The translations under genes were made by a program, and so were the position numbers. The notes beneath the pieces are model-generated. The model was not told the DNA's origin. It saw nothing but the letters and a program-made list of their open reading frames with translations, and did no database searches. A stretch of 64,000 nt of DNA from Arcanobacterium ihumii (lineage in GTDB: Bacteria > Actinomycetota > Actinomycetes > Actinomycetales > Actinomycetaceae), in contig NZ_UWOS01000003.1 of the NCBI RefSeq assembly GCF_900604515.1, positions 248,001-312,000 on the forward strand, read 5' to 3'. Shown here piece after piece: positions 1 to 64,000 of the stretch. Within the stretch, counting starts at the first letter, position 1; every line of letters starts with the position of its first letter.

Positions 1-236
1 GCCAAACCGAAGAGAATTGGTACCCATAGTTGTTTCAGTACTACGCGCGGCCGCTTCCAAATCATCAGGATTACGCCAGCAAATGCGAATCTTCCCCACG
101 CAACAGCTCCCGCAGATACCTGTTCAAAGAGCGATACCGCAAATGACGCTCCGAGGTATTGAATAACTGCCGCCGTCATAAGAGTAAGAGGCGCCCCTAG
201 CGGACTAGACGCAATTATCGAAGGTTGTTTTACCAT
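1..236 (-). CDS. EamA/DMT-family transporter, N-terminal part only
   Basis: Partial gene that runs off the left edge. The visible N-terminus (about 78 residues, starting MVKQPSIIASSPLGAP) contains hydrophobic stretches typical of the drug/metabolite transporter superfamily, with the EamA-like pattern of an alanine/glycine-rich first helix (LMTAAVIQYLGASFAV) followed by a second (AWGRFAFAGVILMIW). The family exports or imports small metabolites across the cytoplasmic membrane; the substrate cannot be told. The ATG at 236 lies 2 bases after the stop of the upstream nuclease gene on the same strand, so the two are probably co-transcribed. The family call rests on a short stretch. Confidence 0.55.
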   Translation of the reverse strand, partial: MVKQPSIIASSPLGAPLTLMTAAVIQYLGASFAVSLFEQVSAGAVAWGRFAFAGVILMIWKRPRVVLKQLWVPILFGL

Positions 237-238
237 TG

Positions 239-1162
239 TTACAGCGAAATATCCACGATCAAGGCACGGTGATCCGAAATTGAAAACTCTTTGGTTGAGG
301 TATCGATTACGTTTAGATCATTGCCAAGCAGAAAATCGATCTGTTTTTCCGGAGATCGGCGCGGATAAGTTAATTCGCTTGCCAACGAACGCAACGAAAA
401 ATCACTCTCCCCTTCATCGGCAAGGACTTCTTCAACCTCATCTGCTCCAAGGTTGAAATCTCCACCTAATACATATCGTGAATCACCTAAATTGTTTCGT
501 TCACTCAAAACATCAAAACCTCGCATCGCAACCGAAAGTTGATTGCGGGCAGCAGCATTATTAGTCGACAGGTGGGTATTTCCAAACACAAGGCTTGGTT
601 TACCTGGTATATCGAGGACGGCATAGGCACACGCCCGAGGCTCAGTTACATGCAGATACCAACCTTGAACACCTCGTGAAGAGTTGGAAGACTTGCGGAA
701 AAACTCTGTTTTCTCAGGTAAAGCAAGTTTGAGGCAACCAGACATTGGGAATCGTGAAAGAATTGCCATTCCATAGGCCCCTCGACCACGCCACGGCAGA
801 TAGGACGACGCCGGGGCACCGAAAACATTTCGTTCCACGGGAATGAAATATCGGTCCATGTCTAGCAAATCCGCTAGCAAATCTGCCTGCGGGATAAGAG
901 TAGAACGCATCCGTACGTCGTCTACCTCTTGCAGCAAAACTACATCCGCGTCGAGCTGCGCTAATTCAGCAGCAAAGATTTCAAGACCATCACGACTCGG
1001 CATCCCTGCAAGAAAACCCTGGATTAATCCACTACCACGAGCGCCGTTAGACGAAGCATTAGCATCAAGGTTAACTTCGCCTTCTGCCGGCTTGCCAAAT
1101 TGCATATTAAACGTGCAGATACGCAGAAAATCACGGCTATCTTCTTGTTGTGACGTATCCAT
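239..1162 (-). CDS. Endonuclease/exonuclease/phosphatase (EEP) family protein
   Basis: A 307-residue EEP-fold protein. Metal and active-site motifs are in order: FNMQF near residue 19, LLQEVDD with the metal-binding Glu near 79, GNTHLST near 195, GGDFN near 235 and SDHR near 297. The fold serves DNases, phosphodiesterases and sphingomyelinases, so the substrate is open. No signal peptide is visible, which favours an intracellular role over a secreted sphingomyelinase. A strong Shine-Dalgarno (agggagga) sits 6 bases before the ATG. It lies upstream of, and nearly touches, the DMT transporter gene. Confidence 0.8.
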   Translation of the reverse strand: MDTSQQEDSRDFLRICTFNMQFGKPAEGEVNLDANASSNGARGSGLIQGFLAGMPSRDGLEIFAAELAQLDADVVLLQEVDDVRMRSTLIPQADLLADLLDMDRYFIPVERNVFGAPASSYLPWRGRGAYGMAILSRFPMSGCLKLALPEKTEFFRKSSNSSRGVQGWYLHVTEPRACAYAVLDIPGKPSLVFGNTHLSTNNAAARNQLSVAMRGFDVLSERNNLGDSRYVLGGDFNLGADEVEEVLADEGESDFSLRSLASELTYPRRSPEKQIDFLLGNDLNVIDTSTKEFSISDHRALIVDISL

Positions 1163-1194
1163 GAATAATCCTCCCTATCCGAAACGTAGATATT

Positions 1195-1605
1195 TCAGTC
1201 CTGATCAGGCACAAATGTGAGCGCAACCGAGTTCATGCAGTAGCGATTTCCGGTTGGTGTTTGTGGAGCATCTGGGAACACGTGACCCAAATGCGACTCG
1301 CATTGGGCGCAGCGAACCTCGGTACGTTCGTAGCCAAGCAAAGTATCCGTACGGTAAATAACCGCGTTTTTCTCATCTGGATCGAAGAACGATGGCCACC
1401 CACAGTGGGAATCGAACTTAGTCTTAGACGAAAATAGCTCGGCACCACAAGCTTTACATAGGTACTTGCCTGAGCGCTTCTCGTTAAGCAACTTGCCTGT
1501 ACCTGGCCGCTCGGTTCCCGCTTGACGCAACACCAAGTACTCCTGGGGATTAAGGATCTTCTTCCATTCTTCCTCAGACTTCACAATGCTAGGTCGCTCT
1601 GCCAT
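1195..1605 (-). CDS. msrB: Peptide-methionine (R)-S-oxide reductase MsrB
   Basis: Reduces methionine-R-sulfoxide in proteins back to methionine, a cytoplasmic repair step after oxidative damage. The 136-residue protein has the MsrB fold markers: two zinc-binding CxxC pairs (KACGAELF and RCAQCESHLGH), the HCGWPSF motif, and the C-terminal RYCMNSVAL block carrying the catalytic Cys. The start at 1605 (MAERPSIV) is preferred because a purine-rich stretch (ggggtgtgag) lies just before it. An ATG four codons upstream at 1617 is possible. The family call is secure. With tpx, it is one of the intact oxidative-stress genes here. Confidence 0.95.
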   Translation of the reverse strand: MAERPSIVKSEEEWKKILNPQEYLVLRQAGTERPGTGKLLNEKRSGKYLCKACGAELFSSKTKFDSHCGWPSFFDPDEKNAVIYRTDTLLGYERTEVRCAQCESHLGHVFPDAPQTPTGNRYCMNSVALTFVPDQD

Positions 1606-1694
1606 CTCACACCCCATTTTCGTTTATTAGCCCGGTAAGGAAACTTCGCAGTGATTTGTGTTTTGTATTTTATGCTCTACGCTTGGCGAAAATC

Positions 1695-3419
1695 CTATTC
1701 ACCACCGGCATCTCCACTATCAGCGGATTCTGCAACATGCGAGTCAGAATTACTCTCCATCGATTTTTTGGCATGGTTCGACTTCTTTTCTTCGCCCGTT
1801 ACTTTTTGCGAAGTCTCCATTCCCTCAGGTTCCTTCTTCTCAGAATCCTCGGCATCAACTTCTTTGGCTGCATCTTCTTCAATCTTTCGGTTACGCTCAG
1901 CGAATGCATCATCACCAGGTCCGGAAAAATTCTTCTTCCGAATCTCCGCACTTGGAGAGCCACTAAACAAAGATGCTTCGTGACCAGAGCGAACATCGGT
2001 GCTAGTTAACTCATTAGTCGAGGTGAGCTCGTCATCATGGTTCTCAGCTTCCACGACGGCGGTCGTTTTGCGTGGATCTTCCATATCCTCAGTAATTGGC
2101 TTCATCACAATAGTCTCAGCCGGCGAAGACTCAGGCAGGGGCGGAACCTCGTTCCACCGCTTGATATCTTCAACTGACATAACCGTAGTCTTCTGTTCAT
2201 CTTGAACACTAGCAGGTACCCGCGAACTTTCCGGCCATGCCTCAGGAAAATACTGCGCAGGCTCTTCACGCTCAAGTCGGTCCTCTACCTGGTCATTCGT
2301 TTTCACCGCAGCTTCGATGATGTTCACCGGGTCGTTAAGGTAGCGACGCTGACGCGGAATCGCTTGAGGAGCTTCCGTCTGAATCCAGTAAATCATTTGT
2401 TCACGTAAGTAGTTCTTGAGGTCGACCAAGGTTGCGGAATCCTTTGCCGAAATCACCGCACGCATCTGAAGAGTTCCGGCAGAGGCATTGCTGATCTGCA
2501 GCACTCCCGTTTCACCATCCCACAGGTCAGTGTTACGCAACAGGAACTCAAGTTGCTTTCGTGCCGCAGTGAGCGGAAGCGCCCAGTCAACGTCCCACGT
2601 AACGTCACCCAGCATCTCAGGTGCGCGACGCGTCCAGTTTTCGAACGATTCCGTCGTCATCAACGACGACGGAACAATAATTCTTCTTCCATCCCAAACG
2701 GCGAGCACAACATAAGTCAAAGTGATTTCTTCAACCGTGGTGTAGTTGTTCTTATAGAAGACGATATCTCCCACGCGAATAGAATCCGAGAATGCAAGCT
2801 GAAGACCAGCGAATACATTCCCAAGAGTGGTCTGTGCAGCAAGACCGGCAACAACGGAAACTAGACCAGCTGAGGCAAAGAGCGATGCACCCGCGGTTCG
2901 TGCCGACGGGAATGTGAGGAGTACACCTCCAATTCCAAGAATCCAAATGACGACGACGATAACCCGGTTAAGAATCTGCGTTTGAGTTTGAACACGTTTT
3001 GCGCGACGTTCAGATGACTCTCGCATTTTGTTATGGATGACTCCCATTGTGCCGTTGACGATACCAACAGCAAGCCATGTTCCCGCGATAATGACGAGCA
3101 CTAAGAAAAAGTGGTCAACATTTTGGAGCCAGGCTGGTGCAGTTGCCGTATTTACGCGCGCATCGGAGAAGGTGAAACCGATCCACGCTCCCACCAGCAT
3201 CAATTCGACTACTGCTGGACGTGAAATAGCACTCATGAAGGGCTGGAGTTGATTTCGTTTACGAACAATCATTCGGCCAACGGCTATCAGGAAGAGCCCT
3301 ATAACAAAGCCGCCGACCAACCCGAGCGCTACTCCAAGTATTACTTGCAAGACGTCAAACGTTGCTTCAACCGTCTCTGACGTCGTTCCATCATCACCTG
3401 TTGCCATCCATAGATTCAT
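1695..3419 (-). CDS. MscS-family mechanosensitive ion channel with long acidic tail
   Basis: Small-conductance mechanosensitive channel that would release osmolytes on hypo-osmotic shock. Of 574 residues, about the first 200 hold four or five hydrophobic helices. The conserved MscS pore and beta-domain region follows (GLVSVVAGLAAQTTLGNVFAG, then SIRVGDIVFY). Residues from about 370 to the end are hydrophilic, rich in Glu, Ser and Lys, and look disordered, making the protein about twice the length of E. coli MscS. Start at 3419 is the only good ATG but has no clear Shine-Dalgarno. It stands alone between msrB and a tRNA cluster. Confidence 0.88.
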   Translation of the reverse strand: MNLWMATGDDGTTSETVEATFDVLQVILGVALGLVGGFVIGLFLIAVGRMIVRKRNQLQPFMSAISRPAVVELMLVGAWIGFTFSDARVNTATAPAWLQNVDHFFLVLVIIAGTWLAVGIVNGTMGVIHNKMRESSERRAKRVQTQTQILNRVIVVVIWILGIGGVLLTFPSARTAGASLFASAGLVSVVAGLAAQTTLGNVFAGLQLAFSDSIRVGDIVFYKNNYTTVEEITLTYVVLAVWDGRRIIVPSSLMTTESFENWTRRAPEMLGDVTWDVDWALPLTAARKQLEFLLRNTDLWDGETGVLQISNASAGTLQMRAVISAKDSATLVDLKNYLREQMIYWIQTEAPQAIPRQRRYLNDPVNIIEAAVKTNDQVEDRLEREEPAQYFPEAWPESSRVPASVQDEQKTTVMSVEDIKRWNEVPPLPESSPAETIVMKPITEDMEDPRKTTAVVEAENHDDELTSTNELTSTDVRSGHEASLFSGSPSAEIRKKNFSGPGDDAFAERNRKIEEDAAKEVDAEDSEKKEPEGMETSQKVTGEEKKSNHAKKSMESNSDSHVAESADSGDAGGE

Positions 3420-3595
3420 AGTAATAAGGCTAGGCTAGTACTCTGAAAAACGCTCGTTTCTCTTATGTTTCCTTGCCATTAGCCAAACGTGACCAAGGAC
3501 ACGTACCCTGCAATTTTGCATTTACACCCATTTACCCCTTAAGCTAATACCTGTTCCACCAACGAGGAACCGACAGAAAGAACGAAAGTTCTTCC

Positions 3596-3668
3596 GCCCC
3601 TATCGTCTAGTGGCCTAGGACACTGGCCTTTCACGCCGGCAACACGGGTTCGAATCCCGTTGGGGGTA
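3596..3668 (+). tRNA. tRNA-Glu (TTC anticodon)
   Basis: A full 73-base cloverleaf can be folded. The acceptor stem pairs GCCCCTA with TGGGGGT, including two G-U pairs. The anticodon stem CTGGC/GCCGG encloses a loop with TTC at 3630-3632, and the T-arm has the standard TTCGAAT loop. CCA is not encoded. It is the first of three clustered tRNAs on the + strand. Confidence 0.95.
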
Positions 3669-3720
3669 CTGCTTCTTGAAGAGATTTAAGAAGTTGACAC
3701 AAAAGTGTCGCCATGCAAAT

Positions 3721-3794
3721 GGCCCTGTAGCGCAGTTGGTTAGCGCGCCGCCCTGTCACGGCGGAGGTCGCGGGTTCAAGTCCCGTCAGGGTCG
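3721..3794 (+). tRNA. tRNA-Asp (GTC anticodon)
   Basis: A 74-base cloverleaf. The acceptor GGCCCTG pairs with CAGGGTC, the D-arm reads AGCGCAGTTGGTTAGCGC, the anticodon loop is CTGTCAC with GTC, and the T-arm is CGGGTTCAAGTCCCG. No encoded CCA. A short GC hairpin (CCCGG-GAAA-CCGGG followed by T residues, about 3804-3825) lies between this tRNA and tRNA-Phe and may be a processing or attenuation element. Confidence 0.95.
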
Positions 3795-3830
3795 CTGAGG
3801 AACCCCGGGAAACCGGGTGTTTTTCTATCT

Positions 3831-3903
3831 GGCTCTGTAGCTCAGTTGGTAGAGCGTTCGACTGAAAATCGAAAGGTCACCGGATCGACGCCGGTCGGAG
3901 CCA
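3831..3903 (+). tRNA. tRNA-Phe (GAA anticodon)
   Basis: A 73-base cloverleaf with acceptor GGCTCTG/CGGAGCC, D-arm AGCTCAGTTGGTAGAGC, and an anticodon arm around GAA (TTCGA-CTGAAAA-TCGAA). The T-loop at 3884-3890 reads ATCGACG, with A where nearly all tRNAs have T at position 54. The stems are otherwise perfect, so the gene looks functional. It is the last tRNA of the cluster and is followed by a terminator. Confidence 0.93.
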
Positions 3904-3909
3904 CAAGTC

Positions 3910-3934
3910 AAAAGCCCTGTTTTACAGGGCTTTT
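3910..3934 (+). terminator. Rho-independent terminator after tRNA cluster
   Basis: Inverted repeat AAAAGCCCTG/CAGGGCTTTT with a 5-base loop, ending in a T run. It lies just 3' of tRNA-Phe and would end the tRNA transcript before murJ. Confidence 0.85.
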
Positions 3935-4017
3935 CTTGCACCTTGGCAGAGCTTTAGATTGCTCTCACCTTCGTTCCTTTATGACTATCGCATCTAACGC
4001 AATGTAAACTTCAAGTT

Positions 4018-5934
4018 ATGCGCCAATCGCCCCGACACAATCCCCGCCACGCTTCAGGCGACGCACCTCTATTTCCACGTCGTCGCCCTCGTGTGTTAAA
4101 GAATCAGCAACATCTAGCAAACCTTGGAGCAAATTCGGCAACTACACGGCAACAAACCCAAGGTGATCCACAGGCGAAAACTAGCGGTCCGTCGTCGGGA
4201 TTCGTACCACCTACCTCAGCATCCGATCAGGAATCCTTCGAACAAAATCTCAATACCGCAACGAAAGATGCAGGGCAATCTTCGCCAAGCGTGGCACGTT
4301 CGTCGTTCATTATGTTCTTAGGAACATTCACGTCGCGTATTCTTGGCTTGGTCCGCTCCCCTATTTTGCTTGGTGCAGTTTTGGGGCTAACGTCTCCGGT
4401 GGCGAACTCTTTTGACATCGCCAATCGGCTACCAACCCTGATCTACATGATCATCGCGGGTGGTTTGGTTAACGCAGTGCTCGTACCAGCGATCGTGCGC
4501 GCCTCACAGAATACGGACGACGACGGCGAAGCCTTTATCAATAAGCTCCTGACCATAACGATTGTGGTGCTTGGAATTATCACAGCGGTTCTAACAGTTT
4601 GTTCACCGTTGATCGTCAAGGCTTTCGCAGCAACACTTGACCCCCAGTGGTATCACCTTACCGTCATCTTCGCCTACTGGTGCATGCCTCAGATTTTTTT
4701 CTATGGGCTCTACACCGTGCTTGGTCAGATCCTCAACGCAAAAGAGAACTTCGGGCCGTTCATGTGGGCGCCAGCGTTAAATAACGTAGTGGCGATCGCC
4801 GGACTCCTCATTATTTTAGGAATTTACGGCGGTGCCAACCCTGCATCTCCAGATACCGCCCAAAGCTGGATGGGAATGAACGGGATGCTTCTAGGCGGAT
4901 TCTCAACGCTAGGAATTGCTGCTCAAGCCTTAATTTTGGTTCTCCCCCTTCGAAAAATCGGAATACGATTCCGTTTCGATTTTGCATGGCGAAATTCTGG
5001 GCTCGGCAACGCTGGAAAAGCCTCCGGCTGGATGCTGGCACTTATGGTGCTTTCGATTCTCCCAACCGCACTTCTTTCCAATGTTGCCGCGAATGCCACT
5101 CAGCGTGCCCTGGATAATGGCGAAGGTGTGGTTGGTGTTGCAGGAAACTCTGTTTACACCGCCGCCTACACTCTATATTCACTGCCAACTTCACTGATCA
5201 CGGTATCTATTGCAACCGCAATCTTTACTCAGCTCGCCAAGTCCGCGGCCAAGAAGGACTACCGCTCTGTGCAAGCGGATACCTCGTTAACGCTTCGCAC
5301 CGTATCCACCTTTAACTTCCTGGCGATTTCAGGGATCTTGGTTCTCGCTGTTCCAGCATCGCGACTCCTGGGCTTCTTCGTTTCAGCGGCTGAAGTTCGC
5401 GCTCTTGCTCCGGTGCTCATGGTGATGTCACTCGGGTTGCTCGGGGTGGGTTTCCAAACTGTTCTCAATCGCGTCTACTTCGCCTTCGAAAACACTCGTG
5501 CGGTATTTCTTATCAACGTACCGATCAACCTCTTTTTAGCCATCGGATACGTAGCCGCCGGCTTTTTACCACCTCACTACGTTGTGGTTGGTATCGCTGG
5601 CATCATGGCGTTTACGAATACTGCGGCAGGCTGTATCATGTACCTTCACCTGCGCCACACGCTCGGCGGACTAGACGAAAAGAACGTGCTGGCAACCCAC
5701 GCGAAGCTAGTTGCGATTTCGATCGCAACCGTCGCCGTCGGCGAAGGAATGATCTTCATCTTCGGCGGGTCCGCACGTCTTGCTAGTAGTCAGATTCTTT
5801 CATTCATCGCGATTACGGTGGTTGGAATCGCCATGGTTGGAGTATTCTTCGGACTCATGTTCGCCCTAAAAATGGGTGAAACCGCTCCGATCCGCAAGAG
5901 CGCTCAAAAAGCAATCTCGAAATTCAAGCGTTAA
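4018..5934 (+). CDS. murJ: MurJ/MviN-type lipid II flippase
   Basis: Member of the MurJ/MviN family, which flips lipid II across the cytoplasmic membrane for peptidoglycan synthesis. The protein has 638 residues. About 95 hydrophilic, probably disordered residues come first. The family signature start (SFIMFLGTFTSRILGLVRSP) and about 14 hydrophobic segments follow, including the basic FTSRILGLVR motif. Cytoplasmic N-terminal extensions are known in actinobacterial homologues, but the large C-terminal pseudokinase region of mycobacterial MviN is absent. No strong Shine-Dalgarno precedes the ATG, so the start within the extension is uncertain. It is convergent with tpx. Actinobacteria can carry paralogues, so this may not be the essential copy. 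Confidence 0.87.
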   Translation: MRQSPRHNPRHASGDAPLFPRRRPRVLKNQQHLANLGANSATTRQQTQGDPQAKTSGPSSGFVPPTSASDQESFEQNLNTATKDAGQSSPSVARSSFIMFLGTFTSRILGLVRSPILLGAVLGLTSPVANSFDIANRLPTLIYMIIAGGLVNAVLVPAIVRASQNTDDDGEAFINKLLTITIVVLGIITAVLTVCSPLIVKAFAATLDPQWYHLTVIFAYWCMPQIFFYGLYTVLGQILNAKENFGPFMWAPALNNVVAIAGLLIILGIYGGANPASPDTAQSWMGMNGMLLGGFSTLGIAAQALILVLPLRKIGIRFRFDFAWRNSGLGNAGKASGWMLALMVLSILPTALLSNVAANATQRALDNGEGVVGVAGNSVYTAAYTLYSLPTSLITVSIATAIFTQLAKSAAKKDYRSVQADTSLTLRTVSTFNFLAISGILVLAVPASRLLGFFVSAAEVRALAPVLMVMSLGLLGVGFQTVLNRVYFAFENTRAVFLINVPINLFLAIGYVAAGFLPPHYVVVGIAGIMAFTNTAAGCIMYLHLRHTLGGLDEKNVLATHAKLVAISIATVAVGEGMIFIFGGSARLASSQILSFIAITVVGIAMVGVFFGLMFALKMGETAPIRKSAQKAISKFKR

Positions 5935-5993
5935 AGCCACCTAACCGGATCCTCATTGCACGGGCACGAGCCCAAACAACATCGGATTATGAA

Positions 5994-6488
5994 TCAGATT
6001 GCAGCAAGTGCCGATTCGTAGTCAGGTTCCGCAGTGATTTCGGGTACCAACTCCGTGTAGATCACTTTACCTTCGGGAGAAATGACAACGACGGCGCGCG
6101 CCAGTAACCCATGAAGTGGCCCATCCGCTTGAAGTACCCCATATGTATCAGGGAATTCTGAGCGGAAAGCCGATGCAGTAACCACGTTTTCCAACCCATC
6201 AGCAGCACAGAAACGCTCCATTGCGAATGGAAGATCCATCGACACACACAATACAGACGTGTTGGACAACTTTGCAGCACGTTCATTGAATTCACGGACC
6301 GATTTAGCACAAACGCCAGTATCAACGGATGGGAAGATGTTAAGCACGATGGTGCGACCCAAGTAGTCCTCAAGCTTCACATCCCCCAGATCCGCTCCAG
6401 TGAGAACAAATCCGGGAGCTTGAGCACCGACTTCTGGTAGGTTTCCGCTAGTTTTAACTTCGTTTCCTTGAAAATGTGTAGTAGCCAT
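5994..6488 (-). CDS. tpx: Thiol peroxidase Tpx
   Basis: Thioredoxin-dependent 2-Cys peroxiredoxin that reduces hydrogen peroxide and alkyl hydroperoxides in the cytoplasm. With the start at 6488 ([11 protein letters not shown]) the protein is 164 residues, close to E. coli Tpx, whose N-terminus aligns directly with this one. The longer frame begins nine codons upstream and looks less likely. The peroxidatic Cys is in [13 protein letters not shown] (C60) and the resolving Cys in ERFCAADGL (C94). With the catalase gene of this window broken, Tpx may carry much of the peroxide defence. Confidence 0.95.
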
Positions 6489-6688
6489 ACTGCGATTGTA
6501 GTTACTCACCAACACGTAGCCGACCGTTCGGGTGGTTATTTTCCATCAGCTTAATAGAAACAAAATTTCAGCATTGTTTAGCTTTATTGCGTACAATAAT
6601 TTCAACTGCGCCGGTTGTAGTTACTTTTCTATAACTACGCTGCGATAAGTAAACGCTGGTCGTATAGCGGCCGTGAAGGAGACTAATT

Positions 6689-7144
6689 GTGAGCACTACC
6701 AATCACTTGCATGAAGAGCACAAGGTAGATCCAAGCCCCATGCCTAAATCCGCAATGAAGAATGGCGCACCAACGATTGGTGAGCTTGTTGCCAAAATTA
6801 CGGCACAGTTCTCCGCTTTGATTCGCGACGAAATCAAGTACGCCGCCGCACAGGCCAAAACGAAAGCAACCAAACTTGGCACGGCAGGCGCGCTCTTTGC
6901 CGTTGCCGGAATCTTGGCACTTTACATGCTAGGCATATTGCTCCTTGCTGCTGGCTTTGGGCTGGCAAATGTGGTTAGCACTTGGCTAGCTTTCCTGATC
7001 GTCGCCGGCGGACTCCTAGTCATTATCTTGATTCTTGCGTTGGTTGCAATGTCAAAGATAAAGTCCTCCAAGCAAAATATCGTTGACCCCAAGGCCGGCA
7101 TTAATAAAGATGTCGACGCCGTTAAGAAGGGAATGAACAAGTGA
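6689..7144 (+). CDS. Phage holin-like family (DUF1469) membrane protein
   Basis: A 151-residue protein with an amphipathic N-terminal half (IGELVAKITAQFSALIRDEI) and two adjacent transmembrane helices at about 60-85 and 88-115. This matches the actinobacterial putative holin superfamily III (DUF1469), found in many actinobacterial chromosomes outside prophages. Function is unknown and a lytic role is not implied. It starts at a GTG with a gaaggag Shine-Dalgarno. Its stop overlaps the GTG of the next gene by 4 bases (GTGA), so the two are translationally coupled. Confidence 0.8.
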   Translation: MSTTNHLHEEHKVDPSPMPKSAMKNGAPTIGELVAKITAQFSALIRDEIKYAAAQAKTKATKLGTAGALFAVAGILALYMLGILLLAAGFGLANVVSTWLAFLIVAGGLLVIILILALVAMSKIKSSKQNIVDPKAGINKDVDAVKKGMNK

Positions 7145-7515
7145 CTCAGAGTACGCACCCAATGAATCCACACGTCGTAGCTGAGGCACGTCTTGCAGCT
7201 AGCGTTAAGAAAGCTGCAGATTACGATGCTCCTGAAGGTAAAGACGAGCGTACAGTTGAGCAGATCGAATCCGATCTTCAGCGGGTTCGTCTTGAGCTTA
7301 TAGCAACGGTAGATGAACTAGCCGCTCGTCTAGATCCGACAAATCTCCGTGAAGAGGCTAAGACCAAAGCTCAGGAAACATTCAAGAACACCTCGGTTCA
7401 GGCTCGTAACTTTCTAGACGCCCTCTCGAACGGTGATCCAAAAGCACTGAAGATTTTCGGTGGTCTTGTTGGTGCCTTGATTGCGCTGGTTATCCTCAAG
7501 ATCGTTAAGCGTTAA
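7141..7515 (+). CDS. DUF3618 domain protein
   Basis: A 124-residue protein. The DUF3618 core lies at about 37-85 (RTVEQIESDLQRVRLELIAT, then DELAARLDPTNLREEA). A single C-terminal transmembrane helix at about 103-121 ends in KIVKR. DUF3618 proteins are usually encoded directly after a DUF1469 protein, as here, and the pair is thought to form a membrane-associated unit of unknown role. The GTG start overlaps the upstream gene by 4 bases and has an aagaaggga ribosome site. A very long palindromic terminator follows. Confidence 0.85.
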   Translation: MTQSTHPMNPHVVAEARLAASVKKAADYDAPEGKDERTVEQIESDLQRVRLELIATVDELAARLDPTNLREEAKTKAQETFKNTSVQARNFLDALSNGDPKALKIFGGLVGALIALVILKIVKR

Positions 7516-7522
7516 TATCTTT

Positions 7523-7584
7523 CATAAGTGTGGGTGTGGGGTCGAAAACCTTAATCGGTTTTCGACCCCACACCCACACTTATG
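7523..7584. terminator. Bidirectional terminator, 28-bp perfect stem
   Basis: Arms 7523-7550 and 7557-7584 are exact reverse complements with a 6-base loop (ttaatc). It lies between convergent genes (DUF3618 and bldC). The 5' arm is G-rich and the 3' arm C-rich when read from either strand. Confidence 0.85.
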
Positions 7585-7624
7585 ACACTTTGCGCAAGCT
7601 AGTGATTGCCGGTATAGAGAGTAT

Positions 7625-7825
7625 TCAGCCTTCTACGTCGTGCGTATTAGCATTAAGGATTCGTTCAATATCTTCCCGGCGGAATCTACGATGACCGCCT
7701 AAAGTACGAATTGAGGGAATCTTTCCTGAATTCGCCCAACGTGCAACGGTTTTTGGATCCACGCGAAAGAGCAATGCTACTTCAGCTGGAGTCATCAGTT
7801 CACCGTTAATGGTTTCCTCGGCCAT
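7625..7825 (-). CDS. bldC: BldC-family helix-turn-helix regulator
   Basis: A 66-residue MerR-like DNA-binding protein with no effector domain. The core, LMTPAEVALLFRVDPKTVAR followed by WANSGKIPSIRTLGGHRRFR, matches Streptomyces BldC closely. The helix-turn-helix and the wing (TLGGHRRFR) are intact. BldC controls the timing of development in Streptomyces; in non-sporulating actinobacteria its role is less clear. A cctcctaaa ribosome site (read on the minus strand as aggagg) precedes the ATG. It is divergent from the DUF3073 gene across a 367-base gap. Confidence 0.9.
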   Translation of the reverse strand: MAEETINGELMTPAEVALLFRVDPKTVARWANSGKIPSIRTLGGHRRFRREDIERILNANTHDVEG

Positions 7826-8192
7826 TTATCCTCCTAAAAGCATACTTTCTATTCCAGTATGGTTAGTAAAGAAAGCACACACAAACAAGTTCCACACTTT
7901 GTACCTCTCAACACTTGTTGAGAATCTACTTTTGCATCCCTTGATACTTTGGGTATCCCTAAATTCGAATACTGCTTCAATTTCTAGCACATATTCTTAA
8001 TACTAAAATTATTGTAATTTATAGGTGGTATTTTCCACAAATCGCTATTATTGGAAACACAACAACAGAATTTTATGGATCACATGGAGTTCCATCCCGT
8101 TTCAGGGTATCGTATGTTCACGTAGAATAATTTGCAAGCAGTTGGGTGCGTTTCCACGCATCCTCATTCGATGATTGAGGGGGGTCGACCCT
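7826..8192. other. Divergent intergenic region, bldC / DUF3073
   Basis: No coding region is supported. The stretch is AT-rich and must hold promoters for both flanking genes. Two short inverted repeats are visible: CTCAACA-ct-TGTTGAG at 7907-7922 and ATGGA-gt-TCCAT at 8084-8095. Either could be an operator. I could not assign a clear -35/-10 pair. Confidence 0.5.
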
Positions 8193-8432
8193 ATGGGGCG
8201 CGGCCGTCAAAGAGCCAAACAGCGAAAAGTCGCACGTAACCTGAAGTATTTCAGTCCTGAAACGGATTACGCTGCTCTCGAGCGCGAATTAACATCCTAT
8301 GGCAGTGAGCCTAAGGCTGAGTACGACGACGATTATGAAGACGACTACGACGCGTATGCGGAGTACGCCGCTAAATATGACATTCCGGAAGATGACGAAT
8401 CTGAAGATTGGGAATCACCTGAACGTCATTGA
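8193..8432 (+). CDS. DUF3073 family protein
   Basis: A 79-residue actinobacterial protein of unknown function. It has a basic N-terminus (MGRGRQRAKQRKVARNLKYF), then the conserved SPETDYAALERELT block, then a very acidic tail (DDDYEDDYDAYAEYAAKYDI). The start is set at 8193 because the conserved MGRGRQRAKQ opening and a gagggggg ribosome site 9 bases upstream agree. The frame extends six codons further but without family similarity. The charge split suggests a nucleic-acid or ribosome partner, which is inference only. Confidence 0.88.
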   Translation: MGRGRQRAKQRKVARNLKYFSPETDYAALERELTSYGSEPKAEYDDDYEDDYDAYAEYAAKYDIPEDDESEDWESPERH

Positions 8433-8457
8433 CAGCAATACATCGTCAAGCGAATTT

Positions 8458-8499
8458 ATGTGGGTTGTGACAGTCATTATTGGCTGTCACAACCCACAT
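8458..8499. terminator. Bidirectional terminator
   Basis: Perfect 16-bp inverted repeat, ATGTGGGTTGTGACAG (8458-8473) against 8484-8499, with a 10-base loop that can pair a little further. It lies between the convergent DUF3073 and RNase genes. Confidence 0.85.
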
Positions 8500-8508
8500 T
8501 CACATCTG

Positions 8509-10044
8509 CTAAGTAAGGGGTTCAGCTCCAGATACGGTCCGAAAATAGCTCTTTCCTTTAACCAAGTCCACTTGGTCAAGCACTACTGAAATTTTCTCCC
8601 CTAACGGTAGATTCTCACCATAAACAGTCGCTTCCAAGGCTGGCTCACCCAACATAATTTTGCCCCGTTGCAGACTTTCTTCCTCTGCGCTCTGCGTAAC
8701 CTTTCCCTTTTGGCCCTTTTGCTCGTATTTATCCTTGAGCTCAATAACCGTCGCGGTAAATTCCTCACCCTCACGACCTTGCAAAATCAGTCCCTCAACG
8801 GCGCCTAAAGCACGCTTTTCTAGGGTATTGACTCGTCGATTAGATTCATTCATGATCAGCGGGAGTTGTGGCAACATTTCTGTTACCCACTCAGGAATGG
8901 GGTCTCCCTCGCACAAGCACCGGCACACCTCAAGTCCATAGCGGTCAGCTAAGCGCCGAAGAGGAGCCGTAACATGTGCGTATTCGGCCGCAATTGCTCC
9001 ATGAACACGCCTATCAGGCTCACCCTTAGTATCTTCCCGCTCAGGCAAGGAAAGATAGCCTGCACCACGAAATAGACCTGCAGCTTGATCGAGAAAAACA
9101 AGGGCTGCACCATCACGAGGGTCAAGCGTATGGAGAAATTCCGGATATGACGTCCGTTGACCCCAATGCAACCCCAAGGCGTTCGCTACGCGACGTAAGC
9201 GTTCGACGTCGGCATCGTGCGCAGGAGGAAGGATCCTGAGCAGCCCTACGTTACCTTTCGTCATCATCGCGGCAGCAGCCATTCCTGTTAGCAAAGAAAT
9301 TTGGGCGTTCCAGTTCTCTACGGCAGTGAGCTCGCGAAAAACGAGTTTGAAGCCCTCATCTGTGGACTCAATACGTTGCTCAGGAAGGTCTAAGGAAATT
9401 CCACCTCTTTCGATCTCTGCCCGCATCCGTAATTCACCAATTGTTTTGAGGAGATATACAAGGGAGTGCGGAGCTTCAGGCGGAAGCTTATCGGATCCAT
9501 CGACTATTGCCTGCACCTGAGTATACGAAAGTTGGGCGCGGGATCGAACTCTGCCAAGCCTAATTTGACTGCGAAGAAGCTGCCCAGATCGGTCTAGTTC
9601 ATGAGTCCAAACATACGCTGGGCGATCGACAGCAGGTAATAACGACGCCGCGTCTTCTGAGATTTCGCGAGGATGGAGTGGAATCGTCCCATCCGGAAGA
9701 TATACAGACTGGCCACGCTCACGCAGTTCTTTATCGAGCGCACCGTTTGGCTTGACGAAAAGATGGAGAGCGGCAATTGCATAATAAACCGTGAATCCAT
9801 CAGTAGTTTCTTCTAAGAAGACCGCTTGGTCAAGGTCACGCGACCCTTCCGGGTCAAGCGTCACGAATGGGATATCGGTATAATCACGCAAAGTGCGTAT
9901 ATCGATGTGGGTCGCTTCAGAGGCTTCTGCGAGCGCTTGGGGCGAGAATTCAATGGGAATGCCTAAATTAGCTTTCAATACTGAAATTGCATCAGACACT
10001 GCCAACCGAGTAGCTTCGTTAGCTCTTAAGGCAATCTTAGGCAC
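8509..10044 (-). CDS. RNB-domain ribonuclease (RNase II/R family)
   Basis: A 3'-5' exoribonuclease of the RNase II family. The RNB signature TLDPEGSRDLDQAV gives the metal-binding Asp residues near 64, 70 and 72. HGAIAAEYAHVTAPLRRLADRYG, near 350-372, matches the second conserved RNB block. At 511 residues it lacks the N-terminal cold-shock domains of E. coli RNase II and RNase R, as do the short actinobacterial members. It is probably involved in RNA turnover or stable-RNA maturation in the cytoplasm. The sterol-carrier-like gene lies 18 bases upstream on the same strand, suggesting co-transcription. Confidence 0.88.
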   Translation of the reverse strand: MPKIALRANEATRLAVSDAISVLKANLGIPIEFSPQALAEASEATHIDIRTLRDYTDIPFVTLDPEGSRDLDQAVFLEETTDGFTVYYAIAALHLFVKPNGALDKELRERGQSVYLPDGTIPLHPREISEDAASLLPAVDRPAYVWTHELDRSGQLLRSQIRLGRVRSRAQLSYTQVQAIVDGSDKLPPEAPHSLVYLLKTIGELRMRAEIERGGISLDLPEQRIESTDEGFKLVFRELTAVENWNAQISLLTGMAAAAMMTKGNVGLLRILPPAHDADVERLRRVANALGLHWGQRTSYPEFLHTLDPRDGAALVFLDQAAGLFRGAGYLSLPEREDTKGEPDRRVHGAIAAEYAHVTAPLRRLADRYGLEVCRCLCEGDPIPEWVTEMLPQLPLIMNESNRRVNTLEKRALGAVEGLILQGREGEEFTATVIELKDKYEQKGQKGKVTQSAEEESLQRGKIMLGEPALEATVYGENLPLGEKISVVLDQVDLVKGKSYFRTVSGAEPLT

Positions 10045-10062
10045 ATTTAAACACTACCGGTT

Positions 10063-10437
10063 TTATAGCCCCAGCACATTCGGAAGCGGAAAGTAACTAC
10101 TAAGGTCCGCACGCGAGCCTGAAGAGCTGACGTTCCCTCCCCCGGTTTCCCCTGTTAGAACAAGGTTCAGCCAGGTTTTTCCATCAAGTTCGACGACGTT
10201 CGGAGGCGTTCCACGTTTATGGCTCGGTCCTTCAATCGCTTGGATTGCACCGATCCAAGGGACTCGGATTTCAACGCTCCTACCTGGATAACGATCAGCA
10301 AATTCTTCCAGAGTGTAGCGCACGGCATCATTAATAGTTGCTACCTCAAATGCTTCACCCGAGCCAAAGCTCTCTACATATGCACACAGGGCTGCCTGCC
10401 CTTTCGCTATGTCTATTTTGCGTTTCATCATTATCAT
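10063..10437 (-). CDS. Bacterial sterol-carrier-like (SCP-type) family protein
   Basis: About 124 residues. The conserved block VEIRVPWIGAIQAIEGPSHK followed by RGTPPNVVELDGKTWLNLVL resembles the actinobacterial sterol carrier family, an SCP2-like fold whose ligand is unknown. Nothing points to actual sterol binding. The start is uncertain. ATG at 10437 (MIMMKRK) is chosen over a TTG at 10467, which would sit next to the terminator hairpin. It is followed closely by the RNB ribonuclease gene on the same strand. Confidence 0.7.
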   Translation of the reverse strand: MIMMKRKIDIAKGQAALCAYVESFGSGEAFEVATINDAVRYTLEEFADRYPGRSVEIRVPWIGAIQAIEGPSHKRGTPPNVVELDGKTWLNLVLTGETGGGNVSSSGSRADLSSYFPLPNVLGL

Positions 10438-10470
10438 TCTATCTAGCTGACTTTCCGGTGCAAACAAGGT

Positions 10471-10493
10471 AGGGCTCGACTTAGTCGAGCCCT
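10471..10493 (-). terminator. Terminator of the 5'-nucleotidase gene
   Basis: Inverted repeat AGGGCTCGAC/GTCGAGCCCT with a 3-base loop. It lies between the stop of the wall-anchored 5'-nucleotidase gene and the start of the sterol-carrier-like gene on the same strand. Confidence 0.75.
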
Positions 10494-10550
10494 CCCCATA
10501 TCTGGCTTCTTAGCAGCTAGTAAACTACAAAGCCAGCTTTGTGATTAGTA

Positions 10551-12917
10551 CTAGTTCTTGCGGCGGCGACTTACCACACCGGTCAAAGCTAGACCGCCAA
10601 GCACCAAAGCTACCGACCATCCGATGAGAGCTTCGCTCTGTGAACCCGTCTTAGCAAGGCCTGGAGTGGTTGCTACGCCAGGAGCCGTTACAGTTGTAGG
10701 CACTTCACCCACCTGAACTCGGACAATGCGGAAGGTACGATCAGGAGTTTGCGCAACTGCATAGTGGATACCGGTAGCAATATCCATCGGCAGTGTGTAT
10801 GAAACCGAAAGGGTACCATCCATTGCAACCGTATTAGTTGCGATTAGCTTTGCAGCTGAATAGAAGTACACATCAGCTTTTGCCTGTGCTGGCAATCCCT
10901 TGAATGTAAGGTTAATCGTCTGTCCAGGAAGAGCTGCGATTGTATCAATCTTCAATCCGGTCGCATCAAGATGCGCCTTCACTGCTGCATCATCAGCAAA
11001 AATCGGACCAGATACAACCGGTGGAGCAGGCGTAGCAGCCTTGATCACGATCGGCTTCGTAACTTCAGAAAGAGTTCCATCTGGAAGCTTTGCCGAAACC
11101 TTTAACGTGTAGTTTCCGGCTGGTGTGCTTGCTGGAACATCAATCAAAGCTTCGCCCTTACCGGTTTCGTCTTGTTTCGCGGTAATTTTGTTGTCCAAGG
11201 TTACCTTTTGGGTTCCAACACCTTCGATCGACACTAGGGCTTCTGTCGCCTTTGGCTCAGTAGCAGTCATTGAAAGAGAAGAAACCGTGATTTTTGCGTG
11301 CTTACCAGCAACTATCTGCGCAGGAAGGGTAATTCCAAAGGAGCGCTGCGAGTAATCAACCTTGTAATCACCCTTTTTGGCATTGTAGTCCTTTAAAAAG
11401 GCATTGAAGGCATCGTTATCCTTCATTCCGGTGTCGACAAAACCGGTACCTTCTTTAAGAACCGCGAATCCGTCCCCACCCTCAAGCAAGAAGGTGTTTG
11501 AAGCTAAGGTGTACTTCTTGGTAGCATCCTTCGCAACCGGAGCGCCGTCGACGTAAAGTTCAGTAACCTTGGAGCCTACCGGCGCCACTGGATCGTAAAC
11601 ATACTTGACGTTGGAAGACAAACCAAGGCGAAGCGTTGGGTGCGAAGCCTTAGGATCCGTCCTCCACTGTTGCTCGAGCAGAGTATAGAGCTGAGCGCCG
11701 GTTAGATCCTTCGTTCCAAAAACGTTACCAAATGGCTGTACCGTGTACGACTCACCCTTGGTGATCTCGCCAGCAGCAAGGTCCGCGCGAACACCACCTG
11801 GATTCATAATTCCTAGCTGAGCTGGCTTCCCGAAATTCTTCGAGTACTGGTAGAAAGCTTCAGCGAGCAAGTTTCCAGCCGAAGATTCGGTACCGCGATT
11901 TCCACCAATACCAATATCTTCAGGCTTGGTAGGGTCAGCACTTGGAGCAGCACCACGGAAGGCATCGTTAGCCAGATTGCCTACCTTCTCAGCACCAAGA
12001 ACGTCTGATTTTGCCTTAGCTGCTTCGTAGAGGCTCTTAATATCGGCGCTCTCACCGTCAGCAACGTTGATCGGCGCCAAGGAGCAACTCGCAGTAACCG
12101 TCCTATGATCTGCGCTAACAATGATCTGGCCCTTTGCAAAATCGCCACCGGCATTCACTGTTTGGCAGGTTGGTGCGTTCGATGCCGTCTTACCGGTTTG
12201 CGAAATATGCGAATGTCCAGCGAAAGCAATATCGACCTGCGAGCCAAGTTGGTTAGCTGCAGCAATATCCTTGTGGATAAGCGCGACGACGACGTCCGCT
12301 TCACCGTTTGTGGTGTCACCGTCTTTAAGCTGGGCAGCAACTGCGTTCGTGGCTGCTACCGGATCAGAAAACGTTAGACCTTGAATTGCGCTTGCCGAAA
12401 CCAAAGTTGGCATTTCATCAGTCACGGTGCCAACATAGGCAACCTTGACACCGCTGATTTCCTCAATGTAGTACGGCTCTAAGTCCTTAGCACCTTGGAG
12501 ATTTGCCGAAAGAATTGGGATTCCCAATGCGGGCTTAATTCTAGTAACAAGGTCTTGGTAGCCTTTGTCGAATTCGTGGTTTCCTGCCGCCGTCACTGAA
12601 AGCTGCATTGCTTTAAGAATGTTGAGCGTAGGAGTGTCGTTATCGATCGACGAAACGTATGCCGAACCACCTACTGAATCGCCAACCGAGACGAATCGAG
12701 TATTTGGGTTTGCAGTGCGCATAGCGTCAATCTGATAATCGAGTGCAGCAGCCTTATCGATCTGACCATGGAAGTCAGAGATCACTGCTAGATCAATTGT
12801 TATATCACCAGTTGCCGCGTAAGAAATCCCGGTGGAAAGTCCGAGCATTCCGAGAGTTAGCGCGGAAACCGCCCCCATCGCCTTCGTAGCGAAGGAGGTA
12901 TGTTGCGTTGATTTCAC
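10551..12917 (-). CDS. Cell-wall-anchored 5'-nucleotidase family phosphoesterase
   Basis: A 788-residue surface enzyme. A signal peptide (about 1-34) is followed by a metallophosphatase domain with DFHGQ near 48, GNHEFDKG near 115-122 and GHSHIS near 233. The 5'-nucleotidase C-terminal substrate domain comes next (about 330-530, including NPGGVRADL). After that come Ig-like regions and a C-terminal domain at about 640-735. The sorting signal LAKTG at about 754, a hydrophobic helix and RRRKN end it. LAxTG suggests class E sortase. It would release phosphate and nucleosides from extracellular nucleotides, perhaps including host ATP or AMP. The GTG start has an aaagggg ribosome site. A TetR gene lies just upstream on the same strand. 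Confidence 0.92.
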   Translation of the reverse strand: MKSTQHTSFATKAMGAVSALTLGMLGLSTGISYAATGDITIDLAVISDFHGQIDKAAALDYQIDAMRTANPNTRFVSVGDSVGGSAYVSSIDNDTPTLNILKAMQLSVTAAGNHEFDKGYQDLVTRIKPALGIPILSANLQGAKDLEPYYIEEISGVKVAYVGTVTDEMPTLVSASAIQGLTFSDPVAATNAVAAQLKDGDTTNGEADVVVALIHKDIAAANQLGSQVDIAFAGHSHISQTGKTASNAPTCQTVNAGGDFAKGQIIVSADHRTVTASCSLAPINVADGESADIKSLYEAAKAKSDVLGAEKVGNLANDAFRGAAPSADPTKPEDIGIGGNRGTESSAGNLLAEAFYQYSKNFGKPAQLGIMNPGGVRADLAAGEITKGESYTVQPFGNVFGTKDLTGAQLYTLLEQQWRTDPKASHPTLRLGLSSNVKYVYDPVAPVGSKVTELYVDGAPVAKDATKKYTLASNTFLLEGGDGFAVLKEGTGFVDTGMKDNDAFNAFLKDYNAKKGDYKVDYSQRSFGITLPAQIVAGKHAKITVSSLSMTATEPKATEALVSIEGVGTQKVTLDNKITAKQDETGKGEALIDVPASTPAGNYTLKVSAKLPDGTLSEVTKPIVIKAATPAPPVVSGPIFADDAAVKAHLDATGLKIDTIAALPGQTINLTFKGLPAQAKADVYFYSAAKLIATNTVAMDGTLSVSYTLPMDIATGIHYAVAQTPDRTFRIVRVQVGEVPTTVTAPGVATTPGLAKTGSQSEALIGWSVALVLGGLALTGVVSRRRKN

Positions 12918-12940
12918 ATTGTTCCCCTTTGAAATACGTA

Positions 12941-12967
12941 ATCACGTGCAGTTTTATAATACGTGAT
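12941..12967. promoter_or_regulatory. Candidate operator upstream of 5'-nucleotidase
   Basis: Inverted repeat ATCACGT (12941-12947) and ACGTGAT (12961-12967) separated by 13 bases, located 24-50 bases before the start codon. The half-site ATCAC/GTGAT recurs upstream of the neighbouring tetR gene at 13857-13868. It may be a TetR-type operator. Inference from sequence symmetry. Confidence 0.45.
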
Positions 12968-13017
12968 CAGTATCTACAGTGTGGGGAAAATCAAAAAAAG
13001 TTCAACGAACGTTAATG

Positions 13018-13800
13018 CTATCGAAAGTTTCCGAGCAGTCCGCCGTCGACGCATGCGTAGATATAGTCCTTGATTTCATCGCGACTCATCTGCGCAACCA
13101 AACGATCAGCCTCATCGAGTTCGAATCCTGGATAATCCTGTGGACGATCCAAAATACGCTTGGAGAAGAGCCAAGATTCAGCTACAGCACGAATTACCGA
13201 GACGAGCGCTACCGAACCAATATGGCTCCGCACGAGCTTCTGCATCCGATCACCCTCTTCACCAGCACCGAAGTTGATCTTTCCAGCCCCCTCAGGAACG
13301 TTTGCTCCTAGGCGAGACCCGTGAACATGATCGAGTTGATCGTCAACCGCGGTGCCAACCGCAGTCGCTAAAAATACTTCATCGAAGTTCAGTAGCTTTG
13401 AGGTACCAGGTTCGCCCTCTAAATCACCAATACGCACAAAAATGTAAAGATCAAGATCACGTATCATGAAGTCAAGGTAGACGTCGATTGCGGACTTAAT
13501 CATCATTTCCGGTGAGGATTCCTCAACCATTGCTGCTTTAATCTGCTCGACCAAGTCTCCAACGATGTATGCACCTACGGTGTACTGAAGGCTCACCTTG
13601 TCCGGGAAATAGCGGTACAGGATAGATTTGGAAGTCTTCGCATACTCAGCAATCTGATCCATTGATACCTGATAGCCGTATTTACGCACTACATCACAAG
13701 TAATCTCCACAAATTTCCGCGTCCGCTCTTCACGATGGCGAACCCACCGTAGCGCGCGACCATCTTGCTTCTCAGCAGCCTGTCGAATATTTGTAGACAT
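13018..13800 (-). CDS. TetR-family transcriptional regulator
   Basis: A 260-residue regulator. The N-terminal helix-turn-helix lies at about 28-72 (ITCDVVRKYGYQVSMDQIAE, then YAKTSKSILYRYFPDKVSL), with the typical TetR YRYFPDK recognition region. The large C-terminal half would bind an unknown ligand. It sits immediately upstream of the 5'-nucleotidase gene on the same strand. Inverted repeats upstream of both genes suggest autoregulation and control of its neighbour. The C-terminal domain resembles no ligand-binding family I can name. Confidence 0.88.
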   Translation of the reverse strand: MSTNIRQAAEKQDGRALRWVRHREERTRKFVEITCDVVRKYGYQVSMDQIAEYAKTSKSILYRYFPDKVSLQYTVGAYIVGDLVEQIKAAMVEESSPEMMIKSAIDVYLDFMIRDLDLYIFVRIGDLEGEPGTSKLLNFDEVFLATAVGTAVDDQLDHVHGSRLGANVPEGAGKINFGAGEEGDRMQKLVRSHIGSVALVSVIRAVAESWLFSKRILDRPQDYPGFELDEADRLVAQMSRDEIKDYIYACVDGGLLGNFR

Positions 13801-13825
13801 CCGTCTCCCCGTTGAGTGATGTTGC

Positions 13826-13868
13826 AGGTCAAAATGACCTTGTCTGATATTTTATAATCACAAGTGAT
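13826..13868. promoter_or_regulatory. Two inverted repeats upstream of tetR
   Basis: AGGTCA-aaa-TGACCT at 13826-13840 is a perfect inverted repeat. ATCAC-aa-GTGAT at 13857-13868 is a second one, sharing its half-site with the repeat upstream of the 5'-nucleotidase gene. Both lie 26-68 bases before the tetR start. Either could be an autoregulatory operator. Confidence 0.45.
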
Positions 13869-13929
13869 CTATTTAAACATAGCACTGAAATGCAGGTAAT
13901 AAGAAAAATCTGTGCGTGATCTTTGTCTG

Positions 13930-14847
13930 TTATTTTAATCCATTTGTACCGGTGAGCGTCGTAACAACCTTGAGATACGCATCGCGAGTCCGCTGGACAA
14001 TCTCACGTGGCAACTGTGGAGGCAATTCGAAGGACAACGGCGTCCACTCAGTTTCTTGGGATATCACCCAGTCACGCACCAATTGCTTATCAAAAGACGG
14101 CTGTGGCTTTCCTGGTTCGTATTGGGTTTCATACCAAAACCGCGAAGAATCGGGGGTAAGTAGTTCATCCCCTAAGACAACGTCGTCTTCCCCGTTATCA
14201 AACGGCAACCCAAACTCAAGTTTAGTGTCAGCTAGAATTAAGCCTTTCTCGTGGGAAACCTTTTTCGCCTCGGCATAGATTGCCAAAGAGCGCTCACGCA
14301 TCACTTCAGCATAGTTCTTTCCAACGATTTCGATAACATCAGCGAAACTGATATTTTCATCGTGACTTCCGCGGCTTGCCTTAGTTGAGGGGACGAAGAT
14401 TGGTTCGACGAGTTCTTCAGACTCTGAAATACCAGCGGGAAGTTTCTGCCCTGCTACTGCTCCCGTTTCAAGGTACTCTGCCCAGCTAGCGCCAGCCAAG
14501 AATCCTTTAACGGTGCACTCAACCGGAAACATTTTCAACCTGTGTGCAATTACAGCGCGTCCCTGTACCTCAGCAGGAACCGCACACTCCACCAAATGAT
14601 TGGGTACTACATGCGCGAGCTCCTTAAACCACCATTGGGAAAGGTATGTCAAAAACTTTCCTTTATCGGGGATAATCGAGGGCAAAACAAAGTCAAAGGC
14701 GCTAATGCGATCAGAAGAAACCATCATGATGGTTTCCATTCCAAACATTGAATCAGCACCAGTTGGCACGAAAAGGTCTCGCACTTTACCACTATAGGTG
14801 TGCGACCATCCTGGGATAAACGGAATTCCCATCGATGAATTTTCCAT
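13930..14847 (-). CDS. purC: SAICAR synthetase
   Basis: Phosphoribosylaminoimidazole-succinocarboxamide synthase: joins aspartate to CAIR using ATP in de novo purine synthesis. The 305 residues show the family pattern. YSGKVRDLF is near the N-terminus, SSDRISAFDFVLPSIIPDKG lies at about 45-64, and ECTVKGFLAGASWAEY and ADTKLEFGL follow. The ATG at 14847 has an agaggagg ribosome site 7 bases upstream. It is not beside other pur genes; purA and purT lie elsewhere in this window. Confidence 0.96.
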   Translation of the reverse strand: MENSSMGIPFIPGWSHTYSGKVRDLFVPTGADSMFGMETIMMVSSDRISAFDFVLPSIIPDKGKFLTYLSQWWFKELAHVVPNHLVECAVPAEVQGRAVIAHRLKMFPVECTVKGFLAGASWAEYLETGAVAGQKLPAGISESEELVEPIFVPSTKASRGSHDENISFADVIEIVGKNYAEVMRERSLAIYAEAKKVSHEKGLILADTKLEFGLPFDNGEDDVVLGDELLTPDSSRFWYETQYEPGKPQPSFDKQLVRDWVISQETEWTPLSFELPPQLPREIVQRTRDAYLKVVTTLTGTNGLK

Positions 14848-14946
14848 TCCTGCCTCCTCTACATTGAAGCTGCTAGTGCAAGCGTACTGATATTGAGCAA
14901 GAAGCGATAGAGCAAATCAGGGTTCGTTGCTCTAAAGCTGATAGAA

Positions 14947-14978
14947 AGGTGGGCTGGAGTTGTCACTCCAGCCCACCT
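14947..14978 (-). terminator. Terminator after pckG
   Basis: Perfect 14-bp inverted repeat, AGGTGGGCTGGAGT with loop tgtc. It lies just beyond the pckG stop on the minus strand and before purC. Confidence 0.85.
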
Positions 14979-15001
14979 AAAAGCTACCGAACTAGTTCAG
15001 C

Positions 15002-16858
15002 TCACTTAGCATCTTCGATGCGAGCACGAAGCTTATCGAGCTCTGCTGAGATTGCTTCAGGAAGCTTATCTCCGAACTGCTCGAAGTACTTCGCTGAATC
15101 CTCTGCTTCTGTTGCCCAAGCTTCAGGATCGGTGGCGTAGAGCTTTGCCCAATCCTGAGCGGAGAGGTCAAGACCCTCAACGTTGAAGTCTTCGAACTTC
15201 GGGTAACGTCCGGTCATGCCTTCAATAGCATCTACTTCGCCGGCGCAACGACGAACTACCCAATCAAGAACGCGAGCGTTGTCGCCATATCCTGGCCACA
15301 TGAACTTGCCATTCTCATCCTTGCGGAACCAGTTAACCTGGAAGATCTTCGGGAACTTGTCGCCGAGCTTCTCGCCCATCTCGAGCCAGTGACCCCAGTA
15401 ATCAGCCATGTTGTAGCCACAGAATGGGAGCATTGCGAATGGATCGTGACGGAGGGAGCCAACTGAACCTTCTGCTGCAGCAGTCTGCTCCGATGCAACG
15501 GTTGCACCAACAAATACACCGTGGGTCTGGTCGAAGGACTCAGCAACGAGTGGAACGTTGGTTGCACGACGTCCGCCGAAAAGGATTGCGTCGATTGGAA
15601 CACCAGACGGTGCTTCCCAATCTGGGCAAACAATCGGGCACTGAGCTGCTGGAGCAGTGAAACGTGAGTTAGGATGTGCCGCCTTCTTGCCAGCTTCTGT
15701 ATCAGCCTTCGAGAAGTCATTACCTTGCCAGTCAATGAGGTGTTCTGGCTGTTCGGCGTCGATACCTTCCCACCAAACGTCACCGTCGTCGGTCAATGCA
15801 ACGTTAGTGAAAATAACGTTTTCCTTCATGGACTCCATTGCCATTGGGTTGGTGTCATAAGAGGTACCCGGTGCAACACCGAAGAAGCCTGCTTCTGGGT
15901 TAATTGCGTAAAGACGTCCATCTGGGCCTGGACGCATCCAAGCGATATCGTCTCCAACCGTCTCGACCTTGTAGCCATCGATGGTTGGTTGGAGCATGGC
16001 GAGGTTCGTCTTGCCACAAGCTGATGGGAATGCTGCAGTTACGTGGTACTGCTTGTTCGTCTTCTCATCGGTTAGGCGAAGGATAAGCATGTGCTCAGCC
16101 ATCCAGCCGTCACGGCGAGCCATCGTCGAAGCAATACGTAGAGCGAAGCACTTCTTTCCGAGAAGAGCGTTCCCGCCGTAACCAGAACCGAAGGACCAGA
16201 TTTCGTTGGTCTCCGGGAAATGGGTGATGTATTTTTCATCGTTGCATGGCCATGCAACATCAGTTTCGCCTTCAGCAAGTGGTTTACCAACTGAGTGTAC
16301 TGCTGGAACCCAAGCGCCGCCTTCACCAATAAGTTTCAGTGCTTCTGCACCCATACGAGTCATGATGCGCATGTTTACAACAACATATGGGGAGTCTGTG
16401 AGCTCAACACCGAGCTGTGAAATAGGACCGCCGAGTGGACCCATTGAGAATGGAACAACGTACATCGTGCGACCAGCCATTGCACCACGGAATACACCGT
16501 TTTCGCCGATGAGGGTTTCCTTCATTTCTTTAGGATCTGCCCAGTTGTTGGTTGGACCGGCATCTTCTTCCTTTTCGGAACAGATGTAGGTGCGCGACTC
16601 AACACGAGCAACGTCAGATGGAAGGGAACGAGCCAAGAAAGAGTTCGGACGCTTCTCAGGGTTCAGACGGGTAAACATTCCGCTGTTAACCATAAGCGTT
16701 GTGAGACGATCCCATTCTTCTTGGGAACCATCGGCCCATTCGATCTTCGCTGGCTGGGTGAGGTTTGCAACCTTAGCAACCCATTCAATGAGATCAGCTG
16801 GAGCGATGGAAGGTGCACCTTCGCGTACTTCGTCAACTGTGTAGGTCTTGTCTGTCAT
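15002..16858 (-). CDS. pckG: Phosphoenolpyruvate carboxykinase (GTP)
   Basis: Converts oxaloacetate and GTP to phosphoenolpyruvate, CO2 and GDP, or the reverse as an anaplerotic step in fermentative growth. The protein is 618 residues from the ATG at 16858 ([11 protein letters not shown]), which has an aggagg ribosome site 7 bases upstream; the longer frame would add 16 unlikely residues. The kinase-1a loop [12 protein letters not shown] and the GTP-type motifs [20 protein letters not shown] and [14 protein letters not shown] are clear. It is a single-gene unit with a terminator downstream. Confidence 0.97.
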
Positions 16859-16912
16859 CGCATTTCCTCCTAGAGATTCGGCGATGTTGTACTGGATTAC
16901 TTCCAATAACCA

Positions 16913-17065
16913 TTATTCACTGAAGTACCGCCGTTTTGGTGGGACTATCGGCTCGCGATTACCGCTGGCAAAAAGCCAAACACCTGCACGGATACTTCCC
17001 TTATATTCTCGGGGGTTTACAGCAAATTCTCCACTTGTGAGTGGAACAAACCCAGCTTGGGTCAC
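16913..17065 (-). CDS. Possible small protein or gene remnant, unknown
   Basis: A 50-residue frame from a GTG, beginning MTQAGFVPLTSGEF and ending PPKRRYFSE. Its amino-acid make-up is unusually protein-like for an intergenic stretch. The same frame stays open nine codons further upstream without a standard start, and an ATG nearby is in another frame. It has no Shine-Dalgarno. It may be a remnant of a longer gene or a chance frame. No family recognised. Confidence 0.25.
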   Translation of the reverse strand: MTQAGFVPLTSGEFAVNPREYKGSIRAGVWLFASGNREPIVPPKRRYFSE

Positions 17066-17138
17066 TACGCCGGCAAGGTAAACAGTCCCATTTTAGTATT
17101 CGACTTCTTTTGTATTTAAAACAAGTTCGGATACATGT

Positions 17139-17166
17139 TTGGTACGGTTTTTTATTCAGATATAAT
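17139..17166 (+). promoter_or_regulatory. Candidate promoter of LppM-type lipoprotein gene
   Basis: TTGGTA at 17139-17144, a 16-base spacer and a perfect TATAAT at 17161-17166, 47 bases before the start codon at 17213. Confidence 0.6.
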
Positions 17167-17212
17167 TGATTTTGAAATTAAAATACGGAGATCAATCCAA
17201 GGGAGAAAATCC

Positions 17213-18394
17213 ATGTCTCGCTCCGCACAAAAATCACGCAGATTTAAAATAGCTGCACTGCTATTACCCGCCACGCTTTTCCTCGCAGCATGCGAATCCA
17301 CTAACTCTATGGTGGTTGAAGAATCGGGGAAAATTAACTTTACAGCTCACTTCAAGGATGATTCTGGAATGGCCACTGGATCTGGAATCAAGTGCGAGGA
17401 CATCAAGAAAGAGATGGAACTATCCAAATTTGAATCCGCAATGGTTCAAGTTCAAGATTCCTCATCGGGCAATACACTTGAATGCTCATTCAACGTTTCC
17501 GCTCCAGGAAGTGATATCTTAACCGAAACCGAAAACACTTTCATTGTAAAATTAGGAGACACTCAGGATCCCGCCTTCAACTCCGAAGATCTTGAAACGT
17601 TCAAACAGCTTGGTGTTAATTTCGCTCTCAATATTCAGATGCCTGGTGACATCGTTCGCGCAGACGGTGCCACAATCAACGGAAATACCGCTTCTTACAC
17701 AGATCCTTCCGTCCTTGGAAGCCAAATCACGGTCGAAGGAATGAAGCGCGCCGGTGCCAAGGTTGGAGATACCGCCAATGCAGAGGAAAAGGCGTCTGAT
17801 TCAAAGTCTGAAAGCGCTGACACTGAACCCGCAAAAGACACCGATACCGAAGTGTCTGACAACGAATCAAATCCCGTACCATGGATCCTTGGCGGCTTGA
17901 TCCTGCTCGGCCTTATCGGGGTGGGAGTATTCTTCCTAACCCGCAAGAAACCTAACAACAACCCTGCTCAGGGATATGGAATGAATGGACAAGCACCATT
18001 CGGACAGGCACCTTACGGTCAGCAGCCATACGATCAAAATGCAAATGGGCAAGCCCCTTACATGCAGCAGCCATATTATCAAGCAACGCAACAGCCATAT
18101 TCGAGCAACCCATCAATGCCATCGCAGAATAACTCACGATTCTCTTACGCGGAAGCACCTGCACCAACTCAGCCGATGTCGGTACCGCCTGTACAGCCTC
18201 CATACACAGGCAAACAACCACAAACTCAAACCTATCAAACCTATTCATCAGCACCTCAATCCTTCCCACAAGGAGGAGCAGGTCTTGAAAATGCACCTCA
18301 GGATCACAACGACGGGTCGCAAAATCCTGGACCGCAGACTTCAGAATCACACGATCTTGATGAGGGTTCGCAAAATCCAGGTCCACAACAGTGA
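17213..18394 (+). CDS. LppM-domain lipoprotein with TM helix and Gln/Pro/Tyr-rich tail
   Basis: A 393-residue envelope protein. The signal peptide ends in lipobox LAAC with the lipidated Cys at 27. An LppM-like region follows to about residue 185 (TAHFKDDSGMATGSGIKCED), then an acidic linker. A transmembrane helix sits at about 222-243 (PWILGGLILLGLIGVGVFFL). The low-complexity tail holds repeated GQAPYGQQPY-type units and a closing duplicated SQNPGPQ motif. A lipid anchor plus a second membrane span puts the middle domain outside and the tail in the cytoplasm. Mycobacterial LppM affects phagosome trafficking; no such role can be assumed here. The start is supported by a gggagaa ribosome site. 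Confidence 0.82.
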   Translation: MSRSAQKSRRFKIAALLLPATLFLAACESTNSMVVEESGKINFTAHFKDDSGMATGSGIKCEDIKKEMELSKFESAMVQVQDSSSGNTLECSFNVSAPGSDILTETENTFIVKLGDTQDPAFNSEDLETFKQLGVNFALNIQMPGDIVRADGATINGNTASYTDPSVLGSQITVEGMKRAGAKVGDTANAEEKASDSKSESADTEPAKDTDTEVSDNESNPVPWILGGLILLGLIGVGVFFLTRKKPNNNPAQGYGMNGQAPFGQAPYGQQPYDQNANGQAPYMQQPYYQATQQPYSSNPSMPSQNNSRFSYAEAPAPTQPMSVPPVQPPYTGKQPQTQTYQTYSSAPQSFPQGGAGLENAPQDHNDGSQNPGPQTSESHDLDEGSQNPGPQQ

Positions 18395-18415
18395 CTAATT
18401 TGAAGTAACGCTCGC

Positions 18416-18456
18416 TTTTGGGTGGGGTGGCACCGTCTTCGCCACCCCACCCAAAA
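18416..18456. terminator. Bidirectional terminator 1 of 2
   Basis: Perfect 16-bp inverted repeat, TTTTGGGTGGGGTGGC (18416-18431) against 18441-18456, with a 9-base loop. It follows the lipoprotein gene. Confidence 0.85.
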
Positions 18457-18473
18457 CCCGAGTGAGGATTGAA

Positions 18474-18523
18474 GAAGGGCTGGTGGGCGAACATCTTTCC
18501 AGATGTTCGCCCACCAGCCCTTC
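18474..18523. terminator. Bidirectional terminator 2 of 2, 23-bp stem
   Basis: Perfect 23-bp inverted repeat, arms 18474-18496 and 18501-18523, with loop ttcc. It follows purA read on the minus strand. With the preceding hairpin it forms a double terminator between convergent genes. Confidence 0.85.
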
Positions 18524-18554
18524 AATTAAGCACTTCGCTATTCCCACCCATAGA

Positions 18555-19847
<1,293 letters not shown>

Positions 19848-19999
19848 TCACGTCCTTCACGTTCACTGATTAGCAATAAGCTTAGTCGTAAAACGCTACT
19901 TGGGCGGATTTCTTCCACAGCACGCTTTACTAAGTAATGCTACCGATCCAAAAAATGAAAAGAAATATTCTTTCACAATGTGAGAGGTTGAATATCAAA

Positions 20000-20752
20000 T
20001 TACGAAATTCCAGCTGCGGTTAAATAGGTGAGAACAGCTCTAACGCGCCGATTTTCCTCTCCTGGATGCAATCCAAGTTTGAGAAATACATTGGCAACAT
20101 GCTTCGATACCGCCGCATGAGAAAGGAAAAGATAGTCTGCAATTTGCGAATTTGACATCCCCTGTGCCATCAACTCAAGCACCTCACGCTCCCTCGCAGT
20201 AAGAGCATCAAGTGCACTCCCTTTTCCTCGAATTAGTCCAGCCGCAACCTCCGGATCGATAACAATACCTCCAGCTGCAATGATTCCAAGCGAACGCATA
20301 AAGTCCGCAACGTCCGAGATTCGATCCTTAAGCAAATATCCAAGTCCACCAGTCTTATAGGAAACTTTTGAGCGGATATGGTCACCACCCATCGGTGTCA
20401 TCTCCCCAAAACCTCCAAATCCAGATACTGCTTGACCTTCTGGCGCGAACAGAGCGCTCGCGTACGACGGTGCAACATACTGGGAAAGCACCAGTACCGA
20501 CAGCTCAGGAAGTTCTTCACGAAGGTCGACGGTGGCGCGCAAACCATCATCGGTTAAGGTCGGTGGCATTCTCACATCGGTGATGAGAACGTCTATGCCA
20601 GAACTCTGAGGATCCATTAGTAGCTCACGAACTCGCTCCAACATTTCCGGAGCAGTAGTAGCAGTTCCCACAACTTCATGCCCACTGCGGTCTAAAATTC
20701 CTGCAAGCCCTTCACGGATCAAGGCAGCATCGTCAGCAAGGAAAATTTTCAT
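20000..20752 (-). CDS. NarL/LuxR-family response regulator
   Basis: A 250-residue two-component response regulator. The receiver domain has acidic residues D7/D8 and the phospho-acceptor Asp near 59 (VLITDVRMPP). Around 92-125 it carries a longer, Gly-rich insertion than usual (PEGQAVSGFGGFGEMTPMGG). The LuxR-type helix-turn-helix is at about 185-240 (LTAREREVLELMAQGMSNSQ). The ATG overlaps the stop of the histidine kinase gene by 4 bases, so the two are coupled. The pair diverges from an ABC exporter operon, its likely target. Confidence 0.92.
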   Translation of the reverse strand: MKIFLADDAALIREGLAGILDRSGHEVVGTATTAPEMLERVRELLMDPQSSGIDVLITDVRMPPTLTDDGLRATVDLREELPELSVLVLSQYVAPSYASALFAPEGQAVSGFGGFGEMTPMGGDHIRSKVSYKTGGLGYLLKDRISDVADFMRSLGIIAAGGIVIDPEVAAGLIRGKGSALDALTAREREVLELMAQGMSNSQIADYLFLSHAAVSKHVANVFLKLGLHPGEENRRVRAVLTYLTAAGIS

Positions 20753-21492
20753 TCGACGAACCCCATCTCAGACGTGTTGATTCCAGATTCTCCACGAAAC
20801 AAAAGTAATGGTAATGAAGCAGAAACCGTCGTTGGACCTTCACTCGGGGAGGATACTTCGAGGGTTCCGCCAAAAGCAGCGAGGCGTTCACGCAAACCTG
20901 CTAGCCCGCCGCCTTCAACAATTTTTGCCCCACCCCGACCTGTGTCTACCACCGAGATACGGAGCGAATCACTCACGGTAAGTAACACACTTGCCTCGGC
21001 TTCAGGTTCATGCTTAGCCACATTTGTGAGGGCTTCCGTCACCAAAAAATAGGCTGCCGCAATTACGCCTTCTGGTAGCCTTGGGAGAGGATGCGGCACA
21101 ACCACATTGACTGGAACTGGAGTTCGTTCCGCTACGTCACGAACCGCTGCCTCTAGGCCGCGATCGCTAAGAATTTTTGGATGAATACCATTCACAGTCG
21201 CACGCAGAGCTTTCAAACCCAATTGCGAGGAATTTTTTGCACGCTCCAAAATACCAGGCAGATCAGCCAACTCAGGTGGGAGATTCGTAGTGCTATCGAG
21301 GACTAGTTGAGCTTCACCGATCGCCATTCCAGACGCCACGATATATTGCTGCGCTCCATCGTGCAGATCACGTTCAATTCGTCGGCGTTCGATCTCGAAA
21401 GCATCAACAATTTCACGCCGCGAACGTGACAATTCTTCAATCTGCGAAGCCAGAGCATGAGCATTTACACGCCTCTTTTTTCGCCACTTCAT
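20749..21492 (-). CDS. Soluble NarL-type sensor histidine kinase
   Basis: A 247-residue kinase with the HisKA_3 motif IERDLHDGAQQ (phospho-acceptor His near 44) and an ATPase domain (LVTEALTNVAKH for the N-box; DTGRGGAKIVEGGGLAGLRE for the G-boxes). Before the kinase core it has only a short basic and coiled N-terminus. There is no transmembrane or sensor domain, so it would sense in the cytoplasm or through a partner such as the adjacent ABC permease. An aggaggttgcc ribosome site precedes the ATG at 21492. It is coupled to the response regulator gene. Confidence 0.9.
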   Translation of the reverse strand: MKWRKKRRVNAHALASQIEELSRSRREIVDAFEIERRRIERDLHDGAQQYIVASGMAIGEAQLVLDSTTNLPPELADLPGILERAKNSSQLGLKALRATVNGIHPKILSDRGLEAAVRDVAERTPVPVNVVVPHPLPRLPEGVIAAAYFLVTEALTNVAKHEPEAEASVLLTVSDSLRISVVDTGRGGAKIVEGGGLAGLRERLAAFGGTLEVSSPSEGPTTVSASLPLLLFRGESGINTSEMGFVE

Positions 21493-21542
21493 GGCAACCT
21501 CCTCTCTCCTCAGAAAAGGCTACCAGCCCCAATCAGCTAGAA

Positions 21543-21560
21543 GGTAGAGCTAGCTCTACC
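21543..21560. promoter_or_regulatory. 18-bp perfect palindrome between TCS and ABC operons
   Basis: GGTAGAGCTAGCTCTACC is a perfect 18-base palindrome midway in the 126-base divergent gap, 50 bases from the kinase start and 58 from the ABC start. Its symmetry and position fit a binding site for the LuxR-type response regulator dimer. Binding is inferred, not shown. Confidence 0.55.
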
Positions 21561-21618
21561 GTAAAGTCGGGATTGAGCACCATTTCCTTGGCACGTCACG
21601 GTAGGTTTAATTACTGAT

Positions 21619-22362
21619 ATGAGCACAAACGCAATACATACACAAGCAAATATCTATCAATCAAAAACCGCGCCAGCCCTACTCGAAACAAATGCCGTCG
21701 TTAAGGCATACGGAGACGTCCATGCACTCGCCGGTATCGACGTAACAATCAATTCCGGTGAAATCGTTGCCATCATGGGCCCATCCGGATCGGGTAAATC
21801 AACTCTTCTCCACGTCCTTTCGGGAATCCTTTTACCCGATTCAGGATCGGTTCGGCTCGGTGGCGATGAGCTCACGTCATTGTCCGACGCCGACCGCTCA
21901 CGTTTACGACGTACGCATTTCGGTTTCGTTTTCCAAGATGGTCAACTCGTTCCCGAACTCACTGCACGCGAAAACGTTGCACTTCCCCTCCTTCTCAATG
22001 GAGCTTCCCGAAATAAGGCAATTGCTCAGGCAGAAGAATGGCTGACTCGAATGGGTGTAGGAGACCAGGCCAAAAAGCGCCCCGGTCAAATGTCCGGCGG
22101 TCAAGCACAACGAGTTGCTATTGCCCGTGCACTAGTTCACGAACCTGACGTGGTTTTTGCCGACGAACCAACCGGCGCACTTGACCAAGCTACCGGGCAT
22201 GAAACCATGCAGGTATTGACCAGCACCTGCGCCAAACGCGGCATGACGCTCGTCGTCATCACCCACGATGTTAAGGTAGCTGGTTGGTGCCGTCGGCTCA
22301 TCGAAATTCGGGATGGATTGATCCACACAGATCGCTCCATCAGTACTCCTGAAAACCGCTGA
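21619..22362 (+). CDS. MacB/LolD-type ABC transporter ATPase
   Basis: A 247-residue nucleotide-binding subunit. Walker A is MGPSGSGKST (about 53-62). The LolD/MacB-type Q-loop FVFQDGQLVPELTARENVAL, signature MSGGQAQRVAIARAL, Walker B VVFADEPTGALD and switch His in VVITHDVKVA are all present. It pairs with the FtsX-like permease encoded 10 bases downstream. Such pairs export antimicrobial peptides, lipoproteins or lipids, or act as sensors for a neighbouring two-component system, which fits the divergent kinase/regulator genes. Confidence 0.93.
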   Translation: MSTNAIHTQANIYQSKTAPALLETNAVVKAYGDVHALAGIDVTINSGEIVAIMGPSGSGKSTLLHVLSGILLPDSGSVRLGGDELTSLSDADRSRLRRTHFGFVFQDGQLVPELTARENVALPLLLNGASRNKAIAQAEEWLTRMGVGDQAKKRPGQMSGGQAQRVAIARALVHEPDVVFADEPTGALDQATGHETMQVLTSTCAKRGMTLVVITHDVKVAGWCRRLIEIRDGLIHTDRSISTPENR

Positions 22363-22372
22363 GGAGAGCTTC

Positions 22373-23785
22373 ATGAACACCTTAAGCATCGCTCTTTCGC
22401 TCTCCCGAGCACGCCTCAAGTCCTCAAAAAACGCCGGCTTCCTTGATGCCATGATGCTACTCGCCTTCACGGTTTCATCGTGGCTAACTATCACAACCTT
22501 TGCCGGCGTATGGATGTTCATCCAGCGTCAAGACACCGTAGGAGTTGATCTGTCCCTAATCTACGACGTCGACCCTGAAGTTTTCGAAGGTATAGGAGCC
22601 ATCTACGTTGGTCTTTCAGTACTTGCGCTTTCTCTCCTTATCTTCCCCCTTCTATCGCTCGGAATCGCCGCCACTCAACTCGGGGCCAACGGACGCTCTC
22701 ACAGACTCGCATCAATTCGTTTAATTGGTATGACGGCAGGGCAGGTCACCTTAATGACGATTTTTGAAACTCTTGTTTTATCCACTATCGGATATTTCCT
22801 TGGCGTCATTCTTTACTTCATCTCTATCCCCTTCTGGCAAAAACTTAGCTTTCAAAGTCTTCGGGTACTACCCACCGAAATGATGCTTCCATGGTGGGGA
22901 TTTGTTGGAATCTTCTTCCTTATATCGGTTCTCGCCATGCTTGCATCAATCTTTGGACTGCGTAAGGTGTCAATTTCTCCACTCGGAGTTGCTAAACGAG
23001 AGGCTGCTGCATCGGTGAAAATTTGGCGCGTAGTAATCCTTGTTATTGGCTTCGGAGTAATTGTCTTCGCTACCTCAAGATTCTCTCCTCTCGATGCTTC
23101 AACCACCCAATATCTGTCCATGGCAATAGTGATTCTTGCATTCTTCGGAGGAACCTCACTGGCTGGCCCGTTCTTCATCCAGACGCTGGCGCGTCCTCTA
23201 ACCCGAACAGGACGCACAGCCCAGCTCATCGCAGCTCGCCGAATTATCGATAATCCGAAGACGACGTGGCGAAACGTTGCCGCAGTATCACTAATGGCGT
23301 TGATGGTTTCATTCGTGGTGTTCAACGTTAGCTTCTCATTCGAAGGACGACCAAATAAAACCCGTGAACAACAGATTCAGCTTTTAACCCAACAGGTTAT
23401 GTTGGAGGACATCATCCAAGGAACAATCATTGCTTTCGGCATCGCCTTGATTATCAGTTGTATCTCTACCTTGATTCACCAGGCATCAGATGTAATCGAT
23501 CGCAAAGACGAAACTCAGGCACTTGTACATCTAGGAATGCCACTTGGAACACTTACCAAAGCCCGGCTGATTCAGGTGATTGCACCAATGCTTTTGATGC
23601 TTGTTATCGCTACCGGTCTGGGTATTTCCCCTGGACTACTCAATGGAGTTCGCCCACCGGCACACAACATCGCACTGATGTCTGCGCTCCTCGGAATCGG
23701 TCTACTGGCAAGTATCTTGTCCGTTGTTTTCACCGCACCGATTCAAAATGCGTTGGTAAAGACCCACCACCGCCGAAACGACTAA
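22373..23785 (+). CDS. FtsX-like ABC transporter permease
   Basis: A 470-residue membrane protein with about eight hydrophobic helices in two FtsX-like repeats. The first spans about 23-205 and the second, introduced by RTAQLIAARRIIDNPKTTWR, runs from about 283 to 470. The duplicated arrangement with a modest extracellular loop resembles bacitracin-type or BceB-like exporters. The ribosome site gaggagag precedes the ATG at 22373. It is co-transcribed with the ATPase gene. The exported substrate is unknown. Confidence 0.88.
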   Translation: MNTLSIALSLSRARLKSSKNAGFLDAMMLLAFTVSSWLTITTFAGVWMFIQRQDTVGVDLSLIYDVDPEVFEGIGAIYVGLSVLALSLLIFPLLSLGIAATQLGANGRSHRLASIRLIGMTAGQVTLMTIFETLVLSTIGYFLGVILYFISIPFWQKLSFQSLRVLPTEMMLPWWGFVGIFFLISVLAMLASIFGLRKVSISPLGVAKREAAASVKIWRVVILVIGFGVIVFATSRFSPLDASTTQYLSMAIVILAFFGGTSLAGPFFIQTLARPLTRTGRTAQLIAARRIIDNPKTTWRNVAAVSLMALMVSFVVFNVSFSFEGRPNKTREQQIQLLTQQVMLEDIIQGTIIAFGIALIISCISTLIHQASDVIDRKDETQALVHLGMPLGTLTKARLIQVIAPMLLMLVIATGLGISPGLLNGVRPPAHNIALMSALLGIGLLASILSVVFTAPIQNALVKTHHRRND

Positions 23786-23818
23786 TCGATTCCCTGATAA
23801 GAGACTCTTAAAATGGAA

Positions 23819-23866
23819 AAGCAAGGGGAGGGCTTCATTCATATGAATGAAGCCCTCCCCTTGCTT
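23819..23866. terminator. Bidirectional terminator, 48-base perfect palindrome
   Basis: Positions 23819-23866 form a perfect palindrome with 24-base arms and no spacer (centre CATATG). It lies between the convergent permease and fbaA genes and ends in T-rich sequence in both directions. Confidence 0.85.
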
Positions 23867-23946
23867 ATTTTGGGCAAAATCAAGAACCGATTACATGATC
23901 CCCAATCTTAAAAACCAGTGAGAAACACTAGGTTCTGAATCCAAAA

Positions 23947-24972
23947 TTACTTAAGCTTAGTTCCCACCGAGCCGAGGCGCTCACATGCTTCAAGAACACG
24001 TGCAGCCATACCAGCTTCAGCAACCTTGCCCCAAGCGCGTGGATCGTACTGCTTCTTGTTTCCAACTTCGCCGTCAATCTTCAGAACGCCGTCGTAGTTC
24101 TTGAACATCCAATCAGCAACTGGACGGGAGAATGCATACTGGGTGTCAGTGTCAACATTCATCTTGATAACGCCGTTAGCAACTGCAGTTGCAATTTCTT
24201 CTGCGGTTGAACCGGAACCACCATGCATAACGAGATCGAATGGACGATCGCCGGCGTTGAACTTCGCACCTACTGCCTCCTGGATCTCACCGAGGATCTC
24301 TGGACGGAGCTTAACTGCACCTGGCTTGTAAACACCGTGAACGTTTCCAAAGGTAAGAGCGGTGATGTAACGGCCCTTCTCGCCTAGACCAAGAGCCTCA
24401 ACGGTCTTGATGCCATCTTCAGCGGTGGTGTAAAGCTTCTCGTTGATTTCTGCCTTTACGCCGTCTTCTTCTCCACCAACAACACCAATCTCGATTTCGA
24501 GGATTGTATGAGCAGCCTGGGAAAGCTCAAGAAGCTCTTGTGCAATAACGAGGTTTTCGTCGAGCGGAACAGCCGAGCCATCCCACATGTGCGACTGGAA
24601 GAATGGATCACGTCCAGCCTTAACTTCCTCCGCTTCGAGCTCCATAATTGGACGAATCCAGGAGTCAATGTTCTGCTTCGCGCAGTGATCGGTGTGGAGA
24701 GCAACGGTAACTGGGTAGTTCTTTGCAACTTCACGTGCATATGCAGCCATAGCGAGCGAACCAGCAACGCGGTCCTTGATCGTTGATCCTGCCCAGTACT
24801 CAGCTCCACCTACAGATACCTGGATAATTCCATCGGATTCAGCTTCGGCGAAACCCTGCAATGCCGCCGTAAGGGTTTGCGATGAGGTTACGTTGATTGC
24901 TGGATATGCAAACTTTTCGCGCTTAGCGCGGTCAAGCATTTCTGCATAAACTTCTGGGGTTGCGATTGCCAC
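23947..24972 (-). CDS. fbaA: Class II fructose-bisphosphate aldolase
   Basis: Zinc-dependent aldolase that interconverts fructose-1,6-bisphosphate with dihydroxyacetone phosphate and glyceraldehyde-3-phosphate in glycolysis and gluconeogenesis. The 341 residues have the class IIa hallmarks: ALHTDHCAKQNIDSW, with the metal-binding His and catalytic Asp, and EIEIGVVGGEEDGV. GNVHGVYKPG and HGGSGSTAEEI carry further zinc ligands and the phosphate site. It stands alone with its terminator shared with the ABC operon. Confidence 0.97.
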   Translation of the reverse strand: MAIATPEVYAEMLDRAKREKFAYPAINVTSSQTLTAALQGFAEAESDGIIQVSVGGAEYWAGSTIKDRVAGSLAMAAYAREVAKNYPVTVALHTDHCAKQNIDSWIRPIMELEAEEVKAGRDPFFQSHMWDGSAVPLDENLVIAQELLELSQAAHTILEIEIGVVGGEEDGVKAEINEKLYTTAEDGIKTVEALGLGEKGRYITALTFGNVHGVYKPGAVKLRPEILGEIQEAVGAKFNAGDRPFDLVMHGGSGSTAEEIATAVANGVIKMNVDTDTQYAFSRPVADWMFKNYDGVLKIDGEVGNKKQYDPRAWGKVAEAGMAARVLEACERLGSVGTKLK

Positions 24973-25154
24973 GAAAAACTCCTTCGTAAGTGGAATGAGA
25001 ACACCTTAAGTATTCCACTTAAAGCGCTTCAGTAATAGGTACATAGACCCTAACTAGATCCTAGCACTTCATCTAAATATCAACGTATTGCTACACATAA
25101 CTCCACCTGATTCCTCAAGCAGCGCATCAATGTTCCCTTCTAATTCAAAAAGCA

Positions 25155-25183
25155 TTGACTTTCCGATACGCTAACGTTGTTAC
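25155..25183 (+). promoter_or_regulatory. Possible fixC promoter
   Basis: TTGACT at 25155-25160, a 17-base spacer and TGTTAC at 25178-25183, 22 bases before the fixC start. The -35 is good and the -10 weak. Confidence 0.35.
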
Positions 25184-25204
25184 CGATGAGACGAAAGAAT
25201 TGCA

Positions 25205-26563
25205 ATGACTCAACCTACCAACCAAGAGCCAGACTTTGACGTAATTGTTATCGGTGCCGGCATCGCTGGATGCGTTGCCGCCTACGAACTGGCAAACGCT
25301 GGCCACTCAGTTGCCCTGATTGAGCGCGGGGACGCACCTGGCTCGAAGAACCTCTCTGGCGGCGTTCTTTATTCGCGAGTCATGGAAGAAATCTTCCCAA
25401 ACTTCCTAAAAGACGCTCCAATCGAACGCATAATTACTCGCAATGTTCTTTCTTTCCTTAACACTCGGTCGCACGTCAACATTGACTATTGGGATGCTCG
25501 ATTGGGAGATCCAGTCAATGCCGTCACCGTTTTGCGTGCCAAACTCGACGCATGGCTCGCGGACCAAGCCGAAGAAGCAGGGGCAACGGTTCTTCCCGGA
25601 GTCAAAGTCGATGCGTTACTTCGCGAGGATGATCAAGTAGTTGGAATTCGCGCTGGCGACGAAGACCTTCGAGCAAACATCGTTATCGCTGCCGACGGCG
25701 TTAACTCCTTTATCGCCCGGGAGGTAGGCTTACGTAAGAAAGAGCCATCTAAGCACCTCGCCGTCGGAGTAAAATCCGTGATCGGTCTGCCCAGTACAGT
25801 TATTGAAGATCGCTTCAACCTTGGTAGAGCAGTCCTTACCAAAGCCGATGACGCAAACACCACAAAATCTGAGCTTAAAGATGGCGTCGCTTTCGCCGTC
25901 GTCGGAGATGCTACCCAAGGTGTTGCAGGCGGAGGCTTTATCTACACCAACGAAGATTCCGTCTCGATCGGGGTGGTTCTACGCCTAGATGACCTTGTTG
26001 ACAAGGGGCTAAGCTCAACCGAAATTCACGATGCGTTCTTAGCACATCCAGCCGTCGCACCCTATATTCGCGACGGAAAACTGCTCGAATATGGTTGCCA
26101 CATGACCATCGAAGACGGTCCTGCCATGGCGAAGCACGATTTAACCTTGCCTGGTCTGATGGTCATTGGGGACGCCGCTGGATTTACCCTCAACACTGGA
26201 ATGACTATTCGTGGCATGGACTTGGCCGCGCAATCCGCTCGCTCTGCTGCTCGTGCTGCCAGCGAAGCACTTGAAAAGAAGGACTTTTCCTTGGAGTCCA
26301 TGAATCTATATCTAGCTTTCGCCAATGATTCTTGGCTTGGTAAAGATATGTCCACTTATCAGGGAGCTCCGGCATTCTTAGAAAATCCGCGACTTTACAA
26401 GGATTACGGCCCATTCCTCGCCAATATTTTCCACGAGCTCTACAACATCAACCTTCAGCCCCGGAAGAAAGTGAAGAAAGTTGTTCAGTCGGTATTTAAA
26501 AAATCAGGCTTGAAAGTAAAGACTGTCGTTAAAGACGCACTTGCCGCTATTCGAGCACTGTGA
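25205..26563 (+). CDS. fixC: FixC-type electron-transfer flavoprotein quinone oxidoreductase
   Basis: A 452-residue FAD protein of the FixC/ETF-QO family. The N-terminal dinucleotide site is VIGAGIAGCVAAYELANAGH, followed by KNLSGGVLY. The second FAD motif GLMVIGDAAGFTLNTGMTIRGMD lies near 317-340. Such proteins pass electrons from an electron-transfer flavoprotein (FixAB) to quinone or, in bifurcating systems, to other acceptors. No C-terminal iron-sulfur domain is present because FixX is separate, encoded just downstream. FixA and FixB are not in the window, so partners must be elsewhere or differ. Confidence 0.9.
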   Translation: MTQPTNQEPDFDVIVIGAGIAGCVAAYELANAGHSVALIERGDAPGSKNLSGGVLYSRVMEEIFPNFLKDAPIERIITRNVLSFLNTRSHVNIDYWDARLGDPVNAVTVLRAKLDAWLADQAEEAGATVLPGVKVDALLREDDQVVGIRAGDEDLRANIVIAADGVNSFIAREVGLRKKEPSKHLAVGVKSVIGLPSTVIEDRFNLGRAVLTKADDANTTKSELKDGVAFAVVGDATQGVAGGGFIYTNEDSVSIGVVLRLDDLVDKGLSSTEIHDAFLAHPAVAPYIRDGKLLEYGCHMTIEDGPAMAKHDLTLPGLMVIGDAAGFTLNTGMTIRGMDLAAQSARSAARAASEALEKKDFSLESMNLYLAFANDSWLGKDMSTYQGAPAFLENPRLYKDYGPFLANIFHELYNINLQPRKKVKKVVQSVFKKSGLKVKTVVKDALAAIRAL

Positions 26564-26615
26564 GAGCGCTGGTCACTTACCAAATAGATTTCCGAAAGCG
26601 TAAAGGACACAACCG

Positions 26616-26888
26616 ATGGAAAATCGACTCGCACAAACCCACTTTGAGCTCGACGATGAATATGGACATATCGAAGTCAATCAAGAAGCCGTTCGCGAAG
26701 CAGGGATTGGTGACGCACTTATTAACGTCTGCCCGGCCAACGTGTATTCGCGTATGGCAAACGGAGATATCGACGCAGAATATGCGGCTTGCCTAGAATG
26801 TGGATCGTGCCGGCAGATCACCCCAGAAGGCACGCTCACCTGGCATTATCCGCGCGGTGGCTTCGGGGTACGCTTCCTTCAAGGCTAG
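26616..26888 (+). CDS. fixX: FixX ferredoxin-like protein
   Basis: A 90-residue ferredoxin-like partner of FixC. One cluster site is visible: VCPANVYSRM (Cys near 39) plus CLECGSCRQI (Cys near 59, 62 and 65). The C-terminal WHYPRGGFGVRFLQG is the usual FixX ending. It would shuttle electrons to or from FixC. It lies 52 bases after fixC with an aaaggac ribosome site, so the two form an operon. Confidence 0.92.
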   Translation: MENRLAQTHFELDDEYGHIEVNQEAVREAGIGDALINVCPANVYSRMANGDIDAEYAACLECGSCRQITPEGTLTWHYPRGGFGVRFLQG

Positions 26889-26967
26889 GCAGAAACTTTT
26901 TGTTAGTTGAGTACATCGCTAACCAACTTCGCGGCACACAAGATCATTTTTGCGAACCGCAAAGTAA

Positions 26968-27687
26968 TCAAGCTCGGTACTGAGCAATCCACCAATGCAT
27001 TGCAATCGCCGCGGCAGCCGCAACGTTCATCGAACGAGTCGAGCCAAATTGCGGGATAAATACGGCTTTTTCACAACGGTCAAGCAATTCGGGCGAAATA
27101 CCATTCGACTCCTGACCGAAAACCAGCAAGCAACGCTGTGGCAACTCGGTTTTCTCAATCTGAGTTGAGCCTTCCATATTATCTACGGCAACAACTTCAT
27201 AACCGTTTTCCACTGCCCACGCAAATAGATCAGCTGGATCTGGGTGATGATGAACATGCATATAACGGTCTGTCACCATCGCACCGCGGCGATTCCATTT
27301 CTTCTTGCCGACCACGTGCACAGCACCAACATTAAAAGCGTTTCCCGTTCGCACAATTGAGCCGATGTTAAGGTCATGCTCTAGGTTTTCAATCGCAATA
27401 TGGAGCTCAGATCGTGAAGTATCGAGATCTTCCTTAATTGCCTCGAGTGTCCAGTAGCGGTATTTATCGACCACGTTGCGTCGATCTCCGCTCTCGAGGA
27501 GTTCGGGATCAAATTTCGGATCGCTCGGCCACTCACCCTCCCACGGCCCGACGCCTGGAGACTGCGTCTGGTAGTTAGGGTCGTTCTGGTCAATTCGTAG
27601 TTTTTCTTTCGATACCTCTGGAGCATTCGTAGCTTGGTCGAGGTGTTCGACAGCGTCTTTGGTGACGGGAGATGGCGTCGTCATCAT
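26968..27687 (-). CDS. SpoU/TrmH-family RNA 2'-O-methyltransferase
   Basis: A 239-residue SPOUT methyltransferase. The knot motifs are ENLEHDLNIGSIVRTGNAF (motif 1), VFGQESNGISPELLDRC (motif 2) and IPQFGSTRSMNVAAAAAIAM (motif 3), which bind S-adenosylmethionine. About 85 hydrophilic residues precede the domain. It probably methylates ribose in tRNA or rRNA; the target cannot be set from sequence. Its ATG overlaps the stop of the SDR gene by 4 bases on the same strand, so the two are coupled. Confidence 0.88.
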   Translation of the reverse strand: MMTTPSPVTKDAVEHLDQATNAPEVSKEKLRIDQNDPNYQTQSPGVGPWEGEWPSDPKFDPELLESGDRRNVVDKYRYWTLEAIKEDLDTSRSELHIAIENLEHDLNIGSIVRTGNAFNVGAVHVVGKKKWNRRGAMVTDRYMHVHHHPDPADLFAWAVENGYEVVAVDNMEGSTQIEKTELPQRCLLVFGQESNGISPELLDRCEKAVFIPQFGSTRSMNVAAAAAIAMHWWIAQYRA

Positions 27688-28451
27688 AGCCTTCCAGACA
27701 TCTTCGGACCAGCAAACCTACGTACCAAAGTACGCGGCGCAAACTTAAGTAAACCGTACGTAGCCTTGTACATCGCCGTCGGTACAACGATTACTTGACC
27801 ACGACGTGCGGCATCAAGCGCAACATTGGCAACGTACTGCGGATCCATAAACATAAATTCTTGCCATTGTCCTGCGTCAACTTTGACTCGCTGATGAAAT
27901 TCTGTGTGCATGAGCCCAGGAAGAACCGCTGTAATGTTGACGCCAGTGCCCTCGAGATCTGTTGCAACGCCTTCGGTAAATACCTTGACCCAAGCTTTAT
28001 GTGCAGAATAAGTTCCCTGAACAGTCATAGAAGTAATCGATGATACGTTGATAATCGTTCCGCGACCGCGCGGAACCATCGTGTTCACAGCGGCGTGCGT
28101 GAGCACAAGCACCGCGTTGACCATAACGTTAATTGCGTTGAGCTCACGGGTGATGTCACCACCGACAAAGTCTTGGCCTAATCCCATTCCTGCATTGTTA
28201 ATAAGGAGTGTGACGGGTTGGTTTACTGCCTGAATACGTTTGGCTACGGAATCAACACCATCAACGGAGTTCAAATCCGCTGGGAGAACTTCTACTCCAA
28301 CATTAGCTTTTTGACGCAATTCATCGGCGAGCTTGTTGAGGCGATCGCTGTCACGCGCCACGAGAACCAGATCATTTCCTTCAGCTGCAAGGGCCCACGC
28401 AAATTCGCGTCCCAGACCCGAGCTCGCTCCTGTGATAAGTGCTCTTCCCAT
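27684..28451 (-). CDS. Short-chain dehydrogenase/reductase (SDR)
   Basis: A 255-residue classical SDR. The N-terminal TGASSGLGREFAWALA binds NAD(P), followed by NNAGMG near 85. The catalytic triad is Ser in NVSSITSM plus YSAHK. The C-terminal region resembles the YqjQ/DltE-like group acting on lipophilic substrates, but the substrate is unknown. It overlaps the methyltransferase gene downstream. Its upstream region holds the first of two 36-base direct repeats. Confidence 0.9.
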   Translation of the reverse strand: MGRALITGASSGLGREFAWALAAEGNDLVLVARDSDRLNKLADELRQKANVGVEVLPADLNSVDGVDSVAKRIQAVNQPVTLLINNAGMGLGQDFVGGDITRELNAINVMVNAVLVLTHAAVNTMVPRGRGTIINVSSITSMTVQGTYSAHKAWVKVFTEGVATDLEGTGVNITAVLPGLMHTEFHQRVKVDAGQWQEFMFMDPQYVANVALDAARRGQVIVVPTAMYKATYGLLKFAPRTLVRRFAGPKMSGRL

Positions 28452-28533
28452 AACGACAAGCGTACCTCGTTATGCGCATACAGTGTAATGATGTGAACCG
28501 GATGGAGCAGCAAGACGGTCACGGCGATGCTTC

Positions 28534-28569
28534 GTGGTGTGTTTTTGCAAACTTCCGGATATATATCCA
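28534..28569. repeat. 36-base direct repeat, copy 1
   Basis: The first 22 bases (28534-28555) are identical to 29595-29616, and 33 of 36 bases match overall. This copy ends in the 12-base palindrome GGATATATATCC (28557-28568). It lies between the SDR and DUF559 genes. Confidence 0.9.
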
Positions 28570-28681
28570 CAGAATTGCGATATACCACCAGTTGTTACCC
28601 ACATGCGTGCCTCTTGCAAGGCTTATCGACAGGACCAAAGAAAATCTAGCTAACAATACGAAAAATCTTTGTAATGGCGGT

Positions 28682-29530
28682 ATGTATTTAGATTCGCAAT
28701 TTCTTGGAGTTTTTAATCGTTCTGCCCTCGCACAGATAGGAATAATCAATGACCGACAGCTTAAGAAGTCAATCAGCGCTGGAGAACTCAACAGAATTGC
28801 CCGTAACTGGTTTGCGTTGAAGAATGCCAACCCACGAGTAGTTGCCGCGATTCATATTGGAGCAAGGGTGGGCTGTCTTACTGGTTGTAGCCTCTTCGGA
28901 ATCTGGGTTCCTAGAAACACCGGAATACATTATGTTTTGCCTGTATCTCGGTCCAGACCAGCTGTAACGTATCGGGATAACGCTTGCTTACATAGAGTGC
29001 GCCGTCTAATACAAGATCCAATTTATTCTCTTGACGAATGCATTAAACAAGTATTGCAATTTCACGATCGTGAAACCGGTTTTATTATCCTAGAATCTGC
29101 TATCAATCAAGGTCTGATCTCGCTTGAGAACTCCCGTAGATACCTCGAAAGTCAAACCCAGAAGAAAGCGGCATTGAGCAAGTATCTATGTGCCACTTCC
29201 GAATCAGGAAGCGAGTCAAGAGTGCGACTCTTTTTCCTCCTAAAACGTACACATGTCCAATCACAAGTCCAGATAGATGGAATTGGGCGAGTGGATATTC
29301 TGGTTGGCAGGTCACTCATCATTGAATGCGATAGCGCAGCTTATCACAGCGAATATAAACGGTACATCTACGATCGTCAACGTGATCTTGCCGCGCTTTC
29401 TCTTGGATATAAAGTTATACGACTAAGCTACGAACAAATCTGGAGTTCTTGGGAGCACACGCAGGGTATCCTATCTAAGGCTTTGCAGGCACGAATCCAT
29501 CGAAAATTCACTTATATCAGACGTGCATGA
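28682..29530 (+). CDS. DUF559 (Vsr-like endonuclease fold) protein with AbiEi-like N-terminus
   Basis: About 282 residues from ATG 28682 (MYLDSQFLGVFNRS). The N-terminal half looks like the winged-helix domain of AbiEi-type antitoxins and DUF559 relatives (ALAQIGIINDRQLKKSISAG, then ELNRIARNWFAL). The C-terminal half fits DUF559, a PD-(D/E)XK-like nuclease fold: SGSESRVRLFFLL, IGRVDILVG, IIECDSAAYH, DRQRDLAALSLGYKVIRLSY. The acidic residues are present. Such proteins are common, often multicopy, in actinobacteria and have no settled function. The frame opens further upstream, but that part covers the repeat and looks non-coding. The gene is bracketed by 36-base direct repeats. Confidence 0.75.
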   Translation: MYLDSQFLGVFNRSALAQIGIINDRQLKKSISAGELNRIARNWFALKNANPRVVAAIHIGARVGCLTGCSLFGIWVPRNTGIHYVLPVSRSRPAVTYRDNACLHRVRRLIQDPIYSLDECIKQVLQFHDRETGFIILESAINQGLISLENSRRYLESQTQKKAALSKYLCATSESGSESRVRLFFLLKRTHVQSQVQIDGIGRVDILVGRSLIIECDSAAYHSEYKRYIYDRQRDLAALSLGYKVIRLSYEQIWSSWEHTQGILSKALQARIHRKFTYIRRA

Positions 29531-29594
29531 CCTTCGGCGCTATAGCAAATGGTGCACCGGTTAGTAGTGGAAAAGGTTCTTAGGGATAAGTTTG

Positions 29595-29630
29595 GTGGTG
29601 TGTTTTTGCAAACTTCTGAACATATATCCA
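29595..29630. repeat. 36-base direct repeat, copy 2
   Basis: Matches 28534-28569 at 33 of 36 positions, with the first 22 identical (starting GTGGTGTGTTTTTGCAAACT). It lies in the 182-base gap between the DUF559 gene and xth. The copies are 1061 bases apart, start to start. Confidence 0.9.
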
Positions 29631-29712
29631 GATGTATACGAATCCTCACCAATTTTCATGTGTGTTCCTGCCCGCGGCGCAACAAACGTCGTTCTCCCGC
29701 TAGAATCGGTAT

Positions 29713-30552
29713 ATGAAACTTGCTACGTGGAATATCAATTCAGCCCGAGCACGAGCGGATCGTGTCCTTGATGTGCTTCAGCGCCACGACCTTGACGTTC
29801 TCGCCCTCCAAGAGATTAAATGCAAACCGGAGCAGTTTCCCCGCGAACAGATCGAAGCAGCCGGATATAAGGTCATAGCCCACGGATTCAACCAATGGAA
29901 TGGAGTGGCATTGATTTCGCGGCTCAATATGGCCGATGTGCGCACAAGTTTCCCTGGGCAGCCAGGCTTCATCAAAGGAAGCCCCACCAGCGACTCCCTT
30001 TTCCTTAGATCCCCAGACCCCGAAGCGCGCGCACTCGGTGCGCTCATCAACGGGGTTGAGATTTGGAGCCTCTATATCCCCAACGGTCGCGCAGTCGGCG
30101 ACCCGCACTATCATTACAAGTTGGAGTTTTTAGACCAGCTCAACAGTTACGCACAGTCAACGTTAAATACTAACCCCGAGGCGAAGATCGCCTTCGTCGG
30201 GGACTGGAACGTTATCCCTTATGACGACGACGTCTGGGATCCTTCCGCAATGGAGGACGGACTCTATCTCAGCGAACCGGAGCGTGAAGCGTTTTTCGCC
30301 TTAGAACAAACTGGGATGTGCGAAGTTACCCGAAACCTGGTTACAAATTACACCTACTGGGACTACCAGCAACTTCGCTTCCCTAAAAACCAAGGAATGC
30401 GCATTGACTATATCTATGCCTCACCTGCACTCGCCTCTTTGACAAAAACAGCGCAGATTGATCGCGACGAACGTAAAGGTAAAGGGGCTTCGGATCACGT
30501 ACCAGTAATTGCGACCTTTACCACCGAACACTCAAGCGCAGAAGATATATAA
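29713..30552 (+). CDS. xth: Exodeoxyribonuclease III (AP endonuclease)
   Basis: A 279-residue EEP-fold DNA-repair enzyme that cuts at abasic sites and has 3'-5' exonuclease activity. Motifs in order: TWNINSARARADRVLDVL (Asn near 7), LALQEIKCKPEQFP (metal-binding Glu), YIPNGRAVGDPHY, GDWNVIPYDDDVWDP, MRIDYIYAS and GKGASDHVPV. The DnaQ-BRCT nuclease gene starts only 7 bases downstream, so both probably belong to one DNA-repair transcript. Confidence 0.95.
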   Translation: MKLATWNINSARARADRVLDVLQRHDLDVLALQEIKCKPEQFPREQIEAAGYKVIAHGFNQWNGVALISRLNMADVRTSFPGQPGFIKGSPTSDSLFLRSPDPEARALGALINGVEIWSLYIPNGRAVGDPHYHYKLEFLDQLNSYAQSTLNTNPEAKIAFVGDWNVIPYDDDVWDPSAMEDGLYLSEPEREAFFALEQTGMCEVTRNLVTNYTYWDYQQLRFPKNQGMRIDYIYASPALASLTKTAQIDRDERKGKGASDHVPVIATFTTEHSSAEDI

Positions 30553-30559
30553 TTCCTGC

Positions 30560-31519
30560 ATGCAACCATTCGTCGCCATTGATTTTGAGACCGCCAATTC
30601 TAACCGGGCTTCTGCTTGTTCCGTTGGCTTAGTTCGTTTTGACGACGACGGCGTTGCATCCGATTCGCTTTATACCTTGATTCGTCCTCACAGTTCTATG
30701 AGTGATTTCCACTGGGGAAATGTGCGCATTCATGGGATTCATGCCCAAGACGTAGCCCATTCACAAGAATGGGCTAGCCTTTATCCTTCGATACAAAACT
30801 TCATCGGGGATCTGCCATTAGTTGCCCATAATATGGCGTTCGACGGTTATGTGTTGAGCGATCTCAACCGGCTCTATGGTTTGGCCCCGCTGGAAAACCC
30901 TCGCGCTTGTACTCTACGGCTTTCGCGAGCGTTGCTCAAACACGAGCTACCGAAGAAGAATCTGGACGCCGTGTTCCAGCATTATTTCCCCGACGAGCAG
31001 TTCCTTCACCATCGCGCGATTGACGATGCCTACGCCGCGGGCAAGATTTTCGCCCAATTCCAGCATGAATACGGCTACGATCATCTGTGTAGCATTTGCC
31101 CGCCTATAGTGGGGTATTCCGATGCCGCGCGCCAGCGTAGCAGGTCACGCACGTTAGGCACGTCGGGAACTCGGCAGCAGGGCGCGGGCGGAGCTTCGAT
31201 GACTCCCGCGCAGCTCGAGGCGTTCAAGCACGCTTGTATTGGTAGCGGTATTCTTGCAGGTGAACGCGTATGCGTGACGGGCACAGTTCCTGGATTTTCG
31301 CGCGCCGAGTTCAAGGCTATCGTTCAAGCAGCAGGTGCGAGCGTGGCTGGTTCGGTCGGGCCTTCGACGACGATCGTGGTGGTAGGTGGAGACGACGCCG
31401 TTCCTTTGCGCGAGCGCCCAAATCCGTCTAGCAAACTACGCGAGGCGTTGCGCTTCGAGAGTCTAGGAATCCCCATCAAGATTTTGACGGCAAAGGAATT
31501 CTTCGGGTTGTTTGGGTGA
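30560..31519 (+). CDS. DnaQ-like 3'-5' exonuclease with C-terminal BRCT domain
   Basis: A 319-residue protein. The exonuclease domain carries the DEDDh set: FVAIDFETAN (D8, E10), HNMAFDGYVL and HHRAIDDAYAAGKIFAQF. Conserved Cys residues and a linker follow. A BRCT domain comes at about 228-319 (ILAGERVCVTGTVPGFSRAE, AAGASVAGSVGPSTTIVVVG). This exonuclease-BRCT combination occurs in actinobacteria; it probably acts in DNA repair or proofreading. The start at 30560 is chosen over an upstream in-frame codon that lies inside xth and lacks similarity. Co-transcription with xth is likely. Confidence 0.9.
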   Translation: MQPFVAIDFETANSNRASACSVGLVRFDDDGVASDSLYTLIRPHSSMSDFHWGNVRIHGIHAQDVAHSQEWASLYPSIQNFIGDLPLVAHNMAFDGYVLSDLNRLYGLAPLENPRACTLRLSRALLKHELPKKNLDAVFQHYFPDEQFLHHRAIDDAYAAGKIFAQFQHEYGYDHLCSICPPIVGYSDAARQRSRSRTLGTSGTRQQGAGGASMTPAQLEAFKHACIGSGILAGERVCVTGTVPGFSRAEFKAIVQAAGASVAGSVGPSTTIVVVGGDDAVPLRERPNPSSKLREALRFESLGIPIKILTAKEFFGLFG

Positions 31520-31564
31520 GTAGAAAGTAGGGTCGGACCTTGTAGTTATAACCCTGCAATCACC

Positions 31565-32422
31565 CTACAACCCACGCATCTCATCCGTTAGCCCAGGCCA
31601 ATACCTAATGTGCTCCTTGCCAAAATTCTGTGCGCCTAAAAATAATCCTGCTTTGTTAACCTGAGGATCCACCCAAATAAAAGATCCTGATTGTCCAAAA
31701 TGGCCGAATGTTGCTGGGGAGAAATCTCCGCCCAGCCAGTGCGGAGATTTCTCCCCGCGTAGTTCGAATCCTAAACCCCAGCAGTTATCACTTTGCCGAC
31801 CATAGCCGGGCACGATACCTGCAATACCGCCGAATTGCACCCGCACAGCTTCCTCAAACAGCTCACGCGAAATCAGCTGCGGGTTCATCAACTCCAGCAA
31901 AAAGCGAGCCAAGGAATCAGCACTCGCCCGTCCCGAATAAGCAATGCTCCCCTCAATCTCCGCTGTGTCCATCTCCAGCGGTAGCAACACTGATTCGCGA
32001 ATCCACTGCTGAATAGGCATTCTAACTAACGGCTCCATCGCCTGTGCCAATACGTCAAAACCATAATTTGAATAAATCCTGCGCTGGCCCGGTTGTGCTA
32101 TCGGCTTCCCTGCCTCGGCAGGCAAACCGGAAGCATGCGCCAACAGATGCCGCACTGTGCTACCCGCTGGCCCGGCGTCGGCATCCAAATCCACCAAACC
32201 ACGCTCCACCGCAACCAAAACGGCATAGGCGGCAATCGGCTTCGTTACCGATGCCAACGGAAAAACTTCATCAGGATCGCCAACCAACAACGTACACTCA
32301 GTCTCGGACACTCCAATACCGCCACCAGCATCGTCAGCCGCTCCCCAAGCATTCTCACCCGAAAATGCCATATACACGTGGTCAAAGGAAAAGCCGTCAG
32401 AGTTTAAGACTGAATTACGCAT
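31565..32422 (-). CDS. Serine hydrolase, class C beta-lactamase-like family
   Basis: A 285-residue protein of the beta-lactamase/transpeptidase-like fold. The catalytic SVTK (S58, K61) and the second motif IYSNYGFD are clear. The third (KTG-like) motif seems to be the C-terminal HFGQSGSF. No signal peptide is seen, so it is cytoplasmic and more likely an esterase or lactone/amide hydrolase than an antibiotic resistance enzyme. It starts 19 bases after the SorC regulator stop on the same strand, and so may belong to the neighbouring sugar-acid regulon. Confidence 0.82.
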   Translation of the reverse strand: MRNSVLNSDGFSFDHVYMAFSGENAWGAADDAGGGIGVSETECTLLVGDPDEVFPLASVTKPIAAYAVLVAVERGLVDLDADAGPAGSTVRHLLAHASGLPAEAGKPIAQPGQRRIYSNYGFDVLAQAMEPLVRMPIQQWIRESVLLPLEMDTAEIEGSIAYSGRASADSLARFLLELMNPQLISRELFEEAVRVQFGGIAGIVPGYGRQSDNCWGLGFELRGEKSPHWLGGDFSPATFGHFGQSGSFIWVDPQVNKAGLFLGAQNFGKEHIRYWPGLTDEMRGL

Positions 32423-32441
32423 ACCTATAGCCTACGCTTCT

Positions 32442-33395
32442 TTAAACTCCCGTCTCACTTTGAACCAGCGCAATTGCAGTAGCTTCATCAGTCACGAAAG
32501 TGTTGACATACCCACCTTTTAACGCCGCACGCAAAGCCGAAATCTTCTCATTTCCCCATGCAACAGCCACCACTTGCGGGATGGTGCGCAATTTCTCCAC
32601 ATCCATTGCGATAATTCTTTTACATAGAGGTGTCTCAATATGGTTACCGGCACTGTCTAAGTGGTGAGCACAAATATGTCCCACCGCTCCTTGCTGGGCA
32701 ATTCTCCGATCTATATCGGCTGGATACCAACCTTGAAAAATCTGCCCAGGCACATTTGCTACCAGCGCCCCCACGCCAACCAGAGCTAAATCGGCTCGTG
32801 CAGCGAGCTCTAGAACTGCCGCAACTTGGCCATCTTTTCGTAAATATTTTGCCGTTGCCGGCGAATCCAATACTAACGGGGCAGGCAAAATACGGTAAGT
32901 ACCACCAAGTTTTGCTGCCATCCTGCGGCAAATCTCAGGCGAATCTTCCAATGGATTCGATCTGCCAAGCGATCCAAGCATTTGCACAACGCAAGAATTA
33001 CTGCGGTGTTGCTGCGGCAAAGCATCGACGGTCGCTGAAATAGAACTTCCATTCGATACCGCGATCAAACCATCTCGAGGCGTTTGGGATGCCACAAATT
33101 CCGCAGCTAGTTGAGGAGGCCCTATCGGACCACTGTGCTGCGAAACCAAAGTTTTCTCTACCTGGAACATCGCACAGATCTGCTCTTCCAGACGTTCTAA
33201 GCGCTCGAGCGGATGAGAAATTTTAATAGTCACTAATCCTAAATCTTTGGCTTCTTGCAACATCCGAGACACTGTAGGGCGCGAATACCCAATCCTGCGC
33301 GAAATCTCCGCTTGAGATTGGCCATCGTCGTAATATGCACGAGCTACATCTATAAGAAGATGTAAACGCTTTCGATCACTTTCGCCATTGCACAT
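32442..33395 (-). CDS. SorC-family sugar-binding transcriptional regulator
   Basis: A 317-residue regulator. The N-terminal helix-turn-helix is at about 15-55 (YDDGQSQAEISRRIGYSRPT, then VSRMLQEAKDLGLV). The sugar-phosphate-binding domain follows (GLIAVSNGSSISATVDALPQ near 118-137 and the ADLALVGVGAL region near 215). Such proteins sense a phosphorylated sugar and control a linked catabolic operon. The divergent operon starting at 33649 is the obvious target. An inverted repeat overlaps this gene's own start codon, suggesting autoregulation. Confidence 0.92.
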   Translation of the reverse strand: MCNGESDRKRLHLLIDVARAYYDDGQSQAEISRRIGYSRPTVSRMLQEAKDLGLVTIKISHPLERLERLEEQICAMFQVEKTLVSQHSGPIGPPQLAAEFVASQTPRDGLIAVSNGSSISATVDALPQQHRSNSCVVQMLGSLGRSNPLEDSPEICRRMAAKLGGTYRILPAPLVLDSPATAKYLRKDGQVAAVLELAARADLALVGVGALVANVPGQIFQGWYPADIDRRIAQQGAVGHICAHHLDSAGNHIETPLCKRIIAMDVEKLRTIPQVVAVAWGNEKISALRAALKGGYVNTFVTDEATAIALVQSETGV

Positions 33396-33402
33396 ATGTT
33401 CA
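33389..33402. promoter_or_regulatory. SorC operator copy 1 (imperfect)
   Basis: TGCACATATGTTCA, one base off the perfect palindrome found at 33483. It overlaps the start codon of the SorC gene, which fits autorepression. Confidence 0.6.
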
Positions 33403-33482
33403 TTCTTTCATATTTTCAAAATAATGGAATAGCTATTGATTGCGAATTTCCATTCTTTCTTCGAAGTCCCTTTTTCCACAAG

Positions 33483-33496
33483 TGAACATATGTTCA
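33483..33496. promoter_or_regulatory. SorC operator copy 2 (perfect palindrome)
   Basis: TGAACATATGTTCA, a perfect 14-base palindrome, 94 bases from copy 1 and 10 bases before a possible -35 element (TTGGCA at 33506-33511) of the catabolic operon. A role as binding site is inferred from symmetry, duplication and position. Confidence 0.65.
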
Positions 33497-33648
33497 AAAT
33501 TTTCCTTGGCAAGCCCCCTTCTACGTGTGATTCTGATCCTGAGCGCACCTATTAGCGCGGAACAAATTGGCGATTGCGTCCATGAAACCCACGAACTCAT
33601 AGTTCTCAGCTTCAACACGATCGCCACCTCAAATCAAAGGAGATCACA

Positions 33649-34635
33649 ATGAGTTTCGCACGCACAATCCTTGGAGACGTCAATCCAGCCGAACTTGGCG
33701 TCGTCAACGCACACGACCACCTCATCCGTACCGGTGCAGGTGAAGTTTTCATCGATTCCGACCATCTTCTCGCAGACGTCGATAAGGCAGTTTACGAAGC
33801 TCGCCTTTTCGTTGACGCCTCAAAGAACTGGGCAAACACCGGCACAGTGGTAGACATGTGCCCAGCCAACTCCGGTCGAGATATGGATAAGCTTGTAGAA
33901 GTCAACAAGCGAGTCAAAGATCTCCATATCATCGCCACCACCGGCTTCCACCGTGAGAAGGTCTACCTCGAAACCCGCTCCCACTGGGTAACGCGCTACA
34001 GCGTTGATCAAATCACCGAGCTCCTCATCGCAGATATCAACGAAGGCATTGATCACCATGATTACTCCGGCCCAATCGTCGATCGCACCGACGTTAAAGC
34101 AGGTTGCATTAAAGTTGCTACCTCGTACGGCATGATTACCGATTTCGAGCGCAAATGTATGCAAGCCTGTGCAAATGCCTCCATTGAAACAGGTGCTCCT
34201 ATCAATACCCACACCACTTTTGGCACCTGCGGTCTCGAACAAGCTCAAGAACTTATTAAAATGGGTGTTCCCGCCGATCAAATCGCTATCGGACACATCC
34301 AGCGCAACGCCGATGTTTACTACCTCCAGCAGATCCTGGACACCGGCGCATACCTCGAGATTGACGGCACGAATCGCATCAAGTACCAGCCGGATTCTAA
34401 CCGCATCATGGAACTTCGCGAACTTGGCGAAAAAGGCTATGGCAAACGCATCCTACTCGGCACTGATTCCGGCAAGGCTTCCTACCAGAAAGCCTATGGT
34501 TCGGTAACCGGAGTCGATTACAACCCAGCCGTGGACGGTCCACGTATGATCGCTGAAGGCTTCGAACCCGAATATGTACGCGACCTGCTCATTAACAACG
34601 CCCGCACCTTCTTCACGATGCGCAAGGAAGCCTGA
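33649..34635 (+). CDS. Phosphotriesterase-family hydrolase, probable (phospho)lactonase
   Basis: A 328-residue amidohydrolase-superfamily protein of the phosphotriesterase-related branch (COG1735). Metal ligands: NAHDHLIR (H22, H24), the bridging Lys region GCIKVATSYG, INTHTTFG, IAIGHIQRNADVYYL and LLGTDSGKAS with the catalytic Asp. Mycoplasma members of this branch are known to hydrolyse phosphorylated sugar lactones, and the operon context here fits a lactonase far better than a pesticide-type phosphotriesterase. The ATG has an aaaggag ribosome site. It is the first gene of the ula-like operon and would play the part that UlaG has in E. coli. Confidence 0.85.
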   Translation: MSFARTILGDVNPAELGVVNAHDHLIRTGAGEVFIDSDHLLADVDKAVYEARLFVDASKNWANTGTVVDMCPANSGRDMDKLVEVNKRVKDLHIIATTGFHREKVYLETRSHWVTRYSVDQITELLIADINEGIDHHDYSGPIVDRTDVKAGCIKVATSYGMITDFERKCMQACANASIETGAPINTHTTFGTCGLEQAQELIKMGVPADQIAIGHIQRNADVYYLQQILDTGAYLEIDGTNRIKYQPDSNRIMELRELGEKGYGKRILLGTDSGKASYQKAYGSVTGVDYNPAVDGPRMIAEGFEPEYVRDLLINNARTFFTMRKEA

Positions 34636-34636
34636 C

Positions 34637-35290
34637 ATGACTCCCCGCCTGCAAATCGCCCTCGATACCCGCACGTTGGAGGACGCGCTCAGTGCATTGA
34701 GTCGCGGTGGAAGCGACGCAGAGGTGATCGAATGTGGCACAATCTTGATTCTCAACGAAGGCTTGCGCGCAGTACGTGCTATTCGCGCAGCGTATCCCGA
34801 TAAAACGATCCTCGCCGACGTGCGCATTGCAGAAGCCGGTTCCATCATCGCCCGCGATTGTTTCGCAGCCGGTGCGAACTGGGTATCCTGCGTAGCAGGC
34901 GCGTCATTAACCACCATCCGCCAGGTGGTGGAAGTGGCACGGGAGTGCGACGCCGAAGTACAAGTCGAGCTCAGCGCTGAACACTTCTCTCTTGACCGAG
35001 CGAAAGAATGGCGAGCTATCGGCGTCGAACACGTGATTGTAAAACGCTCACGCGATCTCGAAGCCGCAGGAACACTCACGTGGGGCGAAAAGGAGTTTGA
35101 GCAGATTGACGCTCTGCACGAACTCGGCTTCACCGTGTCCGTGACGGGCGGCATTAAAGTCGATGAGCTCGATACTTTTGCAGGTAAACCGGTAGGTGTG
35201 GTGATCGCTGGTCGCACCATCGTAGGCGCTGAGGACCCACGTAGCGCTACCGCCCAGATGCACGAAGCGATGCGCAGGATATGGCCATGA
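34637..35290 (+). CDS. UlaD-like 3-keto-L-gulonate-6-phosphate decarboxylase homologue, altered active site
   Basis: A 217-residue OMP-decarboxylase-superfamily barrel that aligns over its length with E. coli UlaD. Asp10, Glu32, Asp61, Glu111 and Arg139 are kept. The hallmark DxKxxD motif reads DVRIAE (Lys to Arg at 63, Asp to Glu at 66), and the HRSRD motif reads KRSRD (His to Lys at 136). Classical members need these residues to stabilise and protonate the enediolate, so the chemistry or substrate may have changed. The ATG is one base after the lactonase stop. The gene overlaps ulaE by 4 bases. No symbol is given because of the substitutions. Confidence 0.82.
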   Translation: MTPRLQIALDTRTLEDALSALSRGGSDAEVIECGTILILNEGLRAVRAIRAAYPDKTILADVRIAEAGSIIARDCFAAGANWVSCVAGASLTTIRQVVEVARECDAEVQVELSAEHFSLDRAKEWRAIGVEHVIVKRSRDLEAAGTLTWGEKEFEQIDALHELGFTVSVTGGIKVDELDTFAGKPVGVVIAGRTIVGAEDPRSATAQMHEAMRRIWP

Positions 35291-36165
35291 GATCCACGGT
35301 TACCCTAGGTATTTATGAGAAGGCGTTGAGGAGTCCCGACGACGATTGGGCGCGTTTTTTCGCCGACGTTACCGAAGCTAGATTTAGTTTCTGCGACCTC
35401 TCAGTGGATGAAACGCACCAGCGCGCCGCCCGCCTCGACTGGACCGAACAAACCTGCCGGAAAGTGCGCAATGCCGCAGCCAATCAAGGTACACAGATTG
35501 GCGGGATCTGCCTGTCTCTGCATCGTAAAGTGATGCCAGGCTCCGCCGATCCCAGAATCCGAAATCAGGCACTCGATGTCTATCGAAAAGGGATTGATTT
35601 ATGCCATAACCTCGGAGTAAGCGTATGCCAAGTTGCTGGTTATTTTGCCTACTACGAAGCCCCTGATCCCGATGCCAGACGCCGCTACCTCGACTGCCTC
35701 GAAGCCGCTCTGCCTTATGCTGCGCAAGCAGGCGTCATGCTGGGTATCGAGAATGTGGACGGCCACGATATTTCCTCGATCCCAGACGCGGTTGAAGTGG
35801 TAGAACACTTTAATAACCCTTGGTTACAGACCTATCCAGACATCGGCAATATTGCTGAACACGGAGGCGACGAAACCACGGAGTTGCGCGCCGGCGTCGG
35901 GAAAATGCTCGCAATCCACGTTAAAGACACTCGCCCTGGCGAACCTCGCCGCGTTCCATTCGGCACCGGAAACGTCAAATGGAACGACGCGTTTACCGAG
36001 CTAGCTCGCCAAAAGTGGAGCGGCAGGATCATGCTTGAAATGTGGAACGACGATTCGCCAGACTCGGTGACTATCTGCGCCAATGCTCGGCAAACCGTGA
36101 GCGAATGGCTAAACAATGCCGGAATATCAGTGATTCAAGCACAACGTACCGATACATGCGCATAA
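35287..36165 (+). CDS. ulaE: L-xylulose/L-ribulose-5-phosphate 3-epimerase (UlaE-like)
   Basis: A 292-residue TIM-barrel epimerase similar to E. coli UlaE throughout: LGIYEKALRS at the N-terminus, LSVDETHQRAARLDW, GIENVDGHDISSIPDAVEVV with a metal Glu, YPDIGNIAEHGGDE with Asp, IHVKDTRPGEPRRVPFGTGN with His, and IMLEMWNDD with the last Glu. It would convert L-xylulose-5-phosphate to L-ribulose-5-phosphate. ATG 35287 is chosen: it overlaps the previous stop (ATGA) and is better spaced from the agga ribosome site than the ATG at 35281. All expected ligand residues are present, unlike in its UlaD-like partner. Confidence 0.92.
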   Translation: MRSTVTLGIYEKALRSPDDDWARFFADVTEARFSFCDLSVDETHQRAARLDWTEQTCRKVRNAAANQGTQIGGICLSLHRKVMPGSADPRIRNQALDVYRKGIDLCHNLGVSVCQVAGYFAYYEAPDPDARRRYLDCLEAALPYAAQAGVMLGIENVDGHDISSIPDAVEVVEHFNNPWLQTYPDIGNIAEHGGDETTELRAGVGKMLAIHVKDTRPGEPRRVPFGTGNVKWNDAFTELARQKWSGRIMLEMWNDDSPDSVTICANARQTVSEWLNNAGISVIQAQRTDTCA

Positions 36166-36231
36166 ATACGCGCATCCAAATTACAGAAAATCAGCATTTC
36201 GTTTATACACGAAAAACGAAGGAGTTAAAGA

Positions 36232-36900
36232 ATGCTGAATGAACTCAAAAATAGAGTGTGCGAAGGGAACCTTGAACTTCAACGGCACGGACTCGTAGCC
36301 TGGACCGGTGGGAATCTTTCAGCACTAGACTCAGATACTGGATACATCGTGATTAAACCCTCTGGCGTGCGCTATGAGGAAATGACACCCGAAAAAATGG
36401 TGGTTGTTGATGCCAATGGAAAGGTTGTGGAGGGAGACTTGGGACCGTCGTCGGACACCGCTTCCCACCTCGCTCTATACGCAGCCCGTCCGGAATTACG
36501 TTCAATTATTCATACCCACTCTCGCTACGCGACAGCCTTCGCGGCGGTCGGCAAGAATATTCCCTGCTGCCTTACTGCCATAGCAGATGAATTTGGCGGA
36601 CCCATCCCTTGTGCGCGTTATGCACCTATTGGAGGGGTTGATATCGCAAACGCTATATTAGAATGTGGTGGGCATTCACCTGCAGTACTACTCAAACAAC
36701 ACGGAGTATTTACCATGGGCACATCCATCCCTAAGGCGCTACAAGCTGCTGTTATGGTCGAAGATGTAGCAAAAACCGTAGCAGTAGCTATGAGTCTAGG
36801 GAATATCGAAGAACTCTCCCAAGCAGAGATCGAATCAAACTTCGATCGCTACTCCAACCGATATGGAACCATCAACGCATCTTTAGGAGTGAGTAAGTGA
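36232..36900 (+). CDS. ulaF: L-ribulose-5-phosphate 4-epimerase (UlaF/AraD family)
   Basis: A 222-residue class II aldolase-family zinc epimerase that converts L-ribulose-5-phosphate to D-xylulose-5-phosphate, feeding the pentose phosphate pathway. WTGGNLSALD near 24-33, the SDTASHLALYAA region, the zinc motif IIHTHSRYATAF and LLKQHGVFTMG are conserved. It is 66 bases downstream of ulaE, with a cgaaggag ribosome site. An inverted repeat, TTTCGT-N6-ACGAAA, lies in that gap at 36197-36214. AraD and UlaF cannot be told apart by sequence; the context favours UlaF. Confidence 0.9.
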   Translation: MLNELKNRVCEGNLELQRHGLVAWTGGNLSALDSDTGYIVIKPSGVRYEEMTPEKMVVVDANGKVVEGDLGPSSDTASHLALYAARPELRSIIHTHSRYATAFAAVGKNIPCCLTAIADEFGGPIPCARYAPIGGVDIANAILECGGHSPAVLLKQHGVFTMGTSIPKALQAAVMVEDVAKTVAVAMSLGNIEELSQAEIESNFDRYSNRYGTINASLGVSK

Positions 36901-37847
36901 TGTTTGACTTGACTACAATTGGTGAAGGCCAGATCCGACTCACGGTCCCGCGTGGAGAACGATTAGTAAACGCAGTGAGCTTGCGCATGTCTGCTGCCTG
37001 TTCAGAAGCGAATGTGGCCGGTCTACTTTCGCAACTTGGGCGTTCAACATCGTGGTGCTCCAAGATGCCACGTGGCGAACTTGCCACGCGCGTGTTGCAA
37101 GAGTTCCGTTCAGTTGGCGTAGATATGTCTAATATGGTCCGAGTTGACGACGGTCGCGTTGCCCTTTATTTCATGGAACCAGGCGACTACCCAATGCCAT
37201 CGAAGGTTATTTACGATCGCCTCCATACTCCATTCCGTGACATTGAGATTGACGATGTCAATTGGGAATCGATGCTCGACACAAGGCTCGTTTTCGTCAC
37301 AGGTATCACCGCAGCACTTTCGCCAAATACTGCGAAGATAGTCCGTCACTTCTGCGAACAGGCTCACGAGCGTGGAATTGATATTGCACTTGATGTTAAT
37401 TACAGATCCTTATTATGGGATGCCGACCAAGCTCGAAGTGTACTCGAACCCATTGCTCGCATGTCCACCTTGGTATTTGCCTCTCGTAAAGATGCTCAAA
37501 CAGTATTTGGAATGCCCGACTTGAGTGGCGTGGAAGTCTGTAAGAAGACCCGTGAATTCCTTGGAGTTTCAACCGTCGTTTCCACTGATTCCACCCATGG
37601 CGTATATCTTTCCGACGAACACGGCGAGGAGCAGTTCAACGTTGACGTTGTGCCTGTTATTGATCGCCCAGGCGCCGGAGACTCGTTTGTAGCAGGAACT
37701 ATACATGGATTCTTGCAAGGCGACGTTCGCGCGGGTGTGGGTTATGGGCAACGAGTTTCAACGTTCGCACTTACTCACCACGGCGACCTTACCCACATTT
37801 CGGCGATGGAACTAGACCTTCCGAAAACAACCGACATTATTCGGTAA
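36900..37847 (+). CDS. PfkB-family sugar kinase
   Basis: A 315-residue ribokinase-family kinase. The N-terminal TIGEGQIRLTVPRGERL is 2-dehydro-3-deoxygluconokinase-like. DVNYRSLLWD near 160-170 contacts the phosphoacceptor, and RPGAGDSFVAGTIHGFLQG near 260 holds the catalytic Asp. In an operon without a PTS it is the natural source of phosphorylation for the imported sugar acid or lactone. The start is ATG 36900, sharing a base with the ulaF stop; GTG 36897 is an alternative. Confidence 0.88.
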   Translation: MFDLTTIGEGQIRLTVPRGERLVNAVSLRMSAACSEANVAGLLSQLGRSTSWCSKMPRGELATRVLQEFRSVGVDMSNMVRVDDGRVALYFMEPGDYPMPSKVIYDRLHTPFRDIEIDDVNWESMLDTRLVFVTGITAALSPNTAKIVRHFCEQAHERGIDIALDVNYRSLLWDADQARSVLEPIARMSTLVFASRKDAQTVFGMPDLSGVEVCKKTREFLGVSTVVSTDSTHGVYLSDEHGEEQFNVDVVPVIDRPGAGDSFVAGTIHGFLQGDVRAGVGYGQRVSTFALTHHGDLTHISAMELDLPKTTDIIR

Positions 37848-37915
37848 TCGCTGCTGATATTTTCTCTTGTACCTCTAGGGTTGACGGTACAGCTATACAT
37901 AAATTGAGGAACACT

Positions 37916-39325
37916 ATGTCAAAAACTGCAATGGAGCAGATTGATTCCCTGCCATTAACTCGAAATCAAAAATCACTCATTGGGCTCACAATTGTGGGCA
38001 ATATTTCCGAATTCTTCGACCTTTTTCTTATAGGATTCGTTATTCATCTGTTAATGAAGACGCCCGGATGGGAACTCACTGGATTTGAAGCCGGAATCAT
38101 CGGTGCAGCATCAGGCATTGGAACTGTGCTTGGTGCCGTACTTTGGGGACGCCTTGCGGATAGCATCGGCAGGAAAAAGGCGTTTATTTGGTGTATCGCC
38201 GTACTAGTCTTTTTCACCGCGGTTACACTCACCATTCAGCCAGGTCAGTGGCAGCTTCTTAGTTTATACCGAGTTGGTGTTTGTATCGGTGTAGGCGGAT
38301 TAAATATCACCTCAATCCCGTTTGTGCAGGAATTCGTTCCTGCACAACAACGCGGTCTGCTATCTGGATTGACATCGGTATTTATTCCATTAGGTATTTT
38401 CCTTGGATCACTTGCAACAAAAGTACTCGGTGAACCATTTGGCTGGAAGGGACTCATTGCCCTTGGCTGTATTCCTGTTGTGCTTATCGCTTGGGCAGCA
38501 ATCGTACCTGAATCTCCACGATTCTTAATTTCTCATGGCCAAATTGATGAGGCGCGTAAGGCATACGCATGGGCAATGCGCATACCAGAAGGGAATGTGG
38601 GAGAACTTCCTGTTATTCCTTCCGAAAATAGTTCTGAGAAAGTGGCTAAAGTTTCGTACGGACACGTACTTCACAAATACCCAAAGCAACTTGTTATTAT
38701 TTCACTCGGCTCATTTTGCTTCATCTTAGGGGCCTTTACAGTACAGTCATGGGGGCAAAGCATCCTTGGGGAGAGCTTCAAATTTGACGTTTCCACTGTT
38801 GCCTACATGTTTATGGGTGTCTCATTAGCCGATTTGCTTGGCCGGCTCGGTTCAGCATGGATTTCAGATCGGATTGGACGGCGTCGCACAATGTTTATCT
38901 GGGGTCTGTTCGGCGCAGTAGGGTGCGTTATTGCAGCAATCTCAGCAAAGGTTGCTTCTGGAACATTTAGTGGCACTGGAGCAGAATCTTCGAGCACGGT
39001 TCATACTGCAGGAATCGTCTTCTTTATTGGTATCGTCGTTGCAATGGCTTTTGGCGACGGCGCTTTCGGGATTCTCAACGCTTTTGGTGCCGAGCAATTT
39101 CCGAATGATGTTCGCTCCACGGGTGTTGGTTTAGGATACGGAATTGGGGCAATAGCAAAGGTTGTTGGTCCATACTTCGTAGGCGCATTGATTGGTGGGG
39201 GTAAGCCAACTCCTGACGTGGTGTTCTTACCGTTTATCGTGTTCGCTGTTCTCCTTGTTGCCGGTGGTTTCATCTACCTCCAAGCTGATGAAACTGCAGG
39301 AAAGCAACTAGAACAAATCAAGTAA
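37916..39325 (+). CDS. MFS transporter, sugar/acid:H+ symporter type
   Basis: A 469-residue major facilitator with 12 predicted helices. The loop 2-3 signature reads GRLADSIGRKKAFIW and the loop 8-9 repeat reads SAWISDRIGRRRTMFIW. PESPRFLISHGQ, after helix 6, is typical of the sugar and metabolite:H+ symporter branches. It ends a catabolic operon and is the likely uptake system, replacing the UlaABC PTS. ATG 37916 has a ttgagga ribosome site; an in-frame TTG at 37904 lies inside that site. Confidence 0.9.
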   Translation: MSKTAMEQIDSLPLTRNQKSLIGLTIVGNISEFFDLFLIGFVIHLLMKTPGWELTGFEAGIIGAASGIGTVLGAVLWGRLADSIGRKKAFIWCIAVLVFFTAVTLTIQPGQWQLLSLYRVGVCIGVGGLNITSIPFVQEFVPAQQRGLLSGLTSVFIPLGIFLGSLATKVLGEPFGWKGLIALGCIPVVLIAWAAIVPESPRFLISHGQIDEARKAYAWAMRIPEGNVGELPVIPSENSSEKVAKVSYGHVLHKYPKQLVIISLGSFCFILGAFTVQSWGQSILGESFKFDVSTVAYMFMGVSLADLLGRLGSAWISDRIGRRRTMFIWGLFGAVGCVIAAISAKVASGTFSGTGAESSSTVHTAGIVFFIGIVVAMAFGDGAFGILNAFGAEQFPNDVRSTGVGLGYGIGAIAKVVGPYFVGALIGGGKPTPDVVFLPFIVFAVLLVAGGFIYLQADETAGKQLEQIK

Positions 39326-39360
39326 TTTCCAGTTCCCAGCCAATAGCAATTTATTAGGTC

Positions 39361-39399
39361 GGCTTGGGTGCTACATTGCCGCAATGTAACACCTAAGCC
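39361..39399. terminator. Bidirectional terminator, MFS gene / pyrB
   Basis: Inverted repeat with 18-base arms at 39361-39378 and 39382-39399, two non-Watson-Crick positions, and loop ccg. A T run follows on the + strand. It lies between convergent operons. Confidence 0.8.
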
Positions 39400-39413
39400 A
39401 ACTCGTTTTTCTA

Positions 39414-40556
39414 CTACACTACCGCCTCGCAAAATGCACAACGGTATTCATTGGTTTTATCGCTGACCCGCTGAATTAGCGGCTCTACTACGCCACGTTC
39501 CACATTTGTAATACATCGAGCATTAGAACAATGGTCACCATTACGCATATAGTGGCCATTTGCTAATGGGCCGATGTCCGTCATTCCCCAATTCTCATTG
39601 AGAAGTGCATTAATTAGTGCCATACGGATGAATTTTCCATTCAAAGCCTGTTCAAAGTAACAGGCACGTGGATCCTCATCCACATCCACTGCAATCTCAT
39701 TAACCCGTGGCAGTGGATGCAAAATGCACATATCAGACTTTGCTGTTTTTAATTTCTCACGCCGAAGAATATAGCTATCCTTCAGCCGAAGATACTCAGC
39801 CGGGTCATCAAAACGCTCCTGCTGAATCCGTGTCATGTATAAAACATCGAGTTCAGGCATAGCGTCTTCCAAAGATTGCGTTTCTACCACCTCAACACCA
39901 CATTTAGCCAGCTCATTAGCACCAATATAATCAGGTATCCGCAGTTCCGTTGGCGAAATGAACACCATCTTCACTCCCTCATATCTTGCCAATGCTCGAA
40001 CTAAAGAATGTACAGTCCGCCCATATTTGAGATCACCGCAAAACCCAACCGTTAGCCCATCAAAACCACCCTTTTTCCGATAAATGGTTAGCAGGTCGGT
40101 GAGCGTCTGAGTAGGATGGTTGTGTCCGCCGTCGCCCGCATTAATAACCGGTACAGTTGCATTTAATGAGGCCAGCAGTGGCGCTCCTTCAAGCGGATGC
40201 CTCATCGCAATCACATCTGCATAGCAGGAAATTATCCGTGCAGTATCTGCAACGCTTTCCCCTTTTACCACTGAAGAACTAGAGGCTTCTGAAAAACCCA
40301 GTACGTTTCCGCCCAATCCATACATTGCGGCTTCGAAACTTAATCGGGTTCGAGTAGATGGCTCATAGAACAAAGTTGCCAGTTTCTTTCCTCTGCAAGC
40401 GTGAGCATATTTACTAGGATTATTCGCTATATCTACGCCCGTCAAAATAAGGTTGTCTATCTCATCAGTTCTATAATCAAGGATATCGATCAAACTTCGC
40501 GTACGGGCTCCACAAGCATTTTCCTTGTCCTGTATTTGTGCTTCATCCACATACAT
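39414..40556 (-). CDS. pyrB: Aspartate carbamoyltransferase with fused PyrI-type zinc domain
   Basis: A 380-residue protein. Residues 1 to about 325 are an ATCase catalytic chain with the carbamoyl-phosphate loop [13 protein letters not shown] (STRT at 67-70), [20 protein letters not shown] and [10 protein letters not shown]. The C-terminal 55 residues match the zinc-binding domain of the regulatory chain PyrI, with Cys at about 343, 348, 373 and 376 ([13 protein letters not shown] and [10 protein letters not shown]). The nucleotide-binding allosteric domain of PyrI is missing. The start is ATG 40556 ([12 protein letters not shown]); the frame extends upstream into pyrE, but without similarity. 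It overlaps pyrE by 14 bases and is the last gene of the pyr operon. Confidence 0.92.
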
Positions 40557-41202
40557 TTTCTTTGCACTCCATCCATGATTCATTACTTGGGTCGTCCCTA
40601 AATTCCAAGAGTTTTGCCACGTCAGTAGGTTTAATGAAGCCAACATCTGCTGCAACCTGCACAATGTCATCGAAAAGAACTAAGGATCGTGCAACCAGCT
40701 CTGCTTCTTCAAACCTCCGTTGTGCTTCTTTCATTCCATAAGAGAAGATACTGGCCACCCCAATAACATCAGCACCCACATCTTTCAGGGTGTTTACTGC
40801 ATCAAGTACCGAGCCCGCCGTCGAAATTAGATCTTCAACTACTACAATTTTGGCTTCAGCTTCCAGCTTTCCCTCGATCTGGTTTTTTCTACCGTGGTCC
40901 TTATTGCTAGACCGCACATACCCCATCGGTATTCCCAACCGATCTGCGATAAGCGCTGCGTGTGCGATTCCTGCTGTAGCCGTCCCCATGATTACCTCTG
41001 CTTCAGGGAAAGCCCTTTCAACCAATAACGTAAGTGCATCCTCAACCAGATCACGTAATTTAGGAGAGCTAAGAATCAGCCGATTATCACAATAGACTGG
41101 ACTCTTAATGCCACTCGCCCATATGAAAGGATCATCGGGCCGAAAAAATACGGCTCCAATATCAAGCAGCCCTCGGGCAATCTGAGAAGTTTGGTCATCC
41201 AT
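40543..41202 (-). CDS. pyrE: Orotate phosphoribosyltransferase
   Basis: A 219-residue type I phosphoribosyltransferase making OMP from orotate and [22 protein letters not shown] at about 30-47 is the orotate loop region. The PRPP-binding motif is [18 protein letters not shown] at about 118-135. [17 protein letters not shown] is the flexible catalytic loop with Lys residues. Its stop overlaps the pyrB start. Confidence 0.95.
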
Positions 41203-41252
41203 TAGTGTTGTCCTATCTGTTGCTGTTGACTTATTAAACGGATGGAAAGCCT

Positions 41253-41963
41253 TTAATCGTTACCTAAAAATTCCTCTATGCAATATTCATATGCAGCCAC
41301 TGGATCGCTAGCTGCTGTGATTGGGCGTCCCACCACGATGTAGTCTGAACCAGCTTCACAAGCAGCCCGTGGCGTCATCACTCGGCGTTGATCGCCAGCC
41401 TCGCCGTGGGCAAGTCGGATACCAGGAGTAACGGTCAAGAACTCCGCTCCACAGGATTTGTGCACTTCTCTAGCTTCTAGCGGAGAACAAACAACACCGT
41501 CAAGGCCCGCATTTTGAGCATTCTTCGCATAGGAAGAAACCACGTTCGCAAGCGGTTCCTTAATCAAAAGGTCACGTTCCATTGTTTCTTGATCGGTACT
41601 GGTCAACTGGGTTATTGCAATCAGAACTGGACGTGAGTCATTAGTACTAGAGCAGCCCTCCAGCGCGGCTCGCATCATCGGACCAGAACCCATCGCATGA
41701 ACGTTACACATATCAACATTTAGGTCTGATAACACACGCATCGTTCGTTCAACCGTATTCGGGATGTCGTGGAGTTTGAGGTCTAGGAAAACTTGGTGAC
41801 CACGCCTTTTAAGGGCACGTACGATCTGTGGCCCCTCAGAGTAAAAAAGCTCCATTCCGATTTTCACATAGGGTTTATAGCCACTTGAACCGAAAAGATC
41901 TAAAAATTCAAAAACTCTTTCTTTTGACGGAAAGTCGCAGGCGACAATAACGTCCTTTGCCAT
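41253..41963 (-). CDS. pyrF: Orotidine 5'-phosphate decarboxylase
   Basis: A 236-residue type I OMP decarboxylase, the last step to UMP. The catalytic signature VFLDLKLHDIPNTVERTM (DxKxxD, at about 58-75) is intact, in contrast to the UlaD-like superfamily member at 34637. The N-terminal VACDFPSKERV and C-terminal TPGIRLAHGEAGDQRRVM and DYIVVGRPI phosphate-binding segments are normal. Gaps to neighbours are 50 and 25 bases. Confidence 0.95.
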   Translation of the reverse strand: MAKDVIVACDFPSKERVFEFLDLFGSSGYKPYVKIGMELFYSEGPQIVRALKRRGHQVFLDLKLHDIPNTVERTMRVLSDLNVDMCNVHAMGSGPMMRAALEGCSSTNDSRPVLIAITQLTSTDQETMERDLLIKEPLANVVSSYAKNAQNAGLDGVVCSPLEAREVHKSCGAEFLTVTPGIRLAHGEAGDQRRVMTPRAACEAGSDYIVVGRPITAASDPVAAYEYCIEEFLGND

Positions 41964-41988
41964 AATGGTGTCCTATCTCTGTTTATCT

Positions 41989-42960
41989 CTATCTATCTGT
42001 TCTTTGTTTCAGTTCGCTTAATCTGCGTATCCCGTATCGATCCATCGCTTTGGGCAAATCTGCGATCAGTCGTGGGCACACAAAGGGGTCGATCAGGTTT
42101 GCGGTTCCTACCTGAACTGCAGTTGCGCCAGCCATCATCATTTCCAATACTTGGTCAACGGTATGGATTCCTCCAATGCCGATAACTGGCACGTCTATCT
42201 CCTTTGTAATTTGGTAAACCATCCGTAGCGCTATCGCGAAGATCCCTGGTCCCGAATACCCTCCAATATGATTGGCAATCACCGGCTTACGAGTTTTCAT
42301 ATCAATACGCATTCCCACCAGGGTGTTAATCACGCTTAACCCATCCGCGCCAGCGTCAACACAAGCCCGCGCGATTTCGACGACGTCGGTCACGTTGGGT
42401 GAGAGTTTCACGATCACCGGTTTGCAGGTCACTTCGCGTACAGCATGTGTCACTTCCGCGGCAGCCTGCGGGACGCTACCGAAATTCATGCCGTCTGCGT
42501 GGACGTTCGGGCAACTGATATTAACCTCGAACCATCCGATATTTGGTTCCTCATTGAGTGCACTTACCACGTAACAGTATTCATTGAGCGAAAACCCGCT
42601 CACATTTGCCATCACGGGTTTGGCAAAGTACTCGCGCAACCGCGGAAGTTCTTCCTTCTTCACCCACTCCACCCCAGGATTTTGCAGACCCACAGCATTA
42701 ATCATCCCCGTTTCACATTCAGCTATTCGAGGGGTTGGATTTCCTAACCTGGCTTCTTGAGTGGTTCCTTTGAAGGAGAAGGTACCTAGCATATTAAGGT
42801 CATAGAGCTGGGCAAAATCGTGTCCGAATCCGAAAGTGCCCGACGCCGGGATAATTGGGTTATCAAGTTCTATCCCGCATAAATCTACTTTGAGCCGATC
42901 ATCGGTCGGTATAGTTGCGGTACCTACACCCCGTACACCTGCGTTCTTCACTTGGGTCAC
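41989..42960 (-). CDS. pyrD: Dihydroorotate dehydrogenase, class 1B catalytic subunit
   Basis: A 323-residue FMN enzyme that oxidises dihydroorotate to orotate, working with PyrK and NAD+. LDNPIIPASGTFGFGHDF, NISCPNVHADGMNFG with the catalytic Cys-type region, VIVKLSPNVTD and PVIGIGGIHTVDQVLEMM are class 1B features. The start is GTG 42960, overlapping the pyrK stop by 4 bases after an agaggag ribosome site; the longer frame lies inside pyrK. The last codons fall in a TATCT-rich repeat tract (about 41971-41999). Confidence 0.93.
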   Translation of the reverse strand: MTQVKNAGVRGVGTATIPTDDRLKVDLCGIELDNPIIPASGTFGFGHDFAQLYDLNMLGTFSFKGTTQEARLGNPTPRIAECETGMINAVGLQNPGVEWVKKEELPRLREYFAKPVMANVSGFSLNEYCYVVSALNEEPNIGWFEVNISCPNVHADGMNFGSVPQAAAEVTHAVREVTCKPVIVKLSPNVTDVVEIARACVDAGADGLSVINTLVGMRIDMKTRKPVIANHIGGYSGPGIFAIALRMVYQITKEIDVPVIGIGGIHTVDQVLEMMMAGATAVQVGTANLIDPFVCPRLIADLPKAMDRYGIRRLSELKQRTDR

Positions 42961-43709
42961 CACACCAGCTCCTCTTTTCCTATCACGGGACCTTCCACGC
43001 AAATCCGTTTATATCCACCATCCGCAGTTGGCTTCACGCATCCCATACAGGCCCCAAAGCCACACCCCATACGCTCTTCAAAACTGAACTCACCGGGCAG
43101 ATCGCTTGCCTTAGCAATTGCGGCCAGCATCGGATTCGGACCGCATGCATAGATGTACGTACCTTCAAATTCTGGCAACGGCGTCGTCACCAATCCCCGC
43201 ACCCCAGACGAACCGTCAGCGGTTGTAACAACCACCTCACAGCCAAGCTCGCGGAATTCATCTTCGTAGAAAATTTCATCGGCACTGTTGAATCCCATAA
43301 TTACGGTGGGGTCGTTTCCTGCTTCAATTAAGGTGCGCGCGAGCAAAAATAATGGCGGGGCTCCAACGCCACCGCCAATTAATAAAGGATGCTTCCCCGA
43401 ACGTTTCGGATTGAATCCCGTCCCCAGTCCGATCAAGCAATCTATTTTTTCACCAACTCCGATTCGAGCCAAAGCTCGAGTTCCATCGCCCACTATTTTA
43501 TAAATCAGAGTGACGACGCCGGTACCACGATCATCTTCAACGCTTAGGTCACAAATCGAGAGCGGACGTCTAGTCATAAATCCAGGAATCTTGAGATTGA
43601 GGAATTGACCAGGTCGCTGAATAGTACAAACGTCTCCGCGAAGGCAGATCTCAAAGGTATTTGCCGCAATAAGGCGGTTACTAACAACTGTTAATTCGTC
43701 TTGTTTCAT
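42957..43709 (-). CDS. pyrK: Dihydroorotate dehydrogenase electron-transfer subunit
   Basis: A 250-residue iron-sulfur flavoprotein that passes electrons from PyrD to NAD+. The FAD domain has MTRRPLSICDLSV (RxxS-type). The NAD domain has LLIGGGVGAPPLFLLARTLI. The [2Fe-2S] Cys cluster is ERMGCGFGACMGCVKP plus RICVEGPV. ATG 43709 shares a base with the pyrC stop (TGATG) and is preferred over an upstream start inside pyrC. Confidence 0.94.
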   Translation of the reverse strand: MKQDELTVVSNRLIAANTFEICLRGDVCTIQRPGQFLNLKIPGFMTRRPLSICDLSVEDDRGTGVVTLIYKIVGDGTRALARIGVGEKIDCLIGLGTGFNPKRSGKHPLLIGGGVGAPPLFLLARTLIEAGNDPTVIMGFNSADEIFYEDEFRELGCEVVVTTADGSSGVRGLVTTPLPEFEGTYIYACGPNPMLAAIAKASDLPGEFSFEERMGCGFGACMGCVKPTADGGYKRICVEGPVIGKEELVW

Positions 43710-44971
43710 CAGTGCGTTCTTTCGCTCTTGCACGTCCGCGCTTTGGTCTCTTGAAGTGCCTTCTCATCAAGGTAGACCGTTTTTCCATTGTGTACCGTCA
43801 GTAGGCAGCGTCCACTCAGAATGCGTCCGGCGAACGGAGTTGCTCGCCCTTTTGATAAGAATTCTGAAGGGCGAACCGGAGCAGTATCCTCCAGATTCCA
43901 GATCGAAAAATCATTTCCCAGAGCGATACCAAAACGTTCTCGCGGCCGGTAAACAAACAGTTCCATCACACGTTCGAGGCTGATAATTCCGGTTTGAACT
44001 AGATAGGTATAGATCGCAGGGAATGAGGTTTCCAAACCCACAATCCCAAATGCGGATCCAGCAAGACCGCGTGATTTCTCTGATTCGCTGTGTGGGGCGT
44101 GATCGGTTGCGATCATATCGACGGTTCCGTCGGCAACTGCCTCAATCATTGCCAAACGATCTGCCTGGGCACGCAAGGGCGGATTCATTTTGAACCTACC
44201 GTCTTCTTCCAACATGGCGTCGTCGAAAACCAAATAGTGTGGTGCTGTTTCGCAGCTAACATCGATCCCATCGATTTTCGCTACTCTTATCAGCTCAATA
44301 CTCTCTCGGCAAGACACATGACAGATGTGGAGAGCTACGCCTGTGTCCTTAGCCAGCTCAAGATCTCGCTCAAGTTCACGCCATTCACTTTCAGCGGGAA
44401 TCCCACGATGTCCATGCTCACGAGCATATTCACCATCGTTGATGTATCCATCGTCTTTGAGTTTTTCGTCCTCGCAGTGAACCGCAATAATTTTCCCAAC
44501 TTCTTTGGCGAGCACCATTGCTTCACGCATAAGCTCGCGTGATTGGACGCCCATACCGTCGTCGGAAAATGCGATTACCCTTGATGCCATTCCCTTCAGG
44601 TCCGCGAGCTGTTCGCCCTTTTCCGCCTCGGTGATTGAGCCATAGGGGAAGACGGCGATAGAAGAGTCGCGATCAATCACTGCCTGGGCAAGACCGATAT
44701 TTTCTACCGAATCAGGAACCGGATCAAGGTTAGGCATTGTTGCCACCGCCGTGAAACCACCGCGTGTTGCAGCTTGGCACCCTGAAGAAATGGTCTCTTT
44801 ATAAGAAAACCCCGGCTCTCGAAAGTGAACATGCACATCGCAGAAGCCGGGGAAAATGGAAAACCCATCGGAATTTAATAATTCCAAAAGCGGATTTTCA
44901 TCGAAAACAGTGGGTGGATTAGGTATTGCTCCACAGAGTTCTGTGGTTTTTGGCGCATCAAAAACAAGCAT
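43709..44971 (-). CDS. pyrC: Dihydroorotase
   Basis: A zinc amidohydrolase of about 420 residues, type I, that closes carbamoyl-aspartate to dihydroorotate. Metal motifs: FPGFCDVHVHFREPGFSYKE with HxH, the KIIAVHCEDEKL His region, LHICHVSCRESI, and the catalytic MIATDHAPHSESEKSRG. It is the first gene of the pyr operon (C-K-D-F-E-B); carAB and pyrR are not in the window. ATG 44971 (MLVFDAPKT) is chosen; a GTG at 44992 is an alternative. Confidence 0.94.
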   Translation of the reverse strand: MLVFDAPKTTELCGAIPNPPTVFDENPLLELLNSDGFSIFPGFCDVHVHFREPGFSYKETISSGCQAATRGGFTAVATMPNLDPVPDSVENIGLAQAVIDRDSSIAVFPYGSITEAEKGEQLADLKGMASRVIAFSDDGMGVQSRELMREAMVLAKEVGKIIAVHCEDEKLKDDGYINDGEYAREHGHRGIPAESEWRELERDLELAKDTGVALHICHVSCRESIELIRVAKIDGIDVSCETAPHYLVFDDAMLEEDGRFKMNPPLRAQADRLAMIEAVADGTVDMIATDHAPHSESEKSRGLAGSAFGIVGLETSFPAIYTYLVQTGIISLERVMELFVYRPRERFGIALGNDFSIWNLEDTAPVRPSEFLSKGRATPFAGRILSGRCLLTVHNGKTVYLDEKALQETKARTCKSERTH

Positions 44972-45047
44972 TGCTGTTTGCTGACCTCTCACGGTTTAAT
45001 CGCAACGAGCCACTCTGATAGTGACCTTCGCCGAATGATTCTGAATT

Positions 45048-45076
45048 AGAATAAGCGCCTCGAGATCCAAAGTCAA
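45048..45076 (-). promoter_or_regulatory. Promoter of the pyr operon
   Basis: On the minus strand TTGACT (45076-45071), a 17-base spacer and TATTCT (45053-45048). Transcription would begin near 45041, giving a leader of about 70 bases. I see no PyrR-type attenuator in that leader. Confidence 0.6.
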
Positions 45077-45181
45077 CGTTTCGCCCAAAATTTGGAACAA
45101 GAATACGTCACATCCCGGACGCCGATTTTATGTCAAAATGCGAATATTGGGATTTGCCACTTTTCGGGTACAGTGGGAATT

Positions 45182-45730
45182 ATGGAGGACAAGACGCAGA
45201 AGTCCGAACTTAATTCCGTTTTCAGTGCGGCTCCCGATCCGCTACTTGACCTACGTGCCGACGACGTAGATGTGAATATCTACGAACCTGGCTCACTATT
45301 TTCGCGGCAAAATTCACCAGATGCTAGCGTTTCAGCCAAAGAAAAATTCACCCAGACGAATCCTGATTTCGATTCGGCTTGGAAAGCACATCCTTCTCAA
45401 TTTGGCAGGAAACAACCAACCACTCCGCTTGCCCAAACCTCCCCACACTCCGAGCCACGCTCCACAGCCTTCAGCCTCCCGGCAAAGCGGTCTGGAAAAT
45501 CACGTGGTACTGCGATAGCACTCGGTCTATTCTTCGGTTTCCAAGGCGCACATAATTTTTATTGGGGCGAGCCACGTCGAGGCATCATTGATCTTGTACT
45601 TTGGATACTTTGCCTCTTTGCTTTTACTTTTTCTGCAAATATCTTCCTCATGCTTCCAGCCGTCGCCTACGTATGTGTTGAACTGGTTTTTCTTGGTATG
45701 GGTCGGGGAATTTACCACCAGGAAGTTTAG
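45182..45730 (+). CDS. TM2-domain membrane protein
   Basis: A 182-residue protein. About 105 hydrophilic N-terminal residues come first. A TM2 domain follows with the typical KSRGTAIALGLFFGFQGAHN opening, the FYWGEPRRGI turn and a second helix pair (LVLWILCLFAFTFSANIFLM). TM2 proteins have no established bacterial function. There is no Shine-Dalgarno; a possible TTGGGA-16-TACAGT promoter (45147-45174) would place the transcript start at the ATG, which would make it a leaderless mRNA. Confidence 0.8.
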   Translation: MEDKTQKSELNSVFSAAPDPLLDLRADDVDVNIYEPGSLFSRQNSPDASVSAKEKFTQTNPDFDSAWKAHPSQFGRKQPTTPLAQTSPHSEPRSTAFSLPAKRSGKSRGTAIALGLFFGFQGAHNFYWGEPRRGIIDLVLWILCLFAFTFSANIFLMLPAVAYVCVELVFLGMGRGIYHQEV

Positions 45731-45865
45731 CTATTTTCCTCTCTGAGCTAATGCAAATTTGTTAAGACAATTGATAAATTCACACCATCGTGGAAAGATC
45801 GAAATGTTAGGACATTTATGTCCATACGAAGCTCGGCTGTTTTAGCAGCGAAACAAGGAGAATAT

Positions 45866-46945
45866 ATGAGCAAGATTCGCGTAGGCATTGTTGGCGTTGG
45901 AAACTGCGCTAGCTCCCTAGTGCAAGGCGTCCACTTTTACCGCGACGCAAACCCATCCGACACCATCCCCGGATTGATGCACGTTAATTTCGGTGGTTAC
46001 CACGTTAAGGACGTGGAATTCGTAGTAGCATTCGACGTTGATGCTGACAAAGTAGGAAAAGACCTTTCCGAAGCAATTTGGTCTGGCCAGAACAATACGT
46101 TCAAATTCACCGACGTCCCAGAAATTGGGGTTAAGGTTAGCCGTGGCAAGACCCTCGACGGTCTGGGCGAATACTACCGCGCAACCATTGATGAATCCGA
46201 TGCTCCCGAAGTAGACGTTGTTCAGACTCTCAAAGATGCACAGGTTGACGTGCTGGTTTCCTATCTCCCAGTTGGATCTGAGGAAGCCGATAAGTTTTAT
46301 GCTCAGTGCGCTATCGACGCCGGTGTAGCATTCGTTAACTGCCTCCCGGTTTTTATTGCCTCAAACCCGCAATGGGCGGCAAAGTTCGAAGCCGCTGGTG
46401 TGCCGATCGTTGGCGACGACATCAAGTCTCAGTACGGTGCAACAATTTCGCATCGCGACATCATCCGCCTCATGGAAGAACGCGGAGTTCGCATTGATCG
46501 CACTTACCAGCTCAACGTTGGTGGAAACATGGACTTCAAGAATATGCTTCAGCGTAACCGCCTCGAGTCCAAGAAGATTTCGAAGACTCAGGCCGTCACC
46601 TCGAACATGACTGGTCCAGTCAACGATCACGACATTCACGTTGGACCTTCGGATTACGTTCCGTGGCTCGATGACCGCAAGTTTGCATTCGTTCGAATTG
46701 AAGGAACAACCTTCGGCGAAGTTCCAATTCAGATGGAATACAAGCTCGAAGTTTGGGACTCACCAAACTCCGCAGGAATCGTCATTGACGCAATCCGCGC
46801 CGCAAAAATCGCCCTTGATCGCGGGGTCGGCGGACCAATTCTTTCCGCAGCCTCTTACCTCATGAAGTCGCCACCAGAGCAGCGTCGCGATAACATCGCC
46901 CGCGAATCAGTTGAGGCGTTTATTCGTGGAGAAGTAGAGCGCTAA
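45866..46945 (+). CDS. ino1: Inositol-1-phosphate synthase
   Basis: A 359-residue NAD-dependent enzyme converting glucose-6-phosphate to myo-inositol-1-phosphate, the source of inositol for phosphatidylinositol and related lipids and possibly mycothiol in actinobacteria. [20 protein letters not shown] binds [38 protein letters not shown] and [16 protein letters not shown] are family motifs. The start at 45866 has an aaggag ribosome site; the frame extends 16 codons upstream without similarity. A GGACAT-tt-ATGTCC repeat lies at 45810-45823. Confidence 0.95.
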
Positions 46946-46973
46946 AGCTAAAATTCGTTAGGCGAAACAAATC

Positions 46974-47025
46974 CAGGCGGTTGTGGGAAAATTCCCCGCG
47001 AAAGCGGGCACCCCACAACCGCCTG
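46974..47025. terminator. Bidirectional terminator with nested hairpin
   Basis: Outer arms CAGGCGGTTGTGGG (46974-46987) and its complement (47012-47025) enclose a second hairpin, CCCGC-gaaa-GCGGG (46995-47008). It lies between convergent ino1 and the radical SAM gene. Confidence 0.85.
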
Positions 47026-47029
47026 TCAA

Positions 47030-48208
47030 TTACTCCCAGCCGACCGGCATTTCACCGATATATCCTTCGGGGATGTAAACGCATGAGGGATCTGCCGCCA
47101 GCGGATCTCGCGTAAGTGCGTAAGCTGTGGACCTTGACCCACCACAGAAGTGGTTGTATTCGCACACTCCACATTTTCCACCGAAATGGGATGGCGTACG
47201 CAACTCACGCATCACGGGAGAGTCAGAATATAGCTCGGCAAGTGGCTTTTCTTTAACGGACCCAACATGAATCGGTAGGAATCCAGACGGATAAACATCA
47301 CCAACATGGTCGATAAAAACGAATCCCGAACCTGAATTAACTGCTAGTGGTGTGCGCGGAATACGAGTCTTTTCTGGCGTTACCCCGAGTAAACGTGCCG
47401 TCTCCGCTGTTAGCCAGTAGTACAGTTCTCCATGCTCGACTTCTTGGCCGGTTTCCACAGCTTTCGCACGTTGAAATGCGATGCGTCGATACTGCGGCGC
47501 TTCCGTCGTCTTAATCGCAATTCGATCAGAAACATCATGCAACCACTGAAGCGTATCCTCACGCTCCTGCGGCGAAAGCATATTTAGGTTCGCTCCACGG
47601 CCTGTTGGCACCAGCATAAAGACGTACCACATAAATGCTTCGAGCTCGATTGCTTTAGCAAGCATTGCGGGTGCTTCCCTGATATTTCCGCGTGTAAGCG
47701 TCGAGTTAATCTGGAGACGAAATCCTACTTCATTGATGATTTTCGTGGCTTCCACAGTTTTGTCGAAAGTGCCCTTGATGCCACGGAAAGCGTCGTGCGT
47801 TTCTGCCGTAGCACCGTCCATTGACACCGACATCGCTTTCCCGCCAGCCTCCCGCAAGGCCACTAAACGCTCCTTTGTAAACAAAGGAGTTACCGACGGC
47901 GAAATCGAGACCGAAAGTCCAAGGTCCGTTCCGTATTTCACAAGCTCAACTAAATCTTCACGTTCGAAACAGTCCCCTCCAGTGAAGACGACGAGGGGGT
48001 AAGGTCGCGAATAACCAGCGAGCTGACGCAGTAAGTCTTTACCTTCTTCAGTGCTGAGTTGCCCCGGAGCGGCCTTCCGCTGAGCTTCAGCACGGCAATG
48101 CGCACACACCAAACCACAAGCGCGAGTCACTTCCCAAATCGCGATAAATGGTTTTTCATTCAGGTCGTGGCGAATTTCGCGCACAACCGGGTGATGACGA
48201 TGCTCCAT
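47030..48208 (-). CDS. Radical SAM/SPASM-domain protein
   Basis: A 392-residue radical SAM enzyme. The [4Fe-4S]-SAM site is TRACGLVCAHCRAE (C31, C35, C38), followed by VFTGGDCFEREDL and VSMDGATAETHDAF. The C-terminal SPASM cysteine region is GGKCGVCEYNHFCGGSRSTA. Overall it resembles the AhbD/NirJ-like group with conserved WYVFMLVPTGRG (TIGR04053-like from memory). No precursor peptide gene or haem-pathway gene sits nearby, so the substrate is unknown. ATG 48208 is preceded by aaggag; the longer frame covers the terminator hairpin. Confidence 0.85.
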   Translation of the reverse strand: MEHRHHPVVREIRHDLNEKPFIAIWEVTRACGLVCAHCRAEAQRKAAPGQLSTEEGKDLLRQLAGYSRPYPLVVFTGGDCFEREDLVELVKYGTDLGLSVSISPSVTPLFTKERLVALREAGGKAMSVSMDGATAETHDAFRGIKGTFDKTVEATKIINEVGFRLQINSTLTRGNIREAPAMLAKAIELEAFMWYVFMLVPTGRGANLNMLSPQEREDTLQWLHDVSDRIAIKTTEAPQYRRIAFQRAKAVETGQEVEHGELYYWLTAETARLLGVTPEKTRIPRTPLAVNSGSGFVFIDHVGDVYPSGFLPIHVGSVKEKPLAELYSDSPVMRELRTPSHFGGKCGVCEYNHFCGGSRSTAYALTRDPLAADPSCVYIPEGYIGEMPVGWE

Positions 48209-48226
48209 ATAGCTCAGCTCCTTAAA

Positions 48227-48261
48227 AGTCTCTCCCATCATAAACTCTGACGGGAGAGACT
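48227..48261 (-). terminator. Terminator after clpB
   Basis: Arms AGTCTCTCCC and GGGAGAGACT (48227-48236 and 48252-48261) around a 15-base loop, followed by TTTT on the minus strand. It lies between the clpB stop and the radical SAM gene. Confidence 0.7.
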
Positions 48262-48287
48262 CCTAGGACTTTAGCGACACCTAATTT

Positions 48288-50942
48288 TCAAGCTCCTTTA
48301 ACCGATAGCTTCAACCGCGAATGACCTTGACTTTCCCGATTCTTACCTAACGAAACAGCCTCAAAATCACTCGTATCAAAATCAGCGGCATCAACGATCA
48401 CTTCATCCCCGTCTTCTACGGTCCCGGCAAGTAACATTTTTGCCAGCTGATCCCCAATCTCACGCTGAATAAGGCGACGTAAAGGACGCGCACCGAACGC
48501 GGCATCGTAACCATCGACCGTGAGCACATCTTTTGCAGCAGGTAAAACGTCAAGGGTGATTCTACGAGCCACAAGCCGGTTCGCGAGTTGCGCAACTTGA
48601 AGATCAACAATCGATCCTAGCTGCTCAATCGTCAGCGGATCAAACATAATGACGTCGTCAAGTCGGTTGAGGAACTCTGGCTTGAAATGACCACGAACCG
48701 CAGTCATCACCGCAGCGTTCTTATCCTCATCCGCAAGCTGCGGATCACTAAGGAACTGCGAACCGATATTCGAGGTCAAAATAAGAATCGTATTACGGAA
48801 ATCAACCGTGCGTCCCTGTCCGTCCGTAAGACGTCCGTCGTCGAGAACCTGAAGCAGGATATCGAATACTTCCGGATGCGCCTTTTCAACCTCGTCTAAG
48901 AGCACGACGCCATAGGGACGACGCCGAACGGCTTCGGTTAGTTGCCCGCCCTCTTCGTATCCCACGTATCCTGGAGGAGCACCGACTAGTCGCGCCACCG
49001 AATGTTTCTCACCATATTCGGACATATCGATTCGAACCATGGCACGCTCGTCGTCGAAAAGGAAATCGGCCAGAGACTTCGCCAGTTCGGTCTTTCCAAC
49101 TCCGGTTGGTCCCAAGAACAGGAAGGATCCGGTTGGCCGGTTAGGATCAGAAACACCTGCTCGCGAGCGCCGAACCGCATCAGAAACCGACTTCACCGCT
49201 TGGGTTTGGCCAATAATGCGCTTACCTAGATAACTCTCCATCTCGAGGAGCTTCTCGGTTTCTCCCTGCATAAGTCGACCCACTGGGATTCCCGTCCATG
49301 CGGCAATAACTTCAGCAATGCCTTCAGCATCGACTCGTTCTGCAATCATTGGGGCAACATCCGTTACCTGTGACTCTTCGGATTCACCATCAGCAATTTG
49401 ACGCTCCACATTCGGGATGTCTCCGTTTTGAATCCGCCCTGCGTCCTCGTATCTACCTTCTCGAATAGCTTTCTCGAGTTCGGTACGAAGTTCATCAAGC
49501 TTAACGCGCAGGTCGCCAACCTTGTTCCGGCCCGCTTTCTCCGCTTGCCAACGCGCATTCAAGCCTGCCAACTCTTCGGACTTATCTGCGAGTTCCGCTT
49601 CGAGACGTTCGAGGCGATCGGCGGCACCGGCGTCATCATCCGTTTCGGTATCTTCAAGATAGGCTTTTTCCATCTTAAGTCGATCCACCTGGCGTTGAAG
49701 CACGTCAATTTCTTCTGGCGATGAATCGAGTTCCATCCGCAGCCTCGAAGCAGCCTCATCAACAAGATCAATTGCCTTGTCCGGAAGCTGACGCCCCGAA
49801 ATATAGCGATCAGACAGCGTCGCCGCGGCAACTAGCGCTCCGTCCGAAATCGTCACCTTATGGTGAGCTTCGTATTTCGGTGCGATTCCACGCAAAATAG
49901 CAATAGTATCCTCCACCGAGGGCTCACCAACAAACACCTGTTGGAAACGGCGTTCAAGTGCCGGATCTTTCTCTATATGTTCGCGATACTCATCAAGAGT
50001 AGTTGCACCAACCAAGCGGAGCTCGCCGCGAGCAAGCATTGGTTTGAGCATATTGCCCGCATCCATTGCCCCGTCTGCTCCACCACCAGCACCGACGACG
50101 GTGTGGAGTTCGTCGATAAAGGTGACGACTTCGCCGTCGGAATCCTTGATCTCTTGAAGAACGGCTTTTAGGCGCTCTTCAAACTCACCGCGGTACTTTG
50201 CGCCCGCAACCATTCCCGCAATATCCAAGGAAATAAGGCGCTTTCCACGAAGAGATTCTGGAACATCACCATCAACAATGCGCTGAGCAAGCCCTTCAAC
50301 TACCGCAGTTTTTCCAACTCCAGGCTCACCGATCAACACCGGGTTATTTTTGGTACGACGCGAAAGCACTTGGACCACGCGTCGGATCTCCGAATCTCGG
50401 CCGATTACGGGGTCTAGCTTACCTTCACGCGCGGCTTGAGTAAGGTCTGTTCCGTATTTCTCAAGCGCTTTAAAGGTACCTTCAGGATCTGCCGAAGTTA
50501 CTTTCGCAGAGCCGCGCACAGATGGCAAAGCCGCAAAAAGCTGATCGCGTGTTACCCCAGCGGCACGTAAAATATCGCCAGCCGCACTTTGTGAATTAGC
50601 AATCGTCAAAAGGAGATGTTCGGTCGAGATAAAAGAATCGCCAAGCGCGGTTGCCTCTTTACCGGCATCGGTAAGCACAGCAGATAAAGATCTAGAAGCT
50701 TGAGGCTGCGCCACATTGGAACCAGAAGCTCCTGGCAGCGTTGCGAGGTGTGCTCGGGTACGTTCGGCAATCGCGCCACGATCGGCACCGACCGCGTCAA
50801 GCAAAGCAACCGCTACCCCACCCGATTGCTCGAGTAAAGAAGCAAGCAGATGTACCGGCTCCAACTGAGGATTTCCAGCAGCGGAGGCACTCTGGATCGC
50901 TTGCGCGAGCGCCTCCTGAGATTTAGTTGTGAGTTTGTCCAT
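48288..50942 (-). CDS. clpB: ATP-dependent chaperone ClpB
   Basis: An 884-residue Hsp100 disaggregase that works with DnaK to recover aggregated proteins. The N-terminal Clp repeat domain is at 1-150. The first AAA+ module has Walker [14 protein letters not shown] near 206. The coiled-coil middle domain is at about 400-530, and the second AAA+ module has Walker [18 protein letters not shown] near 600. The arginine finger and sensor regions look normal. A HAIR element upstream at 51093-51113 predicts control by HspR, which is encoded in this window. Confidence 0.97.
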
Positions 50943-51092
50943 GACATTCCTCCGTTGTAGGTAATATTACGTACATTTTTCGAATCAGTTTCGCTCGTTT
51001 TCAAACATTTACTGGTTGATTCCGAAGCAGCCACCATTCAATTGATTGGGACGTAATAAGATTTAACATTCACTATCTGTAACGCAACTATA

Positions 51093-51113
51093 GTTGAGTC
51101 TATTCCACTCAAC
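51093..51113. promoter_or_regulatory. HAIR element (HspR operator)
   Basis: TTGAGT-N7-ACTCAA (51094-51112), matching the core of the HAIR consensus CTTGAGT-N7-ACTCAAG except that the outermost C and G are G and C. It lies about 150 bases upstream of clpB and between clpB and nei. The known HspR regulon (dnaK operon, clpB) makes clpB the target. Confidence 0.8.
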
Positions 51114-51180
51114 TTTAATATTTCTATGAGCTCCATAACAGGAAGATCACCCCACCCTCAACACGCGCTAGATTGGACAT

Positions 51181-52200
51181 ATGCCAGAAGGTCACTCTAT
51201 CCACCGTCTATCCAACGCCATTACCGAACTATTTGGCGGAAAAGTCATCAAAGCGTCCTCGCCTCAAGGCAGATTCACCCCCGGGGCCGAGTTAATCAAC
51301 GATTCTCTTATCCTCGGGGCACAAGCTTGGGGAAAACACCTCTTCATCCCATTCATTCCAGCAAGCGGTTCTGCAACAATCACAGATTCTTGGACGGAAA
51401 TACCACTTCACAACAACCCAATCTTAGAAAACGATGCGGTTCACTGGATTCATATTCACCTAGGGCTCTATGGTTCATGGACGTTCCAAGGCATCCCTGG
51501 TTTTTCGGATTTCCATGCGATCGGTGCTCCACGTCTTGCCACTACAACTAAGCAGCGACGAATCGGCGAAGGCGACGACTTGGTTTCACCATTAATCAAC
51601 AACAATCCGGTGACACCACTCGAGGAGTACAATTGGATCGCGCCTCCCCCACGCGAAACGGTTCGCCTCAGACTTGCTCTCCCCTACGGAGTCGCCGATC
51701 TAACCGGACCCAATCAGTGCGAGATTTTAGAAGGGTACGAGGTCCAAGCACAGTTGACCCGACTAGGTCCCGATCCGCTTCGCAATGAGCCCGGTATGCG
51801 CGAGGACTTCATCACGCGCGTCCGCAAGCGCAAGATCCCGATCGGCGGCTTAGTCATGGATCAAAAGACTATTGCAGGACCAGGCAATATTTATCGTGCG
51901 GAGTGCCTCTTCCGGATCGGCATCCATCCGTACCGCACAGGAGCTCAAGTTTCAGAGCGGCGGATAGGTTATCTTTGGGACGACCTAGTTTCCACGATGA
52001 ACGACGGAGTTCGCACCGGTAAGATTTGGACCGTACCCGATGCACTTGCGCCAGTTAATCCTATTGAGGGAGACCCCGAAGCCTCACGTTTTGCCGTCTA
52101 TCACCGCACTGGACGGCCATGTTTGCGGTGCGGTTCGGTAGTTAAGGAAGCCGAAATGCAAGGTCGACGGCTCTTTTGGTGTAGCGGGTGCCAACGATAG
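51181..52200 (+). CDS. nei: Fpg/Nei-family DNA glycosylase
   Basis: A 339-residue base-excision repair glycosylase/AP lyase. The N-terminus MPEGHSIHRL carries the catalytic Pro2 and Glu3. SPQGRF and AWGKHLF follow, the latter with the conserved Lys. The helix-two-turn-helix region includes the void-filling MDQKTIAGPGNIYRAECLFR. The C-terminal zinc finger is CLRCGSVV plus FWCSGCQR. The sequence is closest in style to actinobacterial Nei1-type proteins that remove oxidised pyrimidines. The Cys-tRNA(Pro) deacylase gene follows 18 bases later, so co-transcription is likely. Confidence 0.92.
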   Translation: MPEGHSIHRLSNAITELFGGKVIKASSPQGRFTPGAELINDSLILGAQAWGKHLFIPFIPASGSATITDSWTEIPLHNNPILENDAVHWIHIHLGLYGSWTFQGIPGFSDFHAIGAPRLATTTKQRRIGEGDDLVSPLINNNPVTPLEEYNWIAPPPRETVRLRLALPYGVADLTGPNQCEILEGYEVQAQLTRLGPDPLRNEPGMREDFITRVRKRKIPIGGLVMDQKTIAGPGNIYRAECLFRIGIHPYRTGAQVSERRIGYLWDDLVSTMNDGVRTGKIWTVPDALAPVNPIEGDPEASRFAVYHRTGRPCLRCGSVVKEAEMQGRRLFWCSGCQR

Positions 52201-52218
52201 GAAGGGAGACAGGAAAAG

Positions 52219-52746
52219 ATGGCACGTAAAAAGAAATCCACCCATTTGGGCACACCTGCGCTCCGTGCGCTCAATGACGCAGGCGTTGAATATGAACTAT
52301 TTGAGTATGAACATTCGCCGGTAATGGATCACGGCTATGCACTCGACACTTCAGCAGTGCTGGGAATCGAGCCACAATATATCTTCAAAACTCTTCTCAC
52401 TGAGTGCGACGGCGAATCAGTAGTTGCGGTGGTTCCAGCGTCGTCCCAGCTCAACTTAAAAGCCTTAGCGAAAGCAGCTGACGCGAAGGCGGCATCGATG
52501 ATGGATCCTTCAAAAGCCGAAAAAATTACGGGATACGTGACGGGTGGAATTTCACCACTCGGGCAACGTTCCACCTTGCGCACATTTATCGACGAATCAG
52601 CATTGGAACTCGATATGATTTTGGTTTCAGGCGGAAAACGAAACCTTTCAGTACGGCTAGGTGCACAAGATCTTGCAGAAGCAATCAACGCCCAATTTGC
52701 AATTATTCAAACTGGTCAGAATCGAAAATCCACGGCTCTAAATTGA
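52219..52746 (+). CDS. ybaK: Cys-tRNA(Pro)/Cys-tRNA(Cys) deacylase YbaK
   Basis: A 175-residue free-standing editing protein of the YbaK/EbsC family that hydrolyses mischarged Cys-tRNA(Pro). LNDAGVEYELFEYEHSP at the N-terminus, the catalytic Lys region PQYIFKTLLTE, and YVTGGISPLGQRSTLRTFID and GGKRNLSVRL later are typical. The ribosome site is aggaagggagaca. Its 3' end overlaps the convergent gluQ gene by 44 bases (52703-52746), an unusual coding overlap. Confidence 0.93.
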   Translation: MARKKKSTHLGTPALRALNDAGVEYELFEYEHSPVMDHGYALDTSAVLGIEPQYIFKTLLTECDGESVVAVVPASSQLNLKALAKAADAKAASMMDPSKAEKITGYVTGGISPLGQRSTLRTFIDESALELDMILVSGGKRNLSVRLGAQDLAEAINAQFAIIQTGQNRKSTALN

Positions 52747-53701
52747 GCTTATTTGGGTTGAACACACCTAGAAATTCCGACGCCGAACGTACCGGTTCCA
52801 TTCCGAGGGATAAAGCCATCATTTCCACCACGTCCGCCGTGCTCACTCCTAACTCACGAAGCCGAGGCAGAGTAACGGCACCGTCTCGTTTAGCGAGCCG
52901 AACGCCGTCGGGATTAAGAACAAGTGGCACGTGGGCATATTCAGGTGCGTCAAAACCGAGCACACGCTGCAAATAAATCTGGCGCGGCGTGGACGCGAGG
53001 AGATCATTTCCACGCACGATTTGCGTCACTGAAGGGATACGACGGCGATTGGTAGAGTCATTGAGTTGCGCAATAAATTGCGTGGGATCTGAGTTGTACC
53101 CTAAGAGGTCATCGACTACCGCAACGAAATTATAAGAATAGACTCCGTCTCCACGGCGAAGGACGATATCGTCCACTGCGCCGGTATGGTTGCCAAAATT
53201 TTTGTCCGTGAATTCGATAAGGGTTAGGTCGGATTTGAGACGGATTGCTGGAACACGCCCCTGCAACCTTTGGCAACGTTCGTCTCTTTCGGCTTCGTTG
53301 ATGTTTCTACATGTTCCCGGATAGAATCCAGGCTCAGTGTGAGGAGCGCTTGCAGCTTGAGCTAAGTCCTTTCGCGAGCAATAGCATTCGAAGGTTTGCC
53401 CAACGTTCTGGAGAGCTTCAACGATCGTCGCGTAAGTTTCAAGGCGCTGGGACTGCCGAATGACTTCACCGTCCCAATCTATCCCAAGCTCTTCAAGGTC
53501 GCGAAGCTGAGCAGTTTCAAATTCCGGCCGAGACCTCCCATCGAGATCTTCGATTCGCAGTTGGAATCCGCGACCACTAGAGCGCGCAAACGCCCACGCC
53601 AGTAAAGCTGTTCGGAGATTCCCGATATGAAGAATGCCCGATGGAGATGGTGCATACCTACCAAAACCTAGGGACAAAACTGGCTCCGATGACGCATCCA
53701 T
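52703..53701 (-). CDS. gluQ: Glutamyl-Q tRNA(Asp) synthetase
   Basis: A 332-residue truncated GluRS paralogue that attaches glutamate to queuosine in tRNA(Asp). It has the catalytic core only: the HIGH-like motif SPSGILHIGNLRTALLAWAF, zinc-site residues in CYCSRKDL and YPGTCR, and the KMSKS-like RLAKRDGA near 290. The anticodon-binding domain is lacking, as expected. ATG 53701 shares a base with the stop of the GNAT gene (TGATG). A tRNA-Asp(GTC), its presumed substrate, is in this window at 3721. Confidence 0.92.
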   Translation of the reverse strand: MDASSEPVLSLGFGRYAPSPSGILHIGNLRTALLAWAFARSSGRGFQLRIEDLDGRSRPEFETAQLRDLEELGIDWDGEVIRQSQRLETYATIVEALQNVGQTFECYCSRKDLAQAASAPHTEPGFYPGTCRNINEAERDERCQRLQGRVPAIRLKSDLTLIEFTDKNFGNHTGAVDDIVLRRGDGVYSYNFVAVVDDLLGYNSDPTQFIAQLNDSTNRRRIPSVTQIVRGNDLLASTPRQIYLQRVLGFDAPEYAHVPLVLNPDGVRLAKRDGAVTLPRLRELGVSTADVVEMMALSLGMEPVRSASEFLGVFNPNKLNLEPWIFDSDQFE

Positions 53702-54222
53702 CAGCGAATATACCCCGTGAGCTCGGCACAACTTGGGTTCGAGGTGATTTTCCCAGTTTTCTGAAAACCGTGAGCGTTGAGAATCTGGAGCACTACAGGA
53801 GAAGTTTGTGCAGGTAGCTCAACGGTGGCTGGCATATCTCCCAGCGACATCTCCAAGAGCCGCATAGCTGCAACGATGACGTCACTCGAATCTAAGTCTC
53901 TATCTATCAATAACCAATCTAAGCCAACGAGCCGTGGTTGATTTGGACCTAATGCACGAGCAGCTACAAATCCCACAACCAAAGCGTCTTCAACTACCAC
54001 GCCTGACCTTCCATGAGAGTTGGAGCTTTTGCATTCAGGATCACTGTTGAGATCGTGGCCTTGACCGTCAAGCAAGGCAACCCAATAAGCAGAAGAATCT
54101 GGGAATGCTAAGGCGGAACCCAATTCATTTTCGTCAAATTTCACTCCGAAAGAATGGGCAAGTATAGCGATTGCTTCCGCATCAGATGGCTGCGCTGGGC
54201 GTATCTTGATCGTTTTGGTCAT
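53701..54222 (-). CDS. GNAT-like acetyltransferase
   Basis: A 173-residue protein. The N-terminal IRPAQPSDAEAIAILAHSFG is typical of GNAT acetyltransferases, and a C-terminal motif LNAHGFQKTGKI fits the family's last strand. The acetyl-CoA loop (RxxGxG/A) is poorly preserved, so the call is tentative and the substrate unknown. ATG 54222 (MTKTIKIRP) is preferred to a start eight codons upstream. It is coupled to gluQ. Confidence 0.65.
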   Translation of the reverse strand: MTKTIKIRPAQPSDAEAIAILAHSFGVKFDENELGSALAFPDSSAYWVALLDGQGHDLNSDPECKSSNSHGRSGVVVEDALVVGFVAARALGPNQPRLVGLDWLLIDRDLDSSDVIVAAMRLLEMSLGDMPATVELPAQTSPVVLQILNAHGFQKTGKITSNPSCAELTGYIR

Positions 54223-54387
54223 AGTGCAATTATGCCTGTTTCGCAAGCATTATTCTCATTAAGATCTTGCCTTAAAAACATCCCTTTTCGTTATTATTTC
54301 GATAGCTTGAAAGGGATCCAGAAAAACTTTGAAACGTTGCCCATCTCGATCAAAAAGATCAGTAACGTTGACTAGTAAGGAGAAGAA

Positions 54388-55738
54388 ATGACGATCCGTC
54401 CAGAACATTCCACCGCTAAATCCGAACAATCTGGCACTCAAATGTATAACGGAGCCCCCGCAGAGTCTGATCGAAATTCGCTTTCCTTGGGAGACCTTGG
54501 CCCGCTGCTTCTACACGACGTTCATTTAGTAGATAACCTCGCACACTTCAATCGCGAATCTGTACCAGAACGTCGCCCTCATGCCAAAGGATCAGGAGCA
54601 TTCGGCATCTTTCGTGTAACAAATGACGTATCCGCATACACGAAAGCCGATCTTTTCCAACCGGGCCAAGAGACTAAAATGCTTGCTCGTTTCTCAACCG
54701 TGGCAGGAGAACTCGGATCCCCAGACACCTGGCGCGACGTGCGTGGATTTGCTTTACGTTTCTACACCAACGACGGAAACTTCGACATCGTCGGAAACAA
54801 TACCCCAATTTTCTTTGTCCGCGATCCGATGAAATTCCCTCACTTCATCCATTCACAGAAGCGCACCGCGGATTCATGACTACGATCGGAAGATATGCAG
54901 TGGGATTTCTGGACGAATAATCCAGAATCCGCCCACCAAGTCACCTAGCTCATGGGTCCACGCGGTCTGCCTCGCTCTTGGCGTCATATGAACGGATACG
55001 GTTCACACACCTATATGTGGATTAACGACGCCGGTGTGAAGTTCTGGGTGAAGTACCACTTCCACACCCAGCAAGGCGTGGAAAATCTAACGAATAAAGA
55101 AGCTCAAGAACTTGCTGGTTCGGATGCTGATTTTCACCGCTGTGATCTTTTCGAAGCGATCAAGCGGGGCGATTTCCCACGATGGAAGTTCTCCGTGCAG
55201 ATTATGCCATACGAAGAAGCTAAGACGTACCACGTTAACCCCTTTGATCTTACGAAGACGTGGTCTCATCGCGACTACCCGCTGATCCAGGTCGGCGAAT
55301 TTGAACTCAACGAAAATCCGGAAAACTATCACGCTCAGATCGAACAGGCAGCTTTCGCACCGTCGAACTATGTTCCTGGAACCGGTTTCTCCCCAGATAA
55401 GATGTTGCTCGGCGCCGACGTATGCACCGAACTCCTACGGCAAGCCTTATTCGGATTTCGAAGGTACGGTTGAAGATTCTTGGGAAGCTGACGGCGAAAT
55501 GATTCGCGCCGCGTACACGCTTCGAGTGGACGACGACGATTTCACACAGCCGGGGATCTTGATCAGGAGTGTCTACACTCCGGAGCAAGTTGATGCCTTG
55601 GTAGGTACAGTTACGGGGATGCTTGTAAAGTGCTCAGCACAGGTTCGCGAGCGCGCTTATGTGTATTGGAAGAACATCGATGCTCCGACTGGTCAGAGAA
55701 TCGAAGACGCCGTACATGCACAGCTTTCTAAACGGTGA
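54388..55738 (+). pseudogene. katA: Catalase gene, broken by two stops and a deletion
   Basis: Clade-3-type monofunctional catalase in pieces. Residues 1-163 read well ([14 protein letters not shown] with the catalytic His; [19 protein letters not shown]). A TGA at 54877 stands where Gly is expected, and the frame continues correctly (LRSEDMQWDFWTNNPESAHQ) to a TAG at 54943 where Tyr is expected. It then reads on to DKMLLG near 55411. There about 45-50 codons are missing and the frame shifts before [16 protein letters not shown]. The missing part holds the proximal haem-ligand Tyr motif. The tail to 55738 is intact. The start has an aaggagaag ribosome site. The product cannot be an active catalase. 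Confidence 0.93.
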
Positions 55739-55790
55739 CGTACCTTTTACATAGATAGTACCGTTGCGTTATATCTTTGCGTGAGTATCT

Positions 55791-55840
55791 TAAGTGGTGT
55801 GGGGAGAGAAGTATATCGGCTTCTCTCCCCACACCACTTA
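55791..55840. terminator. Bidirectional terminator, 20-bp perfect stem
   Basis: TAAGTGGTGTGGGGAGAGAA (55791-55810) and its exact complement (55821-55840) with a 10-base loop. It lies between the catalase pseudogene and the convergent nuclease gene. Confidence 0.85.
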
Positions 55841-55857
55841 ACCCAGCAGAAAAAGGA

Positions 55858-58800
55858 TTACTTCTTTCGCCTTGCTAGCCCAACGCCATTTACTAAGCCA
55901 GCTCCGAGCAACAGCGTAGCGATGCCACCGAGTACAATCAACAAAGTTTGCGAACCGGTGTTGGCAAGGTTTGTGCCTTGCGTAGAGGCAACACTACCTT
56001 TTCCAACATTTCCTCCAGCTACTCCAACTCCTGAAACATCAGTTCCTGGGGTTGTAGTCGATTCACTATTGATTGCCAACTCAGCCTCAACCAATACCTG
56101 CATTGCAGCTACAGACTGATCTGCTTCCGAGTAAGCAACTACGTAGTGCAAGCCAGGCTCGGAACCTTGTGGAATTGCGAAGTCATAGGCAAGTTCGCCA
56201 TTCGCCGTCGTTACTGTTTCACCAAGTAGCTTAGCATCGGTGTAGAAGTAGAGCTTCGCCTTAGTATTTGGTGTAAACCCGCAGAATCGAACAGCAACTT
56301 TGCTGTTTTTCTTTACTTTCTTCATTCCAAACTTATGGTTCGGATGGTTCTTGCTCCAAGCTTCAATCGCCCTGGTGTTTGCGAATACCTTATCAACTCG
56401 ATCAATCTTCTGAACACACTGATCGGCGTCGTTGCCACCAGGGACTCCCCCCGGTCTCCCAAGCTTCAAAGCGAACTTGATCGGATCATGATCGGAGGAA
56501 CGGTAAGGGGTTGTATCGTAAAGATCATTTACCTTCACGTTCATGTTGTAGTTCGAGTATTCGAAAGCCACCGGCTCCATAGCATTAACATTCCAAACAT
56601 CGGCACCAACCAGCATCTTTTCAGCCTGAGCATTGGCAAATCCGTGATCGAGCGAACCGATAATTCCACTGAACTGGTAGGAGTGGTTCTTCACCTTATA
56701 CTTCTTTGCGATGCTTATATATCCCTTGTTCTCGATCACGCGAAGCGGATCTTCTTCAGTGTAGGAGTTCATATCGCCCAAGATAAACACAGGCTTGTGA
56801 GCAAAATTCTGCTCAACCCATGCGGTCATGGCCTTTGCCTGCTCCACACGAAGCAAGTTGTTATTTCCTTGGCCCTTATCAGAATCGTTTGGAATCTTCG
56901 TCGATAGGGATCCTTTCGACTTCAAGTGATTCACAACGGTCACGAAGGATTCGCCGAACGCTTCGCCCTTGGCATTTACACCTTGCCACTCTTGCGCAAG
57001 CGGTTCGCGAGCATATCCACTGATGTACTCATTACCAATCAGAATCTTTGACTCACCCAATGGCTTCACATGCTTTGCCTGGTAAATATAGGCAAGGCGA
57101 ATAACATCTTCCGAATCGGGCACCTTGGCTGGAGAAGGAACAAACGTCCACTTATTAAAACCAGCAGCCTTATTCAAAGCTTGAACCAGATTTGAAAGCG
57201 CAGTGTCACGAGGCTTGCTGTATTTCGCCGAGTTCTCGATTTCTTCTAGACCAATGATCGTTGAATCAAGCTTGTTAATAGCCGCGACGATCTTAGTCTG
57301 CTGACGCTGCATAGCAGCCGCAGAGTATGCACCTCGCACCGAGCAACGCTTAGTTGTAACTAATTCGCCCTTGCGATCAGGCCATCCCTGGCACCTATCC
57401 TCATCTTGCCCCAGAGAAATAAAGTAATTCAGCACGTTAAACGAGGAAATCGTAACATCTCCGCCAAAGTCTCCAGGAGCAACCGGACGTTTGTTATTAG
57501 TGATCGAGATCCAGTCCTGGGAGTTGTCTACGTAGGAATCGGGTGTATCAGCCCCTTGAACATTCACGGGCTCAGTCGGCTGGTAATTCCACTGGAATCG
57601 GTAATCCAAGATCATCGGCTTCTTAAACGAAACGTGCGCTCCAACTCGAATCGGATCCTTGACATTCAGATACGGAACTGGGATCAAATCATTGGCGATC
57701 TTTCCACCGTAGTATTGCCAGCTTGATCCGTCATCGAGAGTAATCTTCCGGCGTGAATTCTGATCGCTTAGGGTCTGATATCCCGTCGGGTTCTCATTCG
57801 GGTTAAAAAACTCGGTTGGCTGCATAATCGGTTCAGTACCGATCGCCAATCCAACTTGACCGTATCGGTTAGTGTCATAGTTATTGGTTACCGTGTGAAT
57901 ACCAGTCACGCTAATAAGCATGCCTTCCAAGGATTCCCGCTTAGCCTCTTCAGCAGGTGCAGCGTCAATTGTCACTGGCTTCGGATCGACGATGTCTTTG
58001 CTCTTGTTGATTTTCGTCCACGCCGATGCTTTCACCTGGGTAAGCTCTTTGTACTCAGTCGCTTCACCAGTCACTTCGTAGTATTCACCGATCTTTGCAA
58101 CCTTCGCCATTTCCGGAGAGTAAACGAAGACTCCATCAGAAATACCGTCGTCGTTATTGCCCCCGGTTCCAGGAGTCTGGATATACAAGCCGTTGAAACC
58201 ACCTGTCGGGTAGACGGCGGTAACTATACCTTTCGTCTTAACAATCTGCCCCATCAGCGGCGTGCTCGGTCCAGAGCCCTGAATTTCAGCAATCGTCACT
58301 TCTTTGGCTGGCGCGGACGGATCAGGTGCCGGAGTAGTTCCAGCACTGCCGGCTTCTCCTCCGCTAAATTGCGGAGTCGCGGGCTGTACCACAAAATCGG
58401 CCGCGTTATCGTTGGAGTCAACGCCAAGCTTTGCGCGCTGATAAGAATCTCCTCCGCTCGTCTGAGCTGATTGCGGAGTCTTTTCAAAGGTTTTGGTTGA
58501 TCCCCAACCGAAGATATCGACGACGTCGGTGCTGGAACTTTGGTCACCATCGGGAAGAGTCACCGCGCTCGTTCCCTTCACAAGAGCGAGCGAAGCAGCT
58601 GTTGCCGATGCGTTGAATGTGCCTTCAACGTCAAACTTCAAGGGTGACTCGGTGGCAGTAGTGCTCAGTGGCTTGCCACCCACCAAAAAGTAACCGCGCG
58701 GAGCGATCGTTCCCTTAAGAGCGAGTTGGCTACTGCTTGTCAACTTGTCTTTAGTGAAATATTGAATCGACATTCCGTCCAGCGAAACTGCCTTATCGCT

Positions 58801-58995
58801 TGGATTGTAGAGCTCTACAAAATCACGGTATTTACCGTCTACATTCCCACCGCGAACATAGATTTCGTTGATTACAACACTGCCGGTAGCACTTGCGGTA
58901 TTCTCCGGAGCAGCCCCCGACGGAGTGGCATAAATAGGAAGCACCAGCGCGGTCACCGCAGCTAAAGCTATTGCACGAGGCAATTTTTTACGCAT
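55858..58995 (-). CDS. Cell-wall-anchored ExeM/NucH-family extracellular nuclease
   Basis: A 1045-residue surface DNase. After the signal peptide (about 1-28) comes a lamin-tail domain at about 38-165 (VINEIYVRGGNVDGKYRDFV). An OB-like region follows at about 230-350. The EEP nuclease domain is at about 510-845 (VTISSFNVLNYF, IIGLEEIEN, VNHLKSKGS, ILGDMNSYTEEDP, SSDHDPIKFAL). A pre-anchor domain at about 890-985 precedes LANTG at about 1010, a hydrophobic helix and RRKK. It would degrade extracellular DNA, for example host traps or biofilm DNA. The pre-anchor domain resembles that of the 5'-nucleotidase at 10551. It is a single-gene unit. Confidence 0.92.
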   Translation of the reverse strand: MRKKLPRAIALAAVTALVLPIYATPSGAAPENTASATGSVVINEIYVRGGNVDGKYRDFVELYNPSDKAVSLDGMSIQYFTKDKLTSSSQLALKGTIAPRGYFLVGGKPLSTTATESPLKFDVEGTFNASATAASLALVKGTSAVTLPDGDQSSSTDVVDIFGWGSTKTFEKTPQSAQTSGGDSYQRAKLGVDSNDNAADFVVQPATPQFSGGEAGSAGTTPAPDPSAPAKEVTIAEIQGSGPSTPLMGQIVKTKGIVTAVYPTGGFNGLYIQTPGTGGNNDDGISDGVFVYSPEMAKVAKIGEYYEVTGEATEYKELTQVKASAWTKINKSKDIVDPKPVTIDAAPAEEAKRESLEGMLISVTGIHTVTNNYDTNRYGQVGLAIGTEPIMQPTEFFNPNENPTGYQTLSDQNSRRKITLDDGSSWQYYGGKIANDLIPVPYLNVKDPIRVGAHVSFKKPMILDYRFQWNYQPTEPVNVQGADTPDSYVDNSQDWISITNNKRPVAPGDFGGDVTISSFNVLNYFISLGQDEDRCQGWPDRKGELVTTKRCSVRGAYSAAAMQRQQTKIVAAINKLDSTIIGLEEIENSAKYSKPRDTALSNLVQALNKAAGFNKWTFVPSPAKVPDSEDVIRLAYIYQAKHVKPLGESKILIGNEYISGYAREPLAQEWQGVNAKGEAFGESFVTVVNHLKSKGSLSTKIPNDSDKGQGNNNLLRVEQAKAMTAWVEQNFAHKPVFILGDMNSYTEEDPLRVIENKGYISIAKKYKVKNHSYQFSGIIGSLDHGFANAQAEKMLVGADVWNVNAMEPVAFEYSNYNMNVKVNDLYDTTPYRSSDHDPIKFALKLGRPGGVPGGNDADQCVQKIDRVDKVFANTRAIEAWSKNHPNHKFGMKKVKKNSKVAVRFCGFTPNTKAKLYFYTDAKLLGETVTTANGELAYDFAIPQGSEPGLHYVVAYSEADQSVAAMQVLVEAELAINSESTTTPGTDVSGVGVAGGNVGKGSVASTQGTNLANTGSQTLLIVLGGIATLLLGAGLVNGVGLARRKK

Positions 58996-59229
58996 AGTTA
59001 TCCCCTCAGAAAAATGCGTGGTCTATCCGATTTCTCAGATTTGTGCATCATTGCACCACTTAAGGTTATATACATACAGATGGAAGTTAAAGTGAATCCC
59101 AATATTACCTAAAATGAATGTTTGATTAACGTAAAGAAGTGAACATTCAAAGTCCCTACATATGAGACGATTTTAGAACAGTATTTGGACTCTATCCATT
59201 TTTAGAAAATCACTCGCAAAAATAGAACC

Positions 59230-60447
59230 ATGACTTCAACTCAGTCGATCTATCCACTTTCCCTTCCGCAACGCGTCCTGCTTCTTGGTAGCGGTGAACT
59301 AGGTAAAGAGCTCACAATTTCCCTTCAACGCTTCGGTTGCGAGGTCATTGCGTGCGATACATACGACCGTGCACCCGCCATGAGCGTAGCGTCTTCCTCC
59401 GTCGTCATCGACATGACCAACGAAACCTCGGTGAGCGCGGTGATCGCCAAAACGAATCCAGACCTGATTATCCCTGAAGTGGAAAAACTTGCGGTCGAAG
59501 CGCTGATTGCCGCAGCACAAAACGGGAAGCGAGTTACGCCGTCAGCAACGATTGTGAAGCTAACTTTCGATCGCCAAGGAATCCGCACACTAGCTGCCGA
59601 AAAGGCGAATGTGCCTACCAGCAAATTTGCCTTCGCCGATTCGATTGAAACGTTGAAGGAAGAAGCAGGAAAAATCGGATTCCCATGTTTTGTGAAACCA
59701 ACGATGTCGTCTTCCGGGCACGGCCAATCTCGCGTAATATCGGCAGACCAATTAGATCAAGCTTGGGAAAATGCCTCGGCAGGAGCAAGAGCGTCTACAG
59801 GAAAAGTTATAATCGAAGAAAATATCGATTTCGATTACGAAATAACCCTCCTTACTGTCCGTCATTTGGTTGATGGACAGGTACAAACCAGTTTCTGCGA
59901 GCCAATCGGACATCGTCAACAAGATGGCGACTACGTGGAATCGTGGCAGCCACAGGCAATGAGCGTAAACGCTCTGGCTAGGGCAAAGGAAATCGCAAAG
60001 TCAGTTACGGATATACTCGCCGAGGAATCAGGAAATGAGAACCACCCTGTGCTCGGACTTTTTGGAGTTGAGCTCTTCGTTAGGGGCGACGAAGTGTTCT
60101 TTTCCGAACTATCACCACGCCCACACGATACCGGAATGGTCACCATTGCCTCTCAAGTGCAAAACGAATTCGATCTTCATGCTCGCGCGATTCTGGGTCT
60201 GCCACTCAATACCTCGCTCCTCAATCCAGCGGCGTCCGCCCCGCTCAAAGCACCAACCGAAAATGCCAATCCCCGCTATTTTGGCTTAGATGAAGCCCTA
60301 GCTGATCCGCAAGTTTCGATTCGTATTTTCGGAAAACCAGAGGCTCACAAAGGGCGACGCATGGCCGTTGCGGTTGCTCGCCATGAAAACGTAGATGAAG
60401 CTCGGCGAGTAGCGCAAGCGGCAATTGGAAAATTAACTATTAAATAG
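59230..60447 (+). CDS. purT: Formate-dependent GAR transformylase
   Basis: Phosphoribosylglycinamide formyltransferase 2: an ATP-grasp enzyme that formylates GAR with free formate, not formyl-tetrahydrofolate. The 405 residues include the N-terminal VLLLGSGELGKELTISLQRF, VEKLAVEAL, PCFVKPTMSSSGHGQSRV (ATP-grasp), and SPRPHDTGMVTIASQ near 297. Use of free formate fits a fermentative organism with pyruvate-formate lyase, though none is seen here. No clear Shine-Dalgarno precedes the ATG. It is followed 27 bases later by the fusion gene. Confidence 0.95.
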   Translation: MTSTQSIYPLSLPQRVLLLGSGELGKELTISLQRFGCEVIACDTYDRAPAMSVASSSVVIDMTNETSVSAVIAKTNPDLIIPEVEKLAVEALIAAAQNGKRVTPSATIVKLTFDRQGIRTLAAEKANVPTSKFAFADSIETLKEEAGKIGFPCFVKPTMSSSGHGQSRVISADQLDQAWENASAGARASTGKVIIEENIDFDYEITLLTVRHLVDGQVQTSFCEPIGHRQQDGDYVESWQPQAMSVNALARAKEIAKSVTDILAEESGNENHPVLGLFGVELFVRGDEVFFSELSPRPHDTGMVTIASQVQNEFDLHARAILGLPLNTSLLNPAASAPLKAPTENANPRYFGLDEALADPQVSIRIFGKPEAHKGRRMAVAVARHENVDEARRVAQAAIGKLTIK

Positions 60448-60474
60448 CAATTCCCAATCAAGTATTATCACTAC

Positions 60475-61785
60475 ATGTATCAATTTTCCCGGATCGTTGT
60501 AGTCGGCTCAGGCTATGAAGGCACAGCTCTAGCGAACCACATCCGCGACTGTGGGTTCGAAGTCCTTCTCTCTGGACGCCGCTCTCAAGCTGAGCTTCAA
60601 CACGATGCCGACTCAATAATCCCTGGATCGTCCGCTATTTCTATGCGCCAGATCGTTAAACTTGATAACACCACTACGCTGGTCATCATCGCAATTCCAC
60701 TTAGCGGCGTGCCACGTTTGAATCCCTGTGATTTCGCTGGAAAAGTCGTGATTGACGTGATGAACTTCTGGCCAAAACTAGATACGTCTATCACGGAACT
60801 TTCACAAGCTCCTCGCGATACCTCCCTGTTCGTACAAAAACACCTTAGCCAGTCGATCGTCGTCAAAACTCTTAACCACCTGTCACATCTGGATATTGGT
60901 TTCGACGCGCGCCCACAAACCGAACCTCGCCGCCGCGCGCTTGGCATAGCTAGCGACGAGGAAACGGCCAGAAGCGCCGTTGCCACATTTATTGATAAAG
61001 TTGGGTATACACCGGTCGACGTAGGCGAACTTCGCAACGGACGATTTCTTGCACCCGGAACCGAAATTTTCCAAGGCGGATGGAGATCTCCCGAACAAAT
61101 GATTCGTATCCTCACGAAGCGCTCTGGTTACCCTTCCCGCATGTTTTCAATCGAGGACACTATGAACCACACCTCTGAAACCCACAGCGCTAAGCAAGCG
61201 ATTGTTCTGATCAACACGAAAAGATCTGCCAACGTACCCTCGATAAATGTTATTGAACAAGACCTCAAAGCACTCGGTACACCAGTTGAGTTAGTTCAGG
61301 TTGCAGATGACGCGGAGCTACTTGACGCCATTTCACGAGCTGGAGATTCTGTGATTTTTGTATCGGGATATGAAGCGCTGGCCACACCCGAACTCGCCCG
61401 CCGTTTGAAAGCTGAGTCACAACAGGTTATCGCCGTATCCACTGATTCCGATCATTTAGACGACGCCACTGCCACCGCGCTACGAGGAATCATTGCGATC
61501 AATTCATCGGCGTCAAAGGAGCTCTCTGCTTTTGCTACATCTTCCGATACGTGGATTGTTGACTTTACATTCAACTCTCCGAGCACGATCATCTTGCCCG
61601 GTGGAAAATCTGAAACCGTTGGAACTTTCGAACACGAAACCGTCAATTGCGATGGTGTTAACGAAGCATTTATTGCGGGACTTCTCAATGGTTTGACCGC
61701 TGATTGGGAGTTGCCAAAAGCAGTTCGTTTCGGAACCTATGTAGCAAGTGGCGTAGCTGAACAGGAAGGTGCTTCGCTGGCTTAG
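60475..61785 (+). CDS. F420-reductase-like domain fused to a degenerate PfkB-like region
   Basis: A 436-residue protein of two parts. Residues 1 to about 225 resemble NADP-dependent F420 reductases (VVVGSGYEGTALANHI, TLVIIAIPLSGVP, GKVVIDVMNFW, VGYTPVDVGELRNGRFL). From about 240 to the end it resembles the second half of ribokinase-type kinases, but the GAGD-type loop reads CDGVNEAFIAGLLNGLT, with Asn-Glu where the catalytic Asp is expected. It is therefore unlikely to phosphorylate. It lies downstream of purT on the same strand. Domain calls are by eye; the function is unknown. Confidence 0.6.
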   Translation: MYQFSRIVVVGSGYEGTALANHIRDCGFEVLLSGRRSQAELQHDADSIIPGSSAISMRQIVKLDNTTTLVIIAIPLSGVPRLNPCDFAGKVVIDVMNFWPKLDTSITELSQAPRDTSLFVQKHLSQSIVVKTLNHLSHLDIGFDARPQTEPRRRALGIASDEETARSAVATFIDKVGYTPVDVGELRNGRFLAPGTEIFQGGWRSPEQMIRILTKRSGYPSRMFSIEDTMNHTSETHSAKQAIVLINTKRSANVPSINVIEQDLKALGTPVELVQVADDAELLDAISRAGDSVIFVSGYEALATPELARRLKAESQQVIAVSTDSDHLDDATATALRGIIAINSSASKELSAFATSSDTWIVDFTFNSPSTIILPGGKSETVGTFEHETVNCDGVNEAFIAGLLNGLTADWELPKAVRFGTYVASGVAEQEGASLA

Positions 61786-61836
61786 GTTGCTTCGCTAGCG
61801 TCGGGTATTTCGTTAGGATTAAGCGCGCGGCTCGGG

Positions 61837-62454
61837 TTATCCAAAATATTTTTGAGGGACCCGAATTAAGCGCTTGCTATCCCAGGGTAATTCCCAACCA
61901 GCAAGTTTAAGCAAAGCGCTGGTAATTTCTGCCGTCAGCCCCCAGATAAAAGTATCTCCAATCACGAATCCCGGACCGTTTACCCACGATGGTCGTCCTT
62001 CGTGTTCATCTTCGATATACCACATACAGCGATTCTCAGGGTTTGCAAGGTCATCAATAGAAATAAGGTGGATCTTCGCAACCTCGTCTGGGTTCGGCAC
62101 ACAGGAACTTATATCTCCGTCCCACCGTGCAAGCACCGGAACTACATGAAACAGGTTGTTTCGCAGTACCGCGTCTGGCAAGCGCCCTTGAATTTGGACT
62201 TGAGATGGATGGATTCCAACTTCTTCAAAGCACTCACGAGTAGCTGTTTCTTCCGGTGTTTCTTGTCCGTCCCGCGACCCACCCGGGAATGATATTTGAC
62301 CTGCTTGAAACCTCATTTGAGCAGCCCGTTCGGTAAACAAAATGCTCGGCTCACTCTCAGCACTGGAGAGCAAGACGAGCACTGCGGCAAGACGCGGAGG
62401 AGAATCTGCATTATCGATACTTTTGACCTGTTCCGACTGACTCTCCAAGCGCAT
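61837..62454 (-). CDS. NUDIX hydrolase, CoA pyrophosphatase-like
   Basis: A 205-residue NUDIX protein. The box reads GGSRDGQETPEETATRECFE followed by EVGI, matching GX5EX7REUXEEXGU. The preceding RFQAGQISFPGG is the extra motif of the CoA pyrophosphatase (NudL/PCD1) group. It probably splits CoA or oxidised CoA into phosphopantetheine and 3',5'-ADP. It lies 17 bases after hspR on the same strand, so it may be read through from the dnaK operon. Confidence 0.88.
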   Translation of the reverse strand: MRLESQSEQVKSIDNADSPPRLAAVLVLLSSAESEPSILFTERAAQMRFQAGQISFPGGSRDGQETPEETATRECFEEVGIHPSQVQIQGRLPDAVLRNNLFHVVPVLARWDGDISSCVPNPDEVAKIHLISIDDLANPENRCMWYIEDEHEGRPSWVNGPGFVIGDTFIWGLTAEITSALLKLAGWELPWDSKRLIRVPQKYFG

Positions 62455-62471
62455 TTTTGTTTCACCTAGCC

Positions 62472-62981
62472 TTATTCATCGGGCAGTAGGACGATATCTC
62501 GAGGATTCCAAATCACGACGTCTTGGTTGCTTCGGCTTGTTGCTTGGTGACGCAACGCGCGGCGTAGCAGATCCATTCTTTCGGCCATCGTTACATCGCC
62601 GGATGCAGAAGCCGCAAAGACTCGACGATCACGCCTGCTCTGAGCTTCGAGCTCATCTCGCATAAACTCACCGAGTTGACGAACGCGATCGAGTTGTTTC
62701 TCGAGCCGAATTCGCTGCTCGTTTAGACGTTCAACTTCGGCCTGCAACTGCAAGATCCTAGATATCCCCGATAAATTAATCCCCTCGTCTTGAGAAAGAC
62801 GCTGGATTTCAATTAATTTATCGACGTCGTTCAAGGAGTAACGACGCCCGCCTCCGCGAGTGCGACCAGCGACGACCAAGCCCAACCTGTCATACTGACG
62901 AACCGTTTGGGGATGCATTCCCGCTAACTCAGCTGCAACCGATACCGTCAAAATCGGTGCACTTCGCGAAATTTTAGCCAT
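62472..62981 (-). CDS. hspR: Heat-shock repressor HspR
   Basis: A 169-residue MerR-family repressor of actinobacterial heat-shock genes. The helix-turn-helix and wing are PILTVSVAAELAGMHPQTVR and RTRGGGRRYSLND. EGINLSGISRILQLQAEVER begins the coiled coil. It binds HAIR elements with DnaK as co-repressor. It follows dnaJ, as in the usual dnaK-grpE-dnaJ-hspR operon. A gaggaggtaacg ribosome site precedes the ATG. The HAIR element upstream of clpB in this window is a predicted target. Confidence 0.95.
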   Translation of the reverse strand: MAKISRSAPILTVSVAAELAGMHPQTVRQYDRLGLVVAGRTRGGGRRYSLNDVDKLIEIQRLSQDEGINLSGISRILQLQAEVERLNEQRIRLEKQLDRVRQLGEFMRDELEAQSRRDRRVFAASASGDVTMAERMDLLRRALRHQATSRSNQDVVIWNPRDIVLLPDE

Positions 62982-63057
62982 CGTTACCTCCTCTCATTTT
63001 CTTCTGGGCAAACACTGTTGAGGCCAGCCCAAGTTCTCTTCCTAAAAACGCTTCGTT

Positions 63058-64000
63058 TTACACTCTAGCCATTTTTTCAAATTCTGCACGTGGATCTGCA
63101 CCTTCCGATGCCGCTCGGAAAGCTTCAACCGCTGCGCGTGTTTCGTCCGACATCTTCTTCGGCACAACGACCTTGAGTCGGACATAGAGATCACCGGCAT
63201 CACCCTTAGACGGCTTCATACCACGTCCGCGAACGCGCATGGTTTTGTCGGTTGACGATCCTGCTGGAACCTTGACGTGAACGACATCGCCATAGATCGT
63301 TGGCACATCGATAGTCGCACCTAGGGTTGCCTCGTCAAAGGCAACGGGAACGTTCACGTAGACGTCTTTCCCGCGTAACTCATAGACGGGATGCGGCTCA
63401 ACCAAAACCTTGATAAGGATATCTCCTGGCTCTCCGCCGTTAATTCCAGGCTGACCTTTGCCTTTAATTCGGATCTTCTGACCCTCGGTTACACCTGCTG
63501 GAATGCGCGCCGTCACCTTTCCTACTCCAGTAGTCACAGATACGGTCGTGCCCTCAACAGCGTCACGCAGTGGAATCGAAACGGTGGTAGATACGTCTTC
63601 TCCACGTTCGCGGCGTCGTGATCCGAAACCACCAAATCCCCCGAAACCTCCATGAGAATCTGCCTTCGGCGCACCGGCTCCAAACATCTGCGAAAGAATA
63701 TCGTCAAACCCTGGGGCTTGACCGCTAGCGCCGGTGTTAAAGCGGACGTTTCCGCCTCCCCCAAACATAGAAGAAAATACGTCCTCAAAGCCACCAGCTC
63801 CACCTGAGCCTGGGGCAAAGCGAGCACCACCGCCAGACATCGTACGAATCGCATCGTACTGTTTACGGTCTTGCTCGTTGGAGAGAACTTGGAAGGCTTC
63901 CGAGACCTCTTTGAATTTGTTCTCAGCAGCCTTATCACCCGGATTTTGATCTGGGTGATACTTCCGCGCTAACTTCCGATAAGCCTTTTTAATTTCATCT
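63058..64000 (-). CDS. dnaJ: DnaJ co-chaperone lacking a zinc finger (5' end outside window)
   Basis: The last 313 residues of a J-protein. The reading frame is open to the right edge. The J domain is present ([20 protein letters not shown] with HPD). A Gly/Phe-rich linker follows ([18 protein letters not shown]), then the two substrate-binding beta domains ([18 protein letters not shown]) and the dimerisation end. The CxxCxGxG zinc-finger repeats of classical DnaJ are absent, so it is a type II, CbpA-like co-chaperone, although it occupies the dnaK-operon position before hspR. It stimulates DnaK ATPase. The start lies beyond 64000. Confidence 0.93.

Follow-up and report, generated by a model that had tools for sequence, protein, structure and literature searches.

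A UlaD-type decarboxylase with a substituted DxKxxD motif in a predicted PTS-free operon for ascorbate or a near analogue

The UlaD homologue of Arcanobacterium ihumii described here belongs to a branch of UlaD-type proteins that carries Arg and Glu at two positions of the DxKxxD motif, which is generally taken as a mark of OMPDC, HPS and KGPDC. Its operon context and retained residues point to the ordinary reaction, and we consider it likely, at roughly two chances in three, that the protein keeps the usual KGPDC job in a pathway that handles ascorbate or a very near analogue without a PTS. The enzyme itself is familiar and the variant appears to be new; the pathway, too, resembles a known one from which the PTS is missing. 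A whole branch that departs from DxKxxD at two positions, with the rest of the active site kept, is a natural test of which catalytic parts are replaceable. The operon also predicts two so far unassigned activities, PfkB ascorbate kinase and PTE-type ascorbate-6-phosphate lactonase, which concern host-associated Actinomycetota such as Bifidobacterium, Cutibacterium and Actinomyces. In the open-licence PMC papers searched, the phrase 'ascorbate kinase' did not occur and none of the titles listed dealt with this branch or with a PfkB ascorbate kinase; a description may exist elsewhere.

The UlaD homologue and its active-site residues

The gene lies at 34637..35290 on the plus strand of the window, the 64,000-nucleotide stretch of A. 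ihumii DNA that was analysed, and forms an intact open reading frame of 217 aa. Its product is a member of the OMPdecase/HUMPS family, and the closest solved structure is E. coli KGPDC (1kv8, E 2.2e-51). In place of DxKxxD it reads DVRIAE (D61-E66, equivalent to D62-D67 of E. coli; 34817..34834), with R63 at E. coli position 64 encoded by CGC (34823-34825) and E66 at E. coli position 67 by GAA (34832-34834). KRSRD replaces HRSRD, an AAA codon at 35042..35044 specifying Lys136 where E. coli UlaD has His136; all of these codons are on the plus strand. A preliminary description of this DNA had noted the replacement of Lys64, Asp67 and His136 by Arg, Glu and Lys as well as the retention of the metal-binding Asp and Glu residues, and both observations were confirmed. 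The protein retains D10, E32, D61, E111, R139, T170 and R193, a set that corresponds to D11, E33, D62, E112, R139, T169 and R192 in E. coli numbering. The same description was right that pyrF of the window (41253-41963, minus strand) has an unchanged DLKLHD, and that the gene is translationally coupled: the PTE ORF ends at 34635, the UlaD ATG is at 34637, and ulaE, whose ATG lies at either 35281 or 35287, begins in overlap with the UlaD stop codon. These two, pyrF and the UlaD homologue, are the only OMPdecase-family genes in the 2.0 Mb genome (4 contigs), where no second UlaD was found.

Positions 64 and 136 were evidently thought catalytic, since E. coli mutants in both have been solved (1so4 reads K64A and 1so3 reads H136A), and Lys64 and His136 are included in a table of predicted functional residues in PMC5980557; taken together, these sources indicate that their loss could change the chemistry. 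The absence of residues that the E. coli studies had mutated might also suggest an inactive or decaying copy, which we regard as highly improbable. The nearest named relatives, in Arcanobacterium, are 96% identical; in the relatives sample, which held 9 further genomes from the genus, 2 had the gene. Comparison with two Arcanobacterium copies indicated purifying selection, with NG86 dN/dS values of 0.023/0.555 and 0.021/0.417 (~0.04 and ~0.05) and YN00 ratios of ~0.07 and ~0.08 for the same comparisons. Ratios of ~0.04-0.08 by two methods, the intact and coupled reading frame, and the presence of the same Arg/Glu pair in all 80 loci of a contig scan (the best 80 of 125, one search pattern favouring the pair) speak against decay. 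We rejected decay on the dN/dS values, and the earlier view of an intact gene under selection stands.

The protein scored 230.6 bits against NCBI's KGPDC subfamily model PRK13306, under the cut-off of 250. Five other proteins with the Arg/Glu pair were scanned, and three of them passed (L117, 277.7; L119, 260; L055, 252.5) and two did not (L200, 240.5; L087, 223.5). Among the features expected of KGPDC, DxKxxD and His136 are replaced (DVRIAE, Lys136), and Thr169, Glu112, Arg139 and Arg192 are present (T170, E111, R139 and R193 in the window protein), as is an operon with UlaE and UlaF. Across nine families, according to PMC5980557, Thr169 is the only residue found exclusively in KGPDC. The features of HPS, namely Asp112, Ala169 and an hxlB/RuMP context, were not found: the window protein has E111 and T170, and hxlB is absent from the operon genes scanned.

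Distribution and co-varying residues of the Arg/Glu branch

Genome contigs were scanned with the window protein aligned to eight relatives; this yielded 125 relatives, and the best 80 loci were retained. The motif is part of one of the two peptide patterns used in the scan, which biases the set toward it. Arg64/Glu67 (R/E, E. coli numbering) was found in 82 of 93 aligned rows, comprising the 80 loci (best 80 of 125), the window and L009; the other 11 were ten reference rows with Lys, Asp and His (K/D/H) and one fragment. Searches without the motif pattern gave close matches that were R/E in 36 of 37 rows and R/R in one, at least three rows being duplicate fetches of one place and hits at or below 35% identity being excluded; those excluded hits that were read were K/D and HPS-like. 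The tree set of 113 rows contained 83 R/E, 28 Lys/Asp (K/D) and 2 Arg/Arg rows, and no mixed R/D or K/E pair occurred among them. An isolated substitution without relatives, the outcome that the preliminary description had named as counting against it, is thus not what these 83 of 113 rows display.

L115 and an L111 fragment were removed before the tree was built, and 20 of 59 further loci entered it, along with L191 and L210. Sampling of K/D UlaD-type proteins was thin (15 rows), with Firmicutes drawn from plasmid records only. A quick tree of the 113 rows, with columns 64, 67 and 136 removed, placed the 83 R/E and 2 R/R rows together to one side of a branch supported at 78 (not starred), a value that rises to 90 at the node excluding L179; several long branches make the deep placement unsure. 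The division of the rows into 100 on the UlaD side and 13 that are HPS-like had an SH-aLRT of 99 in this quick, long-branched tree, the window protein grouping with UlaD/SgbH rather than with HPS.

R/E rows were found in Actinomycetota, Pseudomonadota, Chloroflexota and Spirochaetota. Matches were few in each phylum sample: 11 of 247 Spirochaetota genomes (the seed R/E, nine K/D UlaD-type and one K/D HPS-like), 3 of 301 Chloroflexota genomes (two R/E, one of them the seed, and one HPS-like), and 1 of 240 alphaproteobacterial genomes, namely the seed itself. The branch is therefore wide but patchy.

Several loci are of separate interest. In Bifidobacterium callitrichos (L115) the R/E UlaD gene is spread over two ORFs, by a frameshift or a sequencing error. 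Two scaffolds of Phycicoccus flavus (L066 and L067) share gene order and an identical UlaD, a recent or an assembly duplicate. In one genome of Pleomorphomonas carboxyditropha (L087/L168, L174/L199), an operon with an R/E UlaD coexists with a K/D operon of SgbH type that includes YiaK-like and LyxK-like genes. L202 (G803:C27) and L210 (G1695) have a paralogue that has diverged further, with DIRIAR, Ala169 and Ser192, and in L202 also Cys140. L202 lies in the same genome as the Bifidobacterium simiarum locus L055 and has its own SorC, PTE-like, PfkB-like, UlaE-like and MFS genes; this paralogue is the stronger candidate for a genuine change of function.

Across the 83 R/E rows, E33, D62, E112, T169 and R192 are invariant and R139 is present in 82. 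The 13 HPS-like rows are K/D, with D112 in 13 of 13 and Ala (12) or Val (1) at 169. Because residues 112 and 169 of the R/E rows are not HPS-like, an HPS-type enzyme was rejected. Other positions change along with the motif. R/E rows have S85 (82), V87 (82), A/S88 (83), G89 (82), V135 (78) and V/I188 (78), compared with T85 (15), I87 (13), C88 (13), A/S89 (14), Y135 (13) and F188 (15) in the 15 K/D UlaD-type rows; position 89 of E. coli UlaD is Cys. The Arg/Glu pair has the same charges on longer side chains, and the strands next to it carry several smaller residues, which to us looks like a repacked pocket.

Position 136 behaves differently. Of the 83 R/E rows, 56 carry Lys there and 27 carry His; the position changes five times on the tree, and residue 141 varies together with it. 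The third substitution is thus separate and labile, and a fixed R/E/K trio was rejected. No tie between Lys136 and lactonase type was seen, in a weak test of two independent pairs on starred branches. Of the RxxE plus Lys clade that the preliminary description suggested looking for, the Arg/Glu pair does mark a branch with many relatives; Lys136 does not.

With the catalytic Lys, Asp and His gone, three residues of the KGPDC set are altered, and the protein could have become an epimerase, an aldolase/synthase or an isomerase; members of the suprafamily are known for differing reactions on one fold. We consider this unlikely: the R/E rows have Thr169 in 83 of 83 cases and no HPS markers, both epimerases are already encoded in the operon, pyrF is the genome's only other gene of the family, and His136 persists in 27 of 83 R/E rows in the same kind of operon.

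The operon and a predicted PTS-free pathway

Upstream of the operon and divergent from it is a SorC/DeoR-type sugar-binding regulator (32442..33395, minus strand). The first plus-strand gene (33649..34635) encodes a PTE-family protein, a predicted phospho-furanose or ascorbate-6-phosphate lactonase, which scores 259.3 bits against NF045706, far under the equivalog cut-off of 630, and has 3msr as its best solved match (E 5.9e-65). We take 3msr to be MS53_0025 of Mycoplasma synoviae. H22, H24, K155, H188, H216 and D273 presumably occupy the expected PTE metal ligand positions. Lactonases of the phospho-furanose type are reportedly active on pentono-lactone-5-phosphates, which, like the low score, counts against the ascorbate reading. 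Phosphate binding in MS53_0025 is said to involve K217, K244, Y245, R275 and Y278; in our own reading of the alignment, R219, K245, Y246, K276 and Y279 of the window protein align with these positions. The match favours phosphorylation before ring opening.

Downstream of the UlaD homologue, all on the plus strand, are genes for a UlaE-like L-ribulose-5-phosphate 3-epimerase (35281..36165, alternative ATG 35287; PRK13209, 320.3 bits, cut-off 317), a UlaF/AraD-like L-ribulose-5-phosphate 4-epimerase (36232..36900; PRK06557, 297.7 bits, cut-off 251), a PfkB-family kinase, the predicted maker of the 6-phosphate (36897..37847), and an MFS transporter, the predicted importer (37904..39325). The best solved match of the kinase is 2afb, a 2-keto-3-deoxygluconate kinase, so phosphorylation may instead follow ring opening. 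An E. coli-type ula regulon with ulaABC PTS and UlaG is not present, neither UlaG nor EIIC-GAT having a match in the genome. Scanned for promoters and terminators, the region 33300-39450 showed no clear excess over shuffled sequence, with 1 promoter-like element (shuffle mean 6.3) and 7 terminator-like elements (shuffle mean 5.7, sd 2.1).

Similar neighbourhoods recur across the branch. Counting neighbours at 100 bits or more in the best 80 of 125 loci, PfkB was present in 78, UlaE in 75, the MFS transporter in 71, the SorC regulator in 69 and UlaF in 63, and UlaA, UlaB and LyxK in none; a weak UlaC-like ORF at L080 (71 bits) was excluded from the PTS count. Some of the loci missing UlaF (17 of 80) or UlaE (5 of 80) at this threshold are cut. 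PfkB is absent from L045, where the contig stops soon after the gene, and from L060 despite 8 kb of downstream sequence. The operons of L110 and L117 include binding-protein and permease genes of an ABC importer, and no MFS gene was detected in these two.

In the lactonase slot of the same loci (best 80 of 125), 66 had a PTE-type enzyme, 13 had UlaG and one cut locus (L106) had neither; on the tree, the lactonase type changes three times. The UlaG proteins of the 13 loci are 62-76% identical to E. coli UlaG; identity above 55% was taken to denote putative orthologues in PMC3219644. The equivalog cut-off for UlaG is 306 bits, which the proteins of L117 (645) and L200 (632) exceed. The most telling locus is L200 of the Chloroflexota sample (G1100:C55), which combines an R/E UlaD (DVRVAE/HKSRD) with both PTE and UlaG lactonases and with ascorbate-PTS-type EIIA and EIIC. 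Conversely, Mycoplasmopsis cynos has an operon of PTE lactonase, ascorbate PTS, DGKIAD UlaD, UlaE and UlaF. These combinations indicate that PTE and UlaG are interchangeable beside both kinds of UlaD. An association with PTE only was rejected on the 13 UlaG loci; the link to PTE lactonases suggested in the preliminary description holds for 66 of the 80 loci but is not exclusive, and the M. cynos operon breaks exclusivity from the other side. In a Listeria monocytogenes record (L192), a PTE-family gene adjoins an ascorbate-type PTS, and genes for a KDGP aldolase, a sugar isomerase and a creatininase-family protein stand there in place of ulaDEF.

Judging by these neighbourhoods, the MFS transporter would import ascorbate or a near analogue and the PfkB kinase would phosphorylate it to the 6-phosphate. 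The PTE-type lactonase, in the place of UlaG, would then open the ring to give 3-keto-L-gulonate-6-P, and R/E UlaD would decarboxylate this to L-xylulose-5-P. UlaE would convert the product to L-ribulose-5-P and UlaF convert that to D-xylulose-5-P. Weighing against this reading are the loss of Lys64 and His136, the sub-cut-off scores of the window UlaD homologue and PTE, the loci in which UlaF, UlaE or PfkB was not found, and the unstarred support of the branch. We put forward more tentatively, at somewhat less than even odds, a fuller version in which the Arg/Glu branch, its position 136 free to change from His to Lys, works with an altered arrangement of the residues that bind the enediolate and supply the proton, within a so far undescribed ascorbate pathway that starts with a PfkB ascorbate 6-kinase and uses a PTE ascorbate-6-phosphate lactonase.

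Alternatively, the decarboxylase chemistry might be unchanged and the substrate a different but related one, such as a 6-phosphate derived from an ascorbate isomer or another lactone; the Arg/Glu pair, together with the smaller residues of the strands, would then tune specificity. PTE rather than UlaG in 66 of 80 loci (best 80 of 125) would fit this, as would the private kinase and transporter; moreover, active-site positions 87 and 88 of 1xbv, which appear in a predicted-functional-residue table in PMC5980557, change along with the motif. UlaG nevertheless takes the lactonase slot in 13 of those 80 loci, the lactonase type has changed three times, one R/E gene (L200) sits in an ascorbate-type PTS operon, and L-xylulose-5-P as product fits UlaE and UlaF. 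We give a different substrate perhaps one chance in five's worth of weight, well below the ordinary KGPDC reaction. The proposal in the preliminary description of a different reaction is not supported, given Thr169 in 83 of 83 R/E rows, UlaG in 13 of the best 80 of 125 loci and the PTS operon of L200.

Comparison with known systems

HPS belongs to the same suprafamily and the same Pfam family as the window protein, but the HPS-like rows are K/D with D112 and A/V169, and the window gene has no adjoining hxlB. The phospho-furanose lactonase (NF045706, 3msr) is the best solved relative of the window PTE, yet the score of 259.3 bits compares with a cut-off of 630. SgbH of the E. coli yia/sgb operon resembles the window system as a KGPDC with a cytosolic kinase gene, no PTS and adjoining epimerases; it differs in its kinase, LyxK instead of PfkB, and in its motifs, DWKVAD and HRGRD. 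E. coli UlaD (1kv8) is of the same family, with 41% identity, and shares D11, E33, D62, E112, R139, T169, R192 and the adjoining ulaE and ulaF. Relative to it, the window protein has K64R, D67E and H136K and smaller residues at 85, 87-89, 135 and 188, and its gene adjoins those for a PfkB kinase and an MFS transporter and not a PTS.
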